A stretch of 38,949 nucleotides of DNA, taken from positions 1 through 38,949 of the IMG/VR virus record IMGVR_UViG_3300037502_001435, one strand, 5' to 3'. This document shows positions 1 through 38,949 of the stretch, piece by piece. The notes beneath the pieces are model-generated. The model saw nothing but the letters and a program-made list of their open reading frames with translations, was not told the DNA's origin and made no database searches. Made by a program: the position numbers and the translations under genes. Numbering within the stretch: the first letter of the stretch is position 1; each line of letters starts with the position of its first letter. This DNA comes from a virus.

Positions 1-107
1 CTTACCAAACCAAAACTATTGCCTTTCGTGTTCGTGTCGAATTTGTCGAACCGATTAAAAAAATGGTTAAAGATTATGTTTCGGAACATCTGCAAGGTGA
101 CGTATAA
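1..107 (+). CDS. 3' part of a small basic DNA-binding-like protein (second copy)
   Basis: This is the C-terminal 34 codons of the 54-aa gene found complete at 38469-38633. Bases 1-108 are identical to 38527-38634 and the two copies diverge only after the TATAAC box. The stop codon TAA (105-107) lies inside the box that opens the next attC-like site. The window begins inside the gene, so its 5' end is not visible here. It is either a true second copy, or the same gene seen through an alternative assembly path in which the next cassette is missing (see findings). Confidence 0.7.
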   Translation, partial: YQTKTIAFRVRVEFVEPIKKMVKDYVSEHLQGDV

Positions 108-235
108 CTGTTTCGGGCTTTGCGTTCGGCAGGGCTTGATAGCACTACACTTGATTTGAAAAACAAAAAATTGATAATATGAATACAGATAATTTGAAAA
201 ACGAACCCCCTGCTGACGCAAAACCCGTGTTACCC
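102..235 (+). other. attC-like recombination site (site 6), cassette array
   Basis: Imperfect palindrome with outer boxes GTATAAC (102-108) and GTTACCC (229-235). The left arm contains CGGGCTTTGCGTTCGGCAGG and the right arm CCTGCTGACGCAAAACCCG, which pair over about 20 positions with a small bulge next to the left box. The roughly 75-nt loop between the arms is A-rich and holds the first ATG of the next gene. It is nearly the same repeat as site 1 (36394-36475). The left arm starts again at 38923 and is cut off by the end of the window. Architecture (R box, L box, loop, L box, R box) follows the integron attC family; the identification is by structure only. Confidence 0.75.
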
Positions 236-460
236 GAAGTTAAAATGGGCAAACGGAAATTTGTTTATAGATTACAAACACCAACTAATCCTAATGTCAG
301 AACTTTTGAAATAGGGATAATTGATGAACCAATAAGTGAGTTTAGGAAAGAATATCCAGATAGTTGGTGTGATGCTCGAATTTGCGAAGGATTTTGGGGA
401 GATGAAAAGTTTGTTTCAAAAGTAGTAGAAACGCTAAATGCCCATTTTAATTTTGGGTAA
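179..460 (+). CDS. small cassette gene, unknown function
   Basis: 93 codons from ATG 179, or 71 codons from ATG 245. The upstream start lies in the loop of attC-like site 6, so translation from it would read through the right hairpin arm. The downstream start begins just outside the site with MGKRKFVYRL. I give the longer form because other cassette genes also start in the loop (529, 37834). The body (residues 23-93) is a compact mixed-charge domain containing YPDSWCDARICEGFWGDEKF. I do not recognise a family. The stop TAA (458-460) is part of the GGGTAAC box of the next site. That box is the exact reverse complement of the GTTACCC box upstream of the gene. Confidence 0.6.
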   Translation: MNTDNLKNEPPADAKPVLPEVKMGKRKFVYRLQTPTNPNVRTFEIGIIDEPISEFRKEYPDSWCDARICEGFWGDEKFVSKVVETLNAHFNFG

Positions 461-588
461 CGTTCGGGCGGTTGGCGTTCGTTGCCGACTTGGGAACACA
501 AAACTTTAACTTAAAAACAAAATTTGATATGGAAAACAACACTTTAACAAACCACGAAAACGGCAATGACGCTAACCGCTTGTTAGCT
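455..588 (+). other. attC-like recombination site (site 7), cassette array
   Basis: Outer boxes are GGGTAAC (455-461) and GTTAGCT (582-588). The left arm GCGGTTGGCGTTCGTTGCC (469-487 region) pairs with the right arm GGCAATGACGCTAACCGC (562-579). As in the other sites the left arm has about four extra bases right after the box. The loop (487-561) is A-rich and contains the ATG of the next gene at 529. Confidence 0.75.
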
Positions 589-810
589 GCTGCCATTATT
601 TCCGCAGTATTAAAAAGCGATTGGTCTTATATGCTTACACTATTCCCAGAAGGAGTAGAACATCGGACATACAAATATAAAGAAGTTTCTGATTTTGACG
701 ATTGGGAAACTTACGAAGATTTTACAAGGTATGTTTACCCAGCTCAATCAAAGTTGATAGAATTATGTTTGAATAAAGCGTTAGAGTGTCTGTCAAATGG
801 TTGCAGCTAA
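529..810 (+). CDS. small acidic cassette protein, unknown
   Basis: 93 codons starting MENNTLTNHENGNDANRL. The ATG lies in the loop of attC-like site 7 and the N-terminal ~20 residues are encoded by the right hairpin arm. The rest looks like a small globular protein with a hydrophobic helix (LLAAAIISAVL) followed by aromatic and acidic residues (YKEVSDFDDWETYEDF). No family is recognised. The stop TAA (808-810) is inside the AGCTAAC box, the reverse complement of the GTTAGCT box at 582. This is the last cassette before the phage early genes. Confidence 0.6.
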   Translation: MENNTLTNHENGNDANRLLAAAIISAVLKSDWSYMLTLFPEGVEHRTYKYKEVSDFDDWETYEDFTRYVYPAQSKLIELCLNKALECLSNGCS

Positions 811-811
811 C
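803..811 (+). other. cassette-array boundary box (half site)
   Basis: GCAGCTAAC is the reverse complement of GTTAGCTGC at 582-590, so this box closes the unit that carries the 93-aa gene. No convincing right arm follows. The only candidate is GCCTAGTGTTAGC near 964-976, inside the next gene, which could make a weak and very long site. I treat 811 as the junction between the cassette array and the phage core. Confidence 0.5.
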
Positions 812-829
812 TAATGGCTAACTATCAAT

Positions 830-861
830 ATAATTGTAAACAAAAAACTAAAAACAATTAT
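830..861. repeat. inverted repeat upstream of the early gene 898
   Basis: ATAATTGT (830-837) and ACAATTAT (854-861) form a perfect 8-bp inverted repeat around a 16-nt A-rich spacer. It lies in the 87-nt gap between the last cassette gene and the gene at 898. It could be an operator or a local unwinding element. A TTTTGC-type sequence (885-890) just upstream of the ATG is only a poor match to the Bacteroidota -7 element. Confidence 0.4.
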
Positions 862-897
862 GAAATCTAACTTTCTTTTGCCACTTTTGCACACAAT

Positions 898-1152
898 ATG
901 ATATTCACAAAAGGATTCGAGTATAAGGGTTTTGTTTACGGATGGCATAAGCGCGAACTATATAGACTGCCTAGTGTTAGCGGATTGAGAACATATCCAA
1001 CTAAGAAGCTAAACTCAATTAAAATAGGCAATGTTGCAGGTTACAGACTGAAAAAAGATAAGCGGACAGTGCAACAATGCTTAGACATGACACGTATATT
1101 CATTCAACCAATAATAATTGAAACACATGAAACAACAGAAGTACCATTTTAA
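898..1152 (+). CDS. hypothetical early protein with acidic-PF tail
   Basis: 84 codons, starting MIFTKGFEYKGFVYGWHKRE. The first half is rich in aromatic and basic residues and the middle is KKLNSIKIGNVAGYRLKKDK. The C-terminus is ETTEVPF, which resembles the acidic-Pro-Phe tails of single-strand-binding proteins that dock repair and replication proteins; three other early proteins in this window end the same way. No family is recognised. It overlaps the small membrane-protein gene at 1127 by 26 bases, suggesting one operon. Confidence 0.65.
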   Translation: MIFTKGFEYKGFVYGWHKRELYRLPSVSGLRTYPTKKLNSIKIGNVAGYRLKKDKRTVQQCLDMTRIFIQPIIIETHETTEVPF

Positions 1153-1240
1153 AGAAATTGACACCGCGCTGTTCTATTTCGGCTGCGTGGTTTTATTCGG
1201 AGGGCTTATTATTTTTTCAATTTTAATTTTAACAGTATGA
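1127..1240 (+). CDS. 37-aa single-pass membrane protein
   Basis: A short gene encoding MKQQKYHFKEIDTALFYFGC followed by a strongly hydrophobic segment (VVLFGGLIIFSILILTV). That is one membrane helix with a charged N-terminus. It overlaps the preceding gene by 26 bases and the next gene by ATGA at 1237-1240, which argues for translational coupling and a real gene. Function is unknown. Its position among early genes would suit a superinfection-exclusion or host-takeover peptide, but nothing in the sequence proves that. Confidence 0.6.
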   Translation: MKQQKYHFKEIDTALFYFGCVVLFGGLIIFSILILTV

Positions 1241-1503
1241 ACCCAAAAGAAAAGGCTAAAGAGTTGGTTGAAAGGTATTATAAACTATTAATATACTTTC
1301 CTTACATAGACGGTGAAAATGACCAATGTGTAGGTGAAGGTAATATGACATTTAATTCAGCCAAGCAGTGCGCGATTATTTGCGTGGATGAGATAATGAA
1401 AGCAAATCCAATAGTGCCGTTGGAATTTATGCTAGAAAGTGAGGCATTGGATGCAGCGCGTGAATATTGGCAACAAGTAAAAAATGAAATAGAACTTTTA
1501 TGA
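1237..1503 (+). CDS. hypothetical early phage protein
   Basis: 88 codons, predicted mainly helical: MNPKEKAKELVERYYKLLIY at the start, then a loop with DGENDQCVGEGN, then a helix with CAIICVDEIMKANP and a C-terminal helix ending EYWQQVKNEIELL. This layout (lysine/glutamate start, 'AK-CAIICVDEI' helix) is common in uncharacterised small proteins of Bacteroidota phages. The start is fixed by the ATGA overlap with the upstream membrane peptide, and the stop overlaps the next start (ATGA at 1500). Confidence 0.75.
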   Translation: MNPKEKAKELVERYYKLLIYFPYIDGENDQCVGEGNMTFNSAKQCAIICVDEIMKANPIVPLEFMLESEALDAAREYWQQVKNEIELL

Positions 1504-1928
1504 AACAAGAAACAATCAATCAATTCGTAGAAACGTATTACGAAACAAAAGACAAGGTAACGCCTAAGCACTACCCTGATTGGATAGTTGCGATTGATGC
1601 CGTAATCTACAAATCAGACTACACCGATTTTAACGGGCATTTTAAACACTTCGCGCCCGTCATGGATGCTATTATCCAACGCGAACGGGAAGCGCAACGG
1701 AGGGCGGCTCAAAGCGGTGCAATGATATTTTGGTTATTTAGCCCCGATTACAAACGCTACCCTGACATCGAGAACATCGAAACAGAGCAATGTTTTGATT
1801 GTAAAGCAGAAGTGCAGGAAGAATTACTCACTACCCACCAAGACAAGCGCATGGGAGAGATACGGGTGTGTCAGGATTGTTTGAAGGATATTATTTGGCA
1901 AGAACAAAAAGATGCAGAAAATATTTAA
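1500..1928 (+). CDS. hypothetical protein with C-terminal zinc-ribbon-like CxxC pairs
   Basis: 142 codons. An N-terminal helical region (MKQETINQFVETYYETKDK) resembles the start of the preceding protein. The C-terminal third has two cysteine pairs, CFDC (about residue 98) and CQDC (about residue 126), spaced like a small zinc-binding finger. Such fingers are common in phage proteins that touch nucleic acid or host proteins. Function is unknown. It is the last gene before the promoter at 1951. Confidence 0.7.
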   Translation: MKQETINQFVETYYETKDKVTPKHYPDWIVAIDAVIYKSDYTDFNGHFKHFAPVMDAIIQREREAQRRAAQSGAMIFWLFSPDYKRYPDIENIETEQCFDCKAEVQEELLTTHQDKRMGEIRVCQDCLKDIIWQEQKDAENI

Positions 1929-1950
1929 CAAAATAAATAGTTGTGCAAAA

Positions 1951-1982
1951 TTTGTCTATGTCAATACATATACTTACGTTTG
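1951..1982 (+). promoter_or_regulatory. Bacteroidota-type promoter with putative operator
   Basis: TTTG (1951-1954), 20 nt, then TACGTTTG (1975-1982), matching the Bacteroidota -33/-7 consensus TTTG...TAnnTTTG. The spacer holds TGTCAATACATATACT (1959-1974). The same 16 bases stand at the same place in the promoter at 35993-36023, so this is probably a shared operator. It would drive the recombination and replication genes that follow. Confidence 0.7.
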
Positions 1983-1995
1983 CACCTAATTAAAA

Positions 1996-2163
1996 ATGGA
2001 ACACATGATTAAAAAACCACACATCGAACCTCGCGAAGTCAAGATATTCTGCTTGCAATGCGGACTGTTTCCGAACATGAAAAATATGCTATTCTGTTGG
2101 GAGTTGCTGATACTGCAACGGCTGACACTTAATCAAATTTATTCATTACAAAACAATCAATAA
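1996..2163 (+). CDS. small early gene with possible frame break
   Basis: Reading from ATG 1996 gives 55 codons (MEHMIKKPHIEPREVKIFC...), but the second half looks out of frame. The -1 frame entered at the A6 run (2011-2016) reads HRTSRSQDILLAMRTVSEHE followed by KYAILLGVADTATADT and stops at 2132, which looks much more protein-like. The real product may therefore come from a -1 shift at A6, from an internal ATG at 2058, or the gene may be broken. Function is unknown. It is the first gene after the promoter at 1951. Confidence 0.45.
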   Translation: MEHMIKKPHIEPREVKIFCLQCGLFPNMKNMLFCWELLILQRLTLNQIYSLQNNQ

Positions 2164-2165
2164 AA

Positions 2166-2720
2166 ATGGAACAACAAGAAAACAAACTGCCAACATTAGC
2201 CGAATTAACTGGCGATATTGAATTGGCGTACAAGAATGATGCGCTAAATGCCTTGCTTAACGCGCAACCACCGAAAGCATGGGTTAAAGAACACCCGTAT
2301 ATCAAAGGCTACAAATACCTGCCAATTGACAAGATTGAGCTATTACTCCGTAAGATATTCAAAGAGTATAGAATAGAAATAACGGGGCAAGGCACAGCGT
2401 TTAATGGTGTATGGGTTACGGTTCGCGTACACTTCAAATCACCTTTAACGGGGCAATGGAGTTTTCACGATGGCATTGGCGCGGCACAACTTCAAACGGC
2501 TAAAGGGACTTCACCTGCTGACCTTGCCAACATAAACAACGGGGCGCTGTCAATGGCTTTTCCTATTGCAAAAACGGTTGCTATAAAAGACGCTGCTCAA
2601 ATGTTTGGCAACTTATTCGGGGCAAACCTTAATCGTAAGGATATAGTAGACTTCACTCCTGACAAGAATTTAACGGAGGCATTTTTTAAATCAAATAAAG
2701 AGAAACTAAGCCATGATTAA
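2166..2720 (+). CDS. Rad52-like single-strand annealing protein
   Basis: 184 codons. It has the layout of Rad52/22-type phage annealing proteins: a helical start (LPTLAELTGDIELAYKNDAL), then WVKEHPYIKGYKYLPIDKIE, a strand region VWVTVRVHFKSPLTGQWSFH, the glycine-rich DGIGAAQLQT segment and AVAIKDAAQMFGNLFG-like helices (here TVAIKDAAQMFGNLFGANL) near the end. These proteins anneal ssDNA during phage recombination, working with an exonuclease. The exonuclease gene overlaps this one by 8 bases, which supports a two-component recombination pair. Assignment is by remembered family pattern. Confidence 0.75.
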   Translation: MEQQENKLPTLAELTGDIELAYKNDALNALLNAQPPKAWVKEHPYIKGYKYLPIDKIELLLRKIFKEYRIEITGQGTAFNGVWVTVRVHFKSPLTGQWSFHDGIGAAQLQTAKGTSPADLANINNGALSMAFPIAKTVAIKDAAQMFGNLFGANLNRKDIVDFTPDKNLTEAFFKSNKEKLSHD

Positions 2721-3381
2721 CAGAAAAGTTTTTGAAACGCAGGAAGATTGGAAAGAATACAGACGCGGATTGTTTACCGCTTCACAAATTCACAGATTAT
2801 TGGCTAAAGCTGCAAGTGGTAGCGGATTAAGCAAGGGTGCTAAAACATACGTTAAGGAAATTTTAGCAGAAATGATTGCACCACCTGCGCCTGATTATTA
2901 CAACAGCGCAATGCAGCGCGGTAATGAGATAGAACCGCAAGCCGTTTTAGCCTATGCAAAAGCGTTTGACCTAAATGTAAACGATAAAGATTTTATCTAT
3001 ACTTCTATTGGCGGTCATGTGTTCTTTTGGGATGAAGCGTTTAATGTTGGCGGCACTCCTGACATTATTTTAGCAGACCGTATTTGCGAAATCAAATGCC
3101 CGGACAGTAAAACACACCTTGAATATTTACTATGTGATACTGGCGAAGATTTGCAGCAACTAAAGCCTGAATATTACTCACAGATGCAACTGAATATGTA
3201 TTTGTGTGAGCGTGATATGTGCCACTTTATTAGCTATGATGACCGCTTGTTTGATGAAATGCTACACTTAAAGATTATCGAGGTGGAACGGGACGAAGTA
3301 CACATTAAGCTGATACTAGACAAGGCAACCGAAGCAACCAATTATTTAAACATTCTTAAAGAGAAAATCAAATGGAACTAA
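2713..3381 (+). CDS. YqaJ-type (lambda exonuclease-like) 5'-3' exonuclease
   Basis: 222 codons. PD-(D/E)XK nuclease features in order: an N-terminal TASQIHRLL motif, an acidic residue in RGNEIEPQAVLAY, then GGTPDIILADRICEIKCP carrying the catalytic Asp and Glu-x-Lys, and the YSQMQLNMYL helix typical of YqaJ/lambda exonucleases. It digests one strand of dsDNA ends so that the neighbouring annealing protein can act. It overlaps both neighbours by a few bases, suggesting one operon. Confidence 0.85.
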   Translation: MINRKVFETQEDWKEYRRGLFTASQIHRLLAKAASGSGLSKGAKTYVKEILAEMIAPPAPDYYNSAMQRGNEIEPQAVLAYAKAFDLNVNDKDFIYTSIGGHVFFWDEAFNVGGTPDIILADRICEIKCPDSKTHLEYLLCDTGEDLQQLKPEYYSQMQLNMYLCERDMCHFISYDDRLFDEMLHLKIIEVERDEVHIKLILDKATEATNYLNILKEKIKWN

Positions 3382-3779
3382 CAACAACAAGAAACAGAAT
3401 GATTAACCCTTATGTGTTCGCAGGGTTAAACCATATAACTAAGAAAGCCTATTTTCCACACGAAAAGGCAAAGCTAATACAGGAGCAGATTTGCGAACAT
3501 TACCGCTGCACATGGGAAGAACTAAGCAACCCAACACGAAAGCGCGAAGTTGTGAAGCGCAGGCAAATAGCTATGTACATTCTTTGCAAGCATAGCGGAT
3601 TAGATTTGAAAGCAATTGGCTCGCTGTTTACTGGTTGCCAAAAGCAAGGACACGCAAAGCACAAAGACCATAGCACCGTTATACACGCTAGGGATAAAAT
3701 GAAGGTGGAGTATGGCGTTTATGATGACGTAACGCAAGCGATTAACGGCATTGAAATGAGATTGAAACTAATTTTCTAA
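3372..3779 (+). CDS. stand-alone DnaA domain-IV-like DNA-binding protein
   Basis: 135 codons. The C-terminal part contains RRQIAMYILCKHSGLDLKAI, GSLFTGCQ and then KHKDHSTVIHARDKM, close to the DnaA box-recognition signature (DHSTVxxAxxK). There is no AAA+ ATPase domain. The protein probably binds DnaA-box-like or origin DNA and may mark the phage origin or redirect host initiation. It lies directly before the replication-protein gene and its internal repeats. Confidence 0.75.
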   Translation: MELTTTRNRMINPYVFAGLNHITKKAYFPHEKAKLIQEQICEHYRCTWEELSNPTRKREVVKRRQIAMYILCKHSGLDLKAIGSLFTGCQKQGHAKHKDHSTVIHARDKMKVEYGVYDDVTQAINGIEMRLKLIF

Positions 3780-3827
3780 TGTGGAAAAGTCAATTAGTTA
3801 ATTTGGAATAGTTTTAGGATATTTGCG

Positions 3828-3917
3828 ATGTATTATCATGGCTGCATACATGATGGTCGATTAAATTATTTAGAAGCAAGCGGAGTAGGGATGCAGCCCG
3901 AAACGCCTGCTTTTTTT
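3828..3917 (+). ncRNA. structured leader or small RNA ending in a terminator
   Basis: The 143-nt gap before the replication-protein gene holds a possible promoter (GATATTTG at 3818-3825, weak -33) and a hairpin with AGCAAGCG (3875-3882) and CGCCTGCT (3904-3911), one mismatch, followed by seven T. Inside the terminator loop ATGCAGCC (3891-3898) is perfectly complementary to GGCTGCAT (3840-3847). The upstream strand could therefore pair with the terminator loop, giving alternative folds. The element at 7269-7359 has the same architecture. It may be an attenuator for the gene at 3923 or a free sRNA. Confidence 0.5.
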
Positions 3918-3922
3918 ATTTT

Positions 3923-4627
3923 ATGCGTAAGTCATTTATCTTACACCTTGACAGCTTGTGTATTCTTGACAAGCTATCAACAGAGCAAAAGGGGAATCTA
4001 TTTGATGCAATATACCGTTATCAATTAACTGGTGAAGTTTCACCTATTGATAATTTAACTGAAATAGTTTTCACTCCATTCCTTAATCAGTTTAAAAGAG
4101 ATGCTGAAAAGTATCAAACAGTAATTGAAAAAAGGCGCGAAGCAGGTGCTAAAGGAGGTAAGCAAAAGCTAGCAAATGCTAGCAAAAGCAAACAAAGCAT
4201 AGCAAATCTAGCAGATAGTGTTAGTGATAGTAAGAATGATAGTGTTAGTGATAGTAAGAATAAAATATTTACACCACCACAACTTTTTGAAGTTATTGAA
4301 TACTTTGCTGAAAATGGTTATTCAGAGCAAGCCGCAACAAAAGCCTTTAACTATTACAATGTTGCCGAATGGAAAGATAGCAACGGAAAGAAGGTTAAGA
4401 ATTGGAAACAGAAAATGCAAATGGTTTGGTTTAAAGATGAACACAAAGACAAACCGAAAGCAAAAGATGATGGAACTGACCCGAATTATATCAGCCCAAC
4501 TGGATTAAAAGGAACTTTTGAAATTGAACAAAGGGGTAATATTACAATAAGAAATTATCATGGTTTGCACCAATACGAATATTCAAGCGATGGGGGTAGA
4601 ACGTGGAATAAAAGAGATAAGCCATGA
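3923..4627 (+). CDS. phage replication initiation protein (DUF6291-like N-terminus)
   Basis: 234 codons. The N-terminal ~75 residues (LDSLCILDKLSTEQKGNLFD, then a helix with FTPFLNQFKRDAEKYQ) match the pattern of small replication or helicase-loading proteins in Bacteroidota phages. A low-complexity linker follows (residues ~80-115) with two copies of DSVSDSKN. The C-terminal half has FEYFAENGYSEQAA-type helices and NWKQKMQMVWF. The linker is encoded by iteron-like DNA repeats, as in lambda O where the origin lies in the initiator gene. It overlaps the primase-helicase by ATGA. The family name is from memory. Confidence 0.65.
   Translation: MRKSFILHLDSLCILDKLSTEQKGNLFDAIYRYQLTGEVSPIDNLTEIVFTPFLNQFKRDAEKYQTVIEKRREAGAKGGKQKLANASKSKQSIANLADSVSDSKNDSVSDSKNKIFTPPQLFEVIEYFAENGYSEQAATKAFNYYNVAEWKDSNGKKVKNWKQKMQMVWFKDEHKDKPKAKDDGTDPNYISPTGLKGTFEIEQRGNITIRNYHGLHQYEYSSDGGRTWNKRDKP
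4161..4261 (+). repeat. iteron-like and tandem repeats inside the replication gene (candidate origin)
   Basis: Five 10-bp units follow one another at 4161-4210: AGCAAAAGCT, AGCAAATGCT, AGCAAAAGCA, AACAAAGCAT, AGCAAATCTA. After a short gap two perfect 24-bp tandem copies (4214-4237 and 4238-4261) begin with GATAGTGTTAGTGATAG. The 10-bp period places each copy on the same helix face, as expected for initiator binding. The position in the middle of an initiator-type gene resembles lambdoid origins. Confidence 0.6.
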
Positions 4628-6381
4628 ATTTTGCAGACTTAGGAATTAAAACAAGAAAAAGCGCAGGTGAAGAACAAACACTTTGCCCAACTTGCAGCCA
4701 TACAAGAAAGAAAAAAACACACCCTTGTTTGTCTGTAAACCATGACAAGGGTATTTGGCATTGCAATCATTGCGGTTGGAAAGGAAGCCTAAACAAAGAT
4801 TATTCACTTAAAAAGCAATTAGAACCAGTGAAACTTCCACCATTGAATTATACAGAACTTAGCGAAAATTCTTTTAAGTGGCTAAATGAAACCCGCAAGA
4901 TTACAGCGCAGGTAATAAGGCGAAACAAGATAACGGACGGCAAACACTATATGCCTCAAGAAAAAGCCGAAATGAATACCATTCAGTTCAATTACTTCGA
5001 GCGTGGTGAATTGGTAAATGTAAAGTATCGAGATGCCAAAAAGAATTTTACGCAGGTTAAGGATGCTAAAAAAGTGTTCTATAAAATAGACGATGTTGTA
5101 GGAAATGATTATGTGATAATATGCGAAGGTGAAATTGACGCGCTAAGTTTTGAGGTGGCAGGTTATGTTTCTGCTATTTCAGTTCCAGACGGGGCAATTA
5201 AAACCGATAATGAGTATTCAGCACAAAAATTACAGTACATTGACAACTGCATTGAATACTTTACAGATGTTAAAAAGATATATCTTGCAACTGATAATGA
5301 CGAAGCTGGGTTATGCTTGCGCAGGGAGTTGGCGCGAAGGCTAGGAAAAGAAAAATGCTTTATAGTAGATTTAAGCCCGTTTAAGGATGCGAATGAGTGT
5401 TTAGTTGCCGAAGGTGCTGAAAGCCTTTCAAATCGAATAAAAGAGGCTAAAGAGTACCCTATTGACGGTGTTCACTCTATTTCTGATTATGAAGATAGGG
5501 TTTTAGACTTATATCATAACGGATTTCCTGAAAGCACAAAGTTAAAACAGATAACCGATTTAAACGACTATTTGACTTGGTGGCGACCTTGTTTAATTAC
5601 CGTAACGGGTATTCCCTCACATGGAAAGTCTACTTTCATTGACCAATGTATTGTTTTGCTTATTCAGCAGGGGTGGCGCTTTGCAATCTATTCGCCCGAA
5701 CACCAAAGTGAGTTTCACATTCAAAGACTTGCGCGAATGGTTATTGGTCGCCCGTTCTTTGGTGCTGATAAAATGAGTGTGGAGCAATTAAGGCAAGCTA
5801 TGGATTGGCTGCGCGAAAATATATTTTTCATTGAACCGCCTAAAGAAGAAAATTCAGAAGGTGCGACAATAGATTACATACTTACAAAGAGCCGCGAACT
5901 TGTGGCACGAAAAGGCGTTAATTCGGTTATTATTGACAACTGGGGAACTATTGAACATAATTACGGAGGCTTGACTGAAACACAATACATACAACGTGCG
6001 CTAAATAAAATTAATCTATTCAAGCTAACTTATGAGATGTCAGTTGTATTGGTGGCACACCCGACTAAAATGAAAAAAGAAAACGGCAAGTTTGAAGTGC
6101 CAAACCTTTACAGCATAAACGGAAGCGCTTATTTTTACAATAAAACCGATGTTGGTTTAGTTGTATATCGTAATGAACATACTGAAATTCATGTTGAAAA
6201 AGTTAAGTTTGAAGGTATTTATGGGCGTAAGGGGACGGCATTTTTAAACTTTCACGAACCTTCAAGCAGGTATTACAACGCTCAAAGTTCAATTAACCTC
6301 AACCCATTTCCACAAAAAACAGAACAAATTGAACATTATATCAATAAAGATTTAACAGATTTAGAACCAGCACCATTTTAA
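4624..6381 (+). CDS. bifunctional DNA primase-helicase (T7 gp4-like)
   Basis: 585 codons with three regions. Residues ~15-55 carry a zinc-binding primase domain with CPTC and CNHC pairs. Residues ~160-250 form a TOPRIM domain with ICEGEIDAL and the acidic ATDNDEAG. From ~300 there is a RecA/DnaB-type helicase with Walker A GIPSHGKST (~residue 327) and Walker B VIIDNWG (~436). It would unwind the fork and make primers. The C-terminus is DLEPAPF, an SSB-like acidic-PF tail. It overlaps the upstream replication gene by 4 bases. Confidence 0.9.
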   Translation: MNFADLGIKTRKSAGEEQTLCPTCSHTRKKKTHPCLSVNHDKGIWHCNHCGWKGSLNKDYSLKKQLEPVKLPPLNYTELSENSFKWLNETRKITAQVIRRNKITDGKHYMPQEKAEMNTIQFNYFERGELVNVKYRDAKKNFTQVKDAKKVFYKIDDVVGNDYVIICEGEIDALSFEVAGYVSAISVPDGAIKTDNEYSAQKLQYIDNCIEYFTDVKKIYLATDNDEAGLCLRRELARRLGKEKCFIVDLSPFKDANECLVAEGAESLSNRIKEAKEYPIDGVHSISDYEDRVLDLYHNGFPESTKLKQITDLNDYLTWWRPCLITVTGIPSHGKSTFIDQCIVLLIQQGWRFAIYSPEHQSEFHIQRLARMVIGRPFFGADKMSVEQLRQAMDWLRENIFFIEPPKEENSEGATIDYILTKSRELVARKGVNSVIIDNWGTIEHNYGGLTETQYIQRALNKINLFKLTYEMSVVLVAHPTKMKKENGKFEVPNLYSINGSAYFYNKTDVGLVVYRNEHTEIHVEKVKFEGIYGRKGTAFLNFHEPSSRYYNAQSSINLNPFPQKTEQIEHYINKDLTDLEPAPF

Positions 6382-6382
6382 G

Positions 6383-6583
6383 ATGAAAATATCAGAAGCA
6401 TTAAAGAAACGTGGCTTTATACATTATCAAACGCCTGATGGTGAAATTGTAAAGTATTGGCGCAATTCACACCGATTTGATTCGTTAAAGGTTTTGAGCG
6501 AAAAAGAAAAAGAGGCATTTTTGCAGCAATTTAACGGACAAACATCTGACTTTAGCGATGTTGATAATTTAGTACCATTCTGA
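6383..6583 (+). CDS. small protein with SSB-like acidic-PF tail
   Basis: 66 codons: MKISEALKKRGFIHYQTPDG, a short basic/aromatic middle (YWRNSHRFDS), a helical KVLSEKEKEAFLQQF, and an acidic end SDFSDVDNLVPF. The tail resembles the conserved end of single-strand-binding proteins. The body has no recognised domain. It starts one base after the primase-helicase stop, so it is probably a replisome accessory peptide. Confidence 0.7.
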   Translation: MKISEALKKRGFIHYQTPDGEIVKYWRNSHRFDSLKVLSEKEKEAFLQQFNGQTSDFSDVDNLVPF

Positions 6584-6584
6584 T

Positions 6585-6953
6585 ATGAAGAATTTAGAAA
6601 GCAAATTGCAGATTGAAGTAGTGAAGTGGTTTAAATATAATTACCCTAAGCTACTGATTATGTCAATCCCGAACGGAGGACATAGGAATATTATTACGGC
6701 AAGCATTATGAAAGCAGAGGGCGTGTTAAAGGGTTGCCCAGATTTATTTATACCTTTCCCAACTAATGGCTATGCAGGGTTATTTGTAGAAATGAAAGCA
6801 GGCAAGAACACACCAACGGACGCGCAAATAGAAGTAATGAACAAACTTGAAAGTTTCGGATATAAGTGCTATGTTTGCAATTCTTTCGATAGTTTTGTCG
6901 CTGCGGTGCAAGGCTATTTACATGGTAAAATCAAACCGTTAATAAATGAGTGA
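6585..6953 (+). CDS. VRR-NUC nuclease
   Basis: 122 codons. Conserved features of the VRR-NUC fold, a PD-(D/E)XK-type nuclease: LQIEVVKWFKYNYP, IPNGGHRN, the catalytic GCPDLFIPFP and GLFVEMKAGKNTPTDAQIEV with Glu-x-Lys. Stand-alone VRR-NUC proteins of phages are thought to cut branched DNA such as recombination intermediates, which fits its place in the replication/recombination block. It overlaps the next gene by 8 bases. Confidence 0.85.
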   Translation: MKNLESKLQIEVVKWFKYNYPKLLIMSIPNGGHRNIITASIMKAEGVLKGCPDLFIPFPTNGYAGLFVEMKAGKNTPTDAQIEVMNKLESFGYKCYVCNSFDSFVAAVQGYLHGKIKPLINE

Positions 6954-7218
6954 AACAACCTACATCAACAGCATTAAAATTAAACAGTCAAAGTTTGGTC
7001 AAAAAATGTCTTTTAACCTTGACAAGCTGATTGAGGAATGCAGCAAGCTAGTAAATGAAAAGGGCTATGTGAACCTAGAAATACTTCCGCGCAAAACAGA
7101 GGGTAAGTATGGCGAAACACACACGGTCAAACTTGACACTTGGAAACCTAACAGCGAAACCAATCAAAAGCAACAGCAAACGGTAAGCAAGCAAGTAAGC
7201 GAAGACCTCCCTTTTTGA
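6946..7218 (+). CDS. small SSB-like or ssDNA-associated protein
   Basis: 90 codons. The N-terminal ~65 residues could form a small beta domain (INSIKIKQSKFGQKMSFNL, then YVNLEILPRKTEGKYGETHT). A glutamine-rich linker (NQKQQQTVSKQ) follows and the end is VSEDLPF. Body plus disordered linker plus acidic-PF tip is the layout of single-strand-binding proteins, although I cannot confirm an OB fold by eye. It is the last gene before the promoter at 7234. Confidence 0.6.
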   Translation: MSETTYINSIKIKQSKFGQKMSFNLDKLIEECSKLVNEKGYVNLEILPRKTEGKYGETHTVKLDTWKPNSETNQKQQQTVSKQVSEDLPF

Positions 7219-7233
7219 TGTTGAAAACTTTAT

Positions 7234-7262
7234 TTTGATATTCGCAATGTTTTGTATCTTTG
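7234..7262 (+). promoter_or_regulatory. Bacteroidota-type promoter
   Basis: TTTG (7234-7237), 17 nt, TATCTTTG (7255-7262). The -7 element is a perfect match and the spacer is slightly short. It would start the structured RNA at about 7269. Confidence 0.6.
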
Positions 7263-7268
7263 CGTGGC

Positions 7269-7359
7269 AAGGGTAAGAGATTGCAGTTAAAATACTGCGG
7301 TTGGTTTTTTCCATTTTCCAGTCGCCAAACCTCAAGTCCTCTTACGCTTGGGGTTTTTT
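7269..7359 (+). ncRNA. three-helix structured RNA with tandem terminators
   Basis: Between promoter and gene 7375 the RNA can form P1 GTAAGAG (7273-7279) with CTCTTAC (7339-7345), P2 GCAGT (7283-7287) with ACTGC (7294-7298), and P3 GGTTGG (7299-7304) with CCAGTC (7318-7323, two wobbles). CCTCAAG (7330-7336) also pairs with CTTGGGG (7347-7353) before six T, a terminator whose loop is exactly the P1 3' strand. P2 is itself followed by six T. It is either a short sRNA or an attenuating leader for gene 7375. The partner-in-the-terminator-loop design is shared with 3828-3917. Confidence 0.55.
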
Positions 7360-7374
7360 ATTTAAACACTCACC

Positions 7375-7608
7375 ATGAATAAACAAATTAAAAAAACAGC
7401 AGCAGCACTAGGATTAGTGCTTATATTATCTCTTATGGTTGGAGTGTTAGCGGTTGGATGTGAGCAATCATTACACAAAGATATTCCTATTGAAAGGCAG
7501 ATTGATGTTTTATTTGGCGCTGCTATAATGGTTTTCGCAGGACTTACCGCATCTTTTTTAATCGTTTACATTGTAAAAAAATTTGCAAACATAATTAGCG
7601 ATGATTAA
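7375..7608 (+). CDS. small protein with two membrane segments
   Basis: 77 codons. A basic start (MNKQIKKTAAALG) leads into a hydrophobic segment LVLILSLMVGVLAVGC. A short hydrophilic loop (EQSLHKDIPIERQ) and a second segment (VLFGAAIMVFAGLTASFLIV) follow, and the end is KKFANIISDD. The Cys after the first segment is not in a good lipobox, so a two-pass inner-membrane protein is more likely than a lipoprotein. No family is recognised. It sits downstream of the structured RNA. A tiny 16-codon frame follows at its stop (7600-7650). Confidence 0.6.
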   Translation: MNKQIKKTAAALGLVLILSLMVGVLAVGCEQSLHKDIPIERQIDVLFGAAIMVFAGLTASFLIVYIVKKFANIISDD

Positions 7609-7660
7609 ACCAACAGAAATAGAATTAGACGAATTATTTCAAGTGAATTAACTTTGCATT

Positions 7661-7819
7661 ATGGGTATATCTATAGTAACAGCTAAAGACGGGGTAAAAG
7701 TATTGGTAATTGATTCAGAGGAATATGACAAAGCGTGTGATGAAGTATTGGAATCATATGGGATTGTTAATTCTAATGAAGATAAAATTGACATACTAAA
7801 AGAGATTGAAGGTGAGTAA
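7661..7819 (+). CDS. small acidic protein, unknown
   Basis: 52 codons: MGISIVTAKDGVKVLVIDSE, then a helix EEYDKACDEVLESYG, ending EDKIDILKEIEGE. The beta-hairpin-then-helix pattern resembles small antitoxin-like or regulatory proteins, but I cannot name a family. TAACTTTG (7649-7656) just before the ATG fits the -7 element, though with a poor -33, so a nearly leaderless transcript is possible. The stop lies 22 bases before the ParB-like start. Confidence 0.55.
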   Translation: MGISIVTAKDGVKVLVIDSEEYDKACDEVLESYGIVNSNEDKIDILKEIEGE

Positions 7820-7841
7820 CTTTTATTTAGATTTGCATAGC

Positions 7842-8441
7842 ATGAATAGCAAAAAAGTAAAAATATCAGAAGTTAAGGCAAACCCAAACAATCCGAGAAT
7901 AATCAAGGATGACAAGTTTGCTAAATTGGTGCAAAGCATTAAAGACTTTCCGCAAATGCTTGAAATCAGACCTATTGTGGTTAATGCTGATATGGTTGTG
8001 CTTGGTGGAAATATGCGTTTAAGAGCCTGCAAAGAGGCTGGGTTAAAAGAAGTGCCGATTATTTTAGCCGATGACTTAACCGAAGAGCAACAGCGTGAAT
8101 TTATTATCAAAGACAATGTCAGCGGCGGCGAATGGGACTGGGAACAGTTGGCAAACGAATGGGATGCTAATAAGCTTGATGAATGGGGGTTGGATGTTCC
8201 GGGGTTTAATGTAAGTGCGGAGCAGTTTGGCGAAGGCTTTAGTTTACCGGATGGAGACAAAGCACCGTTTCAGCAAATGACCTTTACACTTGCAGATGAA
8301 CAGGCGGAGGTAATTCATAACGCCATTGCGGATATGAAGGCAACTGATGAGTATAAGTATGCGGAAACAATGGGCAACGAGAATAGCAACGGAAACGCCC
8401 TGTATTTAATTGTGGCATCATGGGCAGGGCAAAGGAAATAA
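7842..8441 (+). CDS. ParB/sulfiredoxin-like nuclease-domain protein
   Basis: 199 codons from ATG 7842; an in-frame TTG at 7806 would overlap the previous gene. The N-terminal ParB-like domain has VKISEVKANPNNPR, then the signature VVLGGNMRLRACKEAGLKEV, then VPIILADDLTEEQQREFIIK. Phage proteins of this type, often next to DNA-modifying enzymes or terminase, bind or nick DNA. It overlaps the Mom-like gene by 22 bases, so the two are probably co-translated. Confidence 0.8.
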   Translation: MNSKKVKISEVKANPNNPRIIKDDKFAKLVQSIKDFPQMLEIRPIVVNADMVVLGGNMRLRACKEAGLKEVPIILADDLTEEQQREFIIKDNVSGGEWDWEQLANEWDANKLDEWGLDVPGFNVSAEQFGEGFSLPDGDKAPFQQMTFTLADEQAEVIHNAIADMKATDEYKYAETMGNENSNGNALYLIVASWAGQRK

Positions 8442-9235
8442 TTGTTAAGGTGATACCCTCAAAGCTGGCTAATGAGTTTGTGAAGAAACATCATTACAGC
8501 GGAAAGGTTGTGCAGAATAGTAAATTGCACTTTGGGGCTTTTCTTGATGGCAAGTTACACGGCGTTATGAGTTACGGGTCACCTTTGGATAAGCGTAAGG
8601 TAATGCCGCTTGTTCAGCCCTCGGCATGGAATGAAATGCTTGAACTTAACCGCATGGCCTTTGACGACTACCTGCCAAAGAATAGCGAAAGCCGCTGTAT
8701 ATCTATTTCAATAAAGCTGATCAAAAAGCACGCACCACATATAAAATGGATTCTTTCCTTTTCAGACGGTACGCAATGTGGGGACGGTATAATATACCGT
8801 GCATCCGGGTTTGTTTTGACTGGAATAGTTACAAATTCTAACACTTGCAAATTATCTGATGGCAGCGTTATTCATAAAATGACATTAGAAAGCAATCCAA
8901 TACAAAAAAGAAATGAATTAGGAGGTAAAAGCTATTACGAAATTACTGGTGGTAAATATGATTTCAGGAAATATGTTGAGGCGGTATGTGGTGAAATATT
9001 AATTGGTTTTCAACTTCGCTACATTTACCTAATAGACAAATCCTGCCGTATAACTGTTCCAATACTGCCATTTTCAAAGATTGACGAATTGGGAGCGGGT
9101 ATGTATAAGGGGCAAAAAATAAGCCTCGCAGAACGCAAGGCTTTGAGCGGGGTGGTCGAATCGAACGCCGATTCTCGGCTGGAGGCCGAGCGTGTTGCCA
9201 CTACACTAACCCCGCATGATGATGCGCAAATATAA
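8420..9235 (+). CDS. Mom-like DNA adenine modification protein
   Basis: 271 codons. The layout matches the GNAT-fold Mom family known from phage Mu (N6-methylcarbamoyl adenine modification): NEFVKKHHYSGKVVQNSKLH, FGAFLDGKLHGVMSYG, ELNRMAFDDYLPKNSESRC, and KWILSFSDGTQCGDGIIYRA. Such modification protects phage DNA from restriction. The last ~30 residues (from about ALSGVVESNADSRLEAE) are antisense to a tRNA-Gly-like sequence on the minus strand, so this tail may be a read-through of non-protein sequence. It is paired with a ParB-like gene immediately upstream. Confidence 0.7.
   Translation: MGRAKEIIVKVIPSKLANEFVKKHHYSGKVVQNSKLHFGAFLDGKLHGVMSYGSPLDKRKVMPLVQPSAWNEMLELNRMAFDDYLPKNSESRCISISIKLIKKHAPHIKWILSFSDGTQCGDGIIYRASGFVLTGIVTNSNTCKLSDGSVIHKMTLESNPIQKRNELGGKSYYEITGGKYDFRKYVEAVCGEILIGFQLRYIYLIDKSCRITVPILPFSKIDELGAGMYKGQKISLAERKALSGVVESNADSRLEAERVATTLTPHDDAQI
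9146..9215 (-). tRNA. tRNA-Gly(TCC)-like sequence, imperfect T stem
   Basis: On the minus strand the acceptor halves GCGGGGT and ACCCCGC pair perfectly. The D stem is GTGT/ACAC with a GG-containing loop. The anticodon stem CTCGG/CCGAG encloses CCTCCAG with anticodon TCC, but position 33 is C instead of the usual T. The T loop is TTCGATT, but its 5-bp stem has only three pairs. The discriminator is T, as in bacterial tRNA-Gly, and no CCA is encoded. It lies antisense inside the end of the Mom-like gene. It could be a degenerate or captured tRNA. Confidence 0.5.
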
Positions 9236-9258
9236 AACAAAACAGCGAAACAACAGCG

Positions 9259-9555
9259 ATGCCTAATAAAGAGAACATAGAAAAGCACAAGTTCAAAAAA
9301 GGACAGACCGGCAATCCGAACGGCAGACCGAAAAAGTTGCCTGAATTGGATAAGCTGTTAGCTGATGTGCTTGGTGAAGAGAAAGACGGAATCGAAGCTG
9401 CAAAGGTTATTTTAATGGCATTACGGGCAAAAGCAAGTAAAGGTGATGTAAGGGCAGCGGAGGTATTACTTGACCGCGCCTATGGAAAAGCAAAGCAGAC
9501 AATGGACGTATCTGTTTCAAAAAAGAACCTACCCGATTGGATAAATGAAGAGTAA
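9259..9555 (+). CDS. terS: terminase small subunit-like protein
   Basis: 98 codons. A basic N-terminus carries FKKGQTGNPNGRPKKLPELD, the GNPNGRPKK motif seen in many phage small packaging proteins (DUF5681-like). A helical region KVILMALRAKASKGDVRAAE and DRAYGKAKQ follow. Small terminase subunits recognise the packaging site and hand DNA to the large subunit. The gene is immediately upstream of terL and the terL ATG (9545) overlaps its last codons. Confidence 0.7.
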   Translation: MPNKENIEKHKFKKGQTGNPNGRPKKLPELDKLLADVLGEEKDGIEAAKVILMALRAKASKGDVRAAEVLLDRAYGKAKQTMDVSVSKKNLPDWINEE

Positions 9556-10686
9556 TCCAAACTTCCGCTTTCTAAAAAAAAAGTAGCTACGCAGCGAATA
9601 AGCCTATTGCAGGGCGGAACTCGTAGCGGGAAGACGTATTCAACTATTTACTATTTTATTTGGCTATGTGAGAACTATTCAGGATTAGAAATAGACATAG
9701 TCAGAGATACATTCACAGCACTTAAAGCAACCGCTTGGAAGGACTTTAAAGATGTGCTGATTGAAACGGGTATGTATAACGAATTATACCACAACAAAAC
9801 AGACCACACTTATACACTTAACGGCAACTTAATAAGTTATTATGGAGCAGATACACCAGACAAAATACATGGGCGTTCACGTGATATACTTTGGGTAAAT
9901 GAGGCGCACCAATTTCCACCAGAAACGATAGATCAACTATTTCCACGAACAAGGCATAGGATAATTTGCGACTATAACCCTGCACTAGGTTTGGAACATT
10001 GGCTGGATAAATACATTGCAGAGTACCCTCCGTTAATTACCACCTACAAAGACAATCCGTTTTTGACAGCCGCGCAGGTAGCTGATATTGAAAGCCGCAA
10101 GGATAATACATATTGGTGGAAGATTTACGGCATGGGTGAACGAGCAACAAGGCAAGGCGCTATCTTCACTAATTGGAGTATAGGTGACTTTGATACTTCG
10201 CTGCATTATGTGTACGGGCAGGACTTTGGGTTTACTATTGACCCGACTACATTGGTTAAGGTGGCAGTAGATGAAAGCAGAAAGGTTATTTATTGCGATG
10301 AATTGCTATACAGTACCGAACCTATGGGATTGGATGCAATAGCTAAAGCGAACAAAGAATTAATTAGCAAGCCGAATGATTTGATAATTGCGGATAGTGC
10401 CGAGCCTAGACTAATTGACGACCTCAAAAAGAAAGGCTTAAACATATTGCCATGTGAAAAGGGGCAAGGTAGTGTGAGCGCAGGTATAGCCATAATGCAG
10501 GACTATCAGATAGTAATAACGCAAAGGTCAAGCAACCTGCGAAAAGAGTTAAGCAACTATGTTTGGAATGATAAAAAGGCAGGTGTACCGATTGACGCTT
10601 TCAACCATTTAATAGACGGTGTGAGGTATGGCGTTAATAGATTAGTTAGGAAATCTCAAATAAAAGTACCAATTTTGAGGCGTTAA
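9545..10686 (+). CDS. terL: terminase large subunit, needs a -1 frameshift
   Basis: ATG 9545 encodes MKSNPNFRFLKKK and then meets TAG at 9584. The terminase body continues in the -1 frame as VATQRISLLQGGTRSGKT. A -1 slip on A-AAA-AAG (9577-9583) in the A9 run joins them into a 380-aa protein. Motifs: Walker A GGTRSGKT (~24-31), Walker B ILWVNEA, and nuclease acids in YGQDFGF, IIADSAEPR and DAFNHLIDGVRYG. The only other start in the body frame is TTG 9607, which removes the strand before Walker A. TerL cuts and pumps DNA into proheads. A homopolymer miscount is the alternative to a real shift. Confidence 0.85.
9574..9583 (+). other. A9 slippery sequence (-1 frameshift) at the start of terL
   Basis: Nine A followed by G, read as CTA AAA AAA AAG TAG from ATG 9545. 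The heptamer A-AAA-AAG is the one used in E. coli dnaX, and an A9 run also allows RNA polymerase slippage. A perfect palindrome GTAGCTAC follows at once (9583-9590). No long downstream stem is obvious to the eye. Confidence 0.55.
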
Positions 10687-10695
10687 AAATGGAAT

Positions 10696-11061
10696 ATGAA
10701 CTTAGAAAAATGGGCAAGCGATTACCGTAAGTACATTCAGTTTCAAGCCGAGTGTTTGCCTTATGCCTATCAGTACGGAGGCATGAAGTTCAATGCAAAT
10801 GACTTTCCTAGTTTTAAATTGTTTTGTGAGTATCTAGGGACGGATAGATGTTTTATTCAGCATAAGTGCGCTAAAGATATTCGCGATAATGCTATTGAGT
10901 TTCACAACTGTTTAGGGCAGCCGTTGCGATGGGACTTGTACAGTTGCCGATTGACTTACTCACACTTTAAGGGAGTGAACTTTAACTTTAAACTAGAGTA
11001 CAACGATAAGATGTATAAGCCGTCAGATTTTCAACATTTGATAAACAAACTAAAAGCATGA
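10696..11061 (+). CDS. hypothetical protein, unknown
   Basis: 121 codons: MNLEKWASDYRKYIQFQAEC, then an aromatic-rich mixed sequence with several cysteines (CEYLGTDRCFIQHKCAKDIR). No motif is recognised. It lies between terL and the glycosyltransferase genes and overlaps the next start (ATGA at 11058), so it belongs to that transcription unit. Confidence 0.65.
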   Translation: MNLEKWASDYRKYIQFQAECLPYAYQYGGMKFNANDFPSFKLFCEYLGTDRCFIQHKCAKDIRDNAIEFHNCLGQPLRWDLYSCRLTYSHFKGVNFNFKLEYNDKMYKPSDFQHLINKLKA

Positions 11062-11753
11062 CAATAATCACAATAGCCTACAACGAGGAGTTAATGTTGC
11101 CTCACTTTATTAAGCATTACCGCGAACGCTTTCCGCAATGCGAAATAATTGTGTATGACAATCAAAGTACAGACCGCACGCAGCAGATAGCATTAGAGAA
11201 CGGATGCCAAGTTATTGAGTATGACACGGGCGGCAAATTAGACGATGCAACATATTTGCACATTAAGAATGAAACTTGGAAACATCTACACGGTTGGGTT
11301 ATCGTTGCAGATGTAGATGAACTTTGCGACATAACAGCGGAGGACTTATACAACGAAGCTAAGAACGGTGTAAGTGTTATTCGATTTGAAGGGTACAACA
11401 TGGTGAACCTTTGGGATAACACCAACATTGACTGCATTACGAACGGGGTACGGGCTGAAAGCTATGATAAAATGTATTGCTTCGATGCAAGTAAGATTTA
11501 CAAGATAAACTATTCAGCAGGTTGCCACAATGCAGCGCCTCAAGGGCAAGTGAAGTTTAGCGAAAAGGTTTACAGATGCCGCCACTACAAATACATCAAC
11601 ATTGACTACATGATAGCGCGGCATTCCGAATATGGAAAAAGATTATCTCCAAACAATCTTGCAAAAGGCTACGGAGGTCATTACCTTTACAGCGCGGAAA
11701 AGATACGGAACGAATTTATCATGGCTAGGAAACAATCAAAAAGGATTATATGA
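11058..11753 (+). CDS. glycosyltransferase family 2-like
   Basis: 231 codons. It starts MTIITIAYNEELMLPHFIKH, the N-terminal strand and NEE motif of GT-A enzymes. IIVYDNQSTDRTQQIA is the nucleotide-binding region and WVIVADVDELC carries the DxD-type metal site. The later SAGCHNAAPQGQ and CRHYKYI segments resemble GT2/GT92-like proteins in which a His is conserved. It probably transfers a sugar to a phage protein, phage DNA or host surface glycan; the acceptor cannot be told from sequence. Start and stop overlap both neighbours. Confidence 0.8.
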   Translation: MTIITIAYNEELMLPHFIKHYRERFPQCEIIVYDNQSTDRTQQIALENGCQVIEYDTGGKLDDATYLHIKNETWKHLHGWVIVADVDELCDITAEDLYNEAKNGVSVIRFEGYNMVNLWDNTNIDCITNGVRAESYDKMYCFDASKIYKINYSAGCHNAAPQGQVKFSEKVYRCRHYKYINIDYMIARHSEYGKRLSPNNLAKGYGGHYLYSAEKIRNEFIMARKQSKRII

Positions 11754-12289
11754 ACGGAATATGGACAAAAGAAGATGCGGAACACCATCAAAGCAGCTTG
11801 AGGTTTGCGAAGTGGCTTGCGAGCTATTTGCCGAAAGATACGCCCGTTGTGGACTTTGGATGTGGCAATGGTTACTACATGGCGTATTTAGAGCAAAAGG
11901 GATTTGATGCCGTTGGTGTTGATGGGAATGATAGCATTGATATTCTATGTAAAAAATTCCATAAAATAGATTTAACCTTTCCTATAAATTTAGAACCTAA
12001 GTGTAACATAGTTAGTTTGGAGATAGGCGAACACCTGCCAAAAGACGCGCAAGAAACATTCATGCAGACGCTAACAAACAACTGCGACAAGCATTTAATC
12101 CTAAGTTGGGCAAGCATTGGACAGCCTGGCATTGGACACATAAACTGCCGCGACCAAAAAGAAGTGATTGCAGATGTTGAAAGCAGGGGTTTTAAACTGA
12201 ATGAATCCGAAACTAAAGAGGCGCGGGCGAATGTAGATGCGAATTGCGATTGGCTTGAAAGAAATTTATTAGTGTTTGAAAGGATATGA
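11750..12289 (+). CDS. class I SAM-dependent methyltransferase
   Basis: 179 codons. AdoMet motif I is VVDFGCGNGYYMAYL and motif II is GFDAVGVDGNDS. IVSLEIGEHLPKDAQETFMQ follows where motif IV/V is expected. No NPPY-type motif is present, so DNA methylation is less likely than methylation of a sugar or small substrate. It sits between two glycosyltransferases, which suggests it caps or modifies the glycan they build. Confidence 0.8.
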   Translation: MNGIWTKEDAEHHQSSLRFAKWLASYLPKDTPVVDFGCGNGYYMAYLEQKGFDAVGVDGNDSIDILCKKFHKIDLTFPINLEPKCNIVSLEIGEHLPKDAQETFMQTLTNNCDKHLILSWASIGQPGIGHINCRDQKEVIADVESRGFKLNESETKEARANVDANCDWLERNLLVFERI

Positions 12290-12909
12290 AACAACCAATA
12301 ACAATCATAATGACAAGCTGCGACCGTTGGGATTTATTCCAACAGACGCTCGATAGCTTCTTTAAATTGAACACCTATCCTTATGTTGCGTTTTATGTTC
12401 ACAATGACAGCATTCAGCCTATACCGCAACAGATTAAAGAGAAGTATGCTGACAAGGGTATCACATGGCACGAAGGTACTAAGCGCGGTTTAAGTACCGC
12501 TTGGGATTATTTGATTGCGTTGGTTGAAACGGAATACTTCTTTAACCTAGAGGACGATTGGTTGTTTGAGGGCAATCCATACTTTATTCAGATGTGCATA
12601 TTTGAGTTAAGCAGATTTAATATAGACCAAATTTGGGTTAGAAATGAAAAAGACCACAATCATCCATTAATACCTGCATTCAAAGAATTTAAAAAAGTTG
12701 GTAAGACAAAAGATTGGTGCGGATTTAGTTTTAACCCTTCTATGCGAACATTAAGCAGGTGGTTAGAATTATTTCCAAACGGGATAGCAGGCAAGGATGA
12801 AATAGAAATAAGTAGAGAAGTGCATGATGTATATTTAGCGGCAAGCCTTGTTGATTCAGCTTGCCGCCACATAGGGAACGGACGGCACACAAAAGACTTT
12901 AAGATATGA
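12286..12909 (+). CDS. GT-A glycosyltransferase-like protein
   Basis: 207 codons. The start PITIIMTSCDRWDLFQQTLD and FYVHNDSIQPIPQQ look like a GT2-type nucleotide-sugar domain. ETEYFFNLEDDWLFEGNPYF carries an EDDW motif in the place of DxD. The C-terminal half has WCGFSFNPSMRTL and a final HIGNGRHTKDF. It lies in the same overlapping gene chain as the methyltransferase and the other GTs. Confidence 0.75.
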   Translation: MKQPITIIMTSCDRWDLFQQTLDSFFKLNTYPYVAFYVHNDSIQPIPQQIKEKYADKGITWHEGTKRGLSTAWDYLIALVETEYFFNLEDDWLFEGNPYFIQMCIFELSRFNIDQIWVRNEKDHNHPLIPAFKEFKKVGKTKDWCGFSFNPSMRTLSRWLELFPNGIAGKDEIEISREVHDVYLAASLVDSACRHIGNGRHTKDFKI

Positions 12910-13148
12910 ATAGATTACACAAACTACTTACTAGGATTATATTGTGTATTGAAGATATAGAAAGAAAGCGCTTTGCAAAGCGTAATGACGAAGCAAGATT
13001 GGCAATTATTAAAGTTGCAAAAAAGCACGGTGAATTAGTTTGCGATTGCTGTCATTCAGTACAAATGTACAATTCTAGGTATCCAAATAAAATAGCGTGT
13101 GGGTGCTGCTTTAAAATATCTAGGGCTTATCTTAAATTAGATTACTAA
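12906..13148 (+). CDS. small zinc-finger-like protein
   Basis: 80 codons. A basic helical N-terminus (RIILCIEDIERKRFAKRNDE) leads to two cysteine clusters, VCDCCHSVQMY and IACGCCFKI, spaced about 20 residues apart as in a treble-clef or zinc-ribbon site. Function is unknown; it is carried within the glycosyltransferase operon with overlapping start and stop. Confidence 0.65.
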   Translation: MNRLHKLLTRIILCIEDIERKRFAKRNDEARLAIIKVAKKHGELVCDCCHSVQMYNSRYPNKIACGCCFKISRAYLKLDY

Positions 13149-13867
13149 TGATTAAAGTTTACGCTCCCTTACAAATGGATTTCGCGGCAAATATTCTAGT
13201 CAAAAATATAAACAGACTAGGGCATAGCTGCGAACGTGTTGCTAAATTGGAGGCAGATAAACGCAATATTTGGGTTGTGTATAACAGCGCAATGGCATGG
13301 GTGTTACCTAGTAAGTTAATCAGCTATCAAACGGAGCAGAACGGAACTAGGTGGTTTAGCGATAAATACCGCGAACGATTGGCAAAGTCTATTGCAGTTT
13401 GGGAGTATTGCGAAAGTAACTTATTTGAGTATAGCAATCCAAATACAAGCATAGTACGCCCGGGCATTGAACCGCAACCAAAGCAGCGCAAAGATATTGA
13501 CGTTCTGTTTTACGGGGCGATAAACGATAGGCGTAAAAATGCTTTAAGAGGACTGAATGTTAAGGTGTTCAATAATGTGCTTGGGGATGACATGAGGCGG
13601 CTACTTCACCGCGCAAAGACTGTTTTGAATATCCATTATTACGAACCGAACGGAATTGAATCGTTTAGACTAAACGAGGCACTAAGCCATAACTGCAATG
13701 TAGTGAGTGAGTATGCCTTGCATGGCTGCGAACCGTACAAAGACATAGTGAAGTTTGGCACGATACCTGAATTAAAAGGATTACTTTCGTCCGTTGGTGA
13801 GTTTAATCATGATATTAGCCATTTGGATAACATAGAAGAGATAAGGGAAGCGCTAAAAAAGATATGA
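13148..13867 (+). CDS. GT-B-like glycosyltransferase
   Basis: 239 codons. The N-terminal half is a Rossmann-like region (MIKVYAPLQMDFAANILVKN). The second half has KDIDVLFYGAINDRRKNALR and KTVLNIHYYEPNGIESFRLN followed by EALSHNCNVVSEYALHGCEP, the donor-binding (E-x7-E-like) region of GT-B enzymes. It is shorter than usual GT-B enzymes (about 350 aa). It ends the glyco island and overlaps the next gene by ATGA. Confidence 0.7.
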   Translation: MIKVYAPLQMDFAANILVKNINRLGHSCERVAKLEADKRNIWVVYNSAMAWVLPSKLISYQTEQNGTRWFSDKYRERLAKSIAVWEYCESNLFEYSNPNTSIVRPGIEPQPKQRKDIDVLFYGAINDRRKNALRGLNVKVFNNVLGDDMRRLLHRAKTVLNIHYYEPNGIESFRLNEALSHNCNVVSEYALHGCEPYKDIVKFGTIPELKGLLSSVGEFNHDISHLDNIEEIREALKKI

Positions 13868-14529
13868 CAATAAACATCGAAGGCGAACTATACCCTATTC
13901 ATTTATCATTCGCAACTTTACCGCTAGGGTACTTCATTAAGTCAATGGAACACACCGAGCCGTTGCCGCGTTTGGCAGCAGTCAGCAATATACCTATTGA
14001 AAAGCTATCTAAGCTATCATTTGAGAGCCTTTCACAGTTGTTTGAGGCTTATGGCTATATTGACCAATTAGAGTTGTTAGGCGAAGAAAAAGAGCCTTAC
14101 GATATAGGCAACGATGCTTGGGGTAAGTTTGAGCGGGCAAAGATTGCAGTAGGTAACGAAACGAATGGCGCCAATGTTGCGCTATCCATAGCCACTATCT
14201 ACACGAATAAGAATTATATCGCTATGCCTTGCCTAGAGGCGTGGCAAGAAATTAAAAGCTATTTAGCTGGCTTTATTGCTTTCAACGAAAAGTACAAGCG
14301 CCTGAATGATTGGAAACCAACACACGAACAAATGTTGGCAGGCATTGACCGCTTTAAAGAATTTGGAATTATGCCGCAATTCTTTGAAGTAAGGAAAAGC
14401 TATCCAAACCTTTCAGATGATGAGGTTTGGGAACTAAAAGCAGAAACTATTTATTTCAAGTTTCTGATTGACTTTGAGCAGTCTATGTTTGATAAGGCGT
14501 ATTCAGAGGTAATTAGTAAGAAAAAATAA
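13864..14529 (+). CDS. tail assembly chaperone-like protein
   Basis: 221 codons. The start MTINIEGELYPIHLSFATLP, a short strand pair then an all-helical body, resembles siphovirus tail-assembly chaperones (gpG-type), and the gene precedes a run of tail genes. The N-terminal pattern also fits other phage accessory proteins, so the role is inferred from position. The C-terminus is helical (FKFLIDFEQSMFDKAYSEVI). No frameshift run is visible at its 3' end. Confidence 0.45.
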   Translation: MTINIEGELYPIHLSFATLPLGYFIKSMEHTEPLPRLAAVSNIPIEKLSKLSFESLSQLFEAYGYIDQLELLGEEKEPYDIGNDAWGKFERAKIAVGNETNGANVALSIATIYTNKNYIAMPCLEAWQEIKSYLAGFIAFNEKYKRLNDWKPTHEQMLAGIDRFKEFGIMPQFFEVRKSYPNLSDDEVWELKAETIYFKFLIDFEQSMFDKAYSEVISKKK

Positions 14530-14576
14530 TTTGCCTAGTAAAAAACGATTGCGAACGCTTGCCGTAAATTCGCAGC

Positions 14577-15014
14577 ATGGCAAGCCATAGGCAACACATA
14601 ATCGACTTAGTTAAGGAAGCTGCAACCGCCGTAAATTATAGCGGCACGTTTTTATTGAGCAGCCGCAACCAAGTTAGCCTATATGCGCCTAATGAACCTG
14701 CACCATTCATTCACTTATTCAATGATTTTACTTTACAGCGGATAAGTACGGGCGGACGTATTCTTAATAACAGTTTGAGGCGGTCGACATTGCTGATAAC
14801 CTTCATGTTTCAAGATAGGCAAGATAGCACACCTAAAGAGCAGGAAGCGCTAATTGAGGAAGCTGAGGCGCTTGTTGAATCGTTTGTGCAATGGTTTAAC
14901 GATAATGAGCAGCAAGTTGAAGCTGTAAGTACCGAACCCGTTTATAGAATAACGGCAGGTGTTTTAACGGGAGTTTCTTTAACCATGACAATTGTAACCG
15001 ATGTTGGATGTTAG
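14577..15014 (+). CDS. probable tail-completion or terminator protein
   Basis: 145 codons: MASHRQHIIDLVKEAATAVN, a strand region with FIHLFNDFTLQRISTGGRI, and a helix EEAEALVESFVQWFNDNE followed by two strands. Size, fold pattern and position before a gp10-like gene suit a neck or tail terminator protein. A 47-nt gap precedes it and contains the hairpin GCGAA...TTCGC (14551-14572). It overlaps the next gene by 14 bases. Confidence 0.5.
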   Translation: MASHRQHIIDLVKEAATAVNYSGTFLLSSRNQVSLYAPNEPAPFIHLFNDFTLQRISTGGRILNNSLRRSTLLITFMFQDRQDSTPKEQEALIEEAEALVESFVQWFNDNEQQVEAVSTEPVYRITAGVLTGVSLTMTIVTDVGC

Positions 15015-15516
15015 CGCATTACTTAATGAGGTGGGTCAAAAGATTGTTTCGGACTTGAAGAACGATATTCGCAATAAGCAGGTTACTAAGTACGGGGCAG
15101 TCAATGCTAGCGGACGTTTGGAAAAGTCTATTCGTTACGAAGTGGATGGATTAAGCCTTAAAGTGTACGGTGAAGATTATATCTATTACTTAGAGGCAGG
15201 AAGCGGACCAACAAAGAAGGGCGGCAACGGTGAACTAAAGACTAAGATACGCGAATGGATAGAGAATAAGCCAAGCGCCCAAGCTAATTTCGGCTGGAAT
15301 CAGTTGAAAGAATACGAAAAGAAAAGCCTTGTTTATGCTATCACAAAGAAGAAACATGAAAAAGGAACAACTATTTATCAGCAAGGCGGCAGCGACCTTG
15401 TTAGCGCAGTAATCAACCGCGACATAATCGAGTTTATTCAAACCAAATTGCTTGAGGGCTTTAACACAGAAACCGTGCAGTCATTTCGTTCACAAGTCAT
15501 ATCATTAGCAGCATGA
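15001..15516 (+). CDS. HK97 gp10-like neck/tail protein
   Basis: 171 codons. It shows the pattern of gp10-like minor tail or neck proteins: a helical start (VGQKIVSDLKNDIRNKQVTK), NASGRLEKSIRYEVDGLSLKV, then GEDYIYYLEAGSGPTKKGG, where the Y-x-x-x-L-E-x-G motif is typical of this family, and a final IEFIQTKLLEGF. It overlaps both neighbours by a few bases. Confidence 0.6.
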   Translation: MLDVSALLNEVGQKIVSDLKNDIRNKQVTKYGAVNASGRLEKSIRYEVDGLSLKVYGEDYIYYLEAGSGPTKKGGNGELKTKIREWIENKPSAQANFGWNQLKEYEKKSLVYAITKKKHEKGTTIYQQGGSDLVSAVINRDIIEFIQTKLLEGFNTETVQSFRSQVISLAA

Positions 15517-16328
15517 GCGATAACTATACCATAGTAACACAGCCAGACCAATGGGCAAGCGCTCACAAGCCTATCCGCTTTGTGTATGATATGCCTTTCA
15601 CCTTTGCGAACTTTACGGACAACAATGGATTAGTGAGGGTTACGGGATTGTCATCGGCATTAGCAGGTGGTAAGACTTTAGTAGTTGGAGACTTAATATA
15701 CATAAACGGAGGCATTTATAAAGGTTATCACACAATTGTTTCAAAGGTTAGCAATATTGATTTTACATTAAGTGCTATTTATACAGCTAATCAGTCAGGC
15801 GTAATGATTAAATACGCCACGCCTCCGCAATGGCAGTTGTGGAAAGGTTACCAAGACAGCGAAGTGGTAGGAACAAACCCGTTTCCGTTTACAAAGGTTG
15901 CTGATTTTAGCCCCGAAGGTAACACATCAGGACTGATTTCATTCGATGTTAGCGGATATGTTAAGGCTGCAATGCCTGAAATCATACCACCACTAGAGGG
16001 AACAGATTTAGGAGGTGTGTTTGTGGCAAATGATTACAGCCGATTCATGCCATACCGTTTGCTGATTGGAGTAAACCCTGAATCACTTTACTTTGAAAGC
16101 ATTTATTTGGCGCTTAACAGCAGCATTGACAGCGATGTGCTTAATGCTGAATACCTAAACACACCAAACCCATTGAACAGTAACCCTATTATCTTTTCGT
16201 GTGGCACAACGTGGCTATCTTTTTTAAGTAACACACGTGTTGAAACATTCAGATTTGATAATGGTGGTACATTGCCAAACAGAAATGGATTTAGCAACGA
16301 TTTTTCAAACGACTTTTTAATTACATAA
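15513..16328 (+). CDS. virion structural protein, unknown
   Basis: 271 codons, rich in strands, N, S, T and aromatic residues, with few Lys/Arg. N-terminal PIRFVYDMPFTFANFTDNN and a jelly-roll-like middle (GGKTLVVGDLIYINGGIYKG, then TLSAIYTANQS) suggest a tail or decoration protein. No named family is recognised. It lies in the tail block between the gp10-like protein and a putative appendage protein. Confidence 0.6.
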   Translation: MSDNYTIVTQPDQWASAHKPIRFVYDMPFTFANFTDNNGLVRVTGLSSALAGGKTLVVGDLIYINGGIYKGYHTIVSKVSNIDFTLSAIYTANQSGVMIKYATPPQWQLWKGYQDSEVVGTNPFPFTKVADFSPEGNTSGLISFDVSGYVKAAMPEIIPPLEGTDLGGVFVANDYSRFMPYRLLIGVNPESLYFESIYLALNSSIDSDVLNAEYLNTPNPLNSNPIIFSCGTTWLSFLSNTRVETFRFDNGGTLPNRNGFSNDFSNDFLIT

Positions 16329-16329
16329 C

Positions 16330-17010
16330 ATGTCAGCACTAAGCAAAACAGCACTTAAAGCAGCATTTGAAGCATTGCCAACGCCTATAACGAGGGCAAG
16401 TTTAGAAACGCTATTTGATAACACTGTAGATAGTTATCAAGACACCATTCCGCAGCTAACAACAGCGCAAATAGCGGCACTTACACCAACATTAAATATG
16501 ATTGTGTATAATACCGATATAAATCGCAATCAGTTTTACAACGGTACAGCATTTGTAAATATCCCGTCAATATTTGATACTATACCAACAGAATTTACAG
16601 AGGATGTTGATGTTGATTTAGATACCCATTATTTACAGTTTGGTGATGCCGTTTACGGATATGGTTTAATTTTTGGCGATTTTACTCCATTTGGGGGCAA
16701 CCCTGATAGTTTTTCTATGAAATGGGATTCTATTCTCTTTGAGAGCGTTGATACTATGAATATTATTTCTGCAACAAGTATCGATTTGCAACCAGAAGAT
16801 GATATTGATATATTTTTAAAGACAGGGAAAAAAGTACACGTTTTAGATGAATCATTAGCTGATACATTTCATTTGCGCGAAGATGGCATATTAGTTCTAT
16901 CTAAATACGCTTCACTAAACTATGCAGATGATACCGCAGCCGCAGCAGGTGGTGTACCATTGGGGGGCGTTTATCAAAATGCAGGTGCATTAAGAGTAAG
17001 AATTGTTTAA
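16330..17010 (+). CDS. putative tail appendage or fibre protein
   Basis: 226 codons. The N-terminus SALSKTALKAAFEALPTPIT and FDNTVDSYQDTIPQLTTAQI look like an attachment module followed by a repeat-poor beta domain. It ends with YADDTAAAAGGVPLGGVYQN and GALRVRIV, a C-terminal pattern common in phage appendage proteins. It probably forms part of a baseplate or fibre. TAAGTTTG (17008-17015) overlaps its stop and could be the -7 element of a promoter for the next gene, but no -33 is visible. Confidence 0.55.
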   Translation: MSALSKTALKAAFEALPTPITRASLETLFDNTVDSYQDTIPQLTTAQIAALTPTLNMIVYNTDINRNQFYNGTAFVNIPSIFDTIPTEFTEDVDVDLDTHYLQFGDAVYGYGLIFGDFTPFGGNPDSFSMKWDSILFESVDTMNIISATSIDLQPEDDIDIFLKTGKKVHVLDESLADTFHLREDGILVLSKYASLNYADDTAAAAGGVPLGGVYQNAGALRVRIV

Positions 17011-17031
17011 GTTTGCCGCAAAAACAATTTT

Positions 17032-17967
17032 ATGAAATACTTACTTCCTTTTTTCTTTTTGGCATCTTTCGGACAAACAATTACTTTGCCACCATTGCTT
17101 TTGCATGACGCTTATCAGTTGGCAGACACGCAAACTATACACCTTGCGGTAAAAGCAGGGGAGTACGATACAACCGTAACTGACAGTCAGACTTACTTTG
17201 TAATTAATGAAAGCTACACAGCGCCAACAATAAGCAAGTGCAACGCTATTCAGCAGATAAAAGACACGCGAAATTATGCGTACAAAACTGTTTGTGTTGG
17301 TGGTTTTGAACATCAAATATCAGATAGCGTTTTAACGGAAAGATTTGATAGCCTAAAGGCAAAGTTTGAGCGAATGGATTACGCAGGAACTTGTGTGGAG
17401 CATAGCCAATTTAGTAAGCGTTTATTGGATAGTGCGTTTACAGTTTTGGTGTTCACACTCAAAAAAGATAGCGGACAATTAATAGACCACGTTATTAATT
17501 TGGTATATTGGAAAGAAGGTGCAAAGACATACGCAGTAACATTTGACGCTCTGTTAGGTTACATTGCACCGCTTAAACCAAACGGGCAGCCATACGAATT
17601 AGATAGCCTTGTTGGAGGTGGTATTGACACACCAAGCAATATGCTAACAAAGCGATATACCATTAATCCCAATTACTCATTCTGTAATTTATACCTTACT
17701 CCTACATCCGATATTTACAGCAATGGCGAGTATTTGTATCACTATTATCATGATGATATGCACGTTTTAGCAAGGGAAGAACTGATAGGCGAAGAACAAG
17801 ATAGAGATGTTTTTTTAGGCAAGTACACCGCAGCATTGGCAAAGGTTTTAAAGGATAATGCACCGCAAAGCATTAAATCGTACAATAGCTGCTTGCCTAA
17901 TATTTCAAGGCAAAGAAGAATGACACGCACAGATTTTAGGTTTAATATATTAGGTCAAGTTTACTAA
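17032..17967 (+). CDS. secreted transglutaminase-like protein with C-H-D pattern
   Basis: 311 codons. A signal peptide is likely: MKYLLPFFFLASFGQTITLP with cleavage near FGQ. The central part has AGTCVEHSQFSKRLLDSAF, then LIDHVINLVYW, then YAVTFDALLGY. Cys, His and Asp in this order and spacing are the catalytic layout of transglutaminase or papain-like folds. A secreted enzyme inside a tail gene block is unusual. It could alter the cell envelope, or it may be a non-virion moron. The fold assignment is by eye only. Confidence 0.55.
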   Translation: MKYLLPFFFLASFGQTITLPPLLLHDAYQLADTQTIHLAVKAGEYDTTVTDSQTYFVINESYTAPTISKCNAIQQIKDTRNYAYKTVCVGGFEHQISDSVLTERFDSLKAKFERMDYAGTCVEHSQFSKRLLDSAFTVLVFTLKKDSGQLIDHVINLVYWKEGAKTYAVTFDALLGYIAPLKPNGQPYELDSLVGGGIDTPSNMLTKRYTINPNYSFCNLYLTPTSDIYSNGEYLYHYYHDDMHVLAREELIGEEQDRDVFLGKYTAALAKVLKDNAPQSIKSYNSCLPNISRQRRMTRTDFRFNILGQVY

Positions 17968-17968
17968 C

Positions 17969-18697
17969 ATGAAAATCACACTCAAGAAATATTCAGGCTG
18001 CAATTCGCAAGCTAACATATTCAGTCAGAATGTGCCGTCTAATCTTTTGGGTGTATTGACCACTTACAACGGGCTGTATGAGGGCAGCAACACATATAGC
18101 ACCCCACCTTTTAGCGTTACGATTGAAATGGATGAAACCAATACTTTCGTAACGGGTTGGATTATTGACATTGCAGGGAGTTATGCAAATGGAACTTACC
18201 CGTTAAGCATTACGGGAACAGACGGCAACGAATACTTTATTGTCATTCAAGTTACGGACGTTTGCGAAATACCAACATACACTTTAAATTGTTGCAATGC
18301 TTACAATATTGTTTGGGTTAATCGTGAGGGCGGTTTTGAAAACTACATTTTTACGGGAAAAAATCAAGTCTTTGAAATCGAAAGTGGGGATGAGATAACC
18401 TTCAAGACTTCTGATTTAGTTCGCAAGTTTGCCGAAAAGAAAAGCATTTACAGAGCCGTACAGATAGGCAGCGGCAAGATACCTAAATCACATTCAGCAA
18501 AGATTGAAAGCCTCCGCAATTCGATACAAGCATGGTTGTACGATGAAGACGCGCCTATCTACATTGACTTTGAAGAAAGGTTTACGCCAATTTATTTAGA
18601 CTTTGACAGCTTTACGGTTCTCGATACTTCACTGAAAGTTTATGAGGTCAATTTACGTTTCTTAATTGCTAAAGAACTTGCAATCCAATCGCAATGA
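17969..18697 (+). CDS. distal tail-like structural protein
   Basis: 242 codons. Two beta-rich halves: an Ig-like N-terminal part (GVLTTYNGLYEGSNTYSTPP, then VTGWIIDIAGSY) and a second part with VFEIESGDEITFKTSDLVRK and a strand-rich end (YIDFEERFTPIYLDFDSFTV). Size and position directly before the long hub-like gene suit a distal tail protein. It overlaps that gene by ATGA. Confidence 0.5.
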   Translation: MKITLKKYSGCNSQANIFSQNVPSNLLGVLTTYNGLYEGSNTYSTPPFSVTIEMDETNTFVTGWIIDIAGSYANGTYPLSITGTDGNEYFIVIQVTDVCEIPTYTLNCCNAYNIVWVNREGGFENYIFTGKNQVFEIESGDEITFKTSDLVRKFAEKKSIYRAVQIGSGKIPKSHSAKIESLRNSIQAWLYDEDAPIYIDFEERFTPIYLDFDSFTVLDTSLKVYEVNLRFLIAKELAIQSQ

Positions 18698-20781
18698 TAA
18701 GCCTACTGATTGAAGATGTTGAGGTTGATGTGCTGCAAACGGAACAAATAGTTACCGAGTACAGCGTAGCTCCTATTGGCGACATTAGCAAACGGACGGG
18801 CGCAAGGTCAATTCAATTCAAGTTGCCGCGTACTGCAAAGAATAGAGCCGTGTTTGAGGCAAGTGAATTACCAATCAGCACAAGCGTTAAGCCTTACCAA
18901 CGATTAAAAGCGCGGTTGTATGTTGATGGGGTAGATATGAATATACTATTTGCCACACTTGAAAGCGTAAAAGACTACTATTTCATTCGGGTGTATGGAA
19001 GCAATGCGGATTTCTTTAATACGATTAAGGAAAAGAAGTTGCGCGACTTAGATTTGAACTTTTTAAATCATCATTGGGATTATGCAACCGTGCAAGCGTC
19101 CCGATTTAATACAGACGGTTACATCTATCCGATTATTAACTGGAATACAGAGGATACGGTCGCAAACCCTGACGATAAAGAACAAGTAAGTAGATTATTG
19201 GTGTGTGTATTTGCAGAAACGCTATTGAATGAGATATGCAAACAAAGCGGATATACCTTCAATAATAGCTTACTAACCGAAAGCGATTACACCGCTCAGG
19301 ATATTGTTGTTTGTTCGGGTAGTGTAAAGTATGACCGCAACAAAGACGCTACTAAATATCGAGGCGCTGTTTACACAATGGATGACATGCCCGCTTCATT
19401 GGGGCTTTATCTACCGTTTGAGCATAACAGTTTAGTAAGTGAGAACGAAACATTCTTTAGCAATCAAAACCCTCCATATAAAACATCTAATAGCTTAATT
19501 GGTGGCGGCTTACTTTCGTTTGGCAATAAGATAAAATTAGATTGGACGCTTGACCTTAAACTGTACAACCTAAACGCAAGTCCTCAGGTGTTGGTTATTC
19601 GCGCTTTAACACGCAAGGCAATCACAACGGGCGCGGCTGACATCATAGAATCATTTAGTATTATCATACCAAACACGGGCGCGATAACACCATTTGAAAC
19701 ACAAATTAGTGGAAGCTATATTTTGTCAGGGTATGACACCAACGATGTAGACGTGGAATTTTCAGCCCCTTCGATTTCGTTTAGCTATCGAATGCCGTTC
19801 CAATGTTATGCACTACAAGATGATTGTGTATTCACTATATTAGACACTACTGAAATCATTGAAGATGCACGACCAGATGTGAACGGTCGCGAAATTAAAG
19901 ACGATGAAATTGCGCCTATTCGATACAACGCGGCTAACATTGGCAACATATTACCTGAGCAATACAACTATGTTACACCTGACAACTTAATGCCTGACCT
20001 CAAACAATCCGATTTTGTCAAAGACTTTCTGTTGTTGCACGGGGCTATATTGCAAGTGAATGAACCGTTAAAGACGGTAACACTTAGCAAGTTTGAGGAT
20101 GTGCTGAATAACATCAGCAACCCTATTGACTGGAGCGGCAAAGTAGATTTTATCGAAGAAAACACGGTTGAGTTTCAATTAGACTATGCGCAAAACAATA
20201 ACTTGAAGTACGCTGATGAAGACGGTGTGATTAAGCCTGACGGTACGGACGCGTTGTTAACGGTAGATGATGAAAACCTAGACTTTGAAAAGGATTTTGT
20301 AGAATTAAACTTTGGCGCAACGGTTGCAACGAATTGGTTTAATAACCCTAGTAATACCGTGAACTTCGACACGCCACAAATAAAGGTTTTAGAAAGTGGG
20401 TTAGTGGCTGAACAGACCGCGCCACGTTGGTTATACCTTACTAAACTAAACGGCTACTATCACAATTACCGTGACGGGGCAACATCTACTAATCAGTTTA
20501 CTTCTATACCTATTACGTGGTTTATAGATAGCGTAAGGGCTAATTCATTGGGCTTTGGCACTAACATCTACGAAAGGTATTATTCGTTTTTAGAAGGCAT
20601 ATTAGACCGCACCAAAGTTATAGAGGCTAAACTAAGACTAAACACCTCCGATATTGCGCAACTTGACTTTTTGAAGCCCGTTTATATTGGTGAGTTAGAT
20701 GCTTATTTTTATGTGAGCAAGGTGAAATTTGACTACACATCGAACGCAAGCAGCATTGTTGAACTTGTAAAACTATTGTAA
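18694..20781 (+). CDS. tail hub / tail-associated protein
   Basis: 695 codons. The N-terminal region has ISKRTGARSIQFKLPRTAKN followed by RLKARLYVDGVDMNILFATL, which resembles the hub domains of tail-associated proteins in Bacteroidota phages. The long remainder is beta-rich and ends with LDFLKPVYIGELDAYFYVSK and SIVELVKLL. It probably forms the tail tip together with the gene upstream. It overlaps the tape-measure start by one base. Confidence 0.6.
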   Translation: MISLLIEDVEVDVLQTEQIVTEYSVAPIGDISKRTGARSIQFKLPRTAKNRAVFEASELPISTSVKPYQRLKARLYVDGVDMNILFATLESVKDYYFIRVYGSNADFFNTIKEKKLRDLDLNFLNHHWDYATVQASRFNTDGYIYPIINWNTEDTVANPDDKEQVSRLLVCVFAETLLNEICKQSGYTFNNSLLTESDYTAQDIVVCSGSVKYDRNKDATKYRGAVYTMDDMPASLGLYLPFEHNSLVSENETFFSNQNPPYKTSNSLIGGGLLSFGNKIKLDWTLDLKLYNLNASPQVLVIRALTRKAITTGAADIIESFSIIIPNTGAITPFETQISGSYILSGYDTNDVDVEFSAPSISFSYRMPFQCYALQDDCVFTILDTTEIIEDARPDVNGREIKDDEIAPIRYNAANIGNILPEQYNYVTPDNLMPDLKQSDFVKDFLLLHGAILQVNEPLKTVTLSKFEDVLNNISNPIDWSGKVDFIEENTVEFQLDYAQNNNLKYADEDGVIKPDGTDALLTVDDENLDFEKDFVELNFGATVATNWFNNPSNTVNFDTPQIKVLESGLVAEQTAPRWLYLTKLNGYYHNYRDGATSTNQFTSIPITWFIDSVRANSLGFGTNIYERYYSFLEGILDRTKVIEAKLRLNTSDIAQLDFLKPVYIGELDAYFYVSKVKFDYTSNASSIVELVKLL

Positions 20782-23321
20782 TGGCAGAAGCGATAATATT
20801 TGAGGTAAACATACAAGACAGCCTAAGCAAATTGGCAGGGTTGCGCGAACAATTAGACGACATTAAGGCAAGTCAAAAGAACTTAGATGAAGCGTTTAAG
20901 GCAGGAACTATTGCAGGTGAAGAATACCGCAAGACAACAGAAGCGCTAAAGATAGTTACTAAGAACGTTTCGAGCGAATACCGCAGCGCACAACGTCTTT
21001 TAGAGGGCTACACGGGCGCACAAAAGGACAATATTGACACTACTAACTTTGCCAACAATAGCGTAAGGCAAAACCGCTTGCTATTAAAGCAACTTACCGA
21101 GCAGTACAACGATGCAAGCGCAACAGCACGAAACACTTTAGCGCCTTCCATTAAAAAGTTATCAGATGAACTTAAAAAGCAAGAGGGTGCAATAGGCGAC
21201 ACGCGCAGAAACGTAGGGAACTACAAAGAAGGATTTGCAGATGCCTTCAAAGAAATATCTAGCGGCATACCTGCGCTTGGTGGTTTTGCTAAGGCGCAGC
21301 AAGGCGTGAATATGGTGATGGCAGCAAATCCAATTGGAGGTGTAATACAATTGCTTATTGGTTTAAAAGATATTTTGGGCAGTAATGCGGAGGTAGCTGA
21401 TTTACTAACATTTGCGTTTGATGCCCTAAACAAAGGGATAGGTTTTATTGTAGATACGGTAATAGATACCGTTACAAACTTTGACAAACTCACAGCCGCA
21501 ATAAAGAACCCTATCAAATTTATTAAAGACTTTGCAACGGGCGCATCGGAGGCGGCAAAAGAAGGTTTTAATGCAAGCAAGGCACTCGATGAATTTGTTG
21601 TAGCTAATGCAAAGACAGCAGCAGCCATACAAGAAAATGACTTGCAAATACAAGCGCTTACTAAGTCATTAAAAGACCGTACTAAGTCAGAACAAGAGCG
21701 GATAAAGATTGCGAATACTATTGCGGACTTAGAAATAGAGAACTCAAGGCGTTCACGTAAATTGGCAGAAGATGAATTAGCGGCTGAAAGTTTGCGATTA
21801 AAAGGGCGCACCAAATCAGCAGAGGACGAAGCCAAACTAATTGAGTTAACTAGCAAGGTAAGGCAAGCCGAAGCCGAAGAAAATATAGCTAATTCACAGC
21901 GGCAAACACGAATAAACATCTTACTAGACAAAGAAGAAAAGAAAGCACTAAGTGATAGCCGCGATAAAGAAGCGCAGGAACGCGCAAAGTATTTAGCGGA
22001 CATAGCTAAGTTGCAGGAGGAGTTTAATCTTTCAGAGCGCCAAAAATTAGCTAAGTCATACCAAGATAAAATAAACTTAATCAAAGGTAATAACGCGCAG
22101 GAGTTAGCATTGATTGACACTATAGAAAAAGCAAAAGAGCAAGCGTTAAAAAAGTTTGATGATGATGCTAACAAAAGAGAGGATGACTTAGAAAAAGAAC
22201 GGATAGACAAAAAAAGGCAAAGGGCTATTCAAACAATCAATGAAAGCGCAGCGCTTAACCAGACTTTGTATGAGAACGAAGTTAAAAGGGCTGAATTAGA
22301 AATAAAGAATGAGAAAGAATTAGCCAAAGAAAAACAAAAGTTGGCTTTATTAAATCTTGAAAGGCAACTTGAATTATTAAAGCAGTTGGCACTTGCTGAT
22401 AATAATTTGACAGACCAAGAAATAGCCAACATTGATAAAATAAAGTTAGCGATAGAAGGACTTAGGGGCGAAATAGACAAGCCTACTAAAATGGCTGGGG
22501 GAATACTAGGAATACTAGGATTGACAGCTAAACAAGAAGAAAAGATAAATAAATCGATTGCATTAATTTCAGCAAGTGTTAGCGCTATTGGGCAGGTTAT
22601 CAATGATGCTTACCAAGTTCGACTTAATGAAATTGAAGCGGTAAGGAACGCTGAAATAGCAGCGATTAACGCAAGCGGTGCGAGTGCCGAAGAAAAGACT
22701 AAGAAGGTTCAAGAGGCTGAAAAGAAAGCCGCGATGGAGGCGTACGAAATTCAAAAGAAGCAGTTTGAAACTAATAAGACTATTGCCATAATTCAGACGG
22801 TTATTAACACAGCCCAAGCGGTAATGGCGCAGCTTGCTAACCCTACTCCTTATGTGGGTATAGTGTTGGCAGCATTGGCAGCGGCAACGGGTGCGGCACA
22901 GATAGCTGTCATAGCTTCACAGAAGCCACCTGCACCTCCTGCGTTTGCGGATGGTGGTAAAGTGTTAAGCGGACAAATGATAGGCGCTAATGACGGCAAA
23001 CCTATTCAGCGCGGTAACGGGGATAATTTACTTGCAACGGTTAAAACTGGAGAAGTCATACTAAACCAAAGACAGCAAGCGGCATTAGGGGGGCCTGCTA
23101 CATTCAGAAAGATTGGAGTGCCGGGTTTTGCAGCTGGGGGGCTTGTTGGTGATGGTGGCTTTGCAGCGCGTGGAATGACACGTGCAAGCGAAGACCGTTC
23201 TTTCATGACAGCCGCAATAAGAAGCGGATTTGCAACAGCGCCACAACCGATTGTAACGGTAGAGGAATTTAATAAGGTTAGCAGTTCATCACAAAGGAGT
23301 GTCGCTGTTAGTGAGTTGTAA
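20781..23321 (+). CDS. tail tape measure protein
   Basis: 846 codons. Long Lys/Glu/Ala-rich coiled coils occupy about residues 10-130 and 275-570 (e.g. EKELAKEKQKLALLNLERQL). Hydrophobic segments near 185-230 and 660-715 (VGIVLAALAAATGAAQIAVI) and a glycine-rich end with FADGGKVLSGQMIGANDGKP are typical of tape measure proteins. It sets tail length and may help DNA cross the inner membrane. Its stop overlaps a convergent minus-strand gene by 14 bases. Confidence 0.85.
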   Translation: MAEAIIFEVNIQDSLSKLAGLREQLDDIKASQKNLDEAFKAGTIAGEEYRKTTEALKIVTKNVSSEYRSAQRLLEGYTGAQKDNIDTTNFANNSVRQNRLLLKQLTEQYNDASATARNTLAPSIKKLSDELKKQEGAIGDTRRNVGNYKEGFADAFKEISSGIPALGGFAKAQQGVNMVMAANPIGGVIQLLIGLKDILGSNAEVADLLTFAFDALNKGIGFIVDTVIDTVTNFDKLTAAIKNPIKFIKDFATGASEAAKEGFNASKALDEFVVANAKTAAAIQENDLQIQALTKSLKDRTKSEQERIKIANTIADLEIENSRRSRKLAEDELAAESLRLKGRTKSAEDEAKLIELTSKVRQAEAEENIANSQRQTRINILLDKEEKKALSDSRDKEAQERAKYLADIAKLQEEFNLSERQKLAKSYQDKINLIKGNNAQELALIDTIEKAKEQALKKFDDDANKREDDLEKERIDKKRQRAIQTINESAALNQTLYENEVKRAELEIKNEKELAKEKQKLALLNLERQLELLKQLALADNNLTDQEIANIDKIKLAIEGLRGEIDKPTKMAGGILGILGLTAKQEEKINKSIALISASVSAIGQVINDAYQVRLNEIEAVRNAEIAAINASGASAEEKTKKVQEAEKKAAMEAYEIQKKQFETNKTIAIIQTVINTAQAVMAQLANPTPYVGIVLAALAAATGAAQIAVIASQKPPAPPAFADGGKVLSGQMIGANDGKPIQRGNGDNLLATVKTGEVILNQRQQAALGGPATFRKIGVPGFAAGGLVGDGGFAARGMTRASEDRSFMTAAIRSGFATAPQPIVTVEEFNKVSSSSQRSVAVSEL

Positions 23322-23529
23322 GTAACAAAAACAAGCAACATAAAATCATTACTACCCAATAAAAAAGCACAACTTCAAGTAATGTTTTAGGGAATTTTCG
23401 GCTGATTTGAGCTTGTAATTTATTCAATCTGATGCTAATTAAAATGCACTCACAAACAACCCATTTGTTTTCGGGTGTGTATTGCAGCAAATAACGCAGC
23501 CTCTGTCTTAATGATGCTATACTATCCAT
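23308..23529 (-). CDS. small protein with C-terminal membrane helix
   Basis: 73 codons on the minus strand. A basic N-terminal part (MDSIASLRQRLRYLLQYTPE) is followed by ISRKFPKTLLEVVLFYWVVM and ILCCLFLLLTTH, one tail-anchored helix. It is the last gene of the minus-strand operon; its start overlaps the stop of the previous gene by 8 bases and its end overlaps the tape-measure stop. Function is unknown. Confidence 0.5.
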   Translation of the reverse strand: MDSIASLRQRLRYLLQYTPENKWVVCECILISIRLNKLQAQISRKFPKTLLEVVLFYWVVMILCCLFLLLTTH

Positions 23530-23704
23530 TCTCTTTAGGTTTAGCGTTCATAAACGAAGCCACACACAGACCAACGAAAAGCAGCCGCGAATATACAGCC
23601 CATTCGAGTATGTTGATTTGCAATTCGCAAACTGCAAACACTAGATAAAAGCCTAAAATGATTAGCGCTTTTGCGGTGTAGTAACCGATTTTGAATTTAG
23701 ACAT
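23522..23704 (-). CDS. small two-segment membrane protein
   Basis: 60 codons on the minus strand with two hydrophobic stretches, AKALIILGFYLVFAVCELQI and EWAVYSRLLFVGLCVASFM. Start and stop overlap the neighbouring minus-strand genes. It is likely a membrane moron; no family is recognised. Confidence 0.55.
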   Translation of the reverse strand: MSKFKIGYYTAKALIILGFYLVFAVCELQINILEWAVYSRLLFVGLCVASFMNAKPKENG

Positions 23705-23889
23705 TGATATAGTTTTAAAAGTCTTTGATAATACGGTAAAAAAGTTTTGTTGCGTGGATGGTTTTGCAGCACAGCAATATGTGTACTCACAAACAACGGC
23801 ACATCGAATATGTACTCATGTGCTGATAGCTGTAATGTTTGCGGAAGTTGCATTTGTTCAAACGCTTTTATCAGTTCGGGTAGCTTCAT
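23662..23889 (-). CDS. DUF6965-like small protein
   Basis: 75 codons on the minus strand: MKLPELIKAFEQMQLPQTLQ, then LSAHEYIFDVPLFVSTHIAV and FLPYYQRLLKLYQCL. The order 'helix, amphipathic x-DVxxFVxxH, FxPYxxRL helix' fits a small uncharacterised family I remember from Bacteroidota phages (DUF6965), with moderate certainty. Function is unknown. It overlaps neighbours by 32 and 43 bases. Confidence 0.55.
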   Translation of the reverse strand: MKLPELIKAFEQMQLPQTLQLSAHEYIFDVPLFVSTHIAVLQNHPRNKTFLPYYQRLLKLYQCLNSKSVTTPQKR

Positions 23890-24097
23890 GTGGTACGGGC
23901 ATTATGGTAGTCAATGTCATGGCAGCCGTAACAACCTTTTCAGGAGTTACGCTTAATAAAAACATCTTGCCTTTTTTCAATACAACTTCGCATTGCTTTT
24001 CATTGGCTATAAATCGTATCTGATTGACCGCCCAAATGTGAGTGGGAATGTCATTATCCTTTTGTTTCATAAGGTCGTCAAACTGTATTACCTCCAT
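23858..24097 (-). CDS. hypothetical protein in minus-strand operon
   Basis: 79 codons on the minus strand: MEVIQFDDLMKQKDNDIPTH, then IWAVNQIRFIANEKQCEVVL and KKGKMFLLSVTPEKVVTAAM. Predicted alpha/beta, with no recognised motif. Its start overlaps the end of the RHH-like gene by 10 bases, which supports co-expression. Confidence 0.55.
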   Translation of the reverse strand: MEVIQFDDLMKQKDNDIPTHIWAVNQIRFIANEKQCEVVLKKGKMFLLSVTPEKVVTAAMTLTTIMPVPHEATRTDKSV

Positions 24098-24312
24098 GTA
24101 ATGCCTTTTGATTTTAAACCTGCTACAATCAAAGAACGCAAAGCCTCACTTTCGCGCATTTCGTTATCCCTCATATACGAAAAGAAAGCCTTGTAAACTT
24201 TACCTTTCAATGATGTTTTAAGTTGCGCGGTATATTCACCCGTTGGACTATCGTTTACACCGTAAATCTTTTGACCTGGTAATTCTTTTGTTGGCTTTCT
24301 ACCTGCTGTCAT
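24088..24312 (-). CDS. ribbon-helix-helix-like regulator, first gene of minus-strand operon
   Basis: 74 codons on the minus strand. The start MTAGRKPTKELPGQKI is an AT-hook-like GRKP segment. TAQLKTSLKGKVYKAFFSYM is a strand-then-helix and NEMRESEALRSLIVAGLKSK a second helix, the pattern of RHH DNA-binding proteins. It probably represses its own divergent promoter region (24313-24391). It leads a five-gene operon read against all surrounding genes. Confidence 0.6.
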   Translation of the reverse strand: MTAGRKPTKELPGQKIYGVNDSPTGEYTAQLKTSLKGKVYKAFFSYMRDNEMRESEALRSLIVAGLKSKGITWR

Positions 24313-24391
24313 ATTGTACTAATATGGGACGAAATTGGACATTTTAGCCCGAATAACCAAACACTACTTTTCAACATTACATTTTTGTGCT

Positions 24392-25534
24392 ATGCAAAAA
24401 GTAATACACATAGACGGGTTCATAGGCGAAGCGGGGGGATTGTTCTCCGATGCGGGCTATACCGTTAAAGATTTGCAGAAAGATTTAGCCACTATCACAG
24501 ATGAACACACTGAAATAGTTGTGAACATTAACAGCGGAGGCGGTTATGTTACAGAAGGATTTGCAATGTATGATTTGTTAGTTGCACATCCTTTGCCAGT
24601 TACAACTATTGTGAACGGTGAGGCAGGCTCAATAGCAAGTGTAATTTTTCAAGCAGGAAAAAAAAAAGGCGGTAAGCGCAAACTATACACCAACAGCGAA
24701 GTGTTTATTCACAACCCTGCATGGATACCAAGCGCACCCGAAGCGCACGAAGCGAGCGACTTAATCAGAATTGCAGCCGACCTTGAAAAGAACCTAACGC
24801 GTCTAATCAATTTCTACGTTGGATTGACTGGCAAAGACAGCGCAACGGTACAAGATAAAATGAAAGCCGCTACAACATTTATCGGTGCCGAGGCGGTAGA
24901 GTTCGGGTTAGCCGATGAAGTTATTTCAACAGCTATCAACTACACTAAACACAATTACAAGTTTTCAAATCAAAATCAAACAATAATGTCAAACGTAAAA
25001 GAAGCGATAACAAACGCGCTAAACGATTTTGCGGCTAAATACTTCGCAAAACCAAAAGCTGTAAACATGGTAGTAAAACTAAAAGACGGAGTAGAAATCT
25101 TCGTTGAAACAGAGGACGGTGAATTTGTAGGCAAGAAAGCCTATCTTATGGAAGGCGGCAACATGACTGAAACACCTGCACCCGATGGTGAACACGCGCT
25201 TGAAGATGGTCGCGTTATCGTTGTGGCTAATGGTGTTATCACCGAAGTTAAAGAAGCAGCCGAAGATGAAACAACCGCTTTAAAAAATCAGATTGCTGAA
25301 TTGCAAGCAAAGTTGGATGAAAAAGAAAAGGCTGTAAACGAAAAAGAAACTGAGGTAGTTGCATTGAACACAAAGTTCACACAAATGCAATCAGAGTTTA
25401 CCAAGCTGAAAGAAACCGTTTTGAATGTAAAGGGTGATGAAACTATCCAAACATTCAAAGGCGAAGAAAAAGTAATTGCTAAAGACCCATTAAAAGCGCT
25501 TGCAGAAAGACGCGCAGCCGCAAACAACAAATAA
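24392..25534 (+). CDS. ClpP-like prohead protease fused to a scaffold
   Basis: 380 codons from ATG 24392 (MQKVIHIDGFIGEAGG). The N-terminal ~190 residues are ClpP/S49-like: INSGGGYVTEGFAMYDLL, the serine region GEAGSIASVIFQAG, the His in NSEVFIHNPAW, and GAEAVEFGLADEVI. The C-terminal half after ~residue 198 is hydrophilic with a coiled coil (IAELQAKLDEKEKAVNEKE), like a scaffolding domain. It matures the prohead during capsid assembly. An in-frame TTG at 24335 is rejected because the ATG matches the family start. An A10 run (24658-24667) is in frame here. Confidence 0.85.
   Translation: MQKVIHIDGFIGEAGGLFSDAGYTVKDLQKDLATITDEHTEIVVNINSGGGYVTEGFAMYDLLVAHPLPVTTIVNGEAGSIASVIFQAGKKKGGKRKLYTNSEVFIHNPAWIPSAPEAHEASDLIRIAADLEKNLTRLINFYVGLTGKDSATVQDKMKAATTFIGAEAVEFGLADEVISTAINYTKHNYKFSNQNQTIMSNVKEAITNALNDFAAKYFAKPKAVNMVVKLKDGVEIFVETEDGEFVGKKAYLMEGGNMTETPAPDGEHALEDGRVIVVANGVITEVKEAAEDETTALKNQIAELQAKLDEKEKAVNEKETEVVALNTKFTQMQSEFTKLKETVLNVKGDETIQTFKGEEKVIAKDPLKALAERRAAANNK
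24986..25534 (+). CDS. nested scaffold protein (internal start in protease gene)
   Basis: An in-frame ATG at 24986, preceded by the A-rich CAAATCAAAATCAAACAATA region, would yield the 182-aa C-terminal part MSNVKEAITNALNDFAAKYF onward without the protease. The start falls exactly at the protease-scaffold boundary. This copies the lambda C/Nu3 arrangement, in which a nested start supplies free scaffold. This is an inference from position and context. Confidence 0.5.
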   Translation: MSNVKEAITNALNDFAAKYFAKPKAVNMVVKLKDGVEIFVETEDGEFVGKKAYLMEGGNMTETPAPDGEHALEDGRVIVVANGVITEVKEAAEDETTALKNQIAELQAKLDEKEKAVNEKETEVVALNTKFTQMQSEFTKLKETVLNVKGDETIQTFKGEEKVIAKDPLKALAERRAAANNK

Positions 25535-25567
25535 ATCAACAATTAAAAACCAATAAAACAAAACAAG

Positions 25568-26572
25568 ATGGCTAACTTAATAACCACAGTACCTACAATT
25601 ACAACCGACCAAAACGAGTTGTTCCTAAAGCCGCTTATTAATGACCCGTTAGTTACGCAGCTACCTTTTAACTTTGTATTCGGTAACATGCCGCGCTCAC
25701 ACTTCTACAATACAAACGTAGATAAAATTATGCGTGCTATTTCAACTTGTGCGCCCGTGTTCGCAGGTAGTGCCGAAATCAGCAAAAAGACACTTACACC
25801 CGTAGAAATACAAGCCAACGTTGAACAATGTTACGATGTATTCTTTAATAAGTTTTGGGGTGGCACTTTGCCCGCAGGTGTTCAGATTGGTGAACTTACT
25901 CCAGAGATTGTAGACTTCATGCAAACACAGCAAAACTACGCTTTCAACCGCGACTTGTTGAGCTTGCTGTTCTTAGGCGATGAGAACGTATCTGAATCAA
26001 CCGCTTACTACTCTTTAATGGATGGTATCTATACCAAACTTAAAGCAGGTGCAGCAGCCGTAGATGGTACAGTTGATGTTGGTTCAATCGTTGCAAGTGA
26101 TTTGAACACAACCAATTTCTTCGCTACAATGAATGAAATTTACTTGGCTCAAACAAGATTGTTGCGCGGTGTTCCTAAGGCTTCAAAGCGTTGGATATGG
26201 ACGGAAGCGGTTTATGACCTTTACACTACTTACCTAGAAACAGCAACACAGGGAACAGCGGGCGTTAAGCAAACTGAATATGTTGTGAACGGTGTTGATG
26301 CAATGACTTTTAAAGGTATTCCTATCGTAGTAGTTCCGATTGTAGATGAAAGATTAGAAACAGACTTCACCGACAACAGCGGATTGCCTGAAAATCCTTA
26401 CCGTGTAATCTTGACCGCGCCTAGCGAACATACGGTTTACCTTGACCAAAGTTCATTCCTTAACAACCGCTTGTGGTACTCAAACGATGACAACGTTGTT
26501 AGATTGACTGGACGTGCCGCAATCGCATACGAATACGGCTACGGTGAATTGAACGTTATCGCAGGCTTCTAA
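25568..26572 (+). CDS. major capsid protein (HK97-like)
   Basis: 334 codons. It follows the protease/scaffold, as expected. Features: an N-terminal arm, a spine-helix region with VDFMQTQQNYAFNRDLLSLL, RGVPKASKRWIWTEAVYDLY, KGIPIVVVPIVDERL, and a C-terminal stretch YSNDDNVVRLTGRAAIAYEY typical of Bacteroidota HK97-fold coat proteins. High expression is suggested by the tidy terminator-like hairpin just after it. Confidence 0.8.
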   Translation: MANLITTVPTITTDQNELFLKPLINDPLVTQLPFNFVFGNMPRSHFYNTNVDKIMRAISTCAPVFAGSAEISKKTLTPVEIQANVEQCYDVFFNKFWGGTLPAGVQIGELTPEIVDFMQTQQNYAFNRDLLSLLFLGDENVSESTAYYSLMDGIYTKLKAGAAAVDGTVDVGSIVASDLNTTNFFATMNEIYLAQTRLLRGVPKASKRWIWTEAVYDLYTTYLETATQGTAGVKQTEYVVNGVDAMTFKGIPIVVVPIVDERLETDFTDNSGLPENPYRVILTAPSEHTVYLDQSSFLNNRLWYSNDDNVVRLTGRAAIAYEYGYGELNVIAGF

Positions 26573-26581
26573 ATCAAATTT

Positions 26582-26605
26582 AAGGGGGTGTAATAGCCCC
26601 CTTTC
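26582..26605 (+). terminator. rho-independent terminator after the major capsid gene
   Basis: AAGGGGG (26582-26588) and CCCCCTT (26597-26603) form a 7-bp stem around an 8-nt loop; the T tract is short (TTTC). With so few T it may only attenuate, lowering expression of downstream genes relative to capsid protein. Confidence 0.65.
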
Positions 26606-26626
26606 ACTCTTAAATTAAATAAAGAA

Positions 26627-27220
26627 ATGTCAGTTTGTGTAGAAATTATTAAGGGGTTAGCAAAGAGTTGCGACAACTCCAACATGAAGGGCGGTGTTAA
26701 GGGGAAAGTATGGATAACACAGTTGTCATTGCTTGACCCTACCACACCATTTACAGAAGAAGCAAGTGCCGAACAAGATGGTACTGTTATCAGAGCGCTT
26801 AACTTCGCACAAAGCGGTTCAAGTTATGCCTTGCAAACATTTGAAACAAAGACCGAAAGAAACAGTTTCACAACAGAGGTAGAAGTAGGAACAAACTTTA
26901 ACGCCCGTAACAACAACGCGGTGCTTGGTTTGTACGCTTTCACTCAAGGTGAATTAGATGCCATTGATGCCTTGTTAGATGTGGATGATGCCGTTGTAAT
27001 CATGCAAGACAATAACAGCCGCTTGGTTGTGATTGGTAGCGAAGAAGGTGCAAAACTTTCAGCCGCTTCATTGTCAAGCGGTGTATTGAAACAAGATGAC
27101 ACCGTTATCAACGTAACACTTACCGCAAACGAAAGCAAGTTGCCACGTATCTTCAAATCAGCAGAAGGCGCAACACTTGCTCAAGATATTGCATACCTAA
27201 ACAGCATAACAGCTAGTTAA
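26627..27220 (+). CDS. major tail (tube) protein candidate
   Basis: 197 codons. Beta-rich with the start VCVEIIKGLAKSCDNSNMKG, then KVWITQLSLLD and VIRALNFAQSGSSYALQTFE, and a late KQDDTVINVTLTANESKLPR. Size, composition and position directly downstream of capsid and upstream of a frameshifted chaperone-like gene suit the tail tube. Its stop overlaps the next start by one base. Confidence 0.55.
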   Translation: MSVCVEIIKGLAKSCDNSNMKGGVKGKVWITQLSLLDPTTPFTEEASAEQDGTVIRALNFAQSGSSYALQTFETKTERNSFTTEVEVGTNFNARNNNAVLGLYAFTQGELDAIDALLDVDDAVVIMQDNNSRLVVIGSEEGAKLSAASLSSGVLKQDDTVINVTLTANESKLPRIFKSAEGATLAQDIAYLNSITAS

Positions 27221-27840
27221 TGAAATCAACAGCCGAACTTGCAGAAGCAATTGCAAGTTTTAGATTTGATGCTCTTAGCCCCGAATCTAAAACGGGGCTA
27301 GTTGCTTTATATACAGATGTGTTTTTAAAGCCATTCGATATTGGGTGCGGAGCGTGTTACCACGATGCTTGGCAGAAGCTGCTAAAGTGGAAGCGCAACC
27401 AAGTAAAAGACAATTCAGAAATCAAAAAACAATTTATGATTGAAACCAAATACAGATTTAAAAAAGGCTATCCGAAAGGTGGCAAAGTAACTATTCGCGC
27501 CAACGGAGAACTGATTAATGTAACACCTGAAAACCTTAATGATTTTCTAGCTGAAACATTACTTAACAGCCCGTACAAAGATTTGATTGAGGTGGTAGAA
27601 ATCACTGAAAAAAAAAGCGTAGAGCCTTTCGTTTTAAAGGTCAAGCCTATTGTATCAACCTCGACCGAGCAACCGAAAGATGGGAGCGAACAAAGCGAGA
27701 ATGTGAAAGAGCAGGACTTGCCGTTAAACGATTTTCAGCAATCGAAGGAAGCGACCAACGAAGCCGAACAGACGCATGCAAACGAAGCCACCGCAACTGT
27801 ATCGAAGAAGCGCGGCAGACCAGCGAAAGTTACCGCCTAA
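27220..27840 (+). CDS. tail-chaperone-position protein with disordered, AT-hook-like tail
   Basis: 206 codons. Residues 1-130 form a folded domain (LAEAIASFRFDALSPESKTG, CGACYHDAWQKLLKWKRN, KGYPKGGKVTIRANGELINV). Residues ~131-206 are low-complexity and end KKRGRPAK. It lies right after the tail-tube candidate, where chaperones with a -1 frameshift (gpG/gpGT) usually sit. At residue ~130 it has an A9 run. A -1 slip there replaces the disordered tail by a GT25 glycosyltransferase domain. The 3' 226 bases thus encode two proteins in two frames. Confidence 0.7.
   Translation: MKSTAELAEAIASFRFDALSPESKTGLVALYTDVFLKPFDIGCGACYHDAWQKLLKWKRNQVKDNSEIKKQFMIETKYRFKKGYPKGGKVTIRANGELINVTPENLNDFLAETLLNSPYKDLIEVVEITEKKSVEPFVLKVKPIVSTSTEQPKDGSEQSENVKEQDLPLNDFQQSKEATNEAEQTHANEATATVSKKRGRPAKVTA
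27608..27616 (+). other. A9 slippery run, -1 frameshift into GT25 domain
   Basis: Frame of gene 27220: GAA AAA AAA AGC. The heptamer A-AAA-AAA (27609-27615) permits a -1 slip, after which AAG CGT AGA GCC is read into an open frame ending at 28214. No ATG, GTG or TTG exists in that frame between the last upstream stop and the conserved GT25 start, so a slip is the simplest way to express it. Confidence 0.6.
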
Positions 27841-28214
27841 TCATTGAGGACGATGTGGAGTTTGCAGATAACTTCACGGAGCGGCTAAATATCTGCATGA
27901 GTGAGTTACCCGAAGATTGGGACGTTCTTTATTTAAACGGCACAGAGCATAAAGTTAGCGGCACATATACAGCCAATTTAAAGAAGGTTAATGGTATGTG
28001 GGGATGCTTTGGTTATATAGTGAACAAACACGCTTATGATGCGATTATAGATGGATTAGACAAGGGCAATGAAAGTGTAGACGGATGGATGGTCTATGCA
28101 GCGAGGACGATGAACTTTTACCGTACATCGCAGCCGTTAATTTATCACTTAGTAGGTTATAGTTACAGACAAGATAAGGAAGTTAATTACCATAGACTAG
28201 TAAAAAGAAGATGA
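27615..28214 (+). CDS. GT25-like glycosyltransferase domain, expressed by -1 frameshift
   Basis: 199 codons in the -1 frame. The motifs are those of family 25 (LPS-type) glycosyltransferases: AYCINLDRATERWERTKREC, GLAVKRFSAIEG, CKRSHRNCIEEA, and YRLIIEDDVEFADNFTERL with EDDV as the metal site. WDVLYLNG and GMWGCFGYIVNKHAYDAIID follow. Its first 226 bases overlap the tail end of gene 27220 in another frame. A GTG at 27855 would start inside EDDV and cannot give an active enzyme. The predicted fusion with the upstream domain is about 331 aa. Substrate is unknown; glycosylation of the tail or capsid is one option. Confidence 0.75.
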   Translation, partial: KRRAFRFKGQAYCINLDRATERWERTKRECERAGLAVKRFSAIEGSDQRSRTDACKRSHRNCIEEARQTSESYRLIIEDDVEFADNFTERLNICMSELPEDWDVLYLNGTEHKVSGTYTANLKKVNGMWGCFGYIVNKHAYDAIIDGLDKGNESVDGWMVYAARTMNFYRTSQPLIYHLVGYSYRQDKEVNYHRLVKRR

Positions 28215-29413
28215 AAAATTTATTCAAAACAGTATTCATGAACAGATGGGTGCCGCGCCTTGAGCAAAAAGGTACGGGCTTATTGTTCTATGGTAAGAAT
28301 AACCTGCTGCCAAACGATGTAATCAAGTATATCAATGAAAGCGGAGTAGCTAAGAATTGTGCACGGACTTTAGCGCAATTTATACAGGCCGATGGATTTG
28401 CAGATGAAACCATTGCAAAGACTAAGATTGGTATGTGGTCAATGGATAACTTATTAGTCAATGCTGCTACCCAATGGAGTTATCATTATGGTTATGCTTT
28501 CTACATTTACAGACGTGGTGATGGTGCAATAGCAAAGGTTGAACCTGCACCATTCGATGCTATTCGCAAACTAGAGGCAGGGGACTTTGAAGTGAATGTA
28601 ACTTACGGGCAGCCTGACTACAAAAAAGACAAGGCTAAAAAACATCCACTATATAGAGGGCAAATAGCTGATTTAGCAACATTACAAGCTGATTTGCGCG
28701 AATATGACAAGCGCCCTGAAATCTTTTATAGCTACATTAAGACACCTGACAATCCGAATTATCCTGTGCCCGATTTTTACGCAGGGATTGAGGACATAAT
28801 TACAAGTTCGGAGTTGTGCAAATTCGACCTTGAAACGGTGCTGAATGGTTTTATTACAAGTGCTATTTTGACATTGATAGGCGACATTGATGATGAGACA
28901 AAAGGAACGGATGGATTAACCGATTTAGAGCGCTTTGAGCAACAGTTAAAACACTTTACGGGCGAACTTAAAGACCGCGATGGATTAAGTGGGAGAAACA
29001 GATTATTGCTACAATTTGCGGCCACTAAAGACAGCGTTCCAGTTTTACAACCATTCGATGCCAAAGCTATTTACGATGCAAGCAACACGAAAAGAGATGT
29101 TATCGAAAGAAGCGTTTGCAGATTGTTTGGTATGCACCCCGTAATAATGGGATATACTGATGCTGCTGTTTTAGGTAATCAGCAAGCACTTAACAACGCG
29201 GTGGCACTTTTAAACTACAAAGTAAACGCAATACAGCGACACATAAGCGCAGGGTTTAATGAATTGTTTGGCGAGGACAAAGATTTCACTATCACAACCT
29301 TCAATCCATTCAATTACATAGCGCCCGAAATTATGGCAACGCTTACAACGGACGAGAAACGAGCCATTGCAGGTTATTCACCATTAAATACTCCTACCGA
29401 TGCAGCTAATTAA
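28211..29413 (+). CDS. portal protein
   Basis: 400 codons. Portal-like features: GTGLLFYGKNNLLPNDVIKY near the start, a helix WSYHYGYAFYIYRRGDG, KRPEIFYSYIKTPDNPNYPV, and the typical late region KRDVIERSVCRLFGMHPVIM followed by GYTDAAVLGNQQALNNAV. Portal rings form the DNA entry vertex and bind terminase. Unusually it follows the capsid and tail-tube genes instead of terL. It overlaps the GT25 frame by ATGA. Confidence 0.8.
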   Translation: MKNLFKTVFMNRWVPRLEQKGTGLLFYGKNNLLPNDVIKYINESGVAKNCARTLAQFIQADGFADETIAKTKIGMWSMDNLLVNAATQWSYHYGYAFYIYRRGDGAIAKVEPAPFDAIRKLEAGDFEVNVTYGQPDYKKDKAKKHPLYRGQIADLATLQADLREYDKRPEIFYSYIKTPDNPNYPVPDFYAGIEDIITSSELCKFDLETVLNGFITSAILTLIGDIDDETKGTDGLTDLERFEQQLKHFTGELKDRDGLSGRNRLLLQFAATKDSVPVLQPFDAKAIYDASNTKRDVIERSVCRLFGMHPVIMGYTDAAVLGNQQALNNAVALLNYKVNAIQRHISAGFNELFGEDKDFTITTFNPFNYIAPEIMATLTTDEKRAIAGYSPLNTPTDAAN

Positions 29414-30074
29414 TAAAGATGACCTTTCTTTATACGTTCAGTTTAGCGCAAACTACTTTGCTGAACAAACGAACTTTCATATAAAGGACGCGCAACAGAT
29501 AGATTTGCAACCGTTAATGCCAACGGGGTTAATTGACGCTATCACAGCACTCATAAAAACAAACCCAAAGGCATACGATAGAAATAAAACCTATGCAGAA
29601 GGTGATATTTGCTTTACTTACGAAGCGGAGGTAAAAACTTATTACAAAGCATTACAAAGCACGACCGAAAAGCCTCCGTCCTCCGATTGGGCTGAACATG
29701 AACTATTAAACTTTTGGCAGCAATATGTAAAACCACTTATGGCAGTTTACACATTTAAGCGTGTAACGGTTGAGGCAGGAATACACGTAGCGCAGGGTGG
29801 TTTTAGGGAACATTTAGACCCTACATCTACCGAAATAAGCAGCACGCGCAGGGCTGAAATGTTAGGGCAGAATGACACGCGAATAGGTTACTACAAACAA
29901 GCGCTTGAAAATAAGCTTAAAGACGTAGATAACACCTTTGACGGGGTGCAATACACTACAAATGATTGCAAAACAGGTAGAGGTCGCACGCGAATTATAG
30001 CAGTAGGGGCAAAAAGAGTTTACACAACACGAAAATACTACGATAGAGATGAATACTATAATGACTGGCGCTGA
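29400..30074 (+). CDS. head-tail connector-like protein (DUF6712-like)
   Basis: 224 codons, mainly helical: LINKDDLSLYVQFSANYFAE, QIDLQPLMPTGLIDAITALI, YAEGDICFTYEAEVKTYYKA, and FWQQYVKPLMAVYTFKRVTV. This fits the connector family placed after portal in Bacteroidota phages, remembered as DUF6712. It overlaps portal by 14 bases. Confidence 0.6.
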   Translation: MQLINKDDLSLYVQFSANYFAEQTNFHIKDAQQIDLQPLMPTGLIDAITALIKTNPKAYDRNKTYAEGDICFTYEAEVKTYYKALQSTTEKPPSSDWAEHELLNFWQQYVKPLMAVYTFKRVTVEAGIHVAQGGFREHLDPTSTEISSTRRAEMLGQNDTRIGYYKQALENKLKDVDNTFDGVQYTTNDCKTGRGRTRIIAVGAKRVYTTRKYYDRDEYYNDWR

Positions 30075-30402
30075 TTTTCCGATGACATTGACATTGAAAA
30101 ATGACGATGGAACAGCCATAAATATAAACAACCTAAACACTTTGCAGATACTTGTTTACCAAAAGAAAGAACAAGTTATTCAAAGTTGGAATTTGGATGC
30201 AGGTGTAACGGTTGTGAGCGCTTCGCAGGGTGAAGTGAGTATAATTTTAGACCGTACAAACACCGCAGGATTGCCTGAAAAGCCGATGTATATGGAGGTT
30301 ATTTACGGAGTTGTAAATAGTGATGCCGTAGACGGAGAATTGTTGGTAAGCAGCGCCCCGAAATTGATTGCTAATGTTGTAAATAGTGCCGCCAATGACT
30401 GA
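30049..30402 (+). CDS. small beta-rich baseplate/fibre-associated protein
   Basis: 117 codons. GADFPMTLTLKNDDGTAINI, NLNTLQILVYQKKEQVIQSW and GEVSIILDRTNTAGLPEKPM look like the small beta-sandwich domains found at the base of phage fibres and upper baseplate proteins. An alternative start is ATG 30061 (MTGADF), which overlaps the previous gene less. It precedes the fibre gene. Confidence 0.55.
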   Translation: MNTIMTGADFPMTLTLKNDDGTAININNLNTLQILVYQKKEQVIQSWNLDAGVTVVSASQGEVSIILDRTNTAGLPEKPMYMEVIYGVVNSDAVDGELLVSSAPKLIANVVNSAAND

Positions 30403-31663
30403 TATAGAAGTAACAATTACACAACCCGTTATTGAGGTTAAGTTTGAAAGCAACTTAAATAGTGGCGGTGGTGGTACGGTTAATTGGGGCGACATTGAGG
30501 GAACATTGTCAAACCAAACTGATTTGCAAGCCGCTTTAGATGGTAAGCTATCAACGGGAACAACCACAACAAGCATAGCAGAAGGTACTAACCAATACTT
30601 TACAGAAGCAAGGGTTCGCGCAACTGTTTTAACGGGCTTATCTTTGGCTACTAATGCAATAATTGCAGCAACAGATAGTATTTTAGTTGCATTTGGTAAA
30701 TTGCAAGCGCAAATCACAGCTATAAGCAGTTCTTTAGCTAACTATGTTACACTTGCTACAGAGCAAACTATTTCAGCCATAAAAACATTTAGTGTTGGTT
30801 TTACACTAACACCACAAGCCACACCAACATACGCAAGAGGGCGCGTTTACTTTGACGATACAAACGATTGTTTGGCTTTCATGGATAGCGTTTCGGGACG
30901 TGCCGTTCAAGTTGGGTATGAAGTTTTAATGTTAGCGCGAAACAACACGGGCGTGCAAATAAACAACGGACAGGTTGTGTATATAAGTGGCAGCACGGGA
31001 ACGAATAGCACAGTATCCTTAGCACGCGCAGATGCCGAGGCGACCTCAATGATTATAGGTGTAGCCACACATGACATTGCAATAAATACAGTTGGTAAAA
31101 TTGTTGTGTTTGGATTGGCTAATGACTTAGATACATCAGCATTTACAGACGGCCAAGAAGTATTTTTAAGTGCAGCAACAGCAGGCGCAATAACAGCAAC
31201 GCCACCTGCTTCGCCAAACTTTGTTGTAAGAGTTGGAATAGTAGAACGCGCGCACCCTACACAAGGAAAGATACTTGTAAAACCCGAAATCACAACGGCT
31301 AATAATAATTCACTTGGCACTTCGCAACGATTAGCTCCTACTCAAAACGCGGTTAAGGTTTATGCAGATACTAAAGAAACGCAAACAGTTCAACGTAGCG
31401 GAACGGCAATAGCTTTTGATGCTTATGCTAATTACGGAACACTTGCAAGCCCTGAAACGGGTAATATAACGGGTGATTACACGGGCGCAAGGATAGGCGT
31501 GGTGCAGTTGATTATTCATAATAGCGGTTCATCGCCAACAATACCTGCAACATGGGTAAGAGATAGCAACAGTAATTTATACGTTACAAGCGTTGTGAAT
31601 TACATTTATGTTGAATGGTTAAGCAGCAATATTGCACGTTACACAATAGGACAAAACGCATAA
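30395..31663 (+). CDS. tail fibre protein
   Basis: 422 codons from ATG 30395. The N-terminal part has VNWGDIEGTLSNQTDLQAAL and NQYFTEARVRATVLTG, both classic phage fibre motifs. The middle is repeat-like beta sequence (GRVYFDDTNDCLAFMDSVSG), and the end SNIARYTIGQNA is a trimer-tip-like region. It probably binds the host surface. An in-frame GTG at 30386 is possible. Confidence 0.75.
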   Translation: MTDIEVTITQPVIEVKFESNLNSGGGGTVNWGDIEGTLSNQTDLQAALDGKLSTGTTTTSIAEGTNQYFTEARVRATVLTGLSLATNAIIAATDSILVAFGKLQAQITAISSSLANYVTLATEQTISAIKTFSVGFTLTPQATPTYARGRVYFDDTNDCLAFMDSVSGRAVQVGYEVLMLARNNTGVQINNGQVVYISGSTGTNSTVSLARADAEATSMIIGVATHDIAINTVGKIVVFGLANDLDTSAFTDGQEVFLSAATAGAITATPPASPNFVVRVGIVERAHPTQGKILVKPEITTANNNSLGTSQRLAPTQNAVKVYADTKETQTVQRSGTAIAFDAYANYGTLASPETGNITGDYTGARIGVVQLIIHNSGSSPTIPATWVRDSNSNLYVTSVVNYIYVEWLSSNIARYTIGQNA

Positions 31664-32448
31664 TGAAAAGGCGCTCATTTTTTAACGGCTTTTCCAATTT
31701 GTACTCATGCAATTTTGATGGGGTGAATGACTATGTTACAGCAGGAGGGGTAAGCGATTTTAAATACTATCACGGTGCTACAAATCCAAGTGCTTTTGCT
31801 TTTAGTATTGGTGTTTGGGTAAAATTAGTATCGCCAACAGCAAATGCTGCGCAGACAATATTTAACACCAATGCAAATTCTACTGCCAATGTTGGAATAA
31901 TTATGCTCTACGATAACAGAGCGTCCGTGCCTGCCACTAGAAGAATTACGCTTATAATTTCAAGGGGCGTAAGTGGTGCGGCAAACACAGTTGTAACTGT
32001 TTTAGCGAATTCAGTTTATCCTAATACTACTGGATGGGTTCATGTTTTATGTACTTATGACCAAGCGCTTGCAAGCAATAACAGCAACCTTTATATAAAT
32101 AATGTTTTAGTAAATACATCTAGCAAAAATGGATTAACACCAAGCACAGCAAACGCAAGTTTTCCTATGATTTTTGGCATTAACAACAACATATCTACAT
32201 TGCCTCTTAACGGCAGATTGTATGGAATGACTTTCATCAATAAGGTGTTATCGCTTGCCGAAAGAAACGAACTATACAATAACCCCCACAAAAATGCAAA
32301 AGGGTATTCATTTGCAGCCAATGTAACCAACGCATATAGATTCCCGCAAGGGCAATCAGGCTTTCCAACATGGCTAGATTATGCAGGAGGTGTAAGTGGA
32401 ACAATGACAAACCAATTATTAACAGACATAGTATTAGATAGACCATGA
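31663..32448 (+). CDS. LamG/concanavalin-like carbohydrate-binding protein
   Basis: 261 codons from ATG 31663. NLYSCNFDGVNDYVTAGGVS and FAFSIGVWVKL, later GWVHVLCTYDQALASNNSNL with YINNVLVN, then LNGRLYGMTFINKVLSLAER, are the ordered motifs of LamG jelly-roll domains. It is probably a fibre tip or receptor-binding accessory working with the fibre gene immediately upstream (start overlaps its stop). Confidence 0.8.
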   Translation: MKRRSFFNGFSNLYSCNFDGVNDYVTAGGVSDFKYYHGATNPSAFAFSIGVWVKLVSPTANAAQTIFNTNANSTANVGIIMLYDNRASVPATRRITLIISRGVSGAANTVVTVLANSVYPNTTGWVHVLCTYDQALASNNSNLYINNVLVNTSSKNGLTPSTANASFPMIFGINNNISTLPLNGRLYGMTFINKVLSLAERNELYNNPHKNAKGYSFAANVTNAYRFPQGQSGFPTWLDYAGGVSGTMTNQLLTDIVLDRP

Positions 32449-32672
32449 GAACATACGTGAAAAATATAAACGCGATTCAGTTTGCAGGTACGGCTGAATA
32501 TTGCAAAGTGCAACATGAAGAAAGTAAGTTGCATGGGGGAGAATACTATCTTGAAAAGGAAAAGGTAGAACAATATTTTAATGAGGGCGAATTTGAGATA
32601 GTATATTTACAGCCAAGTATTTTTGAACCAATAGAACCGATAGAAAATGTACAAGAAACGAGTGAAGGTTAA
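32445..32672 (+). CDS. small acidic hypothetical protein
   Basis: 75 codons: MRTYVKNINAIQFAGTAEYC, an amphipathic KEKVEQYFNEGEFEIVYL and an acidic tail ENVQETSEG. It may be a chaperone or regulator of the LamG protein, whose stop overlaps its start (ATGA). No family is recognised. Confidence 0.6.
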   Translation: MRTYVKNINAIQFAGTAEYCKVQHEESKLHGGEYYLEKEKVEQYFNEGEFEIVYLQPSIFEPIEPIENVQETSEG

Positions 32673-32739
32673 AGGTAAAGCGGTTAAGCGCAAACAGAAA
32701 CGCAATCCTATAAAGCAGTATGCAGGACAAGGGCGTTAA
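32647..32739 (+). CDS. 30-aa very basic peptide
   Basis: MYKKRVKVKGKAVKRKQKRN followed by PIKQYAGQGR. About half of its residues are Lys or Arg. It overlaps the previous gene by 26 bases in another frame. It could bind nucleic acid or be an artefact of A-rich sequence; the clean termination and operon overlap favour a gene. Confidence 0.4.
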   Translation: MYKKRVKVKGKAVKRKQKRNPIKQYAGQGR

Positions 32740-32791
32740 AATCAAATAGTTGTAACATTAAAACAAGTAAAAAGTAATTCAAAATAATATG

Positions 32792-32830
32792 AAAAGTGTA
32801 GAAATGTAGCGGCTGTAATCATTCACTTTT
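32792..32830. repeat. inverted repeat upstream of the holin gene
   Basis: AAAAGTG (32792-32798) and CACTTTT (32824-32830) are perfect inverted copies 25 nt apart in the 95-nt gap before the lysis genes. The second copy merges with a TTTTGC sequence that could serve as a promoter -7 element. It may be an operator for late lysis control. Confidence 0.35.
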
Positions 32831-32895
32831 GCTCCATGCAAAAGGTGTTATTGTGGCTATATTTCTGCTTTCATACAAAACACGAAGATGTAGAT

Positions 32896-33297
32896 ATGAG
32901 AGAAAGTTTGGAGCAATGGTTAGCGAAATATGCCTTATTAGCAATAGCGGCATTGTGTACATTTTTAAGCCCAATAGTACCAACGTTATGCTTTGTTGGA
33001 ATGATTAGTGTCATTGATTTTATTACGGGTATCATAGGTGCTAAAGCAAAAGGGCGCATAATTAAAAGCAGCAAAATGATACGCAAGTTTTACGCTGTCA
33101 TTGCTTACTTTTTGGGGATATTGATTGCACACATTTTAGAGGGGTATTTTGGGGATGTTGTGCCAATGGTTAAGGCGGTTGTTGCTATTATTGCAGTAAC
33201 CGAAATTCAATCCGTTCGAGAAAATATCACAGCTATAACGGGCGTAGATATTTTAAAACCATTGGAGCGTATCTTAATTAAAAAATCAGAGGAATGA
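32896..33297 (+). CDS. phage holin (toxin-secretion/lysis holin type)
   Basis: 133 codons from ATG 32896 (MRESLEQWLAKYALLAIAAL), or 153 from ATG 32836 with a 20-residue N-terminal extension. Membrane segments lie at ALLAIAALCTFLSPIVPTLC, then VGMISVIDFITGIIGAKAKG, and FYAVIAYFLGILIAHIL, with the D-x-x-T-G motif of this holin class. It permeabilises the inner membrane so the amidase can act. Two possible starts may give holin and antiholin forms. It overlaps the amidase by ATGA. Confidence 0.8.
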   Translation: MRESLEQWLAKYALLAIAALCTFLSPIVPTLCFVGMISVIDFITGIIGAKAKGRIIKSSKMIRKFYAVIAYFLGILIAHILEGYFGDVVPMVKAVVAIIAVTEIQSVRENITAITGVDILKPLERILIKKSEE

Positions 33298-33863
33298 GAA
33301 AAATATTCATTAGCGCAGGACATACGCGCAAAGGTACGGACGCAGGGGCAATTGCCAACGGTTACAAAGAGGGCGACCTAGCTGCTGAATTGCGCGACTT
33401 AATTGCAGATGCGCTAAAGGCTTACATGATTAAACCTATTGTAGATGACGATAAGAACGCGCTACAACAGACTATAAACACGTTTAAGGCGCTTGTTAAT
33501 CCTTCTGCTATATTGCTTGACATTCATTTTAATGCTGCCACACCGCAAGCAAAAGGAGTAGAATGTTTTATCCCCGACACATACACTAACTTAGAACGCG
33601 ATTTGGCAAAAGATATTGCAGAGGACATAGCCGAAATACTTAACAGCCCGTTGCGTAGCGGTATGTTGCGTGTGGCAGGAGTTAAGCGCGAAAGTGAAAG
33701 CGCACGAAAACAACTAGGATGGATGCGATTGACGGGCGAAAATGTGCTTGTTGAGGTGTGCTTTATAACAAACAAAGAAGAAATTGAGAAATATCAATCA
33801 GAAAAGTTTAGAATTGCAAAGGCAATAGCATACACCCTAAATAAGTACGCAACCAAATACTAG
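33294..33863 (+). CDS. N-acetylmuramoyl-L-alanine amidase (endolysin)
   Basis: 189 codons. Amidase_3 motifs in order: FISAGHTRKGTDAGAIANGY (zinc His), EGDLAAELRDLI (Glu), ILLDIHFNAAT (zinc His) and VLVEVCFITNKEEIEKY (catalytic Glu). It cleaves the stem peptide from peptidoglycan at lysis. No signal peptide is seen, which fits holin-dependent release. Confidence 0.9.
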   Translation: MRKIFISAGHTRKGTDAGAIANGYKEGDLAAELRDLIADALKAYMIKPIVDDDKNALQQTINTFKALVNPSAILLDIHFNAATPQAKGVECFIPDTYTNLERDLAKDIAEDIAEILNSPLRSGMLRVAGVKRESESARKQLGWMRLTGENVLVEVCFITNKEEIEKYQSEKFRIAKAIAYTLNKYATKY

Positions 33864-33867
33864 CCGA

Positions 33868-34866
33868 ATGGCGAAACCAAACATAAAAGGGGAAAAGGTA
33901 AAAGAATACATTAGCCGCTTTCCTAACGCAAGTAAGCGAACATTAGCCGAAAAGCTATTCACAGAAAATGAGTTAATGTTTAAAGATATTGAGGACGCAA
34001 GAACCTTAATAAGATACTATACGGGCGCACATGGGAACGCTCAACGAAAAAAAGTAAAAGAACCTATGAAAATGGAAGGAAATTATAGTTCAGACAACCC
34101 TTATGGATTACCACCGTCAGATGAAAAAAAGCCCGTTCACTATGTGATGCCAAAGGCTAACAACAACATCCTTGTTTTAAGCGATATTCACCTACCTTAC
34201 CAAAATAATGAGGCTTTAACGCTTGCCCTCGATTACGGCAAAAAGCACAACATTAACACCATACTTTTACTTGGTGATATAATGGATTTTCATAAGGCTT
34301 CATTCCACGAACAAAACCCGCAAGCCCGCGATTTAGCTTATGAGTTTGAAATATGCCGTCAGTTTTTAGATGTGTTGGCAAAACATTTCCCATCGGCTAA
34401 AATATTCTACAAAGAGGGCAACCACGAGAAAAGGTGGGAGCGATTTTTAAGGGTTAAAGCGCCCGTTGTGTTGGATATGAGCGAATTTAGGATGCCCGTA
34501 CTTCTTAAACTTAGGGAGCGCGGCATTACTTGGATACCCAATAGCCAAGTGATTAAGATTGGAAAGCTACACGCTATACATGGTAACGAATACAAAGGCG
34601 GAGGCGGTATAAATGCAGCCCGTACATTATGGCTTCGTGCAGGCGAAAGCACTATTTGCGGTGATAAGCATAAGACGCAAAGCATGATTAAGCGCAATAT
34701 TGGTGGCAGCGTACACGGCACATGGGTCATTGGCTGCTTATGTGAGCTTAATCCAGAGTATTTGCCAATGAACGAATGGTGTTTGGGTTTTGCACATATT
34801 TGTGTTGAAAAGAATGGCGACTTTGAGGTTAGGAATTTGCAGATAACAAACGGTAAAGTGTTGTAA
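33868..34866 (+). CDS. calcineurin-like metallophosphoesterase
   Basis: 332 codons. A ~60-residue helix-rich N-terminus (SRFPNASKRTLAEKLFTENE) may bind DNA. The enzyme domain has NNILVLSDIHLP, ILLLGDIMDF, FYKEGNHEKRWERFL and LHAIHGNEYKGGGG, the ordered metal-binding motifs. Substrate is unknown; phage members of this fold act on phosphodiesters or phosphate groups of nucleic acid. It lies four bases after the endolysin. Confidence 0.85.
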   Translation: MAKPNIKGEKVKEYISRFPNASKRTLAEKLFTENELMFKDIEDARTLIRYYTGAHGNAQRKKVKEPMKMEGNYSSDNPYGLPPSDEKKPVHYVMPKANNNILVLSDIHLPYQNNEALTLALDYGKKHNINTILLLGDIMDFHKASFHEQNPQARDLAYEFEICRQFLDVLAKHFPSAKIFYKEGNHEKRWERFLRVKAPVVLDMSEFRMPVLLKLRERGITWIPNSQVIKIGKLHAIHGNEYKGGGGINAARTLWLRAGESTICGDKHKTQSMIKRNIGGSVHGTWVIGCLCELNPEYLPMNEWCLGFAHICVEKNGDFEVRNLQITNGKVL

Positions 34867-34867
34867 G

Positions 34868-35110
34868 ATGAAAGATAAAATAAACCCTTCGCACTATAAG
34901 CAAGGCAAAATAGAGTGTATAGATGCAATAGAAGCAGCCACAGCCGAAAAGAAGGGATTGCAAGCAGTATGCACCGCAAACATAATTAAGTATATTTGGA
35001 GGTGTGAACAAAAGAACGGATTAGAGGACTTAGAAAAGGCTAAATGGTATCTAAATAAAATGATTGAAGATTATGTGGCAAATAACATTCGCGTACACCG
35101 AACCGATTAG
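34868..35110 (+). CDS. DUF3310 protein
   Basis: 80 codons. INPSHYKQGKIECIDAIEAA and VCTANIIKYIWRCEQKNGLE with DLEKAKWYLNKMI match the small DUF3310 family (SxHY...E-DxI...K-YixR...eDL-KA-wYL), common in phages and sometimes fused to nucleotide-metabolism enzymes. The function is not established. Confidence 0.85.
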   Translation: MKDKINPSHYKQGKIECIDAIEAATAEKKGLQAVCTANIIKYIWRCEQKNGLEDLEKAKWYLNKMIEDYVANNIRVHRTD

Positions 35111-35282
35111 CGCCAATGAGGTGCAAATTACGGTTTATGCCGAAAATTACGATGACGGGCTAACTAAGGCGGTGCAACTTGACGCGCCTGGCCTATTCAA
35201 GAAATCACTAAAGCTAGTTGAGGCTATTGAGCTTGATGAAGAAATTACATTTATTGATGACGAAGAAACGAATCAGAACTAA
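35073..35282 (+). CDS. hypothetical protein overlapping DUF3310
   Basis: 69 codons from ATG 35073 (MWQITFAYTEPISANEVQIT). Strand-helix-strand pattern with an acidic tail LDEEITFIDDEETNQN. It overlaps the DUF3310 gene by 38 bases in another frame and ends one base into the next start. The small overlapping-gene style fits the operon. Confidence 0.55.
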   Translation: MWQITFAYTEPISANEVQITVYAENYDDGLTKAVQLDAPGLFKKSLKLVEAIELDEEITFIDDEETNQN

Positions 35283-35893
35283 TGAAACCAAACCAAATAT
35301 TACTAATCATATTCGCGGCTATTGTGGTGCTATTCTCATGCTTAGGCGGTTGCGCTGGGTATCATTACGGAAAGCAGAATTGTGGCGAAGTGGTGAGCGT
35401 TGTACACGATACGATTTACAGAGATACCACACTAAAGCAAATTGCAATAACGCCAAAAGTTATCAGCAAAAAGCCAAACAAATCAAAGCCGTCTATTATT
35501 GCGCGAATTGACACGCTGCCATGCGATACGGTTCGCATAATAGCCAAAGAAATAGTTGAACAATTACCAGACACCACAACATATTCGGACACGTTGCGCG
35601 AAGATATGAACTACAACATAGTGTATTCAGCTACGGTTCTAGGCAAGCTGATTGATTTTAAGCTACAACACGCGAACCTTAAACCCGAAATCAGAACGGT
35701 AATCACCAAAGTTAAAAAGCCTTTGCCTAGTGTGTATATAGGTGCGATTGTAGGCGTGAATAATACTGCGACTAACTTTGTGGCTGCTCCTAGTGTTGCC
35801 GTGTCTTACAAGGCTTTTAATGGCTTTTACGGATACGACATTCGCGGTCAATCGCACATGGTTGGAGCTTATTGGAGGGTGTTTGGGAAATGA
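35282..35893 (+). CDS. spanin-like envelope protein
   Basis: 203 codons. An N-terminal membrane segment ILLIIFAAIVVLFSCLGGC has LGGC that could act as a lipobox. A periplasmic region rich in T, D and K follows (VVHDTIYRDTTLKQIAITPK). The C-terminal ~55 residues are strand-rich and aromatic (PSVYIGAIVGVNNTATNFVA, then NGFYGYDIRGQSHMVGAYWR), as in outer-membrane-interacting domains. Position after holin and amidase suggests a spanin that joins inner and outer membranes. Remembered relatives carry DUF6808, with moderate certainty. Confidence 0.55.
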   Translation: MKPNQILLIIFAAIVVLFSCLGGCAGYHYGKQNCGEVVSVVHDTIYRDTTLKQIAITPKVISKKPNKSKPSIIARIDTLPCDTVRIIAKEIVEQLPDTTTYSDTLREDMNYNIVYSATVLGKLIDFKLQHANLKPEIRTVITKVKKPLPSVYIGAIVGVNNTATNFVAAPSVAVSYKAFNGFYGYDIRGQSHMVGAYWRVFGK

Positions 35894-35902
35894 TTATCTT
35901 TG
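35872..35902 (+). promoter_or_regulatory. promoter for the sRNA at 35909
   Basis: TTG (35872-35874), 20 nt, TATCTTTG (35895-35902). The -7 element is perfect and overlaps the stop codon region of the spanin-like gene. Confidence 0.55.
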
Positions 35903-35908
35903 CACCAA

Positions 35909-35970
35909 TCCGTAAATATCGGAGGTGGAGCGTAATCGCTTGGGGCAGTCATTAGGCTGCCTTTTTTTTT
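35909..35970 (+). ncRNA. short three-hairpin sRNA with strong terminator
   Basis: The predicted transcript holds CCG...CGG (35910-35922), AGCG-TAAT-CGCT (35929-35940) and the terminator stem GGCAG (35944-35948) with CTGCC (35957-35961), followed by nine T. At about 62 nt it is too short to encode a protein and lies between two promoters. It is probably a free sRNA, or the terminated end of late transcription. Confidence 0.55.
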
Positions 35971-35992
35971 AACATTTATTTTTTCGCTTGCT

Positions 35993-36023
35993 TTTGTATT
36001 TGTCAATACATATACTATCTTTG
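35993..36023 (+). promoter_or_regulatory. Bacteroidota-type promoter with shared operator
   Basis: TTTG (35993-35996), 19 nt, TATCTTTG (36016-36023). The spacer contains TGTCAATACATATACT (36001-36016), identical to 1959-1974 in the early promoter. It reads the two small genes before the cassette array. One of these looks like a DNA-binding protein, so it may regulate both promoters. Confidence 0.75.
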
Positions 36024-36044
36024 CATCATCAAACAACAAAACAA

Positions 36045-36191
36045 ATGGAAAACAATCTACAATCTAAATTAGAAATGCTACAAAAAATAGTAATGGTAGC
36101 AGAAGGTTTAACAGCAAAGCAAGCTAAAGAAAAGATAGAAAAAGATTTTGAGCAATACGCAATTAAACAACTAATCACAAAATCAAACTAA
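36045..36191 (+). CDS. 48-aa helical protein
   Basis: MENNLQSKLEMLQKIVMVAE followed by GLTAKQAKEKIEKDFEQYAI and a basic end. Two amphipathic helices, no recognised family. ATG 36045 is chosen because it lies about 15 bases after the expected transcription start; an earlier in-frame start at 35988 would lie inside the promoter. It is followed after one base by the HTH-like gene. Confidence 0.6.
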   Translation: MENNLQSKLEMLQKIVMVAEGLTAKQAKEKIEKDFEQYAIKQLITKSN

Positions 36192-36192
36192 C

Positions 36193-36399
36193 ATGAACAA
36201 AGCAACATACGGAGAGAAAGTTAAGACCATTGACCCTGCAAAAGTAGCGCAATGGAAAAAGATGCAGCCGAGAATTGGCAAGATGAATTGGATAGCCGAG
36301 CAATGTTTCAGAAGTCGCGCTGTAATTCACAATGCTATCAATCATGGCAAGGCAACAGAAAGCACAGAGGCGAACATTGATAAATTGTTTGGGCTATAA
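36193..36399 (+). CDS. HTH-like DNA-binding protein, candidate repressor
   Basis: 68 codons. The C-terminal half, GKMNWIAEQCFRSRAVIHNA followed by INHGKATESTEANIDKLFGL, has the shape of a Cro/XRE-type helix-turn-helix. It is the last core gene before the cassette array. Its stop TAA (36397-36399) lies inside the CTATAAC box of attC-like site 1. It may bind the 16-bp operator shared by its own promoter and the early promoter; that is inference. Confidence 0.6.
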   Translation: MNKATYGEKVKTIDPAKVAQWKKMQPRIGKMNWIAEQCFRSRAVIHNAINHGKATESTEANIDKLFGL

Positions 36400-36475
36400 C
36401 GGTTTCGGGCTTTGCGTTCGGTTTTGTGCGTAGGGCTTGAGCATTGGAAAAACTGACGCAAAACCCGTGTTATAT
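36394..36475 (+). other. attC-like recombination site (site 1), core/array junction
   Basis: Boxes CTATAAC (36394-36400) and GTTATAT (36469-36475). The left arm CGGGCTTTGCGT pairs with the right arm ACGCAAAACCCG. Both arms are almost identical to site 6 at 102-235, so the two are copies of one repeat family. The loop is ~35 nt. This is the junction between phage core and cassettes. Confidence 0.75.
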
Positions 36476-36533
36476 GAAGGTGGGATTTCACGCACTACAC
36501 TTTCATCGAAGCACGTAAAAGAAAAAAGAAAAA

Positions 36534-36572
36534 ATGAGCGTGGGAAATTTTAAAAACATAATTCAAAAATGA
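36534..36572 (+). CDS. possible 12-aa leader peptide of the methyltransferase cassette
   Basis: ATGAGCGTGGG begins a short frame MSVGNFKNIIQK whose TGA overlaps the methyltransferase ATG (ATGA at 36569). The same ATGAGCGTGGG recurs right after the methyltransferase stop (37311). It may provide coupled translation. Confidence 0.3.
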   Translation: MSVGNFKNIIQK

Positions 36573-37309
36573 CAACAAAAGAAGAAGTATTGCAGAATTG
36601 CACAGTAGAAGGAATGGTAGTTAAATTGCCAAACACACAACTTGATAGAAAACTTTATCAAGAAGTAGCTAAATCGCTTGAATTAATTGGCGGTAAATGG
36701 AAAGGTGGTAAAGTGTTTGGTTTTGTTTTTGCAACTGACCCAACCGACTTATTAGACCAAATCGCAAACGGTGAAAAACGAAATTTAAAAAAGGAATTTC
36801 AGTTTTTTGCAACACCTGAAAAACTTGCTGATGAATTGGTTTATTTGGCTGACCTTAAACAACATGACACAATTTTAGAACCAAGTGCAGGACAAGAAGC
36901 AATTATCAAGGCAATAAACAAGGTTTGCGATGTTGTACCTGATTGCTTTGAATTGATGGATGTAAATACAGTTATTTTGAATAAAAGTGGTTTGCGTTTC
37001 AATTTGATTGGAGATGATTTCTTTAAACACAACGGCAAAACTTACAGCAAAATTATTGCTAACCCACCATTCACAAAAAACCAAGATATTGACCACTTAA
37101 AAGAAATGTACGAGTGCCTTTCTCGTGGTGGTAGATTAGTTTGTATTACTTCTGAAAGTTGGGTAAACGGTAGCCAAAAAAAGCAAGTTGAATTTAAGGA
37201 GTGGCTTGATGAAGTAGAAGCCGAAGTTATTGACATTGAAAAAGGTTCCTTCAAAGAAAGTGGCACAATGGTAGGAGGTAAAATTGTTGTTATAAATAAA
37301 TCTCTTTAA
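36569..37309 (+). CDS. N6-adenine-type DNA methyltransferase carried as a cassette
   Basis: 246 codons. An N-terminal ~75 residues (VVKLPNTQLDRKLYQEVAKS) precede the catalytic domain, which has FFATPEKLADELVYLADL, motif I ILEPSAGQEAII (~103) and motif IV IIANPPFTKNQDIDHLKEMY (~164). The NPPF form is typical of N6-adenine methyltransferases. It would modify phage DNA against host restriction. It is the largest cassette gene. Box pair ATATAAC/GTTATAT flanks the unit. Confidence 0.8.
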   Translation: MTTKEEVLQNCTVEGMVVKLPNTQLDRKLYQEVAKSLELIGGKWKGGKVFGFVFATDPTDLLDQIANGEKRNLKKEFQFFATPEKLADELVYLADLKQHDTILEPSAGQEAIIKAINKVCDVVPDCFELMDVNTVILNKSGLRFNLIGDDFFKHNGKTYSKIIANPPFTKNQDIDHLKEMYECLSRGGRLVCITSESWVNGSQKKQVEFKEWLDEVEAEVIDIEKGSFKESGTMVGGKIVVINKSL

Positions 37310-37310
37310 A

Positions 37311-37385
37311 ATGAGCGTGGGCAGATTTTTTCTTTTTCTTTCTCACGAAAGTTTATTAGATGTACGTCTGCCCACTTTCATATAA
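37311..37385 (+). CDS. possible 24-aa peptide ending in the attC-like box
   Basis: MSVGRFFLFLSHESLLDVRL then PTFI, stop TAA at 37383-37385 inside TATAAC. It starts with the same ATGAGCGTGGG as the leader at 36534. An inverted repeat GTGGGCAGA (37316-37324) / TCTGCCCAC (37367-37375) lies within it and may act as a terminator or RNA stem instead. Weak as a coding gene, notable for the stop in the box. Confidence 0.3.
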   Translation: MSVGRFFLFLSHESLLDVRLPTFI

Positions 37386-37510
37386 CGTTATTTGGCTTTA
37401 CGCAGGTGGGGCTAAATATTACAAAACTTTCAACCTGCACAAAAGATTATTAAAAGAACGTAAGATGGGTTTAAACGCTAACCCCCACTTGCGTAAAACC
37501 AATGTTAGCA
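37380..37510 (+). other. attC-like recombination site (site 2)
   Basis: Boxes ATATAAC (37380-37386) and GTTAGCA (37504-37510). TTGGCTTTACGCAGGTGGGG in the left arm pairs with CCCCCACTTGCGTAAAACCA in the right arm. The left box matches the reverse complement of site 1's right box, so the methyltransferase unit has paired ends. Confidence 0.75.
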
Positions 37511-37522
37511 CCAGTTTTTATT

Positions 37523-37777
37523 ATGGAATACGAAGAAATAAAACAAAAATTAACGAGCAGAGAAATTAACTGTGAGCAAGCATTTGAAAGCCTTGCGGAA
37601 ATTGGCTATTGCCCAAACTTATTAAATGATGATAATGGACATTGGGCTGTTAAATTTGATGGCTTTCAAAATGTGCCGATGGGTGATGAACCCGAAGATA
37701 TTTCAACTACTTGTTTTATTGAAGCAAAGGATTGGAAAGATAGTATTTATGAAGCACTTGTTTGGGCGTTGTCATAA
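37523..37777 (+). CDS. small acidic cassette protein, unknown
   Basis: 84 codons from ATG 37523 (MEYEEIKQKLTSREINCEQA). An upstream in-frame ATG at 37502 overlaps the right box. A helical start leads to FESLAEIGYCPNLLNDDNGH and WAVKFDGFQNVPMGDEPEDI and an aromatic C-terminal helix (KDWKDSIYEALVWAL). Its acidity would suit an antirestriction or inhibitor-type protein, but no family is recognised. It is flanked by TGCTAAC/GTTAGCA boxes. Confidence 0.65.
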   Translation: MEYEEIKQKLTSREINCEQAFESLAEIGYCPNLLNDDNGHWAVKFDGFQNVPMGDEPEDISTTCFIEAKDWKDSIYEALVWALS

Positions 37778-37783
37778 AATTGG

Positions 37784-37915
37784 TGCTAACGGATTAGGGT
37801 ATAAGCGAAGAAAACAAATTAAAAATAAAAACTATGTGGCCATTACGAATCTTAAAAGAAAGCACAAAAGTATCAACCATAGGCGGAAGTTTTTTTCGCT
37901 TATACCGTGTTATGC
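37784..37915 (+). other. attC-like recombination site (site 3)
   Basis: Boxes TGCTAAC (37784-37790) and GTTATGC (37909-37915). Left arm AGGGTATAAGCGAA pairs with TTCGCTTATACC. Including outer bases, TGGTGCTAAC matches the reverse complement of GTTAGCACCA at 37504. The A-rich loop carries the ATG at 37834. Confidence 0.75.
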
Positions 37916-38058
37916 GAAGGTTTTTCAAAACTTTCCCATGCACAATAGGTTGGCATAAGACACCGAAAGTAGCAACGTACAATGGATGTAATTTAAAGGG
38001 CAGTTGCCAACGATGCAATGAAATGGTTATGCAGGATTCTCAAGGCAACTGGTTTTGA
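37834..38058 (+). CDS. DUF1660-like small zinc-binding phage protein in a cassette
   Basis: 74 codons from an ATG inside the loop of site 3. The first ~27 residues come from the hairpin (MWPLRILKESTKVSTIGGSF). The conserved part FPCTIGWHKTPKVATYNGCN followed by LKGSCQRCNEMVMQDSQGNW has one Cys-His and one Cys-Cys pair, like the small prophage zinc proteins remembered as DUF1660. Flanked by GCATAAC/GTTATGC boxes. Confidence 0.65.
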   Translation: MWPLRILKESTKVSTIGGSFFRLYRVMRRFFKTFPCTIGWHKTPKVATYNGCNLKGSCQRCNEMVMQDSQGNWF

Positions 38059-38067
38059 AAAACTTTT

Positions 38068-38147
38068 GCATAACGGATTGCGGCTAATGGCTGGCGGCTT
38101 TTATAAGCGTTTAGTATGTAGCCGCTTGACATTAGGTGCTGTTATGC
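38068..38147 (+). other. attC-like recombination site (site 4)
   Basis: Boxes GCATAAC (38068-38074) and GTTATGC (38141-38147) match perfectly here. The arms include GGCTAATGGCTGGCGGC and GCCGCTTGACATTAG, pairing with mismatches and bulges. It has the most complete box symmetry in the array. Its loop is short (~25 nt) and holds no start codon. Confidence 0.75.
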
Positions 38148-38226
38148 GTTCGCCTTATTTTTTCGTGTTGGTTTTCAATTAGTTATAAAATATTTTAAAA
38201 ATAAATCAAAAATACTTTGAAAAAAG

Positions 38227-38257
38227 TTTGCAGTTATCAAAATAAGCTGTATATTTG
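38227..38257 (+). promoter_or_regulatory. promoter carried within a cassette
   Basis: TTTG (38227-38230), 19 nt, TATATTTG (38250-38257): a perfect Bacteroidota promoter. It lies in the cassette between sites 4 and 5 and starts transcription ~15 nt before ATG 38281. It can therefore also drive downstream cassettes. Confidence 0.75.
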
Positions 38258-38280
38258 CTCTATAATTAAAAACAAACAAA

Positions 38281-38487
38281 ATGAAAGCAATATCAAACAC
38301 ACAAATTTTTGACACAGTATTTAATAATACTTACATTATTACATCTGTAACAGAAAAGCGAATTAATTTAGACCAACCCGGCTGTAAGTACACGACTTCA
38401 ACTGGTAGAAGCTCATCAAAATTTTATGTTGGGCATGATAGATTTGAAAATAATATAAAAACTGGGAAATGGAAAATAATAGAATAA
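38281..38487 (+). CDS. 68-aa cassette protein with own promoter
   Basis: MKAISNTQIFDTVFNNTYII, then a strand-rich basic part CKYTTSTGRSSSKFYVGHDR and an end KTGKWKIIE. It resembles a small beta-barrel-like domain, but I know no family. Its 3' end overlaps the next gene (ATG 38469) by 19 bases, so the two are an operon and possibly a pair. Confidence 0.6.
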   Translation: MKAISNTQIFDTVFNNTYIITSVTEKRINLDQPGCKYTTSTGRSSSKFYVGHDRFENNIKTGKWKIIE

Positions 38488-38633
38488 AAGGCGGAAAACG
38501 CAAAGGGGCAGGTCGCAAACCTGCTCCTTACCAAACCAAAACTATTGCCTTTCGTGTTCGTGTCGAATTTGTCGAACCGATTAAAAAAATGGTTAAAGAT
38601 TATGTTTCGGAACATCTGCAAGGTGACGTATAA
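38469..38633 (+). CDS. small basic DNA-binding-like protein (AT-hook/RHH-type)
   Basis: 54 codons: MENNRIKGGKRKGAGRKPAP, then YQTKTIAFRVRVEFVEPIKK and MVKDYVSEHLQGDV. The GGKRKGAGRKP start followed by a strand (TIAFRV) and a helix is a common small phage/plasmid DNA-binding pattern. The stop TAA (38631-38633) lies inside the GTATAAC box. Its last 107 bases are repeated at the start of the window. With the overlapping upstream gene it could be a regulator-partner pair. Confidence 0.65.
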   Translation: MENNRIKGGKRKGAGRKPAPYQTKTIAFRVRVEFVEPIKKMVKDYVSEHLQGDV

Positions 38634-38634
38634 C
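38527..38634 (+). repeat. 108-bp exact repeat of the window start
   Basis: 38527-38634 equals 1-108 base for base. The identity stops within the TATAAC box: next come GGTCGGG here and TGTTTCGGG at the start of the window. The break therefore falls at a cassette recombination box. Confidence 0.9.
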
Positions 38635-38723
38635 GGTCGGGTATTTGTGAAGTGTGGCTACCACAAATGCTTAATCAGAGAACAAAAGTTTATTAGCCAC
38701 ATTTTACAAATACCTTGTTATAT
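38628..38723 (+). other. attC-like recombination site (site 5)
   Basis: Boxes GTATAAC (38628-38634) and GTTATAT (38717-38723). Left arm GGTATTTGTGAAGTGTGGCT pairs with right arm AGCCACATTTTACAAATACC. The unit before it has boxes differing at one position (GTATAAC versus GCATAAC), a G-T-compatible change. Confidence 0.75.
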
Positions 38724-38928
38724 GATGTTAAAAAACAAAACTATAATAGCAGTAACTAAAAAGGGGAGCATCTTTCCTGTAAAACTGTTTAATGATTGGT
38801 GGAAGTGTGGTAAATGGTGTGATGAATTTATTAAAAGAGAAAAAGGATGCGACCCGACACAATATGAAGTTAATAAAGTGGAAGGAGTTAAAAAATATAT
38901 GTACGCTTTGTTTTTTAATTTCCTATAA
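38722..38928 (+). CDS. 68-aa cassette protein, unknown
   Basis: MMLKNKTIIAVTKKGSIFPV then KLFNDWWKCGKWCDEFIKRE and KGCDPTQYEVNKVEGVKKYM. Three cysteines and many aromatics suggest a small folded domain. The start codon overlaps the GTTATAT box and the stop TAA (38926-38928) is inside CTATAAC, so the gene fills the whole unit between boxes. A second ATG at 38725 is equivalent. This is the cassette that may be missing in part of the population. Confidence 0.6.
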   Translation: MMLKNKTIIAVTKKGSIFPVKLFNDWWKCGKWCDEFIKREKGCDPTQYEVNKVEGVKKYMYALFFNFL

Positions 38929-38949
38929 CTGTTTCGGGCTTTGCGTTCG
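38923..38949 (+). other. left arm of an attC-like site, cut by the window end (copy of 103-128)
   Basis: TATAACTGTTTCGGG and the following TTTGCGTTCG equal 103-128. In a circular map the sequence would continue at 129. Confidence 0.8.

Follow-up and report, generated by a model that had tools for sequence, protein, structure and literature searches.

A phage-borne, integron-like cassette array of hairpin-first units that probably belongs to a Bacteroidota phage system of its own

The sequence analysed here (the window; IMG/VR record IMGVR_UViG_3300037502_001435, 38,949 nucleotides in full) comes from a phage of Bacteroidota and carries, across positions 36394-38949 and on into 103-588, seven hairpin sites and eight matching boxes that bound seven units. 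Comparisons with related phages make it highly probable that these units form the cassette array of an integron-like platform carried by phages, in which each unit is a hairpin plus a gene and a recombinase would move the units. Since the units consist of a hairpin and the gene that follows it, and since the recombinase found in relatives is not IntI, the window array seems to belong, as a member without recombinase, to a separate phage system and not to be a fragment of a bacterial integron. More broadly, it is likely that Bacteroidota phages run their own kind of integron, with an insertion-less recombinase, an attI site of the form TAACTATTATATA, inverted self-starting cassettes whose hairpin doubles as translation start, and a pool exchanged among phages that is separate from chromosomal IntI cassettes. 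The array and its borders can be read directly from the window:

36193-36399, + strand: backbone phage gene at the left border, 68 aa; stop codon within the first box, CTATAAC
36394-36475, + strand: hairpin S1, boxes CTATAAC (36394) and GTTATAT (36469); stem CGGGCTTTGCGT / ACGCAAAACCCG, spacers 5 and 1 nt
36569-37309, + strand: unit 1 gene, 246 aa, resembling DNA methyltransferases (Eco57I, weak; PADLOC type II MTase, 1e-8)
37380-37510, + strand: hairpin S2, boxes ATATAAC (37380) and GTTAGCA (37504); sites 93-97% identical in phage contigs L205 and L130
37523-37777, + strand: unit 2 gene, 84 aa, without family match
37784-37915, + strand: hairpin S3, boxes TGCTAAC (37784) and GTTATGC (37909)
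37916-38067, no strand assigned: unit 3, no convincing gene
38068-38147, + strand: hairpin S4, boxes GCATAAC (38068) and GTTATGC (38141)
38281-38633, + strand: unit 4, genes 38281-38487 (68 aa) and 38469-38633 (54 aa; stop codon in the TAAC of the box)
38628-38723, + strand: hairpin S5, boxes GTATAAC (38628) and GTTATAT (38717)
38725-38928, + strand: unit 5 gene, 67 aa
38923-38949, + strand: left part of hairpin S6 at the contig end, identical to 103-128; box CTATAAC (38923)
1-108, + strand: second occurrence of the unit 4 3' end, identical to 38527-38634, joined straight to S6
103-235, + strand: hairpin S6, TATAAC to GTTACCC (229); start codon (179) of the unit 6 frame in the loop
179-460, + strand: unit 6 gene, 93 aa if the start lies in the S6 loop; it ends with a stop codon inside box GGGTAAC
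455-588, + strand: hairpin S7, boxes GGGTAAC (455) and GTTAGCT (582); start codon (529) of unit 7 in the loop
529-810, + strand: unit 7 gene, 93 aa, with its start in the S7 loop and its stop codon inside box AGCTAAC
805-840, + strand: right end, final box AGCTAAC (805), no hairpin; AGCTAACTAATGGCTAACTATCAATATAA is a degenerate version of the attI-like motif found in relatives, TAACTANTATATA, with no recombinase gene after it

A sequence-only reading had proposed an integron-type array in which the boxes 5' and 3' of the same unit are reverse complements, and every nnnTAAC/GTTAnnn box that it quoted was found at the positions checked. Outer-base matches within the seven units number 3, 3, 3, 2, 2, 3 and 3 (19 of 21), a total equalled by 4 of 5,040 permutations (permutation mean 7.7), so that the pairing lies far above chance; the two boxes of one hairpin share 2, 0, 0, 3, 2, 0 and 1 outer bases. 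The same rule holds in 240 units of other contigs, where 2.68 of 3 bases match, compared with 0.92 after shuffling and 1.06 within the same hairpin. In a stem scan the seven window hairpins score 14.5-20.8, the best chance pair in the remaining 35 kb, both strands included, reaching 13.5. The three window hairpins tested for folding give z values of -2.4 to -4.4 on the + strand, with S5 the strongest (z -4.35), and an Rfam scan at gathering thresholds returned zero matches to any family. Clustered imperfect palindromes with R''/R' boxes, as in attC sites, are present, and the window is descriptively a CALIN (at least two attC sites, no nearby IntI), its sites coming from the stem scan and not from IntegronFinder. 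All seven of the proposed units have their boxes, but unit 3 holds no convincing gene. A tRNA-like look of one L205 hairpin gained no confirmation from ARAGORN.

At the left contig end unit 4 leads directly to S6, while at the right end it is followed by S5, unit 5 and then S6. Two different successors of one unit imply either a with/without-cassette polymorphism or a duplicated unit, and the difference could be either. The earlier suggestion of a circular map is supported in that the joined order of late genes, array and early genes is contiguous in the sister phage L087, but the two ends do not overlap as those of a plain circle would; beyond 1-108, only the next ~26 bases (S6, 103-128) match the contig end.

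In L087, a wholly different array, again with matching boxes, occupies the same place, and the homolog of the 68-aa border gene stops at the same junction, TTTGGGATATAACGG. This is the opposite of a fixed gene order with non-matching boxes, which had been named as an outcome against the cassette reading, and it supports an integron-type cassette array with exchange inside the box. Among cassettes common to different contexts, all 63 discordant pairs, which represent 8 or more independent groups, keep gene and left hairpin together and differ in the right hairpin, and the breakpoints of exchanged cassettes lie at TAAC boxes. Homology of the unit 4 region 38137-38635, which is 94% identical in phage contigs L153 and L160, stops at boxes, and the near-identical phages L155 and L178 differ by an insertion at a box. 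Precise exchange inside boxes is seen in these relatives, its counterpart in the window being the possible polymorphism at the contig ends. As exceptions, when window unit 4 is compared with L160, or the L087 methylase with L145, the shared sequence starts at the right box and takes in the gene but not the hairpin, an arrangement that simple left-box exchange does not produce. The first 12 kb of the window had no megablast match among GenBank phages.

The cultured Polaribacter Freya phages have a 43,888-bp core that is identical in five isolates, with 0-4 differences across all seven compared, and beside the recombinase they carry arrays of 0.1-5.0 kb whose junctions always fall directly after AAC. 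The arrays are prefix-nested (F1<F2<F5<F9<F10), F6 has another last cassette and F8 an internal loss; stepwise loss could have produced the series as well as stepwise gain. In the Danklef phages, a 781-bp hairpin plus adenine methylase is present or absent exactly from box to box. A cassette platform would explain the 5-kb size range of Freya isolates with an almost identical remaining genome, for which we found no integron account in the literature on Freya variation, and it makes Freya a cultured system where the idea can be tested.

The L087 array terminates in the attI-like motif and a tyrosine-recombinase gene that is absent from the window phage; open reading frames of the window gave no match to the recombinase profile at E<=10. 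The earlier description of a CALIN-like array without integrase is accurate for the window contig, but L087 and dozens of other phages, near and distant relatives among them, have a dedicated recombinase beside the array. A close-relative scan with the L087 recombinase returned only itself, and an alignment query was needed to reach the others. When loci were retrieved by the recombinase alone, 46 of 54 viral loci (those with at least 900 bp upstream) had hairpin sites upstream on the same strand, with 173 sites in this position, compared with 5 that lie upstream but on the opposite strand, a single downstream site and 1 in shuffled sequence. The attI-like motif precedes most recombinases of relatives, placing an attI-type site beside the gene, of which the window has the degenerate form only. 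The putative platform is present on viral contigs whose sizes range from a few tens of kb to more than 300 kb.

Several comparisons separate this enzyme from IntI. The 39 alignment columns of the IntI insertion hold 39.0 residues in IntI (ten Bacteroidota proteins, all with the 39-residue insertion), 0.2 in the phage recombinases and 0.7 in their chromosomal relatives, and the alignment to IntI4 (2a3v) breaks at this insertion. Nine array-linked proteins score 142-226 bits against TIGR02249, below the 265-bit cut-off of this curated IntI model. The best sequence matches and the fold are of the XerA/XerC/XerD type (NF040815; PDB 5hxy, 4a8e), and comparison with solved structures favours neither XerA (Z 22.3) nor IntI4 (Z 22.2). 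In a FastTree tree, IntI forms its own clade (support 1.0) and the phage recombinases fall outside the XerC/XerD branch (0.886), while the grouping of phage and chromosomal enzymes as one clade has a support of 0.0. Judged from the missing insertion and the model scores, the recombinase beside phage arrays is not IntI.

The units differ from integron cassettes as well. The mobile unit in phages is a hairpin followed by its gene, as seen in the discordant pairs, Freya and Danklef, with no attC at the 3' end of the gene; it is inverted relative to the gene-attC order of classic cassettes and of those on Bacteroidota chromosomes. Gene orientation relative to the site is 136:5 in phages and, oppositely, 0:58 in Bacteroidota chromosomes. 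A start codon lies in the loop of 120 of the 184 phage hairpins of 110-135 nt that were counted (control frames 3 and 24), compared with 7 of 131 chromosomal ones. Across 296 Bacteroidota genomes, the hairpin pattern was present in 16 of 69 with this recombinase type alone and in 0 of 59 with IntI alone; at chromosomal loci of the new type, only 9 of 20 have asymmetric hairpins within 6 kb. Spacer asymmetry (5-7 versus 1-3 nt) was dropped as a mark of the new system because Bacteroidota IntI arrays have 6/2 sites too.

These data weigh on the possibility that the array is an ordinary CALIN, in which cassettes of a bacterial integron became stranded in a phage and any movement would be due to host IntI. 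The boxes do match and the sites fold as in attC. Moreover, IntI exceeds its cut-off in 84 of the 296 genomes (28%), and IntI1 recombined a Polaribacter phage attC (PMC9892861), so that IntI action in trans may occur. Stranded cassettes are nevertheless unlikely given the opposite gene orientation, the gene starts inside phage hairpins, the phage-encoded non-IntI recombinase beside arrays and a hairpin pattern that tracks this recombinase type and not IntI. The recombinase might instead be a lysogeny integrase only, with variation caused by homologous or illegitimate recombination between similar hairpins; Bartlau et al. (PMC8776804) saw in the Freya integrase an indication that these phages are temperate, and hairpins of one family do have sequence in common. 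We regard this as very improbable, as exchange is limited to a few box bases between otherwise unlike hairpins and takes place at the recombinase-side end of otherwise identical genomes, and array and recombinase are linked in a single fixed orientation. Immobile elements lying between phage genes of fixed order, such as terminators of transcription or structured repeats of another kind, fit the one hairpin per intergenic space but can be rejected because cassettes move, differing in sister phages and shuffling precisely, as in the Freya and Danklef series, and the box rule and the start codons in loops also contradict them.

We therefore return to the phage-borne platform, which would operate as follows. 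Each mobile unit would be a hairpin site and then its gene, with a folded single strand as the probable substrate. The moves would be catalysed by a compact tyrosine recombinase whose gene many relatives carry at the right end of the array. This enzyme would join circular or excised units at the attI-like box next to its own gene (between TAAC and TATTATATA) and would excise or shuffle units through exchange between left TAAC boxes. The units have the same reading direction as the phage operon, and in most relatives their start codon comes from the hairpin loop. The window phage appears to have lost the recombinase and its attI is degenerate, so that the array presumably either stays inert or relies on an enzyme supplied in trans, from the host or through co-infection. 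The cassettes may benefit the phage; several encode DNA methyltransferases, as expected for escape from restriction.

If this is correct, phages operate a cassette-capture platform and do more than carry stray integron pieces, gaining a mechanism for rapid gene turnover (methyltransferase cassettes against restriction), and such a system can do without the IntI insertion, although this is considered essential for recombination in integrons. It also suggests a class of cassette arrays missed by IntI-based and current integron searches.

Among known systems, the cassettes of zeta crAss-like phages (PMC12386605) are retroelements and unrelated. The phage enzymes resemble simple tyrosine recombinases of the XerA/XerC/XerD type in their length of about 270 residues without an extra domain, but lie outside the XerC/XerD branch and are linked to hairpin arrays. 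The 'integron-like' subgroup of Smyshlyaev et al. (2021, PMC8138268) may contain these phage proteins, while the available part of that work ties no array or phage system to insertion-less members. Phage CALINs are already known: among 10,705 genomes, Qi et al. (2023, PMC9892861) list 3 complete IntI-based integrons, one In0 and 17 CALINs, with attC-type sites and cassettes that are often DNA methyltransferases, including those of Polaribacter phage P12002L. In the accessible text of that report, neither a recombinase specific to phages nor inverted units nor a turnover of cassettes is described, and we found no account of this recombinase-linked inverted system in the literature. A further close parallel is the integron itself (IntI/attI/attC; Vibrio, class 1). 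In both, imperfect palindromes with nnnTAAC/GTTAnnn boxes delimit the small mobile units of an array, exchange takes place within the box, a single attI-like site lies beside a tyrosine recombinase, and units change at the attI end or are excised internally. The phage system differs in a recombinase that lacks the 39-residue insertion and falls below the IntI cut-off, in a site that lies 5' of the gene and often contains the gene start, and in being carried by phages.

The array in the window is, on sequence comparison, best placed as a member of a phage system that carries its own type of recombinase, one that the window itself appears to have lost. The contig (38,949 bases, linear by its IMG/VR class) carries phage genes, terminase among them, and its array of seven hairpin sites (S1 to S7) and seven intervening units runs through the contig ends between two borders.

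36394-38949, continuing into 103-588: the array
ending at 36399: a 68-aa gene, first border
from about 898: early genes, second border
2166-2720: ERF-like protein
9145-9215, minus strand: tRNA-Gly predicted by ARAGORN within ORF 8420-9235 of the opposite strand, likely a false call
11058-13867, between terminase and head genes: a row of small glycosyltransferase-like and SAM-methyltransferase-like ORFs (translations, judged by eye)

In a stem scan requiring AAC...GTT, the seven sites scored 14.5 to 20.8 and the rest of the window (35 kb, both strands) at most 13.5. Every box (the outer ends of a site, nnnTAAC on the left and GTTAnnn on the right) described in the sequence-only reading was located, and its claim that the boxes 5' and 3' of a unit correspond held: 19 of 21 outer bases match, equalled by 4 of 5,040 permutations, while no such agreement exists between the left and right box of a single hairpin. 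The TAA stops of several genes fall inside the box TAAC (window 36397, 38631, 458 and 808, and in other units), so that the recombination box also terminates the reading frame. The last part of unit 4 (38527-38634) occurs a second time, with zero differences, as bases 1-108 of the contig; there it leads straight into S6, while the other contig end reads unit 4, S5, unit 5, S6. The two versions thus differ by exactly the S5 hairpin plus unit 5, with the joint within TATAAC, as would be expected if exchange between two left boxes had excised a single unit; they could represent either a mixed population or a duplicated unit, the assembly alone being compatible with both.

A sister phage contig of 64 kb, L087, has late genes in common with the window (84% nucleotide identity over 3.3 kb) and an ERF-like protein with 91% amino-acid identity. 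Its array lies at the same position, starting at the same gene end, and holds different units (radical SAM, DNA-cytosine methylase, small proteins) whose boxes match too. It ends at GGTAACTATTATATAG, about 55 bp upstream of a 273-aa tyrosine recombinase; TAACTAATGGCTAACTATCAATATAA stands at the corresponding place in the window, which has no recombinase gene. Array-adjacent recombinase genes of several other phages are frameshifted, internally shortened or annotated as short remnants (L191:7655-8453, L204, L130:1974-2585, the integrase of the cultured phage Danklef), and recombinase loss, as in the window, therefore seems common.

A 16-base pattern taken from the left arm was found in at least 120 viral and at least 118 genome stretches, and statistics were computed on 461 sites from the listed matches and phage relatives; shuffled genome loci gave 2 sites in 837 kb. 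Boxes of one unit agree at 2.68 of 3 bases, against 0.92 in shuffled data. When a unit occurs in two contexts, the left hairpin stays with the gene in every one of the 63 discordant pairs, which represent at least 8 independent groups, and homology between relocated units has both limits at TAAC. Contigs L149 and L111, for example, have 791 bases in common at 100% and no further aligned stretch, and an insertion at the box distinguishes L155 from L178, two otherwise nearly identical phages. Unit 4 of the window is 94% identical to its counterparts in L153 and L160 up to the boxes and is preceded by a different hairpin, a right-box exchange that is only partly explained. One hairpin (L205:2597-2722) has a tRNA-like look, with two T-arm-like GGTTCGA segments; ARAGORN calls no tRNA there.

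Seven genomes of the cultured Polaribacter phage Freya have a 43,888-base core that is identical in five and carries 4 and 1 differences in the other two, while the stretch directly upstream of the integrase measures 90, 932, 1834, 2306, 4130, 4725 or 5032 bases, with every joint at ...AAC|. The arrays are prefix-nested from isolate F1 (empty) through F2, F5 and F9 to F10; F6 has a different last unit and F8 misses one internal unit. Such a series reads as integron-like gain at the integrase end, serial loss being possible too. In Danklef, a 781-bp unit of hairpin and adenine methylase is present in _1 and _5 and absent from _2 to _4. According to the paper that describes them, Freya genomes measure 44.0-48.9 kb and include an integrase; neither "integron" nor "cassette" appears anywhere in its text (PMC8776804).

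Gene direction relative to the site is 136 to 5 in viral contigs and 0 to 58, i.e. opposite, in chromosomes: chromosomal units are classic gene-then-attC, whereas phage units are hairpin-then-gene. Among phage hairpins of 110-135 nt, a loop ATG opens a frame that extends into the unit for 40 codons or more in 120 of 184 (other frames 3 and 24; chromosomal hairpins 7 of 131), as it does in 47 of 97 of the recombinase-selected set (other frames 2 and 11) and in S6 and S7 of the window, indicating that the phage hairpin often also supplies the start of the gene that travels with it. One unit of Freya_2 (variable region, about 450-880) apparently has its gene within the hairpin loop (about 350 nt) and not 3' of it. 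Few of 79 cassette proteins have Pfam matches; DNA methyltransferases are the most numerous (four N6_N4_Mtase, one DNA_methylase, one Dam, one Eco57I-like), followed by PAPS reductase (2) and unknown families. The methyltransferases, which belong to the smaller, assignable share of the cargo, would fit restriction protection.

A search by recombinase alone yielded 80 viral loci, 71 at 240 bits or more, 54 of these with at least 900 bp upstream. A same-strand site lies upstream in 46 of the 54, two or more in 37; in total 173 sites are upstream, compared with a single downstream site, 5 on the opposite strand and 1 in shuffled sequence. The attI-like TAACTATTATATA precedes most of these recombinases, and in a few long contigs the gene neighbours (RNA ligase/tail fibre attachment, thymidylate synthase, helicase) are phage-typical.

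Across 296 Bacteroidota genomes, the new recombinase type occurs in 94, the hairpin pattern in 26 and full-length IntI above the curated cut-off in 84, the last far commoner than would be expected from RefSeq surveys of complete genomes; IntegronFinder 2.0 reported a complete integron in Bacteroidetes proper for Salinibacter ruber only (PMC9024848). Where the new type occurs alone, 16 of 69 genomes have the pattern; where IntI occurs alone, 0 of 59 do (both, 4 of 25; neither, 6 of 143), so the site family follows the new type. Alternatively, IntI acting in trans may move the phage sites: of 20 chromosomal new-type genes, only 9 lie within 6 kb of asymmetric sites, and similar sites occur at IntI loci, which makes the two systems related and keeps IntI in trans a candidate.

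Phages with integron parts have already been described (PMC9892861), so the bare claim that phages carry cassettes is not new. For an insertion-less, phage-encoded, inverted-cassette system, we found no account in the open-access literature searched, most subscription papers and preprints lying outside it. The integron-type array of the sequence-only reading stands as an observation and as a kind of system, but it is best assigned to a phage system that has a recombinase type of its own. Array-linked recombinases of phages and chromosomes match the XerA-like model NF040815 best or near-best; against the integron model TIGR02249 they score 142-226 bits, short of the cut-off of 265, and the alignment is interrupted at the IntI insertion. 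Chromosomal ones (L264, L254, L245, L224, L237) have a long N-terminal extension with repeated RWSKxxKAWHIPYT-type segments, absent from the phage enzymes, that may be an additional domain for DNA binding or dimer formation. In a tree, IntI form a clade (support 1.0) with phage and chromosomal array-linked enzymes outside, and the predicted recombinase fold (pLDDT 86) is as good a match to XerA as to IntI4. Smyshlyaev et al. (PMC8138268) describe the IntI insertion as essential for integron function, though incompletely conserved within their subgroup; in our alignment with ten Bacteroidota IntI, the IntI proteins fill its 39 columns (39.0 residues), whereas these are nearly empty in the array-linked phage (0.2) and chromosomal (0.7) enzymes.
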